DNA from: Clostridia bacterium
GTDB taxonomy: Bacteria; Bacillota; Clostridia; Oscillospirales; CAG-272
DNA: 33,467 nucleotides
Assembly (NCBI GenBank): GCA_017455905.1
Contig: JAFTLQ010000010.1
Span: forward strand, 1-33,467
Direction of reading: 5' to 3'
Below the pieces are notes generated by a model. It did no database searches, had not been told where the DNA came from, and was given only the letters and a program-made list of their open reading frames with translations. Positions 1-33,467 of this stretch are shown here, one piece after another. The position numbers and the translations under genes were made by a program. Numbering within the stretch: position 1 is the stretch's first letter; each line of letters opens with the position of its first letter.

Positions 1-13
1 TCAGATACTTCAT
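1..13 (-). CDS. start of an unidentified minus-strand gene (partial)
   Basis: Only the first four codons (M-K-Y-L) lie in the window. The call rests on an ATG at 13-11 on the minus strand, a GGAAGGA-like ribosome binding site about 8 bases upstream, and a near-consensus promoter at 128-100 pointing the same way. Nothing can be said about the product. Confidence 0.5.
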
Positions 14-99
14 ACACATGTCCTTCCTTTCTTTTGTTCTTTTGTTTGATGGGTGGATACGGAATGCGATTTTTCCCTCTTTTTTACATTCCTGTTAAA

Positions 100-128
100 A
101 TTATATCACATTTCACGGACGATTGCAA
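100..128 (-). promoter_or_regulatory. sigma-A-type promoter for the minus-strand gene at the left edge
   Basis: On the minus strand the -35 box TTGCAA (128-123) and the -10 box TATAAT (105-100) are separated by exactly 17 bases. The predicted start leaves a leader of about 80 bases before the ATG at 13. Confidence 0.75.
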
Positions 129-290
129 GAAATTTTTGGCGACGTGCTGTAAAATGTACCATTTGCACAAACGGATGGGGCATATCTCATTTCGTACCGA
201 CTCTCGTTTGTTTATTTTTCACACATCGCGGATGGCGAACGGCTGCGCATCCGCCGCAAAAATATAACCGTATAAATTTTTAAAAAAGTA
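129..290. other. intergenic region between divergent promoters, no gene seen
   Basis: This stretch separates two divergent promoters. It holds an imperfect inverted repeat around 230-253 (GCGGATG / CATCCGC), which could be an operator or a structural relic. The two short open frames here lack ribosome binding sites and resemble nothing I know. Confidence 0.4.
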
Positions 291-319
291 TCGACATTTG
301 ACCGCGCTTATTGTATAAT
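291..319 (+). promoter_or_regulatory. sigma-A-type promoter of the ABC exporter operon
   Basis: The -35 box TCGACA (291-296) and the perfect -10 box TATAAT (314-319) are 17 bases apart. Transcription should start near 326, which is downstream of the ATG at 322. That ATG therefore cannot be the translation start of the following gene. Confidence 0.8.
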
Positions 320-363
320 GGATGTATACGCTGTCATTCCAACGAAACGGAGGTGCATTCCGC

Positions 364-2172
364 TTGTTATTCGGTAAGCATATCAATCGCTATTACGTGC
401 GCTATCTGCCGGCCTTTATATTCGGCCTGATCGCGCTGGTGGTCGTCGACTACGCCCAGCTGCTCCTTCCCGAATTTTATCGCACGGTGGTCAACGGTCT
501 GATTTACGGCGAGGTCACCGACGGGGGTGCCTCGGTGCCCTTTGACATGACCTTCCTTCTCGAAAAGGTCTGTCTGCCCCTGGCGCTCGTCATCCTTTTG
601 ATCGTCGTCGGCCGATTTGCTTGGCGCGTCTGCTTCCGCGGCGCGGCGGTGCGCATGGAGACCTCCATGCGCGGTGAGATGTTCGACCACTGCAAGGATC
701 TGTCCCAGCAGTATTACCAGGTCAACAAGGTCGGCAATCTCATGACCCTCTTTACCAACGACCTTGAAACGGTGCAGGACTGCTTCGGCTGGGGCGTTCT
801 GATGCTGTGTGACGCCGTCTTTCTGTTTGTCCTTGCCATTGGCAAGATGTATGCGATGGACCCCCTGCTCACCCTTTTGACGCTCATTCCCATGGTCTTT
901 CTTTTGTCCATCGGCGCGGTGCTCGATCACCATCTGGAGCGTCGCTGGGACGCACGGCAGGCCGCCTTCTCGTCCCTGTCCGATTTTTCACAGGAGACCT
1001 TCTCGGGCATTGCCGTCGTTAAGGCCTTCGTCAAGGAGACCGCCAAGCTGCTGTCCTTCCGCCGCCTCAACAAAGAGAACGAGGATACCAACGTCGCACA
1101 CACCAAGCTCTCGACCCTGCTGTCCGTTTTGGTCACGCTGTTCGTGGAGTCGGTCATCTGCGTCATCCTCGGCTACGGCGGCTATCTCGTGTACCTCGGC
1201 CGCTTTGATGCCGGTCAGCTCGTCGAGTTCATCGGCTACTTCACCGCCATCGTTTGGCCCATCATGGCCGTGTCCCAGCTCATTGAGATGCGCTCGCGCG
1301 GCAAGGCGTCGCTCAAGCGTATCGGCGCTCTCTTAGAGGCCAAGCCCGACGTCGTCGACCGCGAGGACGTCGAGGAGCCGAAGGAGCCGCTGCGCGGACA
1401 GATCGAATTCCGTCACCTCACCTTCCGTCATCCCGGCGCCGAGTACGACGCGCTGAGCGACGTGTCCTTTACCATCGAGGCGGGCGAGCACGTCGGCCTC
1501 ATCGGCAAGACGGGCGCGGGAAAGACCACCCTCGTCGACCTGCTCCTTCGTACCTATAACGTCGATGACGGCACGCTGTTTATTGACGGCATGGACGTAA
1601 ATCGCCTGCCCATCCGTACCGTTCGCGCCTTTGCCGCTTACGTGCCGCAGGACAACTTCCTGTTCAGTGACACCATTGAGCATAACATCGCCTTTGCCTG
1701 TGACGGAGGCGACCGCGCACGCGTTGAGCACGCGGCGCGCATGGCGGATATTCATGACAACATCACCGAATTTGCCGACGGCTACGATACCGTCCTCGGT
1801 GAGCGCGGCGTCACCGTATCGGGAGGACAAAAGCAGCGCATCTCCATCGCCCGCGCCCTGCTGAAGGACGCTTCCCTTCTCATCCTTGACGACTCGGTCA
1901 GCGCCGTGGACGTCAAGACCGAGCGGAGCATTCTTGAAAACCTTCGCCGCGAGCGCGAGGGCAAGACCACCATTCTCATCGCCCACCGCATCTCCACGAT
2001 CGAGAGCATGGACAAGATCGTCTTTATCGACGACGGGCGTCTGGTGGACGTCGGCACGCACGCCGAGCTGATCGACCGTTGCCCTGCCTACGCACACATG
2101 GTCGAGCTGCAGCGGCTGGACGACGAGCGCAAGCATCAAGAAGAAGAAGAGGAGGCCGCATCCCATGTATGA
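364..2172 (+). CDS. ABC exporter, fused permease-ATPase, degenerate-site subunit
   Basis: A 602-residue half-transporter: six membrane segments in the first ~300 residues, then an ATPase domain. Visible motifs are Walker A GKTGAGKT (~381), signature VSGGQ (~485), Walker B LLILDD (~505-510) and the H-loop histidine (~541). The residue after the Walker B aspartate is Asp rather than the catalytic Glu, the hallmark of the degenerate-site half of heterodimeric exporters such as TM287/288, BmrCD and LmrCD. The next gene overlaps it by 8 bases and supplies the other half. I place the start at TTG 364, because GGAGGTG lies 8 bases upstream and the in-frame ATG at 322 lies before the predicted transcription start. 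The substrate is unknown; drugs, lipids or peptides are all possible for this family. Confidence 0.93.
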   Translation: MLFGKHINRYYVRYLPAFIFGLIALVVVDYAQLLLPEFYRTVVNGLIYGEVTDGGASVPFDMTFLLEKVCLPLALVILLIVVGRFAWRVCFRGAAVRMETSMRGEMFDHCKDLSQQYYQVNKVGNLMTLFTNDLETVQDCFGWGVLMLCDAVFLFVLAIGKMYAMDPLLTLLTLIPMVFLLSIGAVLDHHLERRWDARQAAFSSLSDFSQETFSGIAVVKAFVKETAKLLSFRRLNKENEDTNVAHTKLSTLLSVLVTLFVESVICVILGYGGYLVYLGRFDAGQLVEFIGYFTAIVWPIMAVSQLIEMRSRGKASLKRIGALLEAKPDVVDREDVEEPKEPLRGQIEFRHLTFRHPGAEYDALSDVSFTIEAGEHVGLIGKTGAGKTTLVDLLLRTYNVDDGTLFIDGMDVNRLPIRTVRAFAAYVPQDNFLFSDTIEHNIAFACDGGDRARVEHAARMADIHDNITEFADGYDTVLGERGVTVSGGQKQRISIARALLKDASLLILDDSVSAVDVKTERSILENLRREREGKTTILIAHRISTIESMDKIVFIDDGRLVDVGTHAELIDRCPAYAHMVELQRLDDERKHQEEEEEAASHV

Positions 2173-4048
2173 GTATTTGCCTCTGTTGATCCTGGGCGGT
2201 ATCCTCGGTGTCCTGTCCACCATCCTTATCATCGCCTATGCCTGCATCCGCAAGCAAAAGGAAGCCATCGGGTTCGACCGAAGCATGGCCGACGGCGAGA
2301 TCACCCGTCGCCTGCTCCGCTACGCCAAGCCGTACTGGAAAAGCTTCCTGTTCGTGCTGTTCATCATGCTGTTCTCGGTATCCTACGATATCGTCGCGCC
2401 CATCCTCATGGGTAACATCGTCGACCTGATCGAGGAAGACTTCGCCATGAGCGACCTGCTTCGTCTGGTCATCCTCTACGGCAGCATCCTCATCCTCTCC
2501 CTCGTCTGCACCTACGTGCAGGCCATCGTGCTGCAACGCACGGGACAGCGCATCATCTCCCATCTGCGCGAGGATCTGTTCACCCACATCGAATCCCTCT
2601 CGCATAACCAGCTCAACAGCATCCCCGTCGGCAAGCTCGTTACCCGCGTGACCAACGACACGGGGGCCATTTCGATGATGTTTACCAACCTCATCGTCAA
2701 TCTGATCAAGAACTGCTTTATCGTCATCGGCGTGCTCGTCGCCATGCTGGCGCTCAACTATATGCTGACGCTCATGGTGCTGTGCTTCGTGCCCTTTATC
2801 GTCCTCTTTACCGTCGTATTCCGCAAGTTCTCGCGCAAGGCCTACCGCCGCGTCAAGGACGGCACCACCGATATCAACACCTTCCTGTCGGAGAATCTCT
2901 CGGGCATGAAGATCATTCAGAGCTTCAATCGCGAGGAGCAGAAAAAGGACGAATTCGACCGCAAGAACCGTGCCCTCGGCCGCTCCAAAACGGGTGAAAT
3001 GCTCGTGTTCAGCGTCTTCCGTCCCTTGGTATATATGCTCTACGTCAGCTCGGTGCTGTGCCTGCTGTACCTGTCGGGCATGGGCTACATCAAGGACATC
3101 TCCTTCCTCGGACAGACCGTGACGAGCAGCCTGGTCGTCACCTTCTATTCCTACATCAACAAGTTCTACAACCCCATTCAGAACCTCGCCGAGCAGTTCA
3201 ACTGGCTGCAATCGGCCTTCGCCTCGGCAGAAAAGATCTTCACCATCTTTGATATGCAGCCCGAGGTGACCGACGCGCCCAACGCCATCGAGCTGACGGA
3301 AGTCAAGGGCAACATTGAATTCCGTGACGTATGGTTCGCCTACAAGCCCGACGAATGGATCCTCAAGGGCGTGTCCTTCACCGTACACGCGGGCGATACC
3401 GTTGCCTTTGTCGGTGCGACGGGCTCGGGCAAAACGACCATCCTGTCCCTCTTGTGCCGCAACTACGACATCCAGCGCGGCCAGATCCTCATCGACGGAC
3501 ACGATATCCGCACCATCCGCCTGTCCTCGCTGCGCCGCCACTTTGGTCAGATGCTGCAGGACGTGTTCCTCTTCTCGGGCACCATTCGCTCCAACATTCT
3601 CCTGGACGCCGAGGGCATCGACGACGAGCAGGTCATAGAGGCCTGTCGCTACGTCAACGCGGACCACTTCATCAATAAGCTGTCGGCAGGGCTTGACGAG
3701 CCGGTGCGCGACCGCGGCAACAATTTCTCCGCCGGTCAGCGTCAGCTGCTGTCCTTCGCACGCACCATCGTCCACCGCCCCTCCGTCATGATCCTTGACG
3801 AGGCCACCGCCAACATCGACACCGAGACCGAGATTCTCATTCAGGACTCGCTCGAAAAGATGATGAACATCGGAACGATGCTCATGGTCGCCCACCGTCT
3901 GTCCACCATTCAGCACGCAGATACGATCATCGTCCTCTCGCACGGCGTGATCGTCGAGCAGGGCAACCACGATCAGCTTCTCGCCCACCGCGGACGGTAC
4001 TACGACCTGTACCGCATGCAGTTTGAGCGTGAGCAGCTGATGCGCTGA
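2165..4048 (+). CDS. ABC exporter, fused permease-ATPase, catalytic subunit
   Basis: A 627-residue half-transporter with an extra N-terminal hydrophobic segment (residues ~4-25), a six-helix permease region and a C-terminal ATPase. Walker A is GATGSGKT (~417), the signature is FSAGQ (~521), Walker B is VMILDE (545-546, catalytic Glu present) and the H-loop His is ~577. The non-canonical FSAGQ signature fits the pairing: it should face the Asp-type Walker B of the upstream protein in the degenerate site, while the canonical VSGGQ of that partner completes the active site here. The 8-base overlap with the upstream gene implies translational coupling and equal stoichiometry. Together they form one heterodimeric exporter in the cytoplasmic membrane. 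Confidence 0.94.
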   Translation: MYEYLPLLILGGILGVLSTILIIAYACIRKQKEAIGFDRSMADGEITRRLLRYAKPYWKSFLFVLFIMLFSVSYDIVAPILMGNIVDLIEEDFAMSDLLRLVILYGSILILSLVCTYVQAIVLQRTGQRIISHLREDLFTHIESLSHNQLNSIPVGKLVTRVTNDTGAISMMFTNLIVNLIKNCFIVIGVLVAMLALNYMLTLMVLCFVPFIVLFTVVFRKFSRKAYRRVKDGTTDINTFLSENLSGMKIIQSFNREEQKKDEFDRKNRALGRSKTGEMLVFSVFRPLVYMLYVSSVLCLLYLSGMGYIKDISFLGQTVTSSLVVTFYSYINKFYNPIQNLAEQFNWLQSAFASAEKIFTIFDMQPEVTDAPNAIELTEVKGNIEFRDVWFAYKPDEWILKGVSFTVHAGDTVAFVGATGSGKTTILSLLCRNYDIQRGQILIDGHDIRTIRLSSLRRHFGQMLQDVFLFSGTIRSNILLDAEGIDDEQVIEACRYVNADHFINKLSAGLDEPVRDRGNNFSAGQRQLLSFARTIVHRPSVMILDEATANIDTETEILIQDSLEKMMNIGTMLMVAHRLSTIQHADTIIVLSHGVIVEQGNHDQLLAHRGRYYDLYRMQFEREQLMR

Positions 4049-4058
4049 CGGTGCCGCC

Positions 4059-4505
4059 GTGAAGACCGCTATGAGATCCTCTCCGACGTCCCGCCCGCAG
4101 CGCCCCGTCCGCACGCTTCTGATCCTTTTGCTGATCGGTGCATTTTACGCCGTGCTGTTTGCCCTCGGCATCCATTGTCCCATCCGCTACGTCCTCGGCA
4201 TATCCTGCCCCGGCTGCGGCATGACACGGGCCTGCCTCTGCGCCCTCACGGGACGCTTTGCCGAGGCCTTTGCGTACCATCCCCTGTGGGTCGCGCTCGT
4301 GCCGTCGGCCGTATGGCTTCTCGTCCTGTGGCGCACGGGCCGCACGCGTGCGTTGCGCATCTCGCTGCTCGTCATGGCGCTGGGACTGCTGGCCGTCTAC
4401 CTCGTGCGCCTATGCACGGGTGCCGCACCCGAGGTCGTTGCCTTTTCTCCCGAGGAGAGCCTGCCGTGGCGGCTGTATCGGCGTCTGTGCGCCCTCGGCG
4501 GCTAA
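4059..4505 (+). CDS. DUF2752 family membrane protein
   Basis: A 148-residue protein with about three membrane segments and the motif CPGCGMTR (from residue ~50) typical of DUF2752. Members are small integral membrane proteins of unknown function; the Cys-x2-Cys pair suggests metal binding or redox chemistry, but this is inference. It begins with GTG at 4059, ten bases after the ABC gene, without a clear ribosome binding site; an ATG four codons later (4071) is an alternative. Position and spacing make it the third gene of the exporter operon. No plus-strand terminator follows: the hairpins downstream have their T-tracts on the other strand. Confidence 0.8.
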   Translation: MKTAMRSSPTSRPQRPVRTLLILLLIGAFYAVLFALGIHCPIRYVLGISCPGCGMTRACLCALTGRFAEAFAYHPLWVALVPSAVWLLVLWRTGRTRALRISLLVMALGLLAVYLVRLCTGAAPEVVAFSPEESLPWRLYRRLCALGG

Positions 4506-4513
4506 CGCCGGGC

Positions 4514-4537
4514 AATAAAAAAGCGGCCGTCGGCCGC
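4514..4537 (-). terminator. intrinsic terminator read from the minus strand (distal)
   Basis: The hairpin GCGGCC-GTC-GGCCGC (4523-4537) is preceded on the plus strand by an A-tract, so on the minus strand it is a GC-rich stem followed by TTTTTT. It can stop transcripts that pass the terminator at 4556-4609. Confidence 0.7.
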
Positions 4538-4555
4538 ACAAAGCATAAAAACCGC

Positions 4556-4609
4556 AAATAAAAAAATGTGACCCTTGACCGCATCCTCTATCCTGCGATC
4601 AAGGGTCAC
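4556..4609 (-). terminator. intrinsic terminator read from the minus strand (proximal)
   Basis: GTGACCCTTGA and its perfect complement TCAAGGGTCAC flank a loop that contains a further CGCA/TGCG pair (4568-4609). On the minus strand a run of T follows at 4567-4556. No minus-strand protein gene lies upstream of it, which points to a non-coding transcript. Confidence 0.75.
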
Positions 4610-4992
4610 AACTGTTCACTCTTCGTATCTAACATCCTTTTTACTCCTCGCTTTCCTTGTCTGCCCCACGTCATCTTCACGGTTCAAACCATTCGACATT
4701 CTTTTTTCTTTAACAAGAAATCCGTTCGTTTCGTATCAACGTAAGGCGAAATACCCTTTCCGTCACTATACCTTTCGGTACCGACAAGGCGTTCATCTAC
4801 GGAACGCAAGGTTCAGATCCTAACGTCGTCCTTTATGTGGAATGTGCGATCTATATTCAAAAACCTTGGCGATCTATATTCAGCGTAACACCGCCGTGCT
4901 CTTTGAACCTTCTACCCATTCCGCCAGACGGCCGCTTGCCGTTTGTTGAAGATGTGCTTGTTCAGCCCATTGGACGATACCTTCCTTTCTTC
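4568..4992 (-). ncRNA. candidate non-coding RNA of about 425 nt, family not recognised
   Basis: The stretch is framed by a near-consensus minus-strand promoter (4999-5027) and two successive minus-strand terminators, and holds no convincing protein gene. I compared it by eye with conserved cores of tmRNA, RNase P RNA, SRP RNA and T-box leaders and found no match. It carries a direct repeat of 14 bases (plus strand GCGATCTATATTCA at 4847 and 4869), small inverted repeats such as GCGTTC/GAACGC, and a segment TGGCGGAATGGGTAGA (minus strand, near 4925) that resembles a tRNA-Leu D-arm without the rest of a tRNA. Very short frames exist (for example a 9-codon one behind AGGAG close to the terminator), so a peptide-coding or dual-function RNA is possible. 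Confidence 0.5.
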
Positions 4993-4998
4993 ACCTAC

Positions 4999-5027
4999 AG
5001 TATAGCACACCACCGTCAGGATTGCAA
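4999..5027 (-). promoter_or_regulatory. sigma-A-type promoter for the candidate minus-strand RNA
   Basis: Minus strand: -35 TTGCAA (5027-5022), 17-base spacer, -10 TATACT (5004-4999). It is divergent from the promoter at 5104-5133. Between the two lie direct repeats (GTGCAAAAACTTTTT near 5037 and GTGCAAGAACTTTT near 5070) that could be a shared operator. Confidence 0.7.
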
Positions 5028-5103
5028 TATGACAAAGTGCAAAAACTTTTTCGGCAAGTTTTGTGTAATGTGCAAGAACTTTTGTCGAAGAGCAAAAAAA
5101 CTC

Positions 5104-5133
5104 TTTACAAATGCCCATGCGTTGTGGTATACT
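5104..5133 (+). promoter_or_regulatory. promoter of the sugar isomerase gene
   Basis: -35 TTTACA (5104-5109), 18-base spacer, -10 TATACT (5128-5133). The predicted start, near 5140, falls at the foot of a strong hairpin. Confidence 0.65.
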
Positions 5134-5140
5134 GTTTTTT

Positions 5141-5168
5141 GTGGGGGTCAGACACCCCCACCTTTTTT
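5141..5168 (+). terminator. terminator-like hairpin in the leader (possible attenuator)
   Basis: GTGGGGGT and ACCCCCAC form an 8-bp stem with a 5-base loop (5141-5161), followed by six T (5163-5168). It sits between the promoter and the ribosome binding site of the gene at 5198, so it either ends transcription conditionally or stabilises the 5' end of the mRNA. Confidence 0.6.
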
Positions 5169-5197
5169 ACATACTGACCTTCCAGCAGGAGGATATT

Positions 5198-6061
5198 ATG
5201 AAGATCTCCACCGAAATCGACTCAGCCGCCCGCATCGTAGGTGAGGAGCGCGCCGTAGAGCTCGTCGCACGGGCGGGCTTTGACGCCTTTGATTTTTCCA
5301 TGTTTGCGATGGCCCCCTACGACTATCAAAGCCGCACGCTGCGCCCAACCGATCATCCGCTGCACGGCGACGGATACGCCGCCTTTGCCAAGCGCCTGGC
5401 GACGATCGCGCACGAGAATGGCATCGTCTGTAACCAATCGCACGCGCCTTTCCCCGTCTATTGCCCCGAGATCCGCGACTATCTGAAGCGCGCCATCGAA
5501 TGTACCGCCATCGCCGGTGCGAACGTGTGCGTCATCCATCCCGATAACTACAAGAGCGCGCAGGAGAACGCCGAGCTGTTCCGTGAGCTTCTGCCCTTTG
5601 CCAAGGCACACGGCGTGCGCATCGCTACGGAAAACATGTGGCTGTGGGATAACGAGCGCGACTGCGCGAGTGCCGCCGCCTGCTCCCATCACGACGATTT
5701 CAAGGCGCACATCGACGTCGTCGGCGATCCCTTCCTCGTCGCGTGCCTGGATATCGGCCACGCCGAGATGCGCGGCCTCGATACCTCGGCCTGCGATATG
5801 ATCCGTACGCTTGGCCCGCGCCTGCAGGCCCTGCACATCCACGACAACGACCGCAAGTACGACAGCCACCGCCTGCCCTTCACGATGGACATCGACTTTG
5901 GCCCCATCGTCGAAGCTTTGCGTGAGATCGGCTACATGGGCTACCTGACCTTGGAGGCCGACCGCCATCTCGACGGCGTGCAAGCCGAGGACGTAGCGAA
6001 AGAAATTTGCGTCATGGCCGACGCCGCCCGCCGCCTCGCCGCGATGTTCGACGCCCCGTGA
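5198..6061 (+). CDS. sugar phosphate isomerase/epimerase, TIM barrel (AP endonuclease 2 fold)
   Basis: A 287-residue protein of the xylose-isomerase-like TIM-barrel superfamily. Metal- and substrate-site features are visible in order along the barrel: VIHPDN, TENMW, LDIGHAEM, LHIHDND and a late LEAD. These supply the Glu, Asp and His ligands expected for a divalent-metal isomerase or epimerase. The start at 5198 follows AGGAGG by 5 bases; the frame stays open upstream to 5111, but those codons overlap the promoter and leader hairpin. The gene stands alone with its own promoter and a terminator at 6176. The substrate cannot be read from sequence; ketose 3-epimerases, inosose isomerases and related enzymes share this layout. 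Confidence 0.88.
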   Translation: MKISTEIDSAARIVGEERAVELVARAGFDAFDFSMFAMAPYDYQSRTLRPTDHPLHGDGYAAFAKRLATIAHENGIVCNQSHAPFPVYCPEIRDYLKRAIECTAIAGANVCVIHPDNYKSAQENAELFRELLPFAKAHGVRIATENMWLWDNERDCASAAACSHHDDFKAHIDVVGDPFLVACLDIGHAEMRGLDTSACDMIRTLGPRLQALHIHDNDRKYDSHRLPFTMDIDFGPIVEALREIGYMGYLTLEADRHLDGVQAEDVAKEICVMADAARRLAAMFDAP

Positions 6062-6175
6062 TGCACCGCCTCGTTCGCTTGCGTTGAACCTATTCATGCA
6101 AGGAAAAGAATTCCTATATATACTTGAAGTTTAAAGATCTTGAGCAAGAATTGGTCTAAATTTTATACAAAAAGC

Positions 6176-6218
6176 GAAGACCTGTGACGCCTTTTATCCG
6201 TCATAGGTCTTCATTTTT
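6176..6218. terminator. bidirectional intrinsic terminator
   Basis: GAAGACCT-G-TGACG pairs with CGTCA-T-AGGTCTTC (6176-6212), giving a 14-bp stem with one G-U pair. It is flanked by A-rich sequence on the left and TTTTT on the right. It serves the convergent genes ending at 6061 and 6240. Confidence 0.85.
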
Positions 6219-6239
6219 GCTAAAATTGATAAGAATGGT

Positions 6240-7421
6240 TTACACTTTCGGTATGTCTATCTCAATTTCGCGGCCGAGCTTGGCCGATTTTGCAATGCCG
6301 TCGATGATAGCCTGGTTATACAGGATCTCGAAGGACGGAACGGGCGCGGGCGTTCCGTTCTTGCACGCGTCAAGAAAGGAACGGATCTTCTTGTCAAACA
6401 GACCGACCTCGCCCGGCTCTATGATCGGGATGACGGTTTCGGTCTGCTGGCCGCACACCTCGTGATACAGCTTCATCGGGCCGCCGACCGTTCCGTTCCA
6501 GCACTCGGTGGAGGGGATGCGCAGGCCGCCCTCAGTTCCGAGGATGATGGTATCACCGGGGGTGTCCATGTTCATCGCCCAGGAGATACGGAAGTCAAGA
6601 ATGATACCGCCCTCCAGGCGAACAAACGCAGCGGCAAAATCGTCTACGCCGAACCGCTTGGCGTATGCCTCACGCTTGTCGGCGGGATAGCCGACATACG
6701 TCGGGGACGTACCAAAGACGTTGGACGTATAGCCAGATACCGTCAGAGGCTTTGGATAGCCGATGGCCTTGAGCACCATATCGAGCGAATAACAGCCGAT
6801 ATCACCAAGGGCACCGATGCCCGCCGTTTCATCCTCGATGAAGCTCGTGCCAAAGGGTGTGGGAATGCCGCGGCGACGACCGCCGCCCGTCTGGATGTAA
6901 TAGACCTTACCAAGCGCACCCGAATCAACGATGCGCTTGATCATCTGCATGTTTTCGTCCAGACGCGGCTGGAAGCCGATGGAGAGGACCTTGCCACTTT
7001 CGCGTTCGGCGCGCATGACCTCGACCGCCTCGTCAAGCGTAACGGTAAAGGGCTTTTCAAGAAGCACGTGCACCCCTGCCTTCAGCGCGTGAATGGCACA
7101 GGCGGCGTGCTGACGGTTGTACGTGCAGATCGACACCGCGTCAAGCGCCAGCGACGTGTCGGCCAGCATCTCTTCATCATTTTTATAATCGGTCTTGACA
7201 CCCGACAGACCGTGGCTCTCAAAGAACGCCTTCGCCTTGCCCTCGATCAGGTCACAGCCGGCGACGATCTCGACGTCGGGCTGATGCAGATACGCACGAA
7301 GGTGTGCGTCGGCAATCCATCCTGTACCGATAATACCGATACGGACCTTTTTGTCTGCATCAATATGTACGGTCTGCTTCTCAGCCAGGTCGTTAAGACC
7401 TGCCATACTCTTATCTGTCAT
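6240..7421 (-). CDS. Gfo/Idh/MocA family NAD(P)-dependent oxidoreductase
   Basis: A 393-residue protein with an N-terminal Rossmann fold (GIIGTGWIADAH, residues 29-40), the family motif EKP (122-124) carrying the catalytic-site lysine, and a C-terminal substrate domain with GALGDIGCYSLD. In this last motif Tyr stands near where many members have His, as in glucose-fructose oxidoreductase-type proteins. Such enzymes oxidise or reduce sugars and cyclitols. The start at 7421 follows AGGAG by about 9 bases; a second in-frame ATG five codons later is possible. It is the second gene of a minus-strand operon behind the TIM-barrel isomerase (75-base gap), a pairing common in inositol- and sugar-catabolic clusters. 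Confidence 0.9.
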   Translation of the reverse strand: MTDKSMAGLNDLAEKQTVHIDADKKVRIGIIGTGWIADAHLRAYLHQPDVEIVAGCDLIEGKAKAFFESHGLSGVKTDYKNDEEMLADTSLALDAVSICTYNRQHAACAIHALKAGVHVLLEKPFTVTLDEAVEVMRAERESGKVLSIGFQPRLDENMQMIKRIVDSGALGKVYYIQTGGGRRRGIPTPFGTSFIEDETAGIGALGDIGCYSLDMVLKAIGYPKPLTVSGYTSNVFGTSPTYVGYPADKREAYAKRFGVDDFAAAFVRLEGGIILDFRISWAMNMDTPGDTIILGTEGGLRIPSTECWNGTVGGPMKLYHEVCGQQTETVIPIIEPGEVGLFDKKIRSFLDACKNGTPAPVPSFEILYNQAIIDGIAKSAKLGREIEIDIPKV

Positions 7422-7496
7422 AACGGGGTCTCCTTTATCGTTTTTTCTTTGTTTTATATTCGATATTTCTTTGTTTTTTCCTATTTTTTATATCGG

Positions 7497-8312
7497 TTAT
7501 ACACCAATGGAGCGCAGATAGCTCATGCTCATCCGCGCGCATTCCATCGGCGTTTTTCCAAGGGACGGGCTGTCCTGCTCAACGACGCACCAGCTCGCTC
7601 CTGCCTCCTCGGCCGCCCGAAGGATCGACGGCATATCCTGCACGCCGTGTCCGACGGGTCGAAATTCAAAATCGCCGGGACGCTCGGGTGCCTTCTCATC
7701 GGTGCCGATCAACTCATACATGTGCTCGTTCTTTGTACCGACAAAATCCTTTAAATGCACGACCGGCGCGCGACCGGTATACTTGCGCAGATACGCCACG
7801 GGATCGGCGCCTCCGACGTTGACCCAGCAGGTATCCAGCTCCGTAGCCAAAAGCTCGGAGGGTACGCTGTCGTACAGCATATCCAGGCCGTACACACCCT
7901 GTAATCGGACAAACTCAAAATCGTGGTTGTGATACAGCAGCTGCATCCCCTTGTCCTTGGCAACCGCCCCCAACGTGCGTATATGCGCCAGCGCCTCGGA
8001 GAAGCCTGCCCCACCCGGACGCTCCTCCTCTCCCAGCCACGGAATGGCCACATAGGAGCAGCCGATCGACGCATAGTCCGAGAGCACACCTTCGGGGTCG
8101 GCGATCATGTCGGGATACGGCACGTGCGCGGATATTGGCGTCAGCCCGATCTGCTCGCACCATGTGCGTACCTGTTCGGGCGTATGGCCGTACAGACCGG
8201 CAAACTCCACGCCGTCGTAGCCCATGTCCTTGATGGTTTGCAGGGTTCCCTTGAGATCGGCCTCGGCATCCTGACGGACCGAGTACACCTGCAATGCTAT
8301 AAGCATCTTCAT
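7497..8312 (-). CDS. sugar phosphate isomerase/epimerase, TIM barrel
   Basis: A 271-residue TIM-barrel protein of the xylose isomerase-like superfamily, only distantly similar to the one at 5198. Visible site features: VEFAG near the N-terminus, SAHVPY, YHNHDFEF, TELDTCW and VVHLKD, which hold the metal-binding His, Asp and Glu residues. GGAGG lies 10 bases before the ATG at 8312. It is the first gene of the operon with the Gfo/Idh/MocA oxidoreductase and is divergent from the AraC regulator at 8452, which probably controls it. The pair may interconvert and oxidise a plant or host sugar; the actual substrate is unknown. Confidence 0.9.
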   Translation of the reverse strand: MKMLIALQVYSVRQDAEADLKGTLQTIKDMGYDGVEFAGLYGHTPEQVRTWCEQIGLTPISAHVPYPDMIADPEGVLSDYASIGCSYVAIPWLGEEERPGGAGFSEALAHIRTLGAVAKDKGMQLLYHNHDFEFVRLQGVYGLDMLYDSVPSELLATELDTCWVNVGGADPVAYLRKYTGRAPVVHLKDFVGTKNEHMYELIGTDEKAPERPGDFEFRPVGHGVQDMPSILRAAEEAGASWCVVEQDSPSLGKTPMECARMSMSYLRSIGV

Positions 8313-8373
8313 AATATGTATTCCTCCACTTTTTTTCGAACGGTTATTGCATTACACGTTCGCTTGTGATACA

Positions 8374-8416
8374 ATTATAGCATATCGGGGCACCGACATC
8401 TATACCGATACTGACT
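8374..8416 (-). promoter_or_regulatory. activator-dependent promoter and candidate AraC operator
   Basis: On the minus strand a perfect -10 box TATAAT (8379-8374) has no recognisable -35 box at 16-18 bases. In its place lie an inverted repeat TATCGG (8383) / CCGATA (8405) and a direct repeat ACCGAC/ACCGAT 12 bases apart (8392 and 8404). A poor -35 overlapped by repeats is what a promoter activated by an AraC-family protein looks like. The regulator gene starts 36 bases further on. Confidence 0.5.
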
Positions 8417-8451
8417 TTCACTTGCACAATATTGACATATAGGGGCGGCAC

Positions 8452-9327
8452 ATGAACGTTGAGTTGGTTGAAAATAATGTACCGGGCGTGCCCATACGCA
8501 TCTCAAAGGAGCTTATTCCCTCCGAATCGCTTGCGTGCTGTCCCATCCATATTCACGATGATATTGAGATCTTAGCAGGGACAGGCGGTCAGCTCGATAT
8601 CATGATCGACGAGCAGATCATCCCCCTCCGAGAGGGAGATGTCGTTATCATCAACCGTCGTGTCCCCCACAGCACCGCGCAAGTGCTTCCGTACACCACG
8701 AGCATTCTCCTTCAGTTCCGCATTGAAAAGCTGCGTGCGGACGAATTTGAAAATGTCAACAAGTACCTTTCGCTCATTTTAGCCGACACGGAAAAGAAAT
8801 ATACCTTCCTGCCAAGTGAGCGCTCCGTCACACGCGAGCTCTTTTCTATCATCGCGCACATCCACGAGGAGAGCGTGCAGGAGCGCGACACGTACGGCAT
8901 CGTCATCAAGGGCTACATGGAGGTCCTGCTCGGCCTTTTATATAGACACAACATCCTCTACCGTCTGGAGGATGGCTATAACAAGGAGACGGTCAAGCGG
9001 GTCTGGCCGCTGATCGAATACATTGACCGCCACTACCCCGAGCCCATCACCCTCGACACGTTGAGCGAGTGCTTGCATCTCAACCGCGAATACGTCTGTC
9101 GCCTGTTCAAGGAGGCGACGGGCATGCCCCCGATCGAATATATCAACTACGTCCGCGTCCTCAAGGCGGAAACGCTTCTGACGACGACGCACATGAGCAT
9201 TTTGGAGATCGCCATGAACGTCGGCTTCTCCTCCGCTTCCTATTTTAATCGAATATTCAAAAAACGAAGAGGCATATCCCCCTCCGTTTACAAAACCATT
9301 ACGTATGCCAAAGGCAAGTTAATGTAA
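8452..9327 (+). CDS. AraC family transcriptional regulator
   Basis: A 291-residue regulator. The N-terminal half is a cupin-type sensor (HIHDDIEILAG around residue 31, then LREGDVVIINRRVPHS). The C-terminal ~100 residues form the double helix-turn-helix (LDTLSECLHLNREYVCRLF, then ILEIAMNVGFSSASYFNRIF) ending in the family's KKRRGISPSVYK. It starts behind AGGGG. It is divergent from the isomerase/oxidoreductase operon, and the shared intergenic region carries a -10 box without a -35 box, so it is most likely the sugar-responsive activator of that operon. Confidence 0.92.
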   Translation: MNVELVENNVPGVPIRISKELIPSESLACCPIHIHDDIEILAGTGGQLDIMIDEQIIPLREGDVVIINRRVPHSTAQVLPYTTSILLQFRIEKLRADEFENVNKYLSLILADTEKKYTFLPSERSVTRELFSIIAHIHEESVQERDTYGIVIKGYMEVLLGLLYRHNILYRLEDGYNKETVKRVWPLIEYIDRHYPEPITLDTLSECLHLNREYVCRLFKEATGMPPIEYINYVRVLKAETLLTTTHMSILEIAMNVGFSSASYFNRIFKKRRGISPSVYKTITYAKGKLM

Positions 9328-9374
9328 ATAATTATTGGCATATTATGACGATTTTACCGATAAAGGAGATAAAA

Positions 9375-9920
9375 ATGGCTGATACCCTGCATGCACAAGC
9401 CCGCGCCGCGATAGAAGAATTGAGTCAAAGAGCCAAGCTGACGGAGGGACAGATCATCGTCATCGGCTGCTCGACCAGTGAGATCATCGGCTCGGCGATC
9501 GGCACGAATTCGAGCCCCGACGCCGCCAAGGCCGTCTTTGAGGGCCTGTACGAATATGCGACGGAGCACGGTCTGCACCTTGCGGTACAGTGCTGTGAGC
9601 ATCTTAACCGCGCCATTGTGATCGAGCGGGACGCCGCCCCGCTGGCCGACGCCGTCAACGTCATTCCCCAGCCCAAGGCAGGCGGCTCCATGGCCACGCA
9701 GGCGTACGCGCACTTTAAGCATCCCATCGTCATCGAGCAGGTCCGCGCCGACGCGGGCCTGGATATCGGCTCCACGCTCATCGGCATGCACCTGAAGCCT
9801 GTCGCCGTTCCCGTGCGTCTTGAGCACAACCGCATCGGTGAGGCGACCGTCGTCGCTGCCCGCACCCGCCCAAGGTTCATCGGCGGTGGGCGCGCCGTGT
9901 ACGACGAGCGGCTGATGTAA
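9375..9920 (+). CDS. TIGR01440/UPF0340 family protein (YwlG-like)
   Basis: A 181-residue protein matching the B. subtilis YwlG family along its length. Conserved stretches are IVIGCSTSEIIGSAIGT, VQCCEHLNRAIVIER and KAGGSMATQAYAHF. The family's function is not established. I start it at 9375 because AAAGGAGAT lies 5 bases upstream; the in-frame ATG at 9345 would place the ribosome binding site inside the gene. It follows the AraC gene by 47 bases and may be co-transcribed. An inverted repeat TATGCCAA/TTGGCATA (9305-9342) overlaps the end of the AraC gene. Confidence 0.88.
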   Translation: MADTLHAQARAAIEELSQRAKLTEGQIIVIGCSTSEIIGSAIGTNSSPDAAKAVFEGLYEYATEHGLHLAVQCCEHLNRAIVIERDAAPLADAVNVIPQPKAGGSMATQAYAHFKHPIVIEQVRADAGLDIGSTLIGMHLKPVAVPVRLEHNRIGEATVVAARTRPRFIGGGRAVYDERLM

Positions 9921-9998
9921 TACGAAACGCCCGGCTGCCGTCCCTTACCTTACGCCTTACCATAGAGGTAACACAGAGAAGCCTGTGAGAACACGTGT

Positions 9999-10610
9999 AT
10001 GAAGAATCGAACCCGTATTTTACGCATGACCTTTTGTGCCTTCTTTTTGGCACTTGCCTATGTTTTGCCGTTTTTAACAGGGCAAATTCCCGAAATCGGT
10101 GCCATGCTGTGTCCCATGCACCTGCCTGTTTTGCTATGCGGATTTTTCTGCGGTCCTACTGCGGGGCTGATCGTAGGTGCCACCGCACCGATACTCCGTT
10201 CGCTGACGCTCGGCATGCCGCCGCTGTTTCCTTCGGCGATCTGTATGGCGTTTGAATTGGCCACCTACGGTGCGGTAGCAGGGATCCTGTATAAGGTCCT
10301 TCCGCGCAAAAAGGTGTATGTTTACGTCTCACTGCTGGTGGCGATGATCGCCGGTCGACTTGTGTGGGGAGCTGCCATGTATATCTGCATGGGCCTTAGC
10401 GGCACCGGCTTCACGCTGGCCGCCTTTATGGCAGGCGCCCTCACTAACGCCGCTGTCGGTATCATCGCACAAATCATCCTGGTCCCCATCCTCGTCATAT
10501 TGCTCGACAAGCCGAGCATACTCGGCCGAATGCACGAAAGCCCGTCGCCGCCCGCTCCTGCCCGAGCTTCATCGGCGACAGACGACGCGCGCGACGAGCG
10601 GCGGATGTAA
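9999..10610 (+). CDS. ECF transporter S component
   Basis: A 203-residue membrane protein with about six hydrophobic segments, of the energy-coupling-factor S-component type (PF12822-like). The N-terminus resembles the family's first helix, and small-residue-rich helices such as FFCGPTAGLIVGATAPIL are typical. S components bind a vitamin or other small molecule and dock on a shared EcfA-EcfT module, which is absent here and must lie elsewhere. The substrate is not predictable and I see no riboswitch in the 78 bases before it. The ribosome binding site is weak; an ATG at 10026 is an alternative start. The last ~30 residues are Pro/Ala/Ser-rich and probably disordered. A terminator follows. Confidence 0.78.
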   Translation: MKNRTRILRMTFCAFFLALAYVLPFLTGQIPEIGAMLCPMHLPVLLCGFFCGPTAGLIVGATAPILRSLTLGMPPLFPSAICMAFELATYGAVAGILYKVLPRKKVYVYVSLLVAMIAGRLVWGAAMYICMGLSGTGFTLAAFMAGALTNAAVGIIAQIILVPILVILLDKPSILGRMHESPSPPAPARASSATDDARDERRM

Positions 10611-10618
10611 AAAAAACA

Positions 10619-10670
10619 ACGAGGCTGCCTCCTACGCATGTGAGGCAGCCTCGTTTTTATTTTTATTTGT
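10619..10670. terminator. bidirectional intrinsic terminator
   Basis: ACGAGGCTGCCTC and GAGGCAGCCTCGT form a perfect 13-bp stem (10619-10631 / 10642-10654), followed by a T-rich tract and preceded by a run of A. It ends the S-component transcript and the convergent radical SAM operon. Confidence 0.9.
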
Positions 10671-10736
10671 TTTTATTCATCGGTCGCCGCTTTATACGCA
10701 GCGGGATCGATGGCGACACGATCGATGTACGCGGAA

Positions 10737-11807
10737 TTATTCATCGACATCGTTCTGCGCGGCAGCCGACGCCGAGCGGTAGGTATCCTTTTGACTGCAC
10801 CCTGCGCGGCCGCCACCGGCGCACGCGCAGGCACACGCACAAGCGCACGCACAGCCGCCTCCGCGGACGTGATGCCCGTGGCCGTAGCCGGAGCCCTGCG
10901 TCTGTGCGGCCTTGTCGGCGGCCTTTTGGTACCGCTTGTTCGTTCGGCCGTAGGTATGCATCGGATGGCCGTACCCGTAGAAAAAGCCGCGGCCTCGGTA
11001 ATACGAAACGATCACGTCGGCAAAAAACAGCTCGACGATCAGCAGGACAAGGATGACCGCGCTCAAAAGGATGATCACACCGATCTTGTCCGCTTGCAGA
11101 TCGTTGTACGCGTGGCTGTCATCCCACGCGCGGTACGCCACCACGGGCGCATCAAAGGTGTCGTAGGTCACGCACATCATGCGATACTCGCCCGCCTCCA
11201 TCGCGCCGCGCCATATATACCAATCGTCCTCTCGGTCGTCGGCGTTCAAGGCCGTGATATTCCCCGTGTCTTTCCAATAGAATGTGTACTGCGAGATCGG
11301 GGTTGCATTGAACCAGCAAGGCACGAATTCATAGAAATATGTATCCTTTTGTTTGCAAAGCATGTTCCTTTGGTTCACGGTAAAGGAGAATGTGAAGGTT
11401 TTTCCCTTGGTATATGCTTTTTTAAAATACAGGTCAATATGGCACTCGCCGTCCTCGTCGGCATAGTCCTCAATGCGCACGATATTCGCGGAATGTGAAA
11501 GAACGGTATAGTCCGAATTGGCGATACCGACATAGACGAACGTCAGCGGCTCGTCGTCGTCAAGCGGCGTCCATACGAAGCGGTATTCGATATCCAGCGA
11601 GCCGTCATCCTTAGGCGTTACGTACACCTCGTACGTATCAATGACGTCCTGCGGCGTCGGCTCCCAAAAGCACATGAACAGCACGCAAAAGACCTGTACC
11701 AGCACAAGAGCCATCATTCCCAACGTTTTGGCAACGGGGAATTTTCTGTGCCGTTTGATGGCTTCCTCGGAAAAATCGTAGAAAGCCTTTTTCTTACGCT
11801 TTGCCAT
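10737..11807 (-). CDS. two-pass membrane protein with a (Cys-Ala)6 tail, likely radical SAM partner
   Basis: A 356-residue protein I cannot assign to a named family with certainty; the plan recalls DUF2207/TIGR04222-type proteins with low-complexity Cys/Gly tails. A basic N-terminus is followed by a membrane segment (~25-48), an extracytoplasmic domain (~49-242), a second membrane segment (~243-267) and a Gly/His-rich stretch (HGHH near 313). Then come GGG, six Cys-Ala pairs (319-330; plus-strand 10818-10853) and GGGRAGCS. By the positive-inside rule the tail is cytoplasmic. The repeat uses TGT and TGC, and GCG, GCT and GCC, so it is kept at protein level and is not DNA slippage. The start overlaps the upstream radical SAM gene by 14 bases, suggesting that enzyme modifies the tail. 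Confidence 0.85.
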   Translation of the reverse strand: MAKRKKKAFYDFSEEAIKRHRKFPVAKTLGMMALVLVQVFCVLFMCFWEPTPQDVIDTYEVYVTPKDDGSLDIEYRFVWTPLDDDEPLTFVYVGIANSDYTVLSHSANIVRIEDYADEDGECHIDLYFKKAYTKGKTFTFSFTVNQRNMLCKQKDTYFYEFVPCWFNATPISQYTFYWKDTGNITALNADDREDDWYIWRGAMEAGEYRMMCVTYDTFDAPVVAYRAWDDSHAYNDLQADKIGVIILLSAVILVLLIVELFFADVIVSYYRGRGFFYGYGHPMHTYGRTNKRYQKAADKAAQTQGSGYGHGHHVRGGGCACACACACACAGGGRAGCSQKDTYRSASAAAQNDVDE

Positions 11808-13176
11808 GGGTACCTCTCTTTCTGAACGGGCAGCCGAGGGCTTCCCTCTCGCTCATGTCGCGAAGCGACCGACACGCCCGATGCTCCCATATGTCACGAA
11901 ACCGATCCGTGAGAATATGGCCGAGCCCGCCCTCCGCGCTGAGCCAGCTTTGGCAGGGCAGGACGGTTCCGTCGGGTGCGATCGCCATGTTGGACAGGCA
12001 CGCACCGCACATAGGCACGTGCATAGACAGCTGCTCCAGCTTGTCCTTTTCGATCAGCCCGGGGGAGGTGAAATCGATCTCCATCCCGTGCGCGTCGCAA
12101 AACGCCTTGGCCTCCTTGACGATCTCAAACAGCTCGTCGCCGCTCAGGTCGTAGTCGGCATGCCGCCCCTCGGCCGTGCCCGTGCAGATCAGGCCACTCA
12201 CAGTCACGAAGCGCACGCCCAGCGAATGAATAAACGACAGCGTCTGCACGTAATCCGCATTCTCCTTGCACAGCGGCGTATTGATGCTGACGTCCAGCCC
12301 CGCCGCCACCGCGTGCTGAATGCCAGCGACCGTTTCGTGGAAGTGAGACGCTCCGACGAGCGTATTGTGAACGTCCTCCCTATGGGAATACAGCGTGATC
12401 TGCACGCTGTCAAGGCTCGCTCGGCACAGCTCCCGACACAGCGCCTCGCTCAAAAGCACGCCGTTCGTATTCAATCGCGTGACAAACCATTGCGAATAGG
12501 CGATCAGCTCGCACAGATCCTCCCTCAACGTAGGCTCGCCGCCCGTGAACGTCAGCATCGGCACACCGGCCGCCTTCAGCTTGTCGATCGCCGCCTTCCA
12601 CTGCTCGGTGGACATTTCCTTCGTTTTGGCAAGGGGTTCTCCCGCCGCGTAGCAGAACAGGCACTTCTGATTGCAGGCCCATCGGCCTTCGCCGTCGCTC
12701 ATGGCACGCACCATCAGATCCATGCGATGCGGCGCGTACATATGCGCGCGGTAAGCGCGGATGGACATGGCTTCGATATCCTCGGGCGACGCTTCCCCTC
12801 TCGCCACAGCAAACAGCACGTCCAGCATAGCCAAAAGATCCTCGCGCAGCTCGCCCTTGTCGACGAAGGGATACACCCGTCGTGTCTGTCGGATCGTCGC
12901 TTCGATGATCGCCTCGTGCTCGCGCTCGCCAATCTCCCTGCCATCATAGGCGTTTACCTCTTTCATAAAGGCCGAGAGCATAACGGCCCACGAATAGCCC
13001 AAGGGCAACAGATAATAGCCGTTTAAAATGACCACGTAGCTCGCGCGCCGAAGCAGGCGAAACTTAGGCGGGATCAGATGAATGCGCACGACCCCCGGCC
13101 CGTTTGGATTAAAGGTGCAATGCTTGACGCCGCTTTTCATCTCGCGGTAATGCGCGATCGCGTGTAAAAGTCCCAT
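11794..13176 (-). CDS. radical SAM protein with SPASM-like C-terminal cysteines
   Basis: A 460-residue enzyme. The CxxxCxxC motif CNQKCLFC (C168, C172, C175) binds the SAM-cleaving 4Fe-4S cluster, and GGEP (212-215) follows. The C-terminus has further cysteines (C390, C393, C408, C435, C449) in a CGAC..PDGTVLPC arrangement like SPASM domains, which hold auxiliary clusters in peptide-modifying enzymes. The first ~155 residues are not radical SAM; a recognition domain is plausible but I see no clear PqqD-like match. Start at 13176: GGGGAGG lies 7 bases upstream, whereas the longer frame to 13233 has no such site. It overlaps the Cys-Ala protein gene by 14 bases and has its own promoter. I infer a post-translational modification system with that protein as substrate. 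Confidence 0.9.
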   Translation of the reverse strand: MGLLHAIAHYREMKSGVKHCTFNPNGPGVVRIHLIPPKFRLLRRASYVVILNGYYLLPLGYSWAVMLSAFMKEVNAYDGREIGEREHEAIIEATIRQTRRVYPFVDKGELREDLLAMLDVLFAVARGEASPEDIEAMSIRAYRAHMYAPHRMDLMVRAMSDGEGRWACNQKCLFCYAAGEPLAKTKEMSTEQWKAAIDKLKAAGVPMLTFTGGEPTLREDLCELIAYSQWFVTRLNTNGVLLSEALCRELCRASLDSVQITLYSHREDVHNTLVGASHFHETVAGIQHAVAAGLDVSINTPLCKENADYVQTLSFIHSLGVRFVTVSGLICTGTAEGRHADYDLSGDELFEIVKEAKAFCDAHGMEIDFTSPGLIEKDKLEQLSMHVPMCGACLSNMAIAPDGTVLPCQSWLSAEGGLGHILTDRFRDIWEHRACRSLRDMSEREALGCPFRKRGTHGKA

Positions 13177-13208
13177 GGACGGTCCTCCCCGATGATGGTA
13201 TGACCTCT

Positions 13209-13257
13209 GCCAAGCACGCCCACAGCACGTCATCTCCTCGGCTGTGCCCGGCTTGGC
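13209..13257 (-). promoter_or_regulatory. structured leader of the radical SAM operon
   Basis: Two nested complementary pairs, GCCAAGC/GCTTGGC and CACAGC/GCTGTG, enclose a 14-base loop in the untranslated leader between the promoter and the ATG at 13176. No T-tract follows, so it is not a terminator. It could affect mRNA stability or translation, and no known riboswitch is recognised. Confidence 0.45.
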
Positions 13258-13295
13258 GGTCGGTTCTTATTCTATTCTATTTCTATTCTATTTCC

Positions 13296-13324
13296 ATTCT
13301 ATCACACATGCCCCGCTTTATCAA
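13296..13324 (-). promoter_or_regulatory. promoter of the radical SAM / Cys-Ala protein operon
   Basis: Minus strand: -35 TTGATA (13324-13319), 17-base spacer, -10 TAGAAT (13301-13296). Just downstream (13267-13300) the word ATAGAAT recurs in an 11-base rhythm, giving several overlapping -10-like boxes. Slippage or alternative starts are possible. Confidence 0.7.
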
Positions 13325-13367
13325 TAGGAAAATGAAAGATGCCGGATCGATGAGTGTACGGCTCACC

Positions 13368-13408
13368 AGAATAGAAAAAGACACCACAAATGTGGTGTCC
13401 TATTCTTT
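13368..13408 (-). terminator. terminator-like hairpin in repeat copy 1
   Basis: GACACCAC-AAAT-GTGGTGTC forms the core and GAATAG/CTATTC extends it. On the minus strand TTTTTC follows the core stem. The same hairpin is at 13578-13618 in copy 2. Confidence 0.6.
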
Positions 13409-13577
13409 AGGTAGAATACGGGTAGACGCTGTGCGAGGATAGTCTTTCTTCCATGCTTTTGGGGTGTGCTTTACGCACTCTCTGCTCGCACGACGCTATA
13501 CACCGCCTTTCGGCGGTGTGCGAACCCAGCGCATAGCGCCTTTGGCGCATGCGCCGGGTCGATGCGTACGGGTCACC

Positions 13578-13618
13578 AGAATAGAAAAAGACACCACAAA
13601 TGTGGTGTCCTATTCTTT
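13578..13618 (-). terminator. terminator-like hairpin in repeat copy 2
   Basis: Identical in sequence to the hairpin at 13368-13408, lying directly behind the tRNA-Glu-like CACCA end of the second unit. Confidence 0.6.
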
Positions 13619-13786
13619 AGGTAGAATACGGGTAGACGCTGTGCGATGATAGTCTTTCTTCCATGCTTTTTGGGTGTGCTTTACGCACTCTCTGCTCGCA
13701 CGACGCTATACACCGCCTCTCGGCGGTGTGCGAACCCGGCACATAGCGCCCTTGGCGCATGCGCCGGGTCGATGCGTACGGGTCAC

Positions 13787-13833
13787 CATCCCGAAAATGA
13801 AAAAGCACTCCTTTTGGAGTGCTTTTCGGGATG
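13787..13833. terminator. terminator-like hairpin behind the third tRNA-like end
   Basis: GCACTCC-TTTT-GGAGTGC forms the core; CATCCCGAAAA and TTTTCGGGATG extend it. Short T-runs lie on both strands. It takes the place of the GACACCAC hairpin of the first two units, so the third unit has a different downstream flank. Confidence 0.6.
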
Positions 13834-13971
13834 GTGAGCCATTATGAAGCTTAATCGAACCTTTTCATCAAGCATTTTCTGTTACGTATTACCAGATTTG
13901 CCAATATAACAGATTGGTTTGAAAATAAAGGCGTGCTTTAGAAAGTTCTTAGCTAATAACTAAACTATCTT

Positions 13972-14151
13972 GTGAAAGAAATAATCGTATTTGACGATGA
14001 AATTCACATTTACTTTAATAGCCCATTACAGACGAGTCCTGACGATAGTCAGGGCTTTTCTTTATGCGACAAGGATACTTTGATACCCGTACACGTACAA
14101 AATTCGCTTGAAATGAGAATGAAAACCATAAGACTAACTATAACAATCTAA
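13972..14151 (+). pseudogene. 59-codon fragment, possibly the C-terminal tail of a large serine recombinase
   Basis: A frame open from 13960 to the TAA at 14149 encodes a peptide with FDDEIHIYFNSPLQTSPDDS followed by QGFSLCDKDTLIPVHVQN. This resembles my memory of C-terminal tails of Clostridial large serine recombinases (YNSP...SPD..QGF), but no catalytic or zinc-ribbon region is present and the frame is closed upstream by TAA at 13957. There is no ribosome binding site at the GTG (13972). A small hairpin CCTGAC-GATA-GTCAGG with TTTTCTTT at 14037-14063 lies inside it and could be a terminator instead. The recombinase reading is tentative. Confidence 0.35.
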
Positions 14152-14184
14152 AACAAAAAGGCGATTTATTCCACGGTACTCTTG

Positions 14185-14295
14185 ACACGAGCCTCTCGGG
14201 AGTGTGGGTATAAGGCAAAGAAGCCAACCACCCAAGCCCCGAGGGGCTTGATTGTTTGCCTTGGCACGAGAGCCTACCACACTCCCTGCTCGTGT
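14185..14295. other. 111-bp highly structured inverted repeat, candidate structured RNA or element end
   Basis: ACACGAG (14185) pairs with CTCGTGT (14289), GGGAGTGTGG with CCACACTCCC inside that, then AAGGCAAA with TTTGCCTT, and at the tip CAAGCCCC-GA-GGGGCTTG. Nearly the whole segment can fold into one branched stem in either strand. No protein gene overlaps it. I do not recognise an RNA family. Retron, group II intron and IS-end identities are unsupported because no reverse transcriptase or transposase is visible. Confidence 0.6.
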
Positions 14296-14331
14296 AAAGA
14301 GTCTTTCGCGGCATAAAACGCCTTCAGACAA

Positions 14332-14547
14332 TTATCTGAAAAATATTGACGAAATACCATTCGCTATCAAGATATTTGAAACTGTCTGTTTTAACTCGTT
14401 TTGTGCATCAATAGGCAGATTTTGAATAGCTTTGATTGCTTCATCGATGTGATTGATAAAATCCATAATATTACCACTATATTCATCGTGGCACTTAACG
14501 TATTCTATCAAGGCAGTCTTGATTAATGAGCCAATATCTTTTTGCAT
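14332..14547 (-). CDS. small helical protein of unknown function
   Basis: A 71-residue protein without a family I recognise; the sequence is largely amphipathic helix (for example DFINHIDEAIKAIQNLPIDA). GGAGG lies 6 bases before the ATG, which makes it a real gene. It follows the four-helix-bundle gene by 21 bases on the same strand and probably belongs to the same acquired unit. Confidence 0.6.
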   Translation of the reverse strand: MQKDIGSLIKTALIEYVKCHDEYSGNIMDFINHIDEAIKAIQNLPIDAQNELKQTVSNILIANGISSIFFR

Positions 14548-14568
14548 AATAACCTCCGTAATAAAAAA

Positions 14569-14922
14569 TCAACTCTGTTTTAACTTTTTTTCTATGGTTA
14601 TACACGATGCGGTAAGCATTCTTTTAATTCTTCCGCAAAGGTTGCGATGAGATTTGAAAGTTTCTTCATCTATTGCTCCCGATGCAAAAATAAGCTTGAG
14701 CCAAGACTCTGTTTCGGCGCATTCCTTGCGTGCAATTTCAAATTTGGAAAGCATATCCGCAAGGCTCTGCGGATACTGTGCCTCCGTTATGTTGGCAAAT
14801 ACACTTGACGAGGATTTCTTTATTTGAAAAACGGTGTTTGACTCAATTTTGTGTTCAGCGCAAAGTTTAGCGATTTTAACAGCCAATTCTTCGCTATACT
14901 CTAAAAGCAAATTGCGCTTCAT
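14569..14922 (-). CDS. four-helix-bundle protein (S23 / 23S rRNA intervening-sequence protein family)
   Basis: A 117-residue protein with the family signature QI..S..SV.ANI.EA.Y....ADM..KF.IA.KEC.ETE.WL. The family includes proteins encoded inside 23S rRNA intervening sequences and the Avd protein of diversity-generating retroelements. Members are small basic bundles thought to bind nucleic acid. I start it at 14922, where AAGGAG precedes by 7 bases; the frame upstream to 15027 runs into the hairpin array and is not credible. The gene sits directly behind a mirrored hairpin array (14949-15149) downstream of tRNA-Glu, the same order as in the two plus-strand relatives at 19681 and 21285, from which it has diverged strongly. 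Confidence 0.85.
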   Translation of the reverse strand: MKRNLLLEYSEELAVKIAKLCAEHKIESNTVFQIKKSSSSVFANITEAQYPQSLADMLSKFEIARKECAETESWLKLIFASGAIDEETFKSHRNLCGRIKRMLTASCITIEKKLKQS

Positions 14923-14948
14923 AGTCGTTCTCCTTCGTACCAAATCAG

Positions 14949-15149
14949 ACGACAGGTCTGGATGGAATCCGCAACTTGTTGCGGTATGGAATCTCGCTTT
15001 AGCGAGTATGGAATCAATGCATAGCATTGTATGGAATCAAGACCGAAGGTAAAAGGGATGCAGTCTGCCGACTGATGCCATACGCCAGATGGGCAATTCC
15101 ATACAATTCGCAAAGCGAATTGATGCCATACACAAGCCCTTCGGTCTTG
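14949..15149 (-). repeat. mirrored hairpin array, spacer word GTATGGAATC (tRNA-Glu copy)
   Basis: Read on the minus strand from tRNA-Glu towards the four-helix-bundle gene, the left half has GTATGGCATC/GTATGGAAT words separated by small palindromes (AATTCGC..GCGAATT, AGTC..GACT). The right half has the reverse-complement word GATTCCATAC separated by others (AATGC..GCATT, TCGC..GCGA, CGCAAC..GTTGCG). CAAGACCGAAGG at the outer left pairs with CCTTCGGTCTTG in the centre. The plan is the same as in arrays at 17679, 19485 and 21074, but the words are entirely different. It is not a CRISPR: the intervals are palindromes and the repeats invert. Confidence 0.8.
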
Positions 15150-15151
15150 AA

Positions 15152-15193
15152 TAAAAACAACCTAAACCGAAAAATTCGATTTAGGTTGTTTTT
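15152..15193. terminator. terminator of tRNA-Glu
   Basis: AACAACCTAAA (15156-15166) pairs with TTTAGGTTGTT (15180-15190), with T-runs on both strands. It lies immediately behind the CCA end of the minus-strand tRNA. Confidence 0.85.
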
Positions 15194-15267
15194 GGTGACC
15201 CGTACGGGAATCGAACCCATGTTTCAGCCTTGAGAGGGCCGTGTCTTAGCCGCTTGACCAACGGGCC
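15193..15267 (-). tRNA. tRNA-Glu, anticodon CTC
   Basis: 75 bases including an encoded CCA. The acceptor stem GGCCCGT/ACGGGTC has one G-U pair. The anticodon arm is CGGCC-CTCTCAA-GGCTG with CTC at the anticodon position, reading GAG. The T-arm is ATGGG-TTCGATT-CCCGT and the discriminator is A. It has its own promoter and terminator. Its 3' end recurs in the 210-bp repeats at 13.35-13.79 kb, and a hairpin-array element lies directly downstream. Confidence 0.96.
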
Positions 15268-15285
15268 ATGGTTGGTTGCCCGTCT

Positions 15286-15314
15286 ATTCTAACATAAGGA
15301 AAGCGGTTTGTCAA
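15286..15314 (-). promoter_or_regulatory. promoter of tRNA-Glu
   Basis: Minus strand: -35 TTGACA (15314-15309), 17-base spacer, -10 TAGAAT (15291-15286). The tRNA begins 18 bases downstream of the -10 box. Confidence 0.85.
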
Positions 15315-15342
15315 GTGGTTTTTAAAAAAATTTGTCTTTCTA

Positions 15343-15371
15343 TTGATTTTCGTGGCGCTCCATGCTAAAAT
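15343..15371 (+). promoter_or_regulatory. promoter of the AraC/rlmD operon
   Basis: -35 TTGATT (15343-15348), 17-base spacer, -10 TAAAAT (15366-15371). It leads to a ~50-base leader before the ATG at 15429. Confidence 0.7.
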
Positions 15372-15428
15372 AAATACTGGAAAAGTATATAGTTTTAAAT
15401 ATTTTATGAAATATATAAGGAGTCTGCT

Positions 15429-16268
15429 ATGCGCATCGCTCACATCAATCCCGTGGTACGCTCGGTCGCGTGCTATGAAAAACCGTTACATACCGAACGA
15501 TTGTGCGCACCCGATGCACGGTGCGTATTCGTCCTGTCGGGCGGCGTGACCTTCGAGCATGGTGACGCCATCTCCTGCAAGCTCTCGCCCGGCGCCTTTC
15601 TATACCTGCCGGCAGGGCATCCCTTTCGCGTGCGGTGCGAGTACGCACGTCTGCTGGTCGTGCGCTTTGATCTGACCGACGAGCGCCCCGAGCCCGAGGG
15701 CGACATGCTCCCTACCGCCCCCGAGGCACTGCGCCCGGAGGACGTACACGCACCCGCAGACAGCGCTCCCTTTGATGAGCCCATCCTTCTTGAGGACCTC
15801 GCTGCCGAGCGCGACACCTTCCTCGGGATGCTAAAGACCTTCCGCACAGGCGGCGAATACGCCGAGGCACGCGTCGGCGTCATGCTCAAGGGCGTGCTGG
15901 TGCGTGTGGCGGAAAATTGCGACGAGCAGGCACTTCCCTCGCGCCTCATTGAGTCGCTCGACGAGTACATCCGCGAGCACGCCGACGAGGAGATCTCCAA
16001 CACCGAGCTCGGCGCCATGTTCGGCTATCATCCCTTCTACATCAGCCAGCTTCTCAAGAAAAAGCGCGGCGTCACCCTGCATCAGTACATCCTCTCCTAC
16101 AAGCTGCGCTCCGCGCGCGACAGCCTGCGCTACACCGCCGCTCCCATCGCGGATATTGCGGCGAGCCTCGGCTTCTCCGACGCCTCGTATTTTACCAAGA
16201 GCTTCAAATCCGCCTTCGGCATAACGCCGAAGGACTATCGTAAATCCTTCGAAAAAGACTATATTTGA
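15429..16268 (+). CDS. AraC family transcriptional regulator
   Basis: A 279-residue regulator with an N-terminal cupin-like sensor (LSPGAFLYLPAGHPFRV around residues 53-69) and a C-terminal double helix-turn-helix (NTELGAMFGYHPFYISQLL, then IADIAASLGFSDASYFTKSF) ending ITPKDYRK. AAGGAG precedes the ATG. It is followed 26 bases later by rlmD in the same orientation, so the two are probably co-transcribed; no sugar operon adjoins it. Its target is unknown. Confidence 0.9.
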   Translation: MRIAHINPVVRSVACYEKPLHTERLCAPDARCVFVLSGGVTFEHGDAISCKLSPGAFLYLPAGHPFRVRCEYARLLVVRFDLTDERPEPEGDMLPTAPEALRPEDVHAPADSAPFDEPILLEDLAAERDTFLGMLKTFRTGGEYAEARVGVMLKGVLVRVAENCDEQALPSRLIESLDEYIREHADEEISNTELGAMFGYHPFYISQLLKKKRGVTLHQYILSYKLRSARDSLRYTAAPIADIAASLGFSDASYFTKSFKSAFGITPKDYRKSFEKDYI

Positions 16269-16294
16269 CTATATTTATTTACAAAAGGTGCTGT

Positions 16295-17680
16295 ATGGCT
16301 TTTAAAAAGAATCAGACTGTCATCCTTGAGGTGGTGGATATCAATCATTTGGGCTTCGGCGTTGCCAAGCCCGACGGCTTCGTCGTCTTTATAGGCGGCA
16401 CCGTCCCCGGCGACACGGTGGAGGCAAGGATCATAAAGGTCAACGCCTCGTACGCCGTTGCGCGCACGGAGCGTCTGCTCACCCCCTCGCCGCACCGCGC
16501 GGACACCGAGCGTTGCCCCATCCGCGCCTGCTCGGCCTGCGCCTACAAAAACGTGCGCTATGCCTACGAAAAGGACGTCAAGCGCACCTCAGTCATCCAC
16601 GCCTTTCGCAAGGCGGGGCTTTCCGACGTTGCCGTCGGTGAGCTTCTTTCGACCGAGCAAACGACGCACTATCGCAACAAGGCACAGTTCCCCGTCGCGC
16701 GCCGTGCCGACGGCGGCCTTGCCATCGGATTCTTCGCCCCCAAGAGTCATCGCGTCTGCGAAGCCGCCGCCTGCCCGTTACAGCCGCCCGTCTTTACCGA
16801 CATTCTTGAAACCATCCGCACCTTTGCCGAAGCGCACGCCCTCACCGCCTACGACGAGACCACGGGCGACGGCTGGCTGCGGCATATCTACCTGCGCCGC
16901 GGCGAGGTCAGCGGTGAGATCCTTCTGACCCTCGTCGTCACCGATCGGCACTTCCCTCTCGCGAGCGACTTCGTCCAATGCGTGACGCAAGCGCATCCCG
17001 CCATCGTCGGCATTCTCCTTAATCTTCAACGCGCACGCACCAACGTCATCCTCGGCGACACCTATCTGACGCTCTTCGGCCGCGACTACCTGACGGACAC
17101 GCTCAGCGGCGTCACGCTGTCACTCAGCGCCCCCGCCTTCTATCAGGTCAATCACGATGCCGCCGAGCTTCTCTATCGCAAGGCGCGCGAGCTGGCCGCC
17201 CCGCAGGGGGACGAGCTGCTGCTCGACCTATACTGTGGCGCCGGCTCCATCGGCCTCAGCATGGCGGATGCCGTGCGCGAGGTCATCGGCATTGAGATCG
17301 TCGAAAGCGCCGTGCGCTGTGCCGAGCAAAACGCCAAGCAGAGCGGCATCCAAAACGCGCGCTTCTTTACCGGCGATGCCGCCGATGCCGAGCGTCTGCT
17401 TTGCGATGCCGAGCGTGCCCTCGGCCACGCCATCCGCCCGGATATCGTCATCCTCGACCCGCCGCGCAAGGGCTGCGACGAGCGCCTGCTCACCTATATC
17501 GCCTCCCTCGCCCCCTCGCGCATCGTCTATATCTCCTGCAATCCCGAAACGCTTGCCCGCGACGCGGCGCACCTCGCGCCGCTCGGCTATACCTGCGGCA
17601 CGGTCACGCCCGTGGATCTGTTCCCGGGGACGGGGCACGTCGAGTCCGTCGTTCGTCTCGAACGACGACTCGACAACTAA
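16295..17680 (+). CDS. rlmD: 23S rRNA (uracil-C5)-methyltransferase, RlmD/RumA/TrmA family
   Basis: A 461-residue protein. It has an N-terminal TRAM domain (~5-60), an Fe-S cluster cysteine group (C74, C79, C82 and a later CPLQP cysteine), the SAM-binding LLDLYCGAGSIGLSMA, VILDPPRKGCD, and the catalytic cysteine in YISCNPETLARD (C415). It uses SAM to methylate uracil C5 in RNA, most likely 23S rRNA; exact position (1939 or 747) cannot be told. Start at 16295 behind AAAAGGTG. Its last codons, HVESVVRLERRLDN, are unusual: the DNA for VESVVR is followed by its own inverted complement, which encodes ERRLD. The same end recurs four or more times downstream. The 3' end of rum/rumA is a known integration site for ICEs and phages in streptococci. 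Confidence 0.93.
   Translation: MAFKKNQTVILEVVDINHLGFGVAKPDGFVVFIGGTVPGDTVEARIIKVNASYAVARTERLLTPSPHRADTERCPIRACSACAYKNVRYAYEKDVKRTSVIHAFRKAGLSDVAVGELLSTEQTTHYRNKAQFPVARRADGGLAIGFFAPKSHRVCEAAACPLQPPVFTDILETIRTFAEAHALTAYDETTGDGWLRHIYLRRGEVSGEILLTLVVTDRHFPLASDFVQCVTQAHPAIVGILLNLQRARTNVILGDTYLTLFGRDYLTDTLSGVTLSLSAPAFYQVNHDAAELLYRKARELAAPQGDELLLDLYCGAGSIGLSMADAVREVIGIEIVESAVRCAEQNAKQSGIQNARFFTGDAADAERLLCDAERALGHAIRPDIVILDPPRKGCDERLLTYIASLAPSRIVYISCNPETLARDAAHLAPLGYTCGTVTPVDLFPGTGHVESVVRLERRLDN
17639..17674 (+). repeat. fold-back hairpin made from the 3' end of rlmD
   Basis: GTCGAGT-C-CGTCGTTCG (coding for VESVVR) is followed after three bases by CGAACGACG-ACTCGAC. The stem is 16 bp with one bulged C. 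Equivalent hairpins with different sequence but matching arms occur at 19445-19480, 21031-21070 and 23326-23361. Confidence 0.85.
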
Positions 17681-17868
17681 GTTCGCCTTCGGCGAGTGAA
17701 GTTTTCTTACGAAAGTGAAGTTGCCTATCGGCAGTGAAGTTTGCGCCGCACGCGGCGCAAGTTAATAGTAGTTTAGGGCGAACTTAACTTCACTTTGCGA
17801 GTAAAACGAGCAAAACTTCACTTTGAGCGTAGCGAACAACTTCACTTTTGCAAAGCAAAAACTTCACT
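17679..17868 (+). repeat. mirrored hairpin array A, spacer word AGTGAAGTT
   Basis: The array begins in the rlmD stop codon with AAGTTCGCC. Left half: three AGTGAAGTT words separated by small palindromes (CGCC-TTCG-GCG, TTC-TTAC-GAA, GCC-TATC-GGC, TGCGCCGC-AC-GCGGCGCA). Centre: GGGCGAACTT, the complement of the opening AAGTTCGCC. Right half: four AACTTCAC(T) words separated by others (TTGC..GCAA, TTTTGC-AAA-GCAAAA). No four-helix-bundle gene follows this copy; element GGACAAAT comes next. Confidence 0.88.
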
Positions 17869-17876
17869 TATTATCA

Positions 17877-17945
17877 GGGACAAATAATGATTTCGAGCTA
17901 AACTCAATAGTTCTTTTACAGCAGTTTAGTAAACAAGACGAAAGG
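17877..17945 (+). repeat. cassette 5' element, copy 1
   Basis: A conserved stretch of about 60-70 bases: GGACAAAT..TGATTTCGAGC..ACTCAA.., then TTTACAGCAGT, then AAAGGA. Similar copies start at 20035, 22659 and 23659. Each ends at the ribosome binding site of an accessory gene, here that of the gene at 17953. No sigma-A promoter is recognisable in it. Confidence 0.7.
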
Positions 17946-17952
17946 AAAAACA

Positions 17953-18474
17953 GTGAAATCAAAAGTTTCAAAACAGAATGAATTTGATCCTAAATTGGGT
18001 TTTGAGATAAAAAATCCTGTTTGGGCGTTTTGGGTTTGTCTATTAGCGATGATAGGTTGCCTTGTAACCTATTTTGTGTTTCTCTTTCTTAAAACACGAA
18101 ATGTAATAGCCACGGATACTTTTTATATCGGATACATTTTTTTGGTTTTATCACTCTTATCGGCGGTTGGTGTTTATGCTTGGGTTTGCGAGAAACTTAC
18201 CTATTCAAACGGAGATTACAAGTATTATCGGGCTTTCGGCAAAAATCGAATTGCCCCTGTTGAAGAAATCGGCTTGGTTAAAGTATTAATTTTTTATTAT
18301 CATATCAAATATGGTGGTATACGCAGTAAAATAAGAATTTTCTTTTATGACAACTCAAAGAACATTATAATAAAGATAATCGACGACGGCACATTAAGTG
18401 AAAATGAAATATTTTTAAAATCGTTAAAATATAATCGCATAAAGATAATACGCGAGGAAAAATACGATTATTGA
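17953..18474 (+). CDS. small membrane protein of unknown function (cassette gene)
   Basis: A 173-residue protein with two membrane segments (about residues 24-47 and 58-82) and a hydrophilic C-terminal half with beta-rich character (KYYRAFGKNRIAPVEEIGLV, IRIFFYDNSK). I do not recognise a family; a PH-like domain anchored by two helices is one possibility. It starts with GTG behind AAAGG. Codon and base use are AT-rich, unlike rlmD next to it, which points to acquisition. It is bounded by cassette elements on both sides. Confidence 0.7.
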   Translation: MKSKVSKQNEFDPKLGFEIKNPVWAFWVCLLAMIGCLVTYFVFLFLKTRNVIATDTFYIGYIFLVLSLLSAVGVYAWVCEKLTYSNGDYKYYRAFGKNRIAPVEEIGLVKVLIFYYHIKYGGIRSKIRIFFYDNSKNIIIKIIDDGTLSENEIFLKSLKYNRIKIIREEKYDY

Positions 18475-18537
18475 TATGTTTCCAAGTACCAATTAAAAAT
18501 CAGGGACAAAAGTGCTTTTTCACCTATGTTTTGAGGA

Positions 18538-18638
18538 CTTTTTGGCTTTACAACCCTCGTTTTTGGCATAAAAATATACCTTTTGTACTCTTGACCCACG
18601 TTGAAAGTTTAGTTTGTCTTACAAAAAACAACATATAG
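18538..18638 (+). repeat. cassette 3' element with rlmD-end copy 1
   Basis: The first part (18538-18592) has the conserved GGCTTTACAACCC.CGTTTTTGGCATAAA followed by AAATATACCTTTTG. It is followed by a frame matching the rlmD end: HVESLVCLTKNNI and stop (18597-18638). The fold-back arm is largely missing here, and no array follows. The rlmD-like frame ends just before the ribosome binding site of the next gene. Confidence 0.75.
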
Positions 18639-18650
18639 AGGAAGTTTGTT

Positions 18651-19370
18651 ATGAAAATTTTATCAATTGGGAACAGCTTTTCGCAAGATGCGCAAAGATA
18701 TTTACACCGCCTTGCGAAGCAAGACGGTACGGAATTGAAAACCGTCAATCTCTATATCGGCGGCTGCCCCTTGCAAAAGCATTATCTTAATATGCTGGAT
18801 GACAATGCCGCTTATGATTTTGAATTTAACGGAGAAAAAACGGACATCAAGGTTTCTATCAGACAAGCACTTGTCAGCGATTCTTGGGATTTTATCACGT
18901 TGCAGCAGGCAAGTCATTTCAGCGGGAAATACGAAACCTATTCGCCGTATATCGAAGCACTTGCTGCATACGTCAGAAAGTATTGCCCTCACACAAAAAT
19001 TTTGATACATCAAACGTGGGCGTATGAAGATGGCAGTGAAAAACTGGGGAATCTGGAATATGCTTCTGCAAAAGAAATGCTATCTGCCGTTTGCGATTGC
19101 TATAGTAAAGCGGCGCAGAATATAAACTCCTACGGAATCATCCCTTGCGGCGAAGCCATGATGATGGCTTTGGATATGGGTATCGAAAAGATACATCGAG
19201 ATACTTTCCATGCCTCTCTCGGCGCAGGCAGGTATTTGTTAGCGCTTTGCTGGTATAAAGCCCTGACAAAAAAGGATATCACGGGCAACTCGTTTAACGA
19301 TTTTGACATGCCCGTAACCGAACAAGAGAGGGACATCGTAATCAAAGCGGTAAATTCTGTGTTCAGATAA
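18651..19370 (+). CDS. SGNH-type hydrolase, DUF4886-like (cassette gene)
   Basis: A 239-residue protein that opens with MKILSIGNSFSQDAQ, the nucleophile-serine block of SGNH hydrolases as found in DUF4886. IGGC supplies the oxyanion glycine, LQQASHFS the third block, and RDTFHASLGAGRYL the catalytic Asp-x2-His. The length fits a single-domain enzyme without a signal peptide. In gut bacteria such proteins are often carbohydrate esterases, but the substrate is not shown here. GAGGAAG precedes the ATG. The gene is AT-rich and lies between two copies of the rlmD 3' end. Confidence 0.85.
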   Translation: MKILSIGNSFSQDAQRYLHRLAKQDGTELKTVNLYIGGCPLQKHYLNMLDDNAAYDFEFNGEKTDIKVSIRQALVSDSWDFITLQQASHFSGKYETYSPYIEALAAYVRKYCPHTKILIHQTWAYEDGSEKLGNLEYASAKEMLSAVCDCYSKAAQNINSYGIIPCGEAMMMALDMGIEKIHRDTFHASLGAGRYLLALCWYKALTKKDITGNSFNDFDMPVTEQERDIVIKAVNSVFR

Positions 19371-19375
19371 CGCAG

Positions 19376-19486
19376 AAATATACCTTTTGGCCTTACAACC
19401 CCCGTTTTTGGCATAAAAATATACCTTTTGACCTTATGTCCCATGTCGAGTCGGTCGTGTGTCTCACACGACGACTCGACAACTAA
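19376..19486 (+). repeat. cassette 3' element with rlmD-end copy 2 and fold-back hairpin
   Basis: AAATATACCTTTTG occurs twice (19377 and 19417), on either side of GCCTTACAACCCCCGTTTTTGG. Then comes the frame HVESVVCLTRRLDN-stop (19442-19486), almost identical to the true rlmD terminus at protein level but different in DNA. The arms GTCGAGTCGGTCGTGTG and CACACGACGACTCGAC pair with one bulge. Confidence 0.85.
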
Positions 19487-19663
19487 GTTCGCCTACGGCG
19501 AGTGAAGTTGCAAGCAGTGAAGTTTCGTCTATCGCCGAAGTGAAGTTTGCGCCGCCTGCGGCGCAAGTGATGATTAGTTTAGGGCGAACTTAACTTCACT
19601 TTGCGACGAAGAAGCAAAACTTCACTCAATCCGACTTCACTTTTGCGAAGCAAAAACTTCACC
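19485..19663 (+). repeat. mirrored hairpin array B, spacer word AGTGAAGTT
   Basis: Same plan as array A. AAGTTCGCC opens it, AGTGAAGTT words alternate with palindromes (CGCC-TAC-GGCG, GC-AA-GC, TCG..CGA, TGCGCCGC..GCGGCGCA), GGGCGAACTT marks the centre, and AACTTCACT words follow (TTGC..GCAA, TTTTGC-GAA-GCAAAA). It ends 7 bases before the ribosome binding site of the four-helix-bundle gene. Confidence 0.88.
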
Positions 19664-19680
19664 CAAAAGGAGAAAAAACT

Positions 19681-20034
19681 ATGAAAGACTCAGAACTGCG
19701 TACAAGAGCAAAAACTCTTGCTTTACATATCATTGCCGTATGCGATGAGGTGGATACGCGAAAAAGCAGAGGCGTGCTTGTCAATCAAATCGTAAGAAGC
19801 GCAACATCTATCGGAGCAAATATTCACGAAGCCAACTATGCTGCAAGTAAAGCGGATTTTATCAATAAATTTCATTTAGCACTCAAGGAATGTGGCGAGA
19901 CGGAATATTGGATTGAAATGCTTGTCGGCTCAAACGCTATAAGCGAACAAATTTCAAAAGATCTTTTACAAGAGTGCGACTCTATTCGCCGTATGCTTGT
20001 AAAATCCATCACCACCGCAAAGGAAAACGCGTAA
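19681..20034 (+). CDS. four-helix-bundle protein (S23/Avd-like), array-associated copy 1
   Basis: A 117-residue protein of the same family as the one at 14569 (QIVRSATSIGANIHEANYA, then KFHLALKECGETEYWIEML). AAAAGGAG precedes the ATG at 19681. It differs from the copy at 21285 at about nine of the first 113 residues, with long stretches of identical DNA, so the two are recent duplicates. The family is known from 23S rRNA intervening sequences and retroelements (Avd), and usually binds nucleic acid. Its fixed place directly behind a hairpin array suggests that it binds the array as RNA or DNA, or helps it move. Its stop codon directly abuts cassette element GGACAAAT. Confidence 0.9.
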   Translation: MKDSELRTRAKTLALHIIAVCDEVDTRKSRGVLVNQIVRSATSIGANIHEANYAASKADFINKFHLALKECGETEYWIEMLVGSNAISEQISKDLLQECDSIRRMLVKSITTAKENA

Positions 20035-20112
20035 GGACAAATGTGAGTTTCAAGCAACACTCAAAAGTTAGTCTTACAGCAGTACAGTATAACACATTGA
20101 AAGAAAAGGAGA
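20035..20112 (+). repeat. cassette 5' element, copy 2
   Basis: GGACAAATGTGAGTTTCAAGC..ACTCAAAAG..., then CTTACAGCAGTA, ending at AAAAGGAGA before the GH43-like gene. It starts at the base after the four-helix-bundle stop codon. Confidence 0.7.
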
Positions 20113-20120
20113 TTAAAATT

Positions 20121-20954
20121 TTGATTAAAAAAAGCGAATTGCGAATAAGGGATCCATTTATCCTTACAGATTTTGAAACAGGATGCTATTACATGTACGG
20201 CACTATTGACCTAAAGCCCGGCTCGTACGCTACCGCCCCCACCTTTTCGGTTTGCAAAACGTATGATCTTGAAAATTTTGAGGAACCCAAGGTTATCTTT
20301 GACGGTAGAAAAATAGACTTTTGGGCAGATAGGGATTTCTGGGCTCCTGAAGTGCATAAATACAATGGCCGATATTATCTCTTTGGAAGTTGCAAGGCAG
20401 AAGGTAAATGCCGTGCTACGCACATTTTTTCGTGTGATAAACCTGACGGAGAATTCACACCTGTGTCAGAAAAGCCAATTACTCCGCCCGATTGGGAATG
20501 CCTTGATGGAAGTTTCTTTGTTGAGGATGGCACACCCTATATGATATTCTGTCACGAGTGGGTACAAATCAAAGACGGAGAAATATGGGCGGTGGAACTT
20601 TCAAATGACCTTTCGCAAGCAGTAGGTGACCCGTTTAGGCTATTCAAGGCATCGGATAATCCCGGCGTGAGTGAGCTAAAACCGAAAACGGGGAACTATG
20701 TTACAGACGGCCCATTCTTATATTGCGAGGACGGCAAGGTAAAGATGATATGGTCAAGCTTTTTCAATGGAAGATATCTCATCCTTGAGGCGCAAAGTGA
20801 TTCATTGCGAGGGAAATGGACGCATAAAGGCAGCAAGTTTGATTTCGACGGAGGCCATGCAATGATATTTACCACGCTTGAAGGCAAAAGAATGATCTCG
20901 CTTCACACGCCAAACAAAACAGACTTTGAACGTTCTGCTTTTTATGAACTTTGA
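20121..20954 (+). CDS. GH43-like glycoside hydrolase, five-bladed beta-propeller (cassette gene)
   Basis: A 277-residue protein with the order of motifs expected for the GH43 fold: IRDPF near the N-terminus (catalytic base Asp), FWAPEVHKYNGRYYLFGS, CLDGSFF (second Asp), VTDGPFLY and FDGGHAMIF. Where textbook GH43 enzymes have Glu-Gly-Pro as general acid, this one has Asp-Gly-Pro; I recall the same variant in many gut homologues, so it may define a subgroup. No signal peptide is seen, so it likely acts in the cytoplasm on short arabino- or xylo-oligosaccharides. I start it at TTG 20121, 9 bases after AAGGAGA; no ATG fits, and the open frame further upstream overlaps the previous gene. Confidence 0.85.
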   Translation: MIKKSELRIRDPFILTDFETGCYYMYGTIDLKPGSYATAPTFSVCKTYDLENFEEPKVIFDGRKIDFWADRDFWAPEVHKYNGRYYLFGSCKAEGKCRATHIFSCDKPDGEFTPVSEKPITPPDWECLDGSFFVEDGTPYMIFCHEWVQIKDGEIWAVELSNDLSQAVGDPFRLFKASDNPGVSELKPKTGNYVTDGPFLYCEDGKVKMIWSSFFNGRYLILEAQSDSLRGKWTHKGSKFDFDGGHAMIFTTLEGKRMISLHTPNKTDFERSAFYEL

Positions 20955-20961
20955 AGTTGAG

Positions 20962-21078
20962 AAATATACCTTTTGGCTTTACAACTCCCGTTTTTGGCAC
21001 GAAAATATACCTTTTGTACTCTTGACCCATGTTGAAACTATTGTTTGTCTTAGCAAACAATAGTTTCAACAACTAAGT
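20962..21078 (+). repeat. cassette 3' element with rlmD-end copy 3 and perfect fold-back hairpin
   Basis: AAATATACCTTTTG recurs on both sides of GCTTTACAACTCCCGTTTTTGG. The rlmD-like frame is HVETIVCLSKQ-stop (21028-21063). GTTGAAACTATTGTTTG pairs perfectly over 17 bp with CAAACAATAGTTTCAAC, although the sequence differs from the GC-rich version in rlmD itself: both arms have changed together. Confidence 0.85.
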
Positions 21079-21263
21079 TTGCCCTTGCGGGCAAGTGAAG
21101 TTGCCTTCGGCAGTGAAGTTCACTGCGTGAGTGAAGTTTCGCCTGACGGCGAAGTGGGGCAAACTTAACTTCACTTTGCGACGAAGGAGCAAAACTTCAC
21201 TGTGAGGAAATTTGCAAAGCAAATTGACGAACAACTTCACTTTTGCGAAGCAAAAACTTCACC
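21074..21263 (+). repeat. mirrored hairpin array C, spacer word AGTGAAGTT
   Basis: AAGTTTGCCC opens and GGGGCAAACTT marks the centre; both differ from arrays A and B by the same compensating change. Left palindromes: TGCCC-TTGC-GGGCA, GCC-TTC-GGC, CAC-TGC-GTG, CGCC-TGAC-GGCG. Right palindromes: TTGC..GCAA, TTTGC-AAA-GCAAA, TTTTGC-GAA-GCAAAA between AACTTCAC words. A four-helix-bundle gene follows. Confidence 0.88.
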
Positions 21264-21284
21264 AGATATCAAAAGGAGAAAGCT

Positions 21285-21644
21285 ATGAAAGACTCAGAAT
21301 TACGTACACGAGCCAAAGTATTGGCTTTACATATAATTGCCATCTGTGATGAGGTGGACACACGCAAAGGCAGAGGTGTGCTCGTAAATCAAATTGTAAG
21401 AAGTGCAACATCTATCGGAGCAAATATTCACGAAGCCAACTATGCTGCAAGTAAAGCGGATTTTATCAATAAATTTCATATAGCACTCAAGGAATGTGGC
21501 GAGACGGAATATTGGATTGAAATGCTTGTCGGCTCAAACGCTATAAGCGAACAAACCGCAAAAGTTCTCTTGCAAGAGTGTGGCACTATTCGCCGTATGC
21601 TTGTAAAGTCCATCACCACCGCAAAAGAAGGCAAAGAAATATGA
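21285..21644 (+). CDS. four-helix-bundle protein (S23/Avd-like), array-associated copy 2
   Basis: A 119-residue near-duplicate of the protein at 19681, again directly behind a hairpin array and an AAAAGGAG ribosome binding site. The two differ mainly in conservative changes and in the last few residues. Here the stop codon overlaps the next gene's start in ATGA (21641-21644). Element GGACAAAT, which follows the other copy, is missing, so the junction to the cassette gene is different. Confidence 0.9.
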   Translation: MKDSELRTRAKVLALHIIAICDEVDTRKGRGVLVNQIVRSATSIGANIHEANYAASKADFINKFHIALKECGETEYWIEMLVGSNAISEQTAKVLLQECGTIRRMLVKSITTAKEGKEI

Positions 21645-22306
21645 TCAACATTTTGCTTGAGGGCTATGACATAGATGCACCATGGCTTTATGACAAATTA
21701 AAGAACTACATACAACCTACCCACAGAGTAGCGGTCATTGCGTTTTCTTTTCGAGATAGCCGTGTAAAATCTCTTGATGACTGGAACGTCTTGTATAGTA
21801 AGGACAACGGTAGATTTTACGGCGGTATTGTCGGTAGCTTTGCTGCGTATGGAGTATCCGATGATAATATTTCGTTTGTGAATTATTTTACGGATACAAA
21901 GGAGTCTGCAAAAAGAAAAATTGAAAATGCGGATATTATTTATTTTCTCGGCGGTTTACCGGACAGGATGATGGAGCGCATCAAAGAGTTTGATTTGCAA
22001 GATGTTCTGATGAGCCACGACGGAATTGTTATGGGCTATAGCGCTGGTGCTGTTATTCAGCTTTCCGAATACCATTTATCACCTGATGATGATTATCCCG
22101 AATTTAAATATTATAAGGGATTGCCATATTTGAATGACTTTTATTTAGAAGTGCATTATGAGGGCACTTTCTCTCAAAACGCGGCAATTCAAAAGGTGCT
22201 TGAAGAACGCAAGAAAACGGTATATGCAACCGCTCTAATGAACGGTGCCATACTTGTTGACAATGGAGTTGTTAAATTGCTTGGTGACGTGAAAGCGTAT
22301 AAATAA
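21641..22306 (+). CDS. peptidase E-like protein (S51 family, class I glutamine amidotransferase fold; cassette gene)
   Basis: A 221-residue protein. IIYFLGGLPDRMMERI and the nucleophile elbow GYSAGAVI (Ser ~134) match dipeptidase E-type serine peptidases, which cleave Asp-Xaa dipeptides; the family also includes proteins of other function. The His of the triad is probably in EVHYEG. The start ATG overlaps the stop of the four-helix-bundle gene by 4 bases, so translation is coupled, perhaps by an accident of insertion. The stop codon lies inside the next cassette 3' element. The gene is AT-rich like the other cassette genes. Confidence 0.82.
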   Translation: MINILLEGYDIDAPWLYDKLKNYIQPTHRVAVIAFSFRDSRVKSLDDWNVLYSKDNGRFYGGIVGSFAAYGVSDDNISFVNYFTDTKESAKRKIENADIIYFLGGLPDRMMERIKEFDLQDVLMSHDGIVMGYSAGAVIQLSEYHLSPDDDYPEFKYYKGLPYLNDFYLEVHYEGTFSQNAAIQKVLEERKKTVYATALMNGAILVDNGVVKLLGDVKAYK

Positions 22307-22362
22307 ATATACCTTTTGGCCTTACACCCCCGTTTTCGACCGATTTTGAGACCTTTTGCAAC
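22305..22362 (+). repeat. cassette 3' element, copy 4, rlmD end deleted
   Basis: AAATATACCTTTTGGCCTTACACCCCCGTTTT begins the element as in the other copies (given here in pieces: AAATATACCTTTTG, then GGCCTTACACCCCCG). Instead of the rlmD-like frame, GAGACCTTTTGCAACACTAAG joins directly to the next module. Compared with 23300-23370, the rlmD-end hairpin has been lost between GAGACCTTTTGC and AACTAAG. Confidence 0.65.
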
Positions 22363-22658
22363 ACTAAGTTCGCCTGCGGCGAATGAAAGCGTCCCATCCG
22401 CCGTGTCATCCTTGAGCGAAGCGAAGGATCTCGGCAGACCAAACAAGGAGAGCGCTATGTATTATGTTTATATCCTGACGAACAAATCGGACAAGGTTAT
22501 GTATATAGGAGTTACAAACGACTTGCCACGTCGGCTGTATGGAATCCCGAGTGGATAGATTTGACTGACAAATTGTTTCCGGGGGTTTTCGCGTAGCAAT
22601 TCGCCCGAGATCCTTCGCTTCGCTCGAGGATGACACGGGCGAGGCGAGATACACGCAA
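22363..22658 (+). mobile_element. decayed GIY-YIG element with 34-bp inverted repeats, copy 1
   Basis: Left repeat 22401-22434 (starts CCGTGTCATCCTTGAGCG) and right repeat 22605-22638 are inverted and match at 33 of 34 positions. Between them lies a truncated GIY-YIG gene. A copy with only a few base changes sits exactly 1000 bases downstream. The repeats contain the GATCCTTCGCTTCGCTC motif common around such genes in many bacteria. Confidence 0.75.
22457..22558 (+). pseudogene. truncated GIY-YIG nuclease domain gene, copy 1
   Basis: 33 residues with the family start MYYVYILTNKSDKVMYIGVT and NDLPRRLY, then an abrupt stop. Intact UPF0213-like GIY-YIG proteins continue for about 50-60 more residues with the catalytic Arg/Glu region, which is missing. 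AAGGAG precedes the ATG, so the stub may still be translated. Confidence 0.8.
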
Positions 22659-22735
22659 GGACAAATGTGATTTTCGAGCATAACTCAAAACTCTCATTTA
22701 CAGCAGTCAGGTTCAACATATCGAAGAAAGGAAAT
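22659..22735 (+). repeat. cassette 5' element, copy 3
   Basis: GGACAAATGTGATTTTCGAGC..AACTCAAAA..., then TTTACAGCAGT, GTTCAACATATCG and AAAGGA before the gene at 22741. Nearly identical to the copy at 23659. Confidence 0.7.
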
Positions 22736-22740
22736 AGAAA

Positions 22741-23019
22741 ATGTCTACCAAATCACGCAGAAGAAAAGAGATACGAAACATAGATAAGCAATCATCTGAT
22801 ATTTTATCAATGCAAAAGCAGACAATGAAAAAAGCATTTTTCGATTATTTATGGGCTGCAATTATGTTTTTTGCAATGACACTTATCGTATTTGCGGTTG
22901 GGCTTTTGACCGATGATGATTCACATTCTAAACAAATTATTTTTGTTGCTACGCCCATTATTCTCTGCATAACGATCATCTTTATTTTCCTTTTCCTACG
23001 CCGTTTTATAATTTTTTAA
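22741..23019 (+). CDS. small membrane protein of unknown function (cassette gene)
   Basis: 92 residues: a basic N-terminal part (SRRRKEIRNIDK) and two membrane segments (about 35-57 and 66-90). GAAAGGAAAT precedes the ATG. No family is recognised. AT-rich composition and flanking cassette elements mark it as acquired. Confidence 0.65.
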   Translation: MSTKSRRRKEIRNIDKQSSDILSMQKQTMKKAFFDYLWAAIMFFAMTLIVFAVGLLTDDDSHSKQIIFVATPIILCITIIFIFLFLRRFIIF

Positions 23020-23075
23020 AAATAAATAAAATAATTTTTTTAAGAGAACAAATCATCGAAATCACATGCAAAAAG

Positions 23076-23297
23076 GTGACATTTTTAACTCAACCGATAT
23101 CAAAACATTCAGCCGTAATTATATGTATTATTCTTATAGATGAAAACGGCAAAAAATATTATGATATAACAAATAGCATTTTGGATTGTGCAAAAAAAGG
23201 AACAAAAGAGGAACTCTTGAACGCAAAAGTTTTCCTTGTTTGTTATGCAAATACAAACTGCGTAAAAACTTATCAATTGCGTACAGATAAAGAGTAG
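23076..23297 (+). CDS. hypothetical protein, possibly truncated (cassette gene)
   Basis: About 73 residues from a GTG at 23076; the frame is open further upstream to the end of the previous gene without a good start. The sequence (LIDENGKKYYDITNSILDCA, AKVFLVCYANTNCVKTYQLR) looks like a folded beta-alpha protein but I know no family for it. The lack of a ribosome binding site suggests an N-terminal truncation. The rlmD-end copy 5 follows 25 bases later. Confidence 0.4.
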   Translation: MTFLTQPISKHSAVIICIILIDENGKKYYDITNSILDCAKKGTKEELLNAKVFLVCYANTNCVKTYQLRTDKE

Positions 23298-23322
23298 ATT
23301 GAGACCTTTTGCTCTTATGACC

Positions 23323-23367
23323 TACGTCGAATCCGTCGTGTGTCTCGCACGACGACTCGACAACTAA
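23323..23367 (+). repeat. rlmD-end copy at the end of the fifth cassette
   Basis: The frame YVESVVCLARRLDN-stop repeats the rlmD terminus. The arms GTCGAATCCGTCGTG and the following CACGACGACTCGAC pair with small mismatches. AACTAAGTTCGCC follows as in rlmD, but then comes the GIY-YIG module and no hairpin array. Confidence 0.8.
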
Positions 23368-23658
23368 GTTCGCCTGCGGCGAATGAAAGCGTCCCATCCG
23401 CCGTGTCATCCTTGAGCGAAGCGAAGGATCTCGGCGGACCGAACAAGGAGAGCGCTATGTATTATGTTTATATGCTGACGAACAAATCGGACAAGGTTAT
23501 GTATATAGGAGTTACAAACGACTTGCCACGTCGGCTGTATGGAATCCCGAGTGGATAGATTTGACGGGCAAATTGTTTCCGGGTGTTTTCGCATAGCAAT
23601 TCGCCCGAGATCCTTCGCTTCGCTCGAGGATGACACGGGCGAGGCGAGATACACGCAA
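23363..23658 (+). mobile_element. decayed GIY-YIG element with 34-bp inverted repeats, copy 2
   Basis: The near-identical twin of 22363-22658 at an offset of exactly 1000 bases, with inverted repeats at 23401-23434 and 23605-23638. I count about seven base differences over roughly 300 positions, so the copy is recent. Confidence 0.75.
23457..23558 (+). pseudogene. truncated GIY-YIG nuclease domain gene, copy 2
   Basis: Same 33-residue stub as at 22457 with one residue change (MLTNK for ILTNK). The truncation point is identical, so the truncated form was what duplicated. Confidence 0.8.
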
Positions 23659-23735
23659 GGACAAATGTGATTTTCGAGCAAAACTCAAAATGCCATTTTA
23701 CAGCAGTAGGTTCAACATATCGAAAGGACTTTATA
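23659..23735 (+). repeat. cassette 5' element, copy 4
   Basis: GGACAAATGTGATTTTCGAGC..AACTCAAAATGCC, TTTTACAGCAGTA, GTTCAACATATCG, AAAGGA before the rhamnosidase-like gene at 23739. Confidence 0.7.
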
Positions 23736-23738
23736 CAG

Positions 23739-25274
23739 ATGGAACAAGATCGGATGATAAACGATTATAAAAAGCAAAATATAGAAGATATAAAATCCTA
23801 TTATTTGCAAAAAGCGGACGAAAATTTGCCAAAGCTCAACAAAACATTAATAGTCCCTAATGTGTGCGCGTCTGCATTGAATAGGGGAGATACATTCGTG
23901 TTAGATTTGGGCAATCATTATGTCGGATATTTTTCCTTCAACATGTGGTTTGCGGATGCATATATTGACGCGCCGGTCAGAATGTCGGTCCGCTTCTGTG
24001 AAACAAAGCGCGAGTTGGAGGATGATTATACTGACTATCACGGCGAGCTTTGCGAGTCGTGGTTGCAAGAGGAGATCATCAACGTCGATTTCCCCGGAGA
24101 ATATAGAATGCCGCGAAGATATGCCGCAAGGTACGTGAAAGTTAATATTCTGCGCACACCAAAAAAAATATCCTTGTCCGATTTCAAGTTTGAAGCCGAG
24201 TCCGGCGCGGATACGGCTGCTCTCAAGCCCTTTGAAATCACGGACGACGAGCTGGGCGCGATTGATAGAGTTGCGGTCAACACACTCAAGAACTGTATGC
24301 AACGTGTTTTTGAGGACGGACCCAAAAGAGACAGGCGGCTGTGGATCGGTGATTTGCGTCTTGAGGCGCTTGCAAATTATTACACATTTGATAATATTTC
24401 GTTGGTAAAAAGGTGTTTGTACTTATTTGCAGCGGCTGAACGTAACGAATACGGGATCCTGCCCGGCTTCGTATATGAAAATCCAATCTTTTGCTCGGGT
24501 AGTTGGTTCTTGATTGATTACTCGTTGATGTTTGTATGCACCTTGTGCGATCTGTACTCTCACACGAGGGACACGAAAACCTTTCACGACCTCTATCCAA
24601 TCGCAAAGTCTATTTTGGATGTTTTGGATGCAACAAAAGACGATGAGGGACTTGTTACTACCCGTAGCGGTGATGTATTTATAGATTGGTGCCAAGGGCT
24701 GAAAAAAGGCTCTGCGCTGGAGGGAATATATCTATATACGCTTGACAGGTGGTGCGAGGTGTTAGAATCCATCGGCAATGAAGACGATGCGGCACTGTAC
24801 AGAGCGCGCCTTGAGCAAGGAAGAGCCGCTTCTCGCAAATATTTGTACGATGAAAAGAAAGGTGCTTTCATAAACAAGCGCGACGAATATCAAAACAGTG
24901 TCCATACAGCAACGTGGATGGTTTTAGGAGGGGTTGTCAAAGGGAATGAAGCAAAACACATTCTAAAAGAAGTCATCTCCTCTCCCGATTCCGTTAAGCC
25001 GTTTACTCCTTATATGCATCACTATACCGTCGATGCACTCATAAAAGCCGGCTTGATGCAGGAAGCAGAAAAATATATTCGCAACATCTGGGGAGGTATG
25101 GTGAAAATGGGAGCCGACACCTTTTTTGAGGTGTACGTACCGAGCGATCCTGACTTTTCGCCATACGGAGACAGAAAGGTTAACAGTATGTGCCATGCTT
25201 GGAGTTGCACGGCAACGTATTTTATCAGAAAATATGGTTTTGGGAAACCACTGCACAATACAACTTTTGACTAA
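23739..25274 (+). CDS. alpha-L-rhamnosidase-like glycoside hydrolase (GH78-type six-hairpin fold; cassette gene)
   Basis: A 511-residue protein with an N-terminal beta-sandwich (about 1-180) and a six-hairpin (alpha/alpha)6 barrel. The motif DGPKRDRRLWIGDLRLEA (from residue ~193) corresponds to the DCP.RE...W.GD block of GH78 enzymes and carries the acidic residues. Later WCQG, NSVHTATWMVLGG and HAWSCTATYFIRKYGFG complete the pattern. No signal peptide is present, so it should act in the cytoplasm on imported rhamnosides. Start at 23739 behind AAAGGA with an 11-base gap; the upstream frame to 23667 lies in the cassette element. It is the last gene of the cassette region and is of intermediate base composition. 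Confidence 0.85.
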   Translation: MEQDRMINDYKKQNIEDIKSYYLQKADENLPKLNKTLIVPNVCASALNRGDTFVLDLGNHYVGYFSFNMWFADAYIDAPVRMSVRFCETKRELEDDYTDYHGELCESWLQEEIINVDFPGEYRMPRRYAARYVKVNILRTPKKISLSDFKFEAESGADTAALKPFEITDDELGAIDRVAVNTLKNCMQRVFEDGPKRDRRLWIGDLRLEALANYYTFDNISLVKRCLYLFAAAERNEYGILPGFVYENPIFCSGSWFLIDYSLMFVCTLCDLYSHTRDTKTFHDLYPIAKSILDVLDATKDDEGLVTTRSGDVFIDWCQGLKKGSALEGIYLYTLDRWCEVLESIGNEDDAALYRARLEQGRAASRKYLYDEKKGAFINKRDEYQNSVHTATWMVLGGVVKGNEAKHILKEVISSPDSVKPFTPYMHHYTVDALIKAGLMQEAEKYIRNIWGGMVKMGADTFFEVYVPSDPDFSPYGDRKVNSMCHAWSCTATYFIRKYGFGKPLHNTTFD

Positions 25275-25310
25275 ACATGGTTCTTATTATGAGTCCGTCA
25301 AGGAGGACGT

Positions 25311-26198
25311 ATGAAAAGCAAAACGCGTGTCAGGGATCTGTGTATCGACCTATTATATGCCATTCTTGCCGGCTGCATCGTCGGTACTGCCTATTATTTC
25401 TTTCAGAACAGCAACGGATTTGCACCGGGCGGTGTCGGCGGACTCGCGACCATTACCCATTATCTGCTGGCCGATAAGGTAAGCTGGTCGATCTTAATGG
25501 TTGCGTTTAATCTGCCGATCTTTATTCTGGTGAGCGCCATCGTCAACAAAAAGCTCGGTATCATGTTGAGCATCTATATGCTCGTCCAGTCGTTTTTGCC
25601 CAAGCTGTACGAGCTTCTCGGCGCTTTGCCCTATTGTGCCGCGTACAATCAAGCGGACTTCAACATCGTGTTCGCTTGTATAGCCACCGGTGTTATATCC
25701 GGCTTTGGCTTTTCCCTTATGCTCAAACGCTTTGGCGCCAGCGGCGGCACGTACGGGATCTCCGCCCTGATCAAAAAGGTGCGTCCCGAAACCAACATAG
25801 CCTACGTGTCCTTCATCATGGATGCGAGCGTGGTGGTCATCGCGTTTTTCGTGTACGGCATGAGGATCACCCCCGTCATGTGTACGCTGCTCAATCTGTT
25901 TATCGCTGACGTCATTGTGGATCACGGCCTCAGCGGCGTTAAAAACGGCTATAAATTTGAGATCATAACAAGCCATCCGAACGAATTGTCCGAAGACTTG
26001 ATGACGCGCTTAAAGCACGGCATAACCGCCATAAACGTCCACGGCATGTATTCCGACACCGACAAGTATATGCTCATCTGCATCATAAACAAACGACAGA
26101 TCGGCGACATGATGAAGATCCTCAAAAGCCATCCCGACACCTTTGCCAGCTTTGAAAAGGTAAACGAGGTGTTCGGAAACTTTAAAAGAAAGGTTTGA
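25311..26198 (+). CDS. YitT family membrane protein (DUF161 + DUF2179)
   Basis: A 295-residue protein with about five membrane segments in the first ~200 residues, including the family stretch GFAPGGVGGLATI and SGGTYGISALI, then a soluble C-terminal DUF2179 domain (about 215-290, VHGMYSDTDKYMLICIINKR). The family is widespread in Firmicutes and of unproven function. AAGGAGG precedes the ATG closely. It starts 36 bases after the rhamnosidase-like gene and marks the return to the GC-richer composition of the core genome. Confidence 0.93.
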   Translation: MKSKTRVRDLCIDLLYAILAGCIVGTAYYFFQNSNGFAPGGVGGLATITHYLLADKVSWSILMVAFNLPIFILVSAIVNKKLGIMLSIYMLVQSFLPKLYELLGALPYCAAYNQADFNIVFACIATGVISGFGFSLMLKRFGASGGTYGISALIKKVRPETNIAYVSFIMDASVVVIAFFVYGMRITPVMCTLLNLFIADVIVDHGLSGVKNGYKFEIITSHPNELSEDLMTRLKHGITAINVHGMYSDTDKYMLICIINKRQIGDMMKILKSHPDTFASFEKVNEVFGNFKRKV

Positions 26199-26273
26199 TC
26201 CGGCGCACCGAAGGTGCCTGTCGCGTGATCCCCGTGCGGAATGGAGCATGCTCCTCGCGGAAAAGGAGAACAT

Positions 26274-26870
26274 ATGAAATACTCGTTTGAACAAATAAAA
26301 AGCTACTTACAAGAGCTTCTTGAAACATACTGTGAGCCTGAATTGAGTCTATGGATCAAGGATCGAGAATATATGATCATTCTTTACGATGATTATTGCT
26401 CATTTCAAACATGCGATGGCACGATGAAGGTTTTGAACTTTGCCTCCCTCGATGAACTTTATACAGCAGAAGTTTACGATGGCATCGTGTTGAAAAACGA
26501 TTGGGATCGGATCTCCAAAATTGAATGTATTGACTTTGATTATTTACATTTGCCAACGGAAATATTGCCCTGCACAGATTCCATGCACGAACTTAACATT
26601 ATATATGAAAAATTAAAAAACACATATAATCTAACGCGAACCAACACGTTTTCGTTAAACGATGGATACACCATCGATGTACCGGTTATCCGTGGGACCG
26701 CAGCAGATAGGCGATTTGATTTGTATAAAGAAGAAGATATGTTTGTTTTCTCTGTTGAATTTTTTGATAAAGCAGGAGACGGCAAGTATTCTCACACTCA
26801 CCCTTATGATGTAGAAGACGCCATACACTGTATTGAAGCCTTCATGTCAGGAAAATCGATGTTTGATTGA
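26274..26870 (+). CDS. hypothetical protein of unknown function
   Basis: A 198-residue soluble, acidic protein (start MKYSFEQIKSYLQELLE, later EFFDKAGDGKYSHTHPYD) with no family I recognise. AAAAGGAG lies 5 bases before the ATG at 26274. The gene is clearly AT-richer than YitT and the dehydratase on either side, so it was probably acquired. The 75 bases before it hold small palindromes (GGAGCATGCTCC, and GGCGCACC-GAA-GGTGCC with a bulge). Confidence 0.7.
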   Translation: MKYSFEQIKSYLQELLETYCEPELSLWIKDREYMIILYDDYCSFQTCDGTMKVLNFASLDELYTAEVYDGIVLKNDWDRISKIECIDFDYLHLPTEILPCTDSMHELNIIYEKLKNTYNLTRTNTFSLNDGYTIDVPVIRGTAADRRFDLYKEEDMFVFSVEFFDKAGDGKYSHTHPYDVEDAIHCIEAFMSGKSMFD

Positions 26871-26956
26871 GCGAGTCCTATGCCTGCGGAGCGATATCAC
26901 CGCCTCGTGGACGGGAACGTTCGGCACGAAGAAAGCACCTCTGAAAGGAGACCATT

Positions 26957-28156
26957 ATGCAATCCCTGCAATACATCTATCGAATCGGAACAGGCCCCTC
27001 CTCCTCGCACACGATGGGGCCGGTGGCGGCGGCGAGGCGGTTCCTCGCGCAGGTACCCGAGGCCGACGCCTTTACGGCCGTGTTATACGGCTCGCTGGCC
27101 AAAACGGGCAAGGGACACCGAACGGATGCCGCCCTGCGGCACGTGCTCGGTGAGGATCGGTGCACCATCGTCTTTGATACCGAGCAGCCGACCGACGTCC
27201 ATCCGAACACCATGGATCTGATCGCGCACAAGGACGGTGCGGTCCTACGCACCGAGCGCTTTTACAGCATTGGCGGCGGTGAGATCCTCGCGGAGGGTGA
27301 GACGCCCGATCCGCACGCCGAGGTGTACGCCATGCGCTCCTTTACCGAGATTTCGGAATATTGTCGGCAGCGCGACCTGCGGCTCTGGCAATACGTCGAG
27401 GCGTGCGAGGGCGAGGACGTGTGGACGTATCTTGCCGAGGTATGGGACGTCATGCAGGCGGCCATCAAGCGCGGCATCAACGCCGAGGGCACGCTGCACG
27501 GCGGTCTCGGCCTCAAGCGCAAGGCGCGTTACCTGTTCCGTCAAAAGCACATCGACGAGCGCGAGGAGACCAAGACCAACCGCCTCATCTGCGCCTACGC
27601 CTATGCCGTCAGCGAGGAAAATGCGGCGGGCGGCGTCATCGTAACGGCCCCCACCTGCGGCTCGTGCGGCGTTCTGCCGGCGGTGCTTAAATACCTGCAG
27701 GTCAAGGAGCGCTTTACGGATACCGAGATCTTGCACGCACTGGCCACGGCCAGCCTCATCGGCAACCTCATCAAGACCAACGCCTCCATCAGCGGTGCAG
27801 AATGCGGCTGTCAGGCGGAGATCGGCACGGCCTGTGCCATGGCGGCGGCCGCCGCCGCTGAGCTGTACGAGCTGGATCTTGACCAGATCGAATACGCGGC
27901 CGAAATGTCGATCGAGCATCATCTGGGACTGACCTGCGATCCGATCGGCGGCTTGGTGCAGATCCCCTGCATCGAGCGCAACGCCATCGCCGCCATGCGC
28001 GCGCTGAATGCGGTCAGCCTGGCCGACTTTCTGGCGGATTCGCGAAAGATCAGCTTCGACATGATCGTTGAGACCATGTACGAAACGGGCAAGGATCTCA
28101 AGGTCATGTACCGCGAGACCGCCGAGGGCGGCCTTGCGAAGACATATAAAACATAA
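26957..28156 (+). CDS. L-serine ammonia-lyase, iron-sulfur type, single chain
   Basis: A 399-residue enzyme that deaminates L-serine to pyruvate and ammonia in the cytoplasm. The N-terminal beta domain has IGTGPSSSHTMGP and GSLAKTGKGH. The C-terminal alpha domain carries the cluster cysteines in APTCGSCGVLP (C234, C237), GAECGCQAEIG (C283, C285) and LTCDPIGGLVQIPC (C327). The order beta then alpha in one chain is that of E. coli SdaA rather than of the two-gene SdaAA/SdaAB form usual in Bacillus. GAAAGGAG precedes the ATG. It is followed by the GH78-like gene after 13 bases. Confidence 0.95.
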   Translation: MQSLQYIYRIGTGPSSSHTMGPVAAARRFLAQVPEADAFTAVLYGSLAKTGKGHRTDAALRHVLGEDRCTIVFDTEQPTDVHPNTMDLIAHKDGAVLRTERFYSIGGGEILAEGETPDPHAEVYAMRSFTEISEYCRQRDLRLWQYVEACEGEDVWTYLAEVWDVMQAAIKRGINAEGTLHGGLGLKRKARYLFRQKHIDEREETKTNRLICAYAYAVSEENAAGGVIVTAPTCGSCGVLPAVLKYLQVKERFTDTEILHALATASLIGNLIKTNASISGAECGCQAEIGTACAMAAAAAAELYELDLDQIEYAAEMSIEHHLGLTCDPIGGLVQIPCIERNAIAAMRALNAVSLADFLADSRKISFDMIVETMYETGKDLKVMYRETAEGGLAKTYKT

Positions 28157-28169
28157 AAAGGAACAAGCC

Positions 28170-30083
28170 ATGCTTGAGAACAGTCAATGGATATGGCCAT
28201 CGGCCACCGCCGCACCCGACAGCTACGCTGATTTTCGGGATACGCTCATCTATCGGGGCGATCCGTCGGTCACCCTCTTCGTCAGTGCCGATTCCGATTA
28301 CGTCTGCTTTGTCAACGGAACACTCGCCGCCTGCGGGCAGTACGGTGATTTTGAGCATTATAAAATATACGATACCGTCGAGATCGCGCATCTGCTGCAC
28401 GACGGAGAGAATGAGATCACCTTCACCGTCCATTACGTCGGCGTCGCCACCTCCCGTTACTACCCCGCGCGGGCCGGGCTTCTCTTCGCCGTATGTGCCG
28501 CCGATACGTCCCTGCTCGTCAGCTCCGAGGCAACGCGCAGCCGTATAAGCCCTACGTATCAGAGCGGACAATGTCGGTTCGTATCCACGCAGTTAGGCTT
28601 CACCTTTACGTACGATGCGACCGGGGCAACCGACGAGGGCTTTGGCCCCTCTGTCTGCGTGGACAAGGCTTGCCGCCTGTATCCACGCCCCATCCCAAGG
28701 CACGACCTTCTGCCCCCCGTCCCGATGGCACGCGTGGAACAAAAAAGCGACACCCATCTGCTCGTCGATCTCGGCGGTGAGGTCGTGGGACTGCCCACGA
28801 TGTCCTTTGACAGTCCGTGCGAGCAGACGGTCACCGTCGCCTGGGGCGAGCATATCCTTGACGGCGGCGTGCGCCGCTGCATCGGCGACCGCCATTTCTA
28901 CTTCACCTATCGCGCACGCCGCGGGACAAACACCTTCACCGAGTATATGCTCCGCCTCGGCTGCCGCTATCTTGAGCTATGGTGCGACGAGCCCATCACG
29001 CTGTCGTACCTTGGCATCCGCCCGCAGGTCTATGCCGTCAAGGAGGTCTCTGCACGACCGAGCGACCCGCTTGACCGCCAGATCTACGACGTGTGCTTGC
29101 ACACCCTGCGCCTTTGCATGATGGAGCATTACGTCGATTGTCCGTGGCGCGAGCAGGCGCTCTACACCTTCGATTCACGTAATCAGATGCTGTGCGGCTA
29201 TTACGCCTTTACCGATAAAAACGCCGCCTACGCCCGTGCCAACCTGCGCCTTATCGGCATGGATCGCCGCGACGACGGCCTGCTCTCCATCTGTTATCCC
29301 TGCGGCAGGGATCTGGCTATTCCCTCCTTCTCTCTGTATTATTTTCTCAGCCTGCGCGAATACGTCGAGCACACCCGCGACGTCCGCCTTGCGCGCGAGC
29401 TTCTTCCCAAGCTCGCCTCCATCCTCGACGCCTTTCTCGCGCGACGCGACGAGCGCGGTCTTGTACCGACCTTCCCGGGCGTCAACATGTGGAATTTCTA
29501 CGATTGGTCTCCCTATGCCGAGGGAACGCTGTACGAGGAGCAGTCCGTCACCTTGGATGCCGTGCTGAACATACTGCTTTGTATGGCGCTCGATGCCTTT
29601 GAATACCTTTGTGCATCCGTTCGCGAGCCCTTTCCCTACATCGGTCGGTCAAACGACATAAAATCCTCAATTAAGCAAACATTTCTTTGCAAAAACGGAT
29701 ATTTTACCATGCACGAGGGCAAAGAGGAACACACCGCTCTCGCCAATGCGCTGGCCGTCGTCGGCGGCATCGTGCAAGGGAACGAGGCGCGACACATCTG
29801 CGACGCGCTGGCGCGCGGTGTGCTTATCGATTGCTCCCTCAGCATGCGCATCTTTGTCTATCAGGCACTTCTCATGACGGATAAGACGGGCTATGCCGAC
29901 GCCATGCTGTCCTCGATACGCACGACCTACCGCCCCATGTCGGAGGCAAGCTCCGACACTGTGTGGGAAACCGCCGCAGGAGCGGACGACTTTGACGGGG
30001 CGGGAAGCCTTTGCCACGGCTGGAGTGCCGTACCGATCTACGTATATCACGCCTTAGGGCTTGTAACCGATCCCAACGAATAA
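28170..30083 (+). CDS. alpha-L-rhamnosidase-like glycoside hydrolase (GH78-type)
   Basis: A 637-residue protein. The first ~150 residues (WIWPSATAAPDSYADFRDT, then SADSDYVCFVNG) are the beta-sandwich typical of the N-terminus of GH78 enzymes. The catalytic six-hairpin barrel begins near 300, with CPWREQALY (324-332) carrying the conserved acid, and WNFYDW further on. No signal peptide is seen. AAAAAGGA precedes the ATG. The next gene, a deacetylase, starts 11 bases after the stop, so the two are co-transcribed. It is only distantly similar to the cassette-borne relative at 23739. The likely reaction is release of terminal rhamnose from oligosaccharides or glycosides. Confidence 0.85.
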   Translation: MLENSQWIWPSATAAPDSYADFRDTLIYRGDPSVTLFVSADSDYVCFVNGTLAACGQYGDFEHYKIYDTVEIAHLLHDGENEITFTVHYVGVATSRYYPARAGLLFAVCAADTSLLVSSEATRSRISPTYQSGQCRFVSTQLGFTFTYDATGATDEGFGPSVCVDKACRLYPRPIPRHDLLPPVPMARVEQKSDTHLLVDLGGEVVGLPTMSFDSPCEQTVTVAWGEHILDGGVRRCIGDRHFYFTYRARRGTNTFTEYMLRLGCRYLELWCDEPITLSYLGIRPQVYAVKEVSARPSDPLDRQIYDVCLHTLRLCMMEHYVDCPWREQALYTFDSRNQMLCGYYAFTDKNAAYARANLRLIGMDRRDDGLLSICYPCGRDLAIPSFSLYYFLSLREYVEHTRDVRLARELLPKLASILDAFLARRDERGLVPTFPGVNMWNFYDWSPYAEGTLYEEQSVTLDAVLNILLCMALDAFEYLCASVREPFPYIGRSNDIKSSIKQTFLCKNGYFTMHEGKEEHTALANALAVVGGIVQGNEARHICDALARGVLIDCSLSMRIFVYQALLMTDKTGYADAMLSSIRTTYRPMSEASSDTVWETAAGADDFDGAGSLCHGWSAVPIYVYHALGLVTDPNE

Positions 30084-30094
30084 AGGAGAACTGT

Positions 30095-30784
30095 ATGCTT
30101 CAACAAAAATCTCTCACCTTCAGCTACGACGACGGCGTCACGCAGGATATCCGTCTGATCGAGCTCTTCAATCGCTACGGCATGAAGGCCACCTTCAACC
30201 TCAACTCCGACCTGCTCGGCCAACCGGGTGAGCTCATCCGCGAGGGCAAGCACGTCTGGCACAACAAGATCGCCCCCTCCGACATCCGTCACGTGTATGA
30301 AGGCCACGAGATCGCCTCCCATACGAGGACGCATCCCTTCCTGCCCGACATGGACGAGGAAGCAATCGTGCGGGAGGTCGAGGAGGATCGCCTGCGCCTG
30401 TCGGAGCTGTGCGGCTACGAGGTGGTGGGCTTCGCCTACCCGGGCGGCGGCATTAATTATTCCTCGCGCGTGGCCGACATCATCCGTCGCCGCACGGGGG
30501 TGCGCTATGCGCGCACGACGGTGTCCTCGCACGCCTTCGTTGAGCAGGACGACCTCTTTGAATTCCATCCGACGGTCTACCATCACGCCGAATGGGACAA
30601 GCTGTTCGCCCTCGGCGAGCAATTCCTTGCCCTTCCCTCCGGCACGCCTGCCTGCATGTACGTTTGGGGACACGCCTACGAGCTTGATATCCAAGGCACG
30701 TGGGATCGCTTTGAGGACTTTCTTCGCATGATGGCAGGACACAAGGACATCGTCTACGGCACCAACCGCGAGGTCCTTCTTTAA
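30095..30784 (+). CDS. polysaccharide deacetylase family protein (NodB-like)
   Basis: A 229-residue protein with the NodB fold motifs: FSYDDGVTQD (Asp pair), HEIASHTRTHPF (His-x3-His metal ligands), FAYPGG and a late CMYVWGHAYEL. Without a signal peptide or membrane anchor it is probably cytoplasmic, acting on N- or O-acetylated oligosaccharides. AAAGGAG lies 7 bases before the ATG at 30095. It directly follows the rhamnosidase-like gene, supporting a joint role in degrading a substituted glycan. Confidence 0.9.
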   Translation: MLQQKSLTFSYDDGVTQDIRLIELFNRYGMKATFNLNSDLLGQPGELIREGKHVWHNKIAPSDIRHVYEGHEIASHTRTHPFLPDMDEEAIVREVEEDRLRLSELCGYEVVGFAYPGGGINYSSRVADIIRRRTGVRYARTTVSSHAFVEQDDLFEFHPTVYHHAEWDKLFALGEQFLALPSGTPACMYVWGHAYELDIQGTWDRFEDFLRMMAGHKDIVYGTNREVLL

Positions 30785-30799
30785 AATTTTAAAAAACGG

Positions 30800-30828
30800 T
30801 TGCATTACATAGCATTTCTTGTTATAAT
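30800..30828 (+). promoter_or_regulatory. promoter of the RNase III-like gene and downstream genes
   Basis: -35 TTGCAT (30800-30805), 17-base spacer, perfect -10 TATAAT (30823-30828). The leader to the ATG at 30948 is about 112 bases long and begins GCGATGACAAGTAGGAT, which resembles the opening of T-box leaders; the leader is too short to hold a complete T-box. Confidence 0.8.
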
Positions 30829-30889
30829 AAGAACAACAAGCGATGACAAGTAGGATATCCCCGTGAAGGATGTACCTTAAAAAACGGAT

Positions 30890-30937
30890 GCCTGCACGCC
30901 GACCTATTTGATCCGCAAGCACGGCTTTGGCTGTCTA
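30890..30937 (+). pseudogene. relic of the C-terminus of a GH78-like gene inside a 5' leader
   Basis: One frame reads CTPTYLIRKHGFGCL, clearly related to SCTATYFIRKYGFGKPL at the end of the protein encoded at 23739. It has no start and no upstream gene body; it ends where the ribosome binding site of the RNase III-like gene begins. A third GH78-like gene was therefore probably deleted here, bringing a distant promoter next to the remaining genes. Confidence 0.55.
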
Positions 30938-30947
30938 AGGAGATACT

Positions 30948-31406
30948 ATGCACGATATTTTCAAGGACTATATAGAACGCCATCGCGGCGACGAGCAATG
31001 CGTGGCGCTGGTAGCCGCCTCCTATAAGCAGGTCTATCAGAAACAGCACCACCGCCAGCTGCCCGACGCACGCACGAATACCGATCTCGCCACCTACGGC
31101 GACGCGCTGCTGCGCTTTTCCCTGATGGGGCTGTTCTTAAACAAGGAGGACGATCTGTCCGAGCACGTCAAGCCGTACCTGACCGACGAATTTCTCATTG
31201 AGCACGTCGCGCGGCACTATCACCTCTTAGACTACATTCTCTTTGACCGCGACAACCCTCGCATCCCCAAGGAATACACCTTCTACGAAAGCGACAGGAC
31301 CAAATACATCGCCACGACGGTGGAGGCCATCCTCGGTGCGATCTTCCTGGAGCAGGGCGACCTCAAGGCCATCTTCGCGCTTGTGGAATCCTTCACGCAT
31401 CTTTGA
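30948..31406 (+). CDS. small RNase III-fold protein, Mini-III-like
   Basis: A 152-residue protein made of an RNase III domain only. TDLATYGDALLRFSL (from residue ~45) corresponds to the LEFLGDAVL signature, and KYIATTVEAILGAIFLEQGD to the ADTFEALIGAIYLD block, so acidic metal ligands (Asp and Glu) are kept, although the first signature Glu appears replaced by Ala-Thr. No double-stranded RNA-binding domain follows. RNA processing in the cytoplasm is the expected role. A regulator or inactive role cannot be excluded. AAGGAG precedes the ATG. Neighbouring genes are carbohydrate enzymes, so context does not help. Confidence 0.75.
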   Translation: MHDIFKDYIERHRGDEQCVALVAASYKQVYQKQHHRQLPDARTNTDLATYGDALLRFSLMGLFLNKEDDLSEHVKPYLTDEFLIEHVARHYHLLDYILFDRDNPRIPKEYTFYESDRTKYIATTVEAILGAIFLEQGDLKAIFALVESFTHL

Positions 31407-31468
31407 TGCACCTATCCCAAACAAAAAACAAAAAAATAAAAATACATGAACCGAAAGAGGAACTGATC

Positions 31469-32707
31469 ATGACCGAACAGAGAAAGGCTTATATCCAAGC
31501 CATTAAGGACTACTGCGAAAACAACTACCGCGCCTGCTTCCGTGAGCCGAACGACATTCTGAAGCACCCCTTCATCGTTCCCGGCTCTGCCTATGCCTAC
31601 GAGCTGTGGGACTGGGACAGCTGGCTGACCGACCTGGCCCTCGGCGCCATCGCCAAGGAGGACATCTCCGCGTACGAAAAGGGCTGTATCCTCAACTTCC
31701 TTGAGCACATGGATAAGGATGGCCGTATGCCCATCAACATCGTGGCGGGCACACCCGGCTATAACGGCATTTTCCTTCTCAAGGAGGGCGTGGAAAACAA
31801 CATTCACAAGCCCTGCCTTGCCCAGCACGCCCTCTTCGTGTGCGAAAAGCTCGGCGACGCCTCCTGGCTTGCCGATCACTTTGACGGCATCGTCAAATTT
31901 CTCACGTGGTATGAAAATAACCAGAAGCACGCCGAAACGGGGCTGTTCTTCTGGATCAACGACTTTGCCATCGGCGTTGACAACGATCCCTGCACCTTCT
32001 ACCGTCCCGACAAGAGCACCGCATCCATCTACCTCAACTGCCTGATGTATAAGGAATACGAGGCAGCAGCCGCCCTTGCCCGTATGCTGGGCCGCGAGGC
32101 AGACGGCGTGCGCTTTGAGACGGCCGCCGCGGAGCTTGCCGCCGCGATTCGCCGTGAGTGCTGGGACGAGCGCAACGGCTTCTATTACTCCGCCGATATC
32201 AATCTCAAGCCCGTCGACCCGAACGAATGGCTACATAGCGGCTCGCCCCGTCATTGGCGCTCCCTTCCGATGCGCATCGACGTTTGGACGGGCTTCCTTC
32301 CGATGTGGTGCGGCTTCGCTACCGCCGAGGAGGTTCACCGTATGGTCGAGGAAAATCTCAAAAATGAGCGCACCTTTGCCGCCCCGTACGGCGTACGCTC
32401 GGTATCGCGCCTGGAGCGCATGTACACCGTCAAGGTGTCGGGCAACCCCTCCTGCTGGCTCGGTCCGATCTGGGGCAACGCCAACTACATGGTCTTTGAG
32501 GGCCTTCTTCGCTACGGCTACGAGACCGAGGCACGCGAAATGGCGGAAAAGACCGTCGATATGTTTGGCCGCGATATCCTCGCCTGCGGCGAAATGCACG
32601 AGTATTACGATCCCGACACGGGCCTTGGCGTACACAATCAGGGCTTCCAGAGCTGGAACCTGCTTTGCTACCGCATGGCACAGTGGCTGGAAGAGCACGA
32701 CGCATAA
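31469..32707 (+). CDS. MGH1/GH63-like glycoside hydrolase ((alpha/alpha)6 barrel)
   Basis: A 412-residue protein with features of the mannosylglycerate-hydrolase/GH63 group: YELWDWDSWLTDLALG near residue 44 (catalytic acid Asp), GRMPINIV, RPDKSTASIYLN, a substrate-contacting WRSLPMRIDVWTGF, WLGPIWGNANYMVFEGL and GEMHEYYDPDTG close to the C-terminus (second catalytic acid). It has no signal peptide and likely cleaves alpha-linked gluco- or mannosides in the cytoplasm. GAGGAACTGATC before ATG 31469 supplies the ribosome binding site; the longer open frame starts in the AT-rich spacer and is rejected. A short gap to the next gene suggests co-transcription. Confidence 0.87.
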   Translation: MTEQRKAYIQAIKDYCENNYRACFREPNDILKHPFIVPGSAYAYELWDWDSWLTDLALGAIAKEDISAYEKGCILNFLEHMDKDGRMPINIVAGTPGYNGIFLLKEGVENNIHKPCLAQHALFVCEKLGDASWLADHFDGIVKFLTWYENNQKHAETGLFFWINDFAIGVDNDPCTFYRPDKSTASIYLNCLMYKEYEAAAALARMLGREADGVRFETAAAELAAAIRRECWDERNGFYYSADINLKPVDPNEWLHSGSPRHWRSLPMRIDVWTGFLPMWCGFATAEEVHRMVEENLKNERTFAAPYGVRSVSRLERMYTVKVSGNPSCWLGPIWGNANYMVFEGLLRYGYETEAREMAEKTVDMFGRDILACGEMHEYYDPDTGLGVHNQGFQSWNLLCYRMAQWLEEHDA

Positions 32708-32713
32708 ACGGCC

Positions 32714-33286
32714 ATGAAGGAAATTTTATACGTTTTTCTCATCTCCATCCTCCCCATCGTTGAGTTACGTGGGGCCATCCCTGTCGGCGCCGCCCTCGGT
32801 CTTCCCCCACTCGCCAATGCGGCGGCCGCCATCCTCGGCAACCTGTTGCCCGTGCCGTTCATTCTGTTCTTTATCCCCAAGATCCTGGATCTTCTGGAAC
32901 GCATCCGTTGGTTCGCACCCGTCGTGCGCTGGGTGCGCTGCAAGGCCGATAAGCACAGCACCAAGATCTTAGGCAGCGACGCACCGACCGACGCCCCGTC
33001 AGAGCCGACGGAGTCCGCGGATACAGCCGTCCTCGCCGATACGCAGAACGTGCCCGACAAGCACACCGCACGCCGCCGTCACGCCGCCTTTTTTGGCCTT
33101 TTGCTGTTCGTTCTCCTTCCCTTCCCCGGTACGGGTGCATGGACAGGATCTCTCGTCGCCTCGCTGTTCAATATGCCGAAGCGCCGCTCCTTCCCCGCCA
33201 TCATTCTCGGCGTTCTCGGCTGTGCCATCATCATGTCTCTCGCCTCGTACGGCGTCGTAAGCTTTCTGTCATTTTTGGCAGAATGA
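32714..33286 (+). CDS. small multidrug export family protein (COG2426)
   Basis: A 190-residue membrane protein. ISILPIVELRGAIPVG at the N-terminus and LLPFPGTGAWTGSLVASL in the second half are the repeat-like re-entrant motifs of this family (PF06695). Between them lies an unusually long hydrophilic insert (about residues 75-120, Thr/Pro/Asp-rich). The family name comes from a weak drug-resistance phenotype and real transport substrates are unproven. It begins 6 bases after the glycosidase stop, without a strong ribosome binding site, which suggests translational coupling. Confidence 0.88.
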   Translation: MKEILYVFLISILPIVELRGAIPVGAALGLPPLANAAAAILGNLLPVPFILFFIPKILDLLERIRWFAPVVRWVRCKADKHSTKILGSDAPTDAPSEPTESADTAVLADTQNVPDKHTARRRHAAFFGLLLFVLLPFPGTGAWTGSLVASLFNMPKRRSFPAIILGVLGCAIIMSLASYGVVSFLSFLAE

Positions 33287-33304
33287 CAACTTTTATTATC
33301 ATTT

Positions 33305-33467
33305 ATGGTCTTTCGTACCTTTAATTCGTATCTGAAAGCGGCCTATCACACCGAGGTCGGCAAGATCTGCATTGACGGCGGATTTACCTGTCCGAACCGC
33401 GATGGGACCAAGGGTGTCGGCGGCTGTATCTTCTGCGGCGAGCGCGGCGCAGGCGAGCATCTGTGTG
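33305..33467 (+). CDS. TIGR01212 family radical SAM protein (YhcC-like), N-terminal part
   Basis: 54 codons before the window ends. The sequence FNSYLKAAYHTEVGKICIDG followed by GFTCPNRDGTKGVGGCIFC matches the start of the TIGR01212 family, including its spaced cysteines, in which C-x(12)-C-x2-C binds the SAM cluster. Family members are elongator-like radical SAM proteins of unsettled function. The ATG at 33305 has no clear ribosome binding site and lies 18 bases after the previous stop. Confidence 0.85.
   Translation, partial: MVFRTFNSYLKAAYHTEVGKICIDGGFTCPNRDGTKGVGGCIFCGERGAGEHLC

Follow-up and report, generated by a model that had tools for sequence, protein, structure and literature searches.

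The window, a stretch of 33,467 bp, carries rlmD and, downstream on the same strand, an array of small genes and repeats (Table 1). An earlier note on this DNA had reported that the last codons of rlmD recur in frame with a stop, and we found the five tags where it had placed them, at 17636 (HVESVVRLERRLDN), 18597 (HVESLVCLTKNNI), 19442 (HVESVVCLTRRLDN), 21028 (HVETIVCLSKQ) and 23323 (YVESVVCLARRLDN). What is repeated is a DNA core of 26–31 bp, CAYGTNGARAGTGTCGTTTGTCTSAC, marked by each of the five tags, and not a longer stretch of rlmD. The 25 bp ahead of the core form a cassette-end motif, ATACCTTTTGGNNTNNTGACC, which is not rlmD sequence and is present at four of the five sites; three of the four non-rlmD sites carry a second, degenerate copy. 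The single genes that had been described between the tags are indeed present, but they are accompanied by hairpin combs, two 23S_rRNA_IVP ORFs and two GIY-YIG fragment elements. Each cassette starts directly behind a tag and extends as far as the following one. Most hold one or two genes in the orientation of rlmD; a comb/IVP module at the 5' end and a conserved leader may precede them, and a conserved motif at the 3' end runs up to the tag. No tag was found downstream of the GH78-like gene that closes the tagged stretch, and Rfam gave no match to a group I or group II intron at E 5 or better between 17000 and 26500.

Table 1. Features of rlmD and the tagged stretch in the window
Feature	Position	Strand	Evidence
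rlmD, 23S rRNA uracil methyltransferase; first attachment-like site in its last codons	16265..17680	+	Pfam tRNA_U5-meth_tr 76.6 bits, TRAM
Site 0: tag HVESVVRLERRLDN inside rlmD, hairpin-forming	17636..17675	+	z -3.9
Gut-1-like hairpin comb, GTGAAGTT/AACTTCAC repeats	17674..17876	+	RF01706 at 17674-17745, 36 bits against a gathering score of 50
Cassette leader, divergent copy (GGGACAAAT..TTTTACAGCAGT..)	17877..17946	+	Leader consensus
Cassette gene 1, 173 aa; relative in L270	17953..18474	+	ORF; no Pfam, NCBIfam or PADLOC match
Cassette-end motif(s) and tag 2 (HVESLVCLTKNNI), without hairpin	18531..18622	+	Repeats, motif, folding
Cassette gene 2, DUF4886, straight after tag, without leader	18651..19370	+	89.7% nt identity to G019 (L051) gene
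Two degenerate cassette-end motifs and tag 3 (HVESVVCLTRRLDN), hairpin	19376..19483	+	z -6.2
Gut-1-like comb	19480..19671	+	RF01706 at 19480-19551, 27 bits, under the gathering score; z -7.2 for folded RNA 19436-19680
23S_rRNA_IVP / four helix bundle ORF	19681..20034	+	Pfam PF05635 86.7 bits, TIGR02436
Cassette leader	20035..20110	+	Repeat
Cassette gene 3, glycosyl hydrolase family 43	20121..20954	+	PF04616 117 bits
Two degenerate cassette-end motifs and tag 4 (HVETIVCLSKQ), perfect hairpin	20962..21070	+	z -8.5
Gut-1 RNA	21070..21142	+	RF01706 52 bits, gathering score 50
Second 23S_rRNA_IVP ORF	21285..21644	+	300-bp repeat, 90% identity to first copy
Cassette gene 4, peptidase S51-like	21641..22306	+	PF03575 43.5 bits
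Decayed junction: cassette-end motifs kept, tag lost	22305..22366	+	Motif repeat copy at 22305
GIY-YIG fragment element copy 1, with inverted repeats	22363..22662	+	Repeats, Pfam
Cassette leader	22659..22731	+	Exact leader-pattern match
Cassette gene 5, 92 aa	22741..23019	+	ORF; no family match
Cassette-end motif and tag 5 (YVESVVCLARRLDN), imperfect hairpin	23302..23360	+	z -3.0
GIY-YIG fragment element copy 2	23363..23662	+	98% identity to copy 1
Cassette leader	23659..23729	+	Exact leader-pattern match
Final gene of tagged stretch, GH78 alpha-L-rhamnosidase-like	23739..25274	+	PF21104, PF17389

At four of the five window sites the tag supplies the 5' arm of a hairpin (even for the weakest, only 1 of 200 shuffles was equally good), and folding against shuffles gave none for the tag at 18597. 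We considered the hairpin as a general recombination signal and rejected it, as it occurs at just 56 of 96 sites. Its arms mostly move together and are sometimes mismatched. The hairpin appears to come with the insertion of a Gut-1 comb: by eye, it lies directly 5' of the comb outside an array in four of ten Gut-1 loci (L200, L202, L205 and L208), the other six being displayed without the comb start in that orientation. No structure was predicted for the leader RNA by RNAalifold.

A degenerate tag pattern matched 40 of the 69 genomes of the genus, against one match in total for the reversed control, and across the order 89 of 297 genomes had a match, with none for the control; the tag matches are thus beyond chance. 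At least two matches were counted in 17 of the 69 genomes, a single match being possibly rlmD's own end. One tag match (G005:C3, L113) is not an array. The cassette-end motif fell on the rlmD/array contig in 18 of 19 matches from six genomes (control 0), and the leader pattern on the array contig in all seven of its matches, which came from three of the six. The data are MAG contigs, many of which end within or close to arrays. In the 87 tag-to-tag intervals collected (median 937 bp), the longest ORF was on the array strand in 86; one array-strand ORF of at least 60 aa was found in 53 intervals and two in 26. Four of ten chosen representatives had a Pfam match, and eight proteins picked from a larger set gave no PADLOC match to defence systems. 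No viral contig with the f1 tag or junction was found.

Comparison of relatives showed that array content changes at the tags. The species represented by L123, L272 and L318 share 93.7–96.8% identity over the stretches that cover rlmD, yet the cassettes in between differ, and the differences end at a tag or its preceding motif, the breaks lying at rlmD tag +31 and just ahead of the next tag. The downstream flank common to L123 and L318 is 88.6% identical. In L318 the right-hand return to this flank occurs without a tag. Gene order varies among relatives, and in 10 genomes a homologue of one gene of the window lies at anything between 298 bp and 15,034 bp from rlmD. Conversely, in 9 of 15 compared pairs a cassette segment is 91–97% identical in nucleotides whereas RlmD is merely 44–60% identical in amino acids, as in L091/L125 (96.2% versus 43.9%), L100/L122 (94.0% versus 57.1%) and L046/L093 (93.0% versus 59.9%). 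The same small cassettes were found again in different genera. One gene (MTSTKR) was found in four genomes, each time preceded by a different 5' module, with identity starting at the leader, and the cassette-end motif follows it in the three genomes where the right end lies inside the stretch. Since content differs among close relatives and near-identical segments occur in distant ones, the cassettes look, from these comparisons, like mobile single-gene units. These differences at the tags, seen here between species, support the proposal of the earlier note that cassettes are captured, or insertions stacked, with the end of rlmD serving repeatedly for attachment. Of the two findings that would have refuted it, a fixed gene order is contradicted by the variable order, and an origin in rlmD paralogues by the sequence ahead of the cassette tags, which is not from rlmD, apart from some tags in families f20 and f23 and in L293.

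The tag coincides with a proposed attachment site. It is the same rlmD stretch, at the H-V-E codons, as the putative 18-bp core attB of Phi-m46.1 in streptococcal rum, GCATCACGTGGAGTGTGT, which passages of PMC4288039 propose from sequenced junctions. In large serine integrases related to that of phi-SsuFJZZ32_rum, the tag closes the integrase gene itself: it lies at the end of or inside the serine integrase in 11 of 15 close relatives among 17 viral loci, and in all four annotated relatives read. It had been noted that no integrase is in view, which is true of the window; a relative of the same genus, G066, has a rum-type serine integrase whose gene has the tag at its end and stands immediately in front of a cassette. 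G066 alone shows an integrase together with a relaxase-like fragment.

We scanned 4,135 ORFs from 151 array loci (1.48 Mb) with 69 motif-picked recombinase queries (54 tyrosine, 15 serine). The 15 serine queries found the G066 integrase and no other serine recombinase at these loci. Among 58 serine recombinase entries of the genus, 29 were read to the C-terminus, and of these the G066 protein alone has the tag end. The cassette-end motif bears no significant similarity to the integrase's own att side, with 263 of 2000 shuffles as good. Three other candidates were set aside. Two of them lie upstream of rlmD, a serine recombinase in G067 and, at a distance of 2 kb, a tyrosine recombinase in G045; each is a single case whose gene end has no tag. 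The third, a 279-aa tyrosine recombinase, has no tag at any locus read and in three of them adjoins what are presumably SipW/TasA-like genes.

The arrays share traits with several known systems. The streptococcal rum/rumA elements (Phi-m46.1, the ICESp1108 group, IME_SpnAP200_rumA and phi-SsuFJZZ32_rum) insert in the same gene at the same codons, have an integrase family that ends in the tag, and show tandem accretion with repeated att sites according to passages of PMC5053989; the putative Phi-m46.1 core attB spans the H-V-E codons (PMC4288039). These elements are 5 to about 74 kb long and as a rule encode an integrase, whereas the rlmD units are about 1 kb, with mostly one or two genes, a conserved 3' motif of their own and no integrase. 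SCC/ECC elements, too, are cassettes with variable cargo and repeated att sites, which large serine recombinases insert at the 3' end of a gene for an RNA methyltransferase (PMC6222049). They differ in targeting rlmH with Ccr; here the target is rlmD, the sole serine recombinase found near an array is the rum-type enzyme of G066, and the units are very small and the arrays longer. Stacking and ccr-less forms of SCC/ECC exist. The rlmD units are also CIME-like, being flanked by att-like sites at a common site and without an integrase. The resemblance to an integron, as first suggested, holds for the layout: as in integrons and CALINs, mostly single-ORF cassettes stand in tandem and in one orientation, with one anchored end, a common 3' site and diverse, often unnamed cargo. 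It does not extend to the machinery, as the rlmD arrays are anchored in a housekeeping gene, showed neither IntI nor the attC motif and probably use a serine rather than a tyrosine recombinase.

We consider it rather probable that these are small, integrase-less mobile cassettes arrayed at the rlmD 3' end, which accreted at a rum-type serine-integrase site through a recombinase acting in trans. In this reading a large serine integrase of the rum type, which an integrated element or phage using the same site may bring in, would recombine DNA within the tag, so that cassettes leave and enter the array as circles. RlmD would stay intact because the tag re-encodes its last codons, and read-through from rlmD could serve to express cassettes with a ribosome-binding site behind the tag. 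Neither a free circle nor an excision event was seen in these contigs.

The main rival explanation dispenses with a dedicated recombinase: the 50–60 bp of motif plus tag, the combs and the IVP modules would provide homology for RecA-dependent recombination of incoming DNA, with rlmD as no more than a hot spot at which genes are exchanged through short repeats. We regard it as unlikely, though a serious contender. The combs and IVP modules are 80–90% identical between arrays and begin at tags, gene modules sit behind differing 5' modules, and PF00239 had no match in four array carriers, G250, G342, G268 and G069 (97, 95, 96 and 84% complete), each with two to five rlmD tags. However, some cassettes in L039, L123, L094 and L111 have the short motif and tag alone, free of comb and IVP module, and near-identical cassettes occur where RlmD shares as little as 44% of its amino acids, so there is little homology outside the tag. 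RecA-dependent recombination also leaves unexplained why the docking point is an integrase attB.

It is improbable, in our estimation, that the tags are substrates of the housekeeping XerC/D-like tyrosine recombinase of about 350 aa, in the manner of Xer-exploiting elements. This protein is the only PF00589 match in the array carriers G361, G007 and G069, and by our count the best match of about 50 of the 69 genus genomes falls in the same score range, a range that need not denote the same protein in each. Yet the genome's own copy falls in the XerC/XerD family, the site consensus has by eye no inverted-arm core, and the protein also occurs in genomes without a second tag. A dif search did not rise clearly above background, with matches in 7 of 12 genomes and control matches in 9. 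Equally doubtful is that the arrays are decayed, now immobile remains of full-size ICE, IME or phage insertions at rlmD, or of rlmD paralogues. Tandem accretion at streptococcal rum is described in PMC5053989, tags are lost or decayed in places (at 22305 in the window and in the L048 leader), and some tags of the f20 and f23 loci and of L293 do lie in full-length rlmD paralogues. Inspection by eye of the ORFs listed for the window and for a set of arrays, however, revealed no genes for relaxases, conjugation or phage functions, G066 being the only case with an integrase and relaxase-like fragment, and the same small cassettes recur in different genera. A true integron or CALIN is scarcely credible: the layout agrees with the definition given in PMC8618304, but the arrays are not integrons because attC motifs are absent (GTTRRRY and RYYYAAC at 1 of 44 sites each, below the 3.7 and 4.1 of shuffles, one of the 44, in L112, really being an rlmD end at a contig start) and no IntI was found (across the 151 array loci the 54 tyrosine-recombinase queries matched solely a XerC-like gene in L126, 10 kb away), while the genome's own XerC-like protein, the one PF00589 match scored among those of ten genomes, reaches 83 bits against the integrase_gron cut-off of 265, and the hairpins are on the other side of the junction.

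Within the reading that we favour, integrase-less cassettes mobilized in trans, a broader claim seems to us possible, at slightly under even chances: an integron-independent form of cassette capture, in which cassettes of a single gene, lacking an integrase but equipped with a leader and a recombination motif dedicated to their 3' end, are arrayed at the rlmD end by serine integrases supplied in trans from same-site phages or integrated elements, and which is active across several families of gut Clostridia. Among the open-licence papers listed for cassettes, integrons and the rlmD, rumA and rlmH sites, none was seen to describe such arrays, and to our knowledge integrons are the only widely known platform that gathers single genes into ordered arrays. 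The arrays appear to capture genes much as an integron does, but at a different docking site. If this is true, they would represent a second such platform, with other recombination chemistry and a housekeeping-gene anchor, in uncultured gut Clostridia. Gene-cassette economies would then have evolved more than once, a pool of mostly unnamed mobile genes would be revealed, and a site-specific, gene-preserving insertion system would be open to testing.

The five in-frame tags, that is, the repeated last codons of rlmD with their stop, lie where an earlier note had placed them when it proposed an array of captured cassettes reusing the rlmD end as attachment site. The window starts a 111-kb contig and takes in its first 33,467 bases; the genome, of 1.25 Mb, is 56% complete. 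We derived the anatomy of the site from the window DNA and from 96 sites of related genomes, namely 52 rlmD ends and 44 sites classed as cassette sites. One of the 44, in L112, is in fact the end of rlmD where a contig starts. Before this count, 17 loci, mostly from other families, and the spurious L050 and L113 matches were omitted, and a few sites of families f11 and f20 were retained. The core common to the sites is CACGTNGARAGTGTCGTTTGTCTGAC; the way the search pattern was built accounts for part of its conservation. Within rlmD, the core is preceded by codons for D-L/M-F-P-x-T-G, whereas in cassettes it is preceded by AAAAATATACCTTTTGGNGTCTTGACC, often with a second, degenerate copy further upstream. 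Since AAAAATATACCTTTTGGNGTCTTGACC, and not rlmD codons, precedes the core in cassettes, their tags are not what is left of longer copies of rlmD. In families f4 (G027) and f23 (G362), tags with another preceding motif lie among other small genes; this motif, CTTTTTATTnAC..CCnAGG (L059, L133), suggests independent cassette lineages with a site of their own.

Coordinates of features in the window and in loci of related genomes
Feature	Sequence	Position	Remark
rlmD end	window	17680	
Tag	window	17636	
Tag	window	18597	
Tag	window	19442	
Tag	window	21028	
Tag	window	23323	
Gut-1-like comb	window	17674-17876	Rfam Gut-1 below threshold at 17674
Gut-1-like comb	window	19480-19671	Rfam Gut-1 below threshold at 19480
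Gut-1-like comb	window	21070-21264	Rfam Gut-1, 52 bits at 21070
Decayed junction	window	22305-22366	tag lost
GIY-YIG fragment element	window	22363-22662	
GIY-YIG fragment element	window	23363-23662	
Gene used for distance to rlmD	window	32714-33286	
Shorter second RlmD paralogue	L126	4398-5531	array orientation
Shorter second RlmD paralogue	L127	3463-4599	array orientation
Shorter second RlmD paralogue	L128	4244-5377	array orientation
Shorter second RlmD paralogue	L132	9515-10708	array orientation
Tyrosine recombinase, 279-280 aa	L173	3251-4094	G000:C13

The 5' side differs among cassettes. In some (L039, L094, L111, L123), a ribosome-binding site and gene start immediately follow the tag, and in others a comb (a Gut-1-like hairpin repeat) comes first, often then a four-helix-bundle 23S_rRNA_IVP ORF (26 such ORFs in 25 of 58 loci), and then a conserved leader. 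The leader consensus, drawn from 48 leaders in 37 loci, is GGGACAAATGTGA..TTTACAGCAGTTTAGTATAACATATCGAAAGGAG. Of the 45 leaders whose locus has a tag upstream of them, 39 are no more than 900 bp away from that tag. The leader pattern gave seven exact matches, all inside the rlmD array, in three of the six genomes searched and none in the remaining three; the junction pattern, with up to three mismatches, gave 19 matches across all six, 18 of them on the array contig and the other (G041) adjoining a tag 1.2 kb from a contig end. Reversed-pattern controls of both searches gave zero matches. Unlike these motifs, Gut-1 combs are dispersed, with matches at an E value of 0.001 in 65 of 69 genomes (54 above the family cut-off) and up to 48 per genome among those listed, as compared to one weak match in 14 control genomes. 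Gut-1 RNA (RF01706) is entered as 'Human gut only' in PMC2864571. In the arrays, an inverted rlmD tag copy lies before the comb start, and of ten Gut-1 loci inspected by eye, four (L200, L202, L205, L208) have the comb directly after a hairpin, as if comb insertion copied or targeted a hairpin. The window also carries a GIY-YIG fragment element of 300 bp, with inverted repeats of 43 nt, in two copies that are 98% identical and exactly 1000 bp apart, each immediately after a junction.

From 58 loci we collected 87 intervals between tags, each 200-3500 bp long; the loci are those of family f1, with L129 and L135 from other families and GTDB contigs for which no family is given. In 86 intervals the longest ORF lies on the array strand, and the 131 array-strand ORFs of at least 60 aa form 76 clusters, 54 of which are singletons. 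Owing to the decayed junction, interval 21028-23323 of the window contains two units. The window's cargo comprises DUF4886, GH43, peptidase S51, GH78 and unknowns; among ten chosen representatives from elsewhere, DUF4085, PHP, NERD and a metallo-beta-lactamase fold were recognized, and six had no match. PADLOC gave zero matches among 8 proteins.

The tag pattern matches 40 of the 69 genomes of the genus (one match for the reversed control), by our own tally at least twice in 17, and 89 of 297 genomes order-wide (control, zero); several genera of the same family carry two to five tags. Some second tags of families f20 and f23 sit on full-length rlmD paralogues rather than on cassettes (L126, L127, L128, L132). 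This second paralogue, of about 377-397 aa, lies a few kb downstream of rlmD, and another, which is one of the 131 array-strand ORFs, lies within an interval of L293. A scan of a genome collection (84,980 species) with the f1 junction yielded 73 stretches, all titled as Clostridia, Clostridiales or Oscillospiraceae MAGs, and wherever a title names an animal it is a ruminant. MAG contigs frequently stop inside or shortly after the array, in keeping with possible repeats or strain variation at this place.

Comparison of close relatives, which are different species and not strains, places differences at or near the tags. L123 (G361, 98% complete), L272 and L318 are 93.7-96.8% identical across stretches including rlmD. 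L123 diverges from the other two at +31 from the tag start, while L272 and L318 have the first cassette in common and split 49 and 8 bases upstream of the next tag, in the cassette-end region. The downstream flanks of L123 and L318 are 88.6% identical over 4.3 kb, with differing cassettes in between; L318 has no visible tag at the right-hand return to the shared flank. L288 and L292 have 5.8 kb in common at 93%, starting 68-69 bases before a tag, and differ upstream.

Cassettes are also shared between distant hosts. In nine of 15 chosen pairs, DNA identity of the shared segment reaches 91-97%, against 44-60% for RlmD protein; the corresponding values are 94.8% and 68% for L091/L094, 89.7% and 53% for the window and L051, 88.6% and 70% for L048/L110, 86.8% and 46% for L053/L093, and 80.7% and 33% for L093/L134, and the L115/L130 segment (92.2%) has no RlmD for comparison. 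Some shared segments are not bounded by tags at both ends, such as that of L038, where the gene lies 3.9 kb downstream of the sole tag seen. The MTSTKR gene has four different 5' modules upstream, and identity begins at the leader in all four cases. For the gene near the window's end, 10 of the 67 loci with rlmD located gave a best homologue, at a distance from rlmD of between 298 bp (G003) and 15,034 bp (window); in the other 57, none was found in the stretch examined.

Cassettes would move by serine-integrase recombination, with the enzyme acting in trans. The window array encodes no recombinase. When 4,135 ORFs were scanned with phmmer, using 14 and then 69 recombinase queries, both query sets gave the same two matches: L126 has a XerC-like gene at 10 kb from rlmD, and L306 has a large serine recombinase of 558 aa. 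The ORFs came from 151 array loci that total 1.48 Mb and in part overlap. The gene in L306 ends in an in-frame tag (..SLDNDTQVETIVCLCKQ*); behind it come, in order, a comb, an IVP ORF and a gene, then the cassette-end motif and a further tag. L306 and L180 are one contig of genome G066 (MAG RGIG8732) and therefore a single case of an integrase within an array, in a stretch that excludes rlmD itself. Relatives of this integrase include the recombinase of Streptococcus phage phi-SsuFJZZ32_rum (53.7%), the Javan105 integrase (77.1%) and an Anaerococcus prevotii plasmid recombinase (76.5%). Viral contigs provided 15 close relatives among 17 loci, 11 with a recognisable tag at the end or within, two cut off and one degenerate; four annotated relatives terminate in HVECVALL, QVECVVLM, QVEAIALI and TDETVVCL.

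Serine recombinases occur in 24 of the 69 genomes of the genus and in four of eight array genomes tested, one of the four being a fragment; array genomes without any PF00239 match count against movement by a serine integrase in trans. Two further results weigh against it: 28 of 29 serine recombinases of the genus whose C-terminus was read lack the tag, and the cassette-end motif is not significantly similar to the att side of the integrase itself. The main rival is homologous recombination between tags. G361, G007 and G069 each have just one protein matching PF00589, which is XerC/D-like and about 350 aa long.

Some serine integrases of 654-662 aa (L353, L361, L364), as well as the rlmD of G037 (L030), carry a long extra C-terminal part that sits behind the tag wherever visible, as if neighbouring elements fused coding sequence across the att site. 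A tyrosine recombinase of 279-280 aa is present in L173, L190, L192 and L196, in three loci adjoining SipW/TasA-like genes; the copy in the window's own genome is apparently split into two frames.

The site itself is familiar. For Phi-m46.1 in the rum gene of S. pyogenes, sequenced junctions gave a putative core attB of 18 bp, GCATCACGTGGAGTGTGT, which corresponds to the same codons as the tag (PMC4288039); PMC5704250 and PMC5357655 give rumA as a known site of serine-integrase IMEs and ICEs, and PMC5053989 records tandem accretion at rum. The arrays have the site in common with rum elements, but not the integrase, and in their working they resemble the SCC/ECC cassettes at rlmH (PMC6222049). 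Their layout is that of integrons, but an integron identity was rejected, as the sites did not conform to the attC motif and the searches gave no IntI. The rlmD end is a docking site with a repeated core, behind which lie small units both shared and variable; from this site and the one enzyme-containing array, we infer that serine-integrase recombination in trans moves the cassettes.
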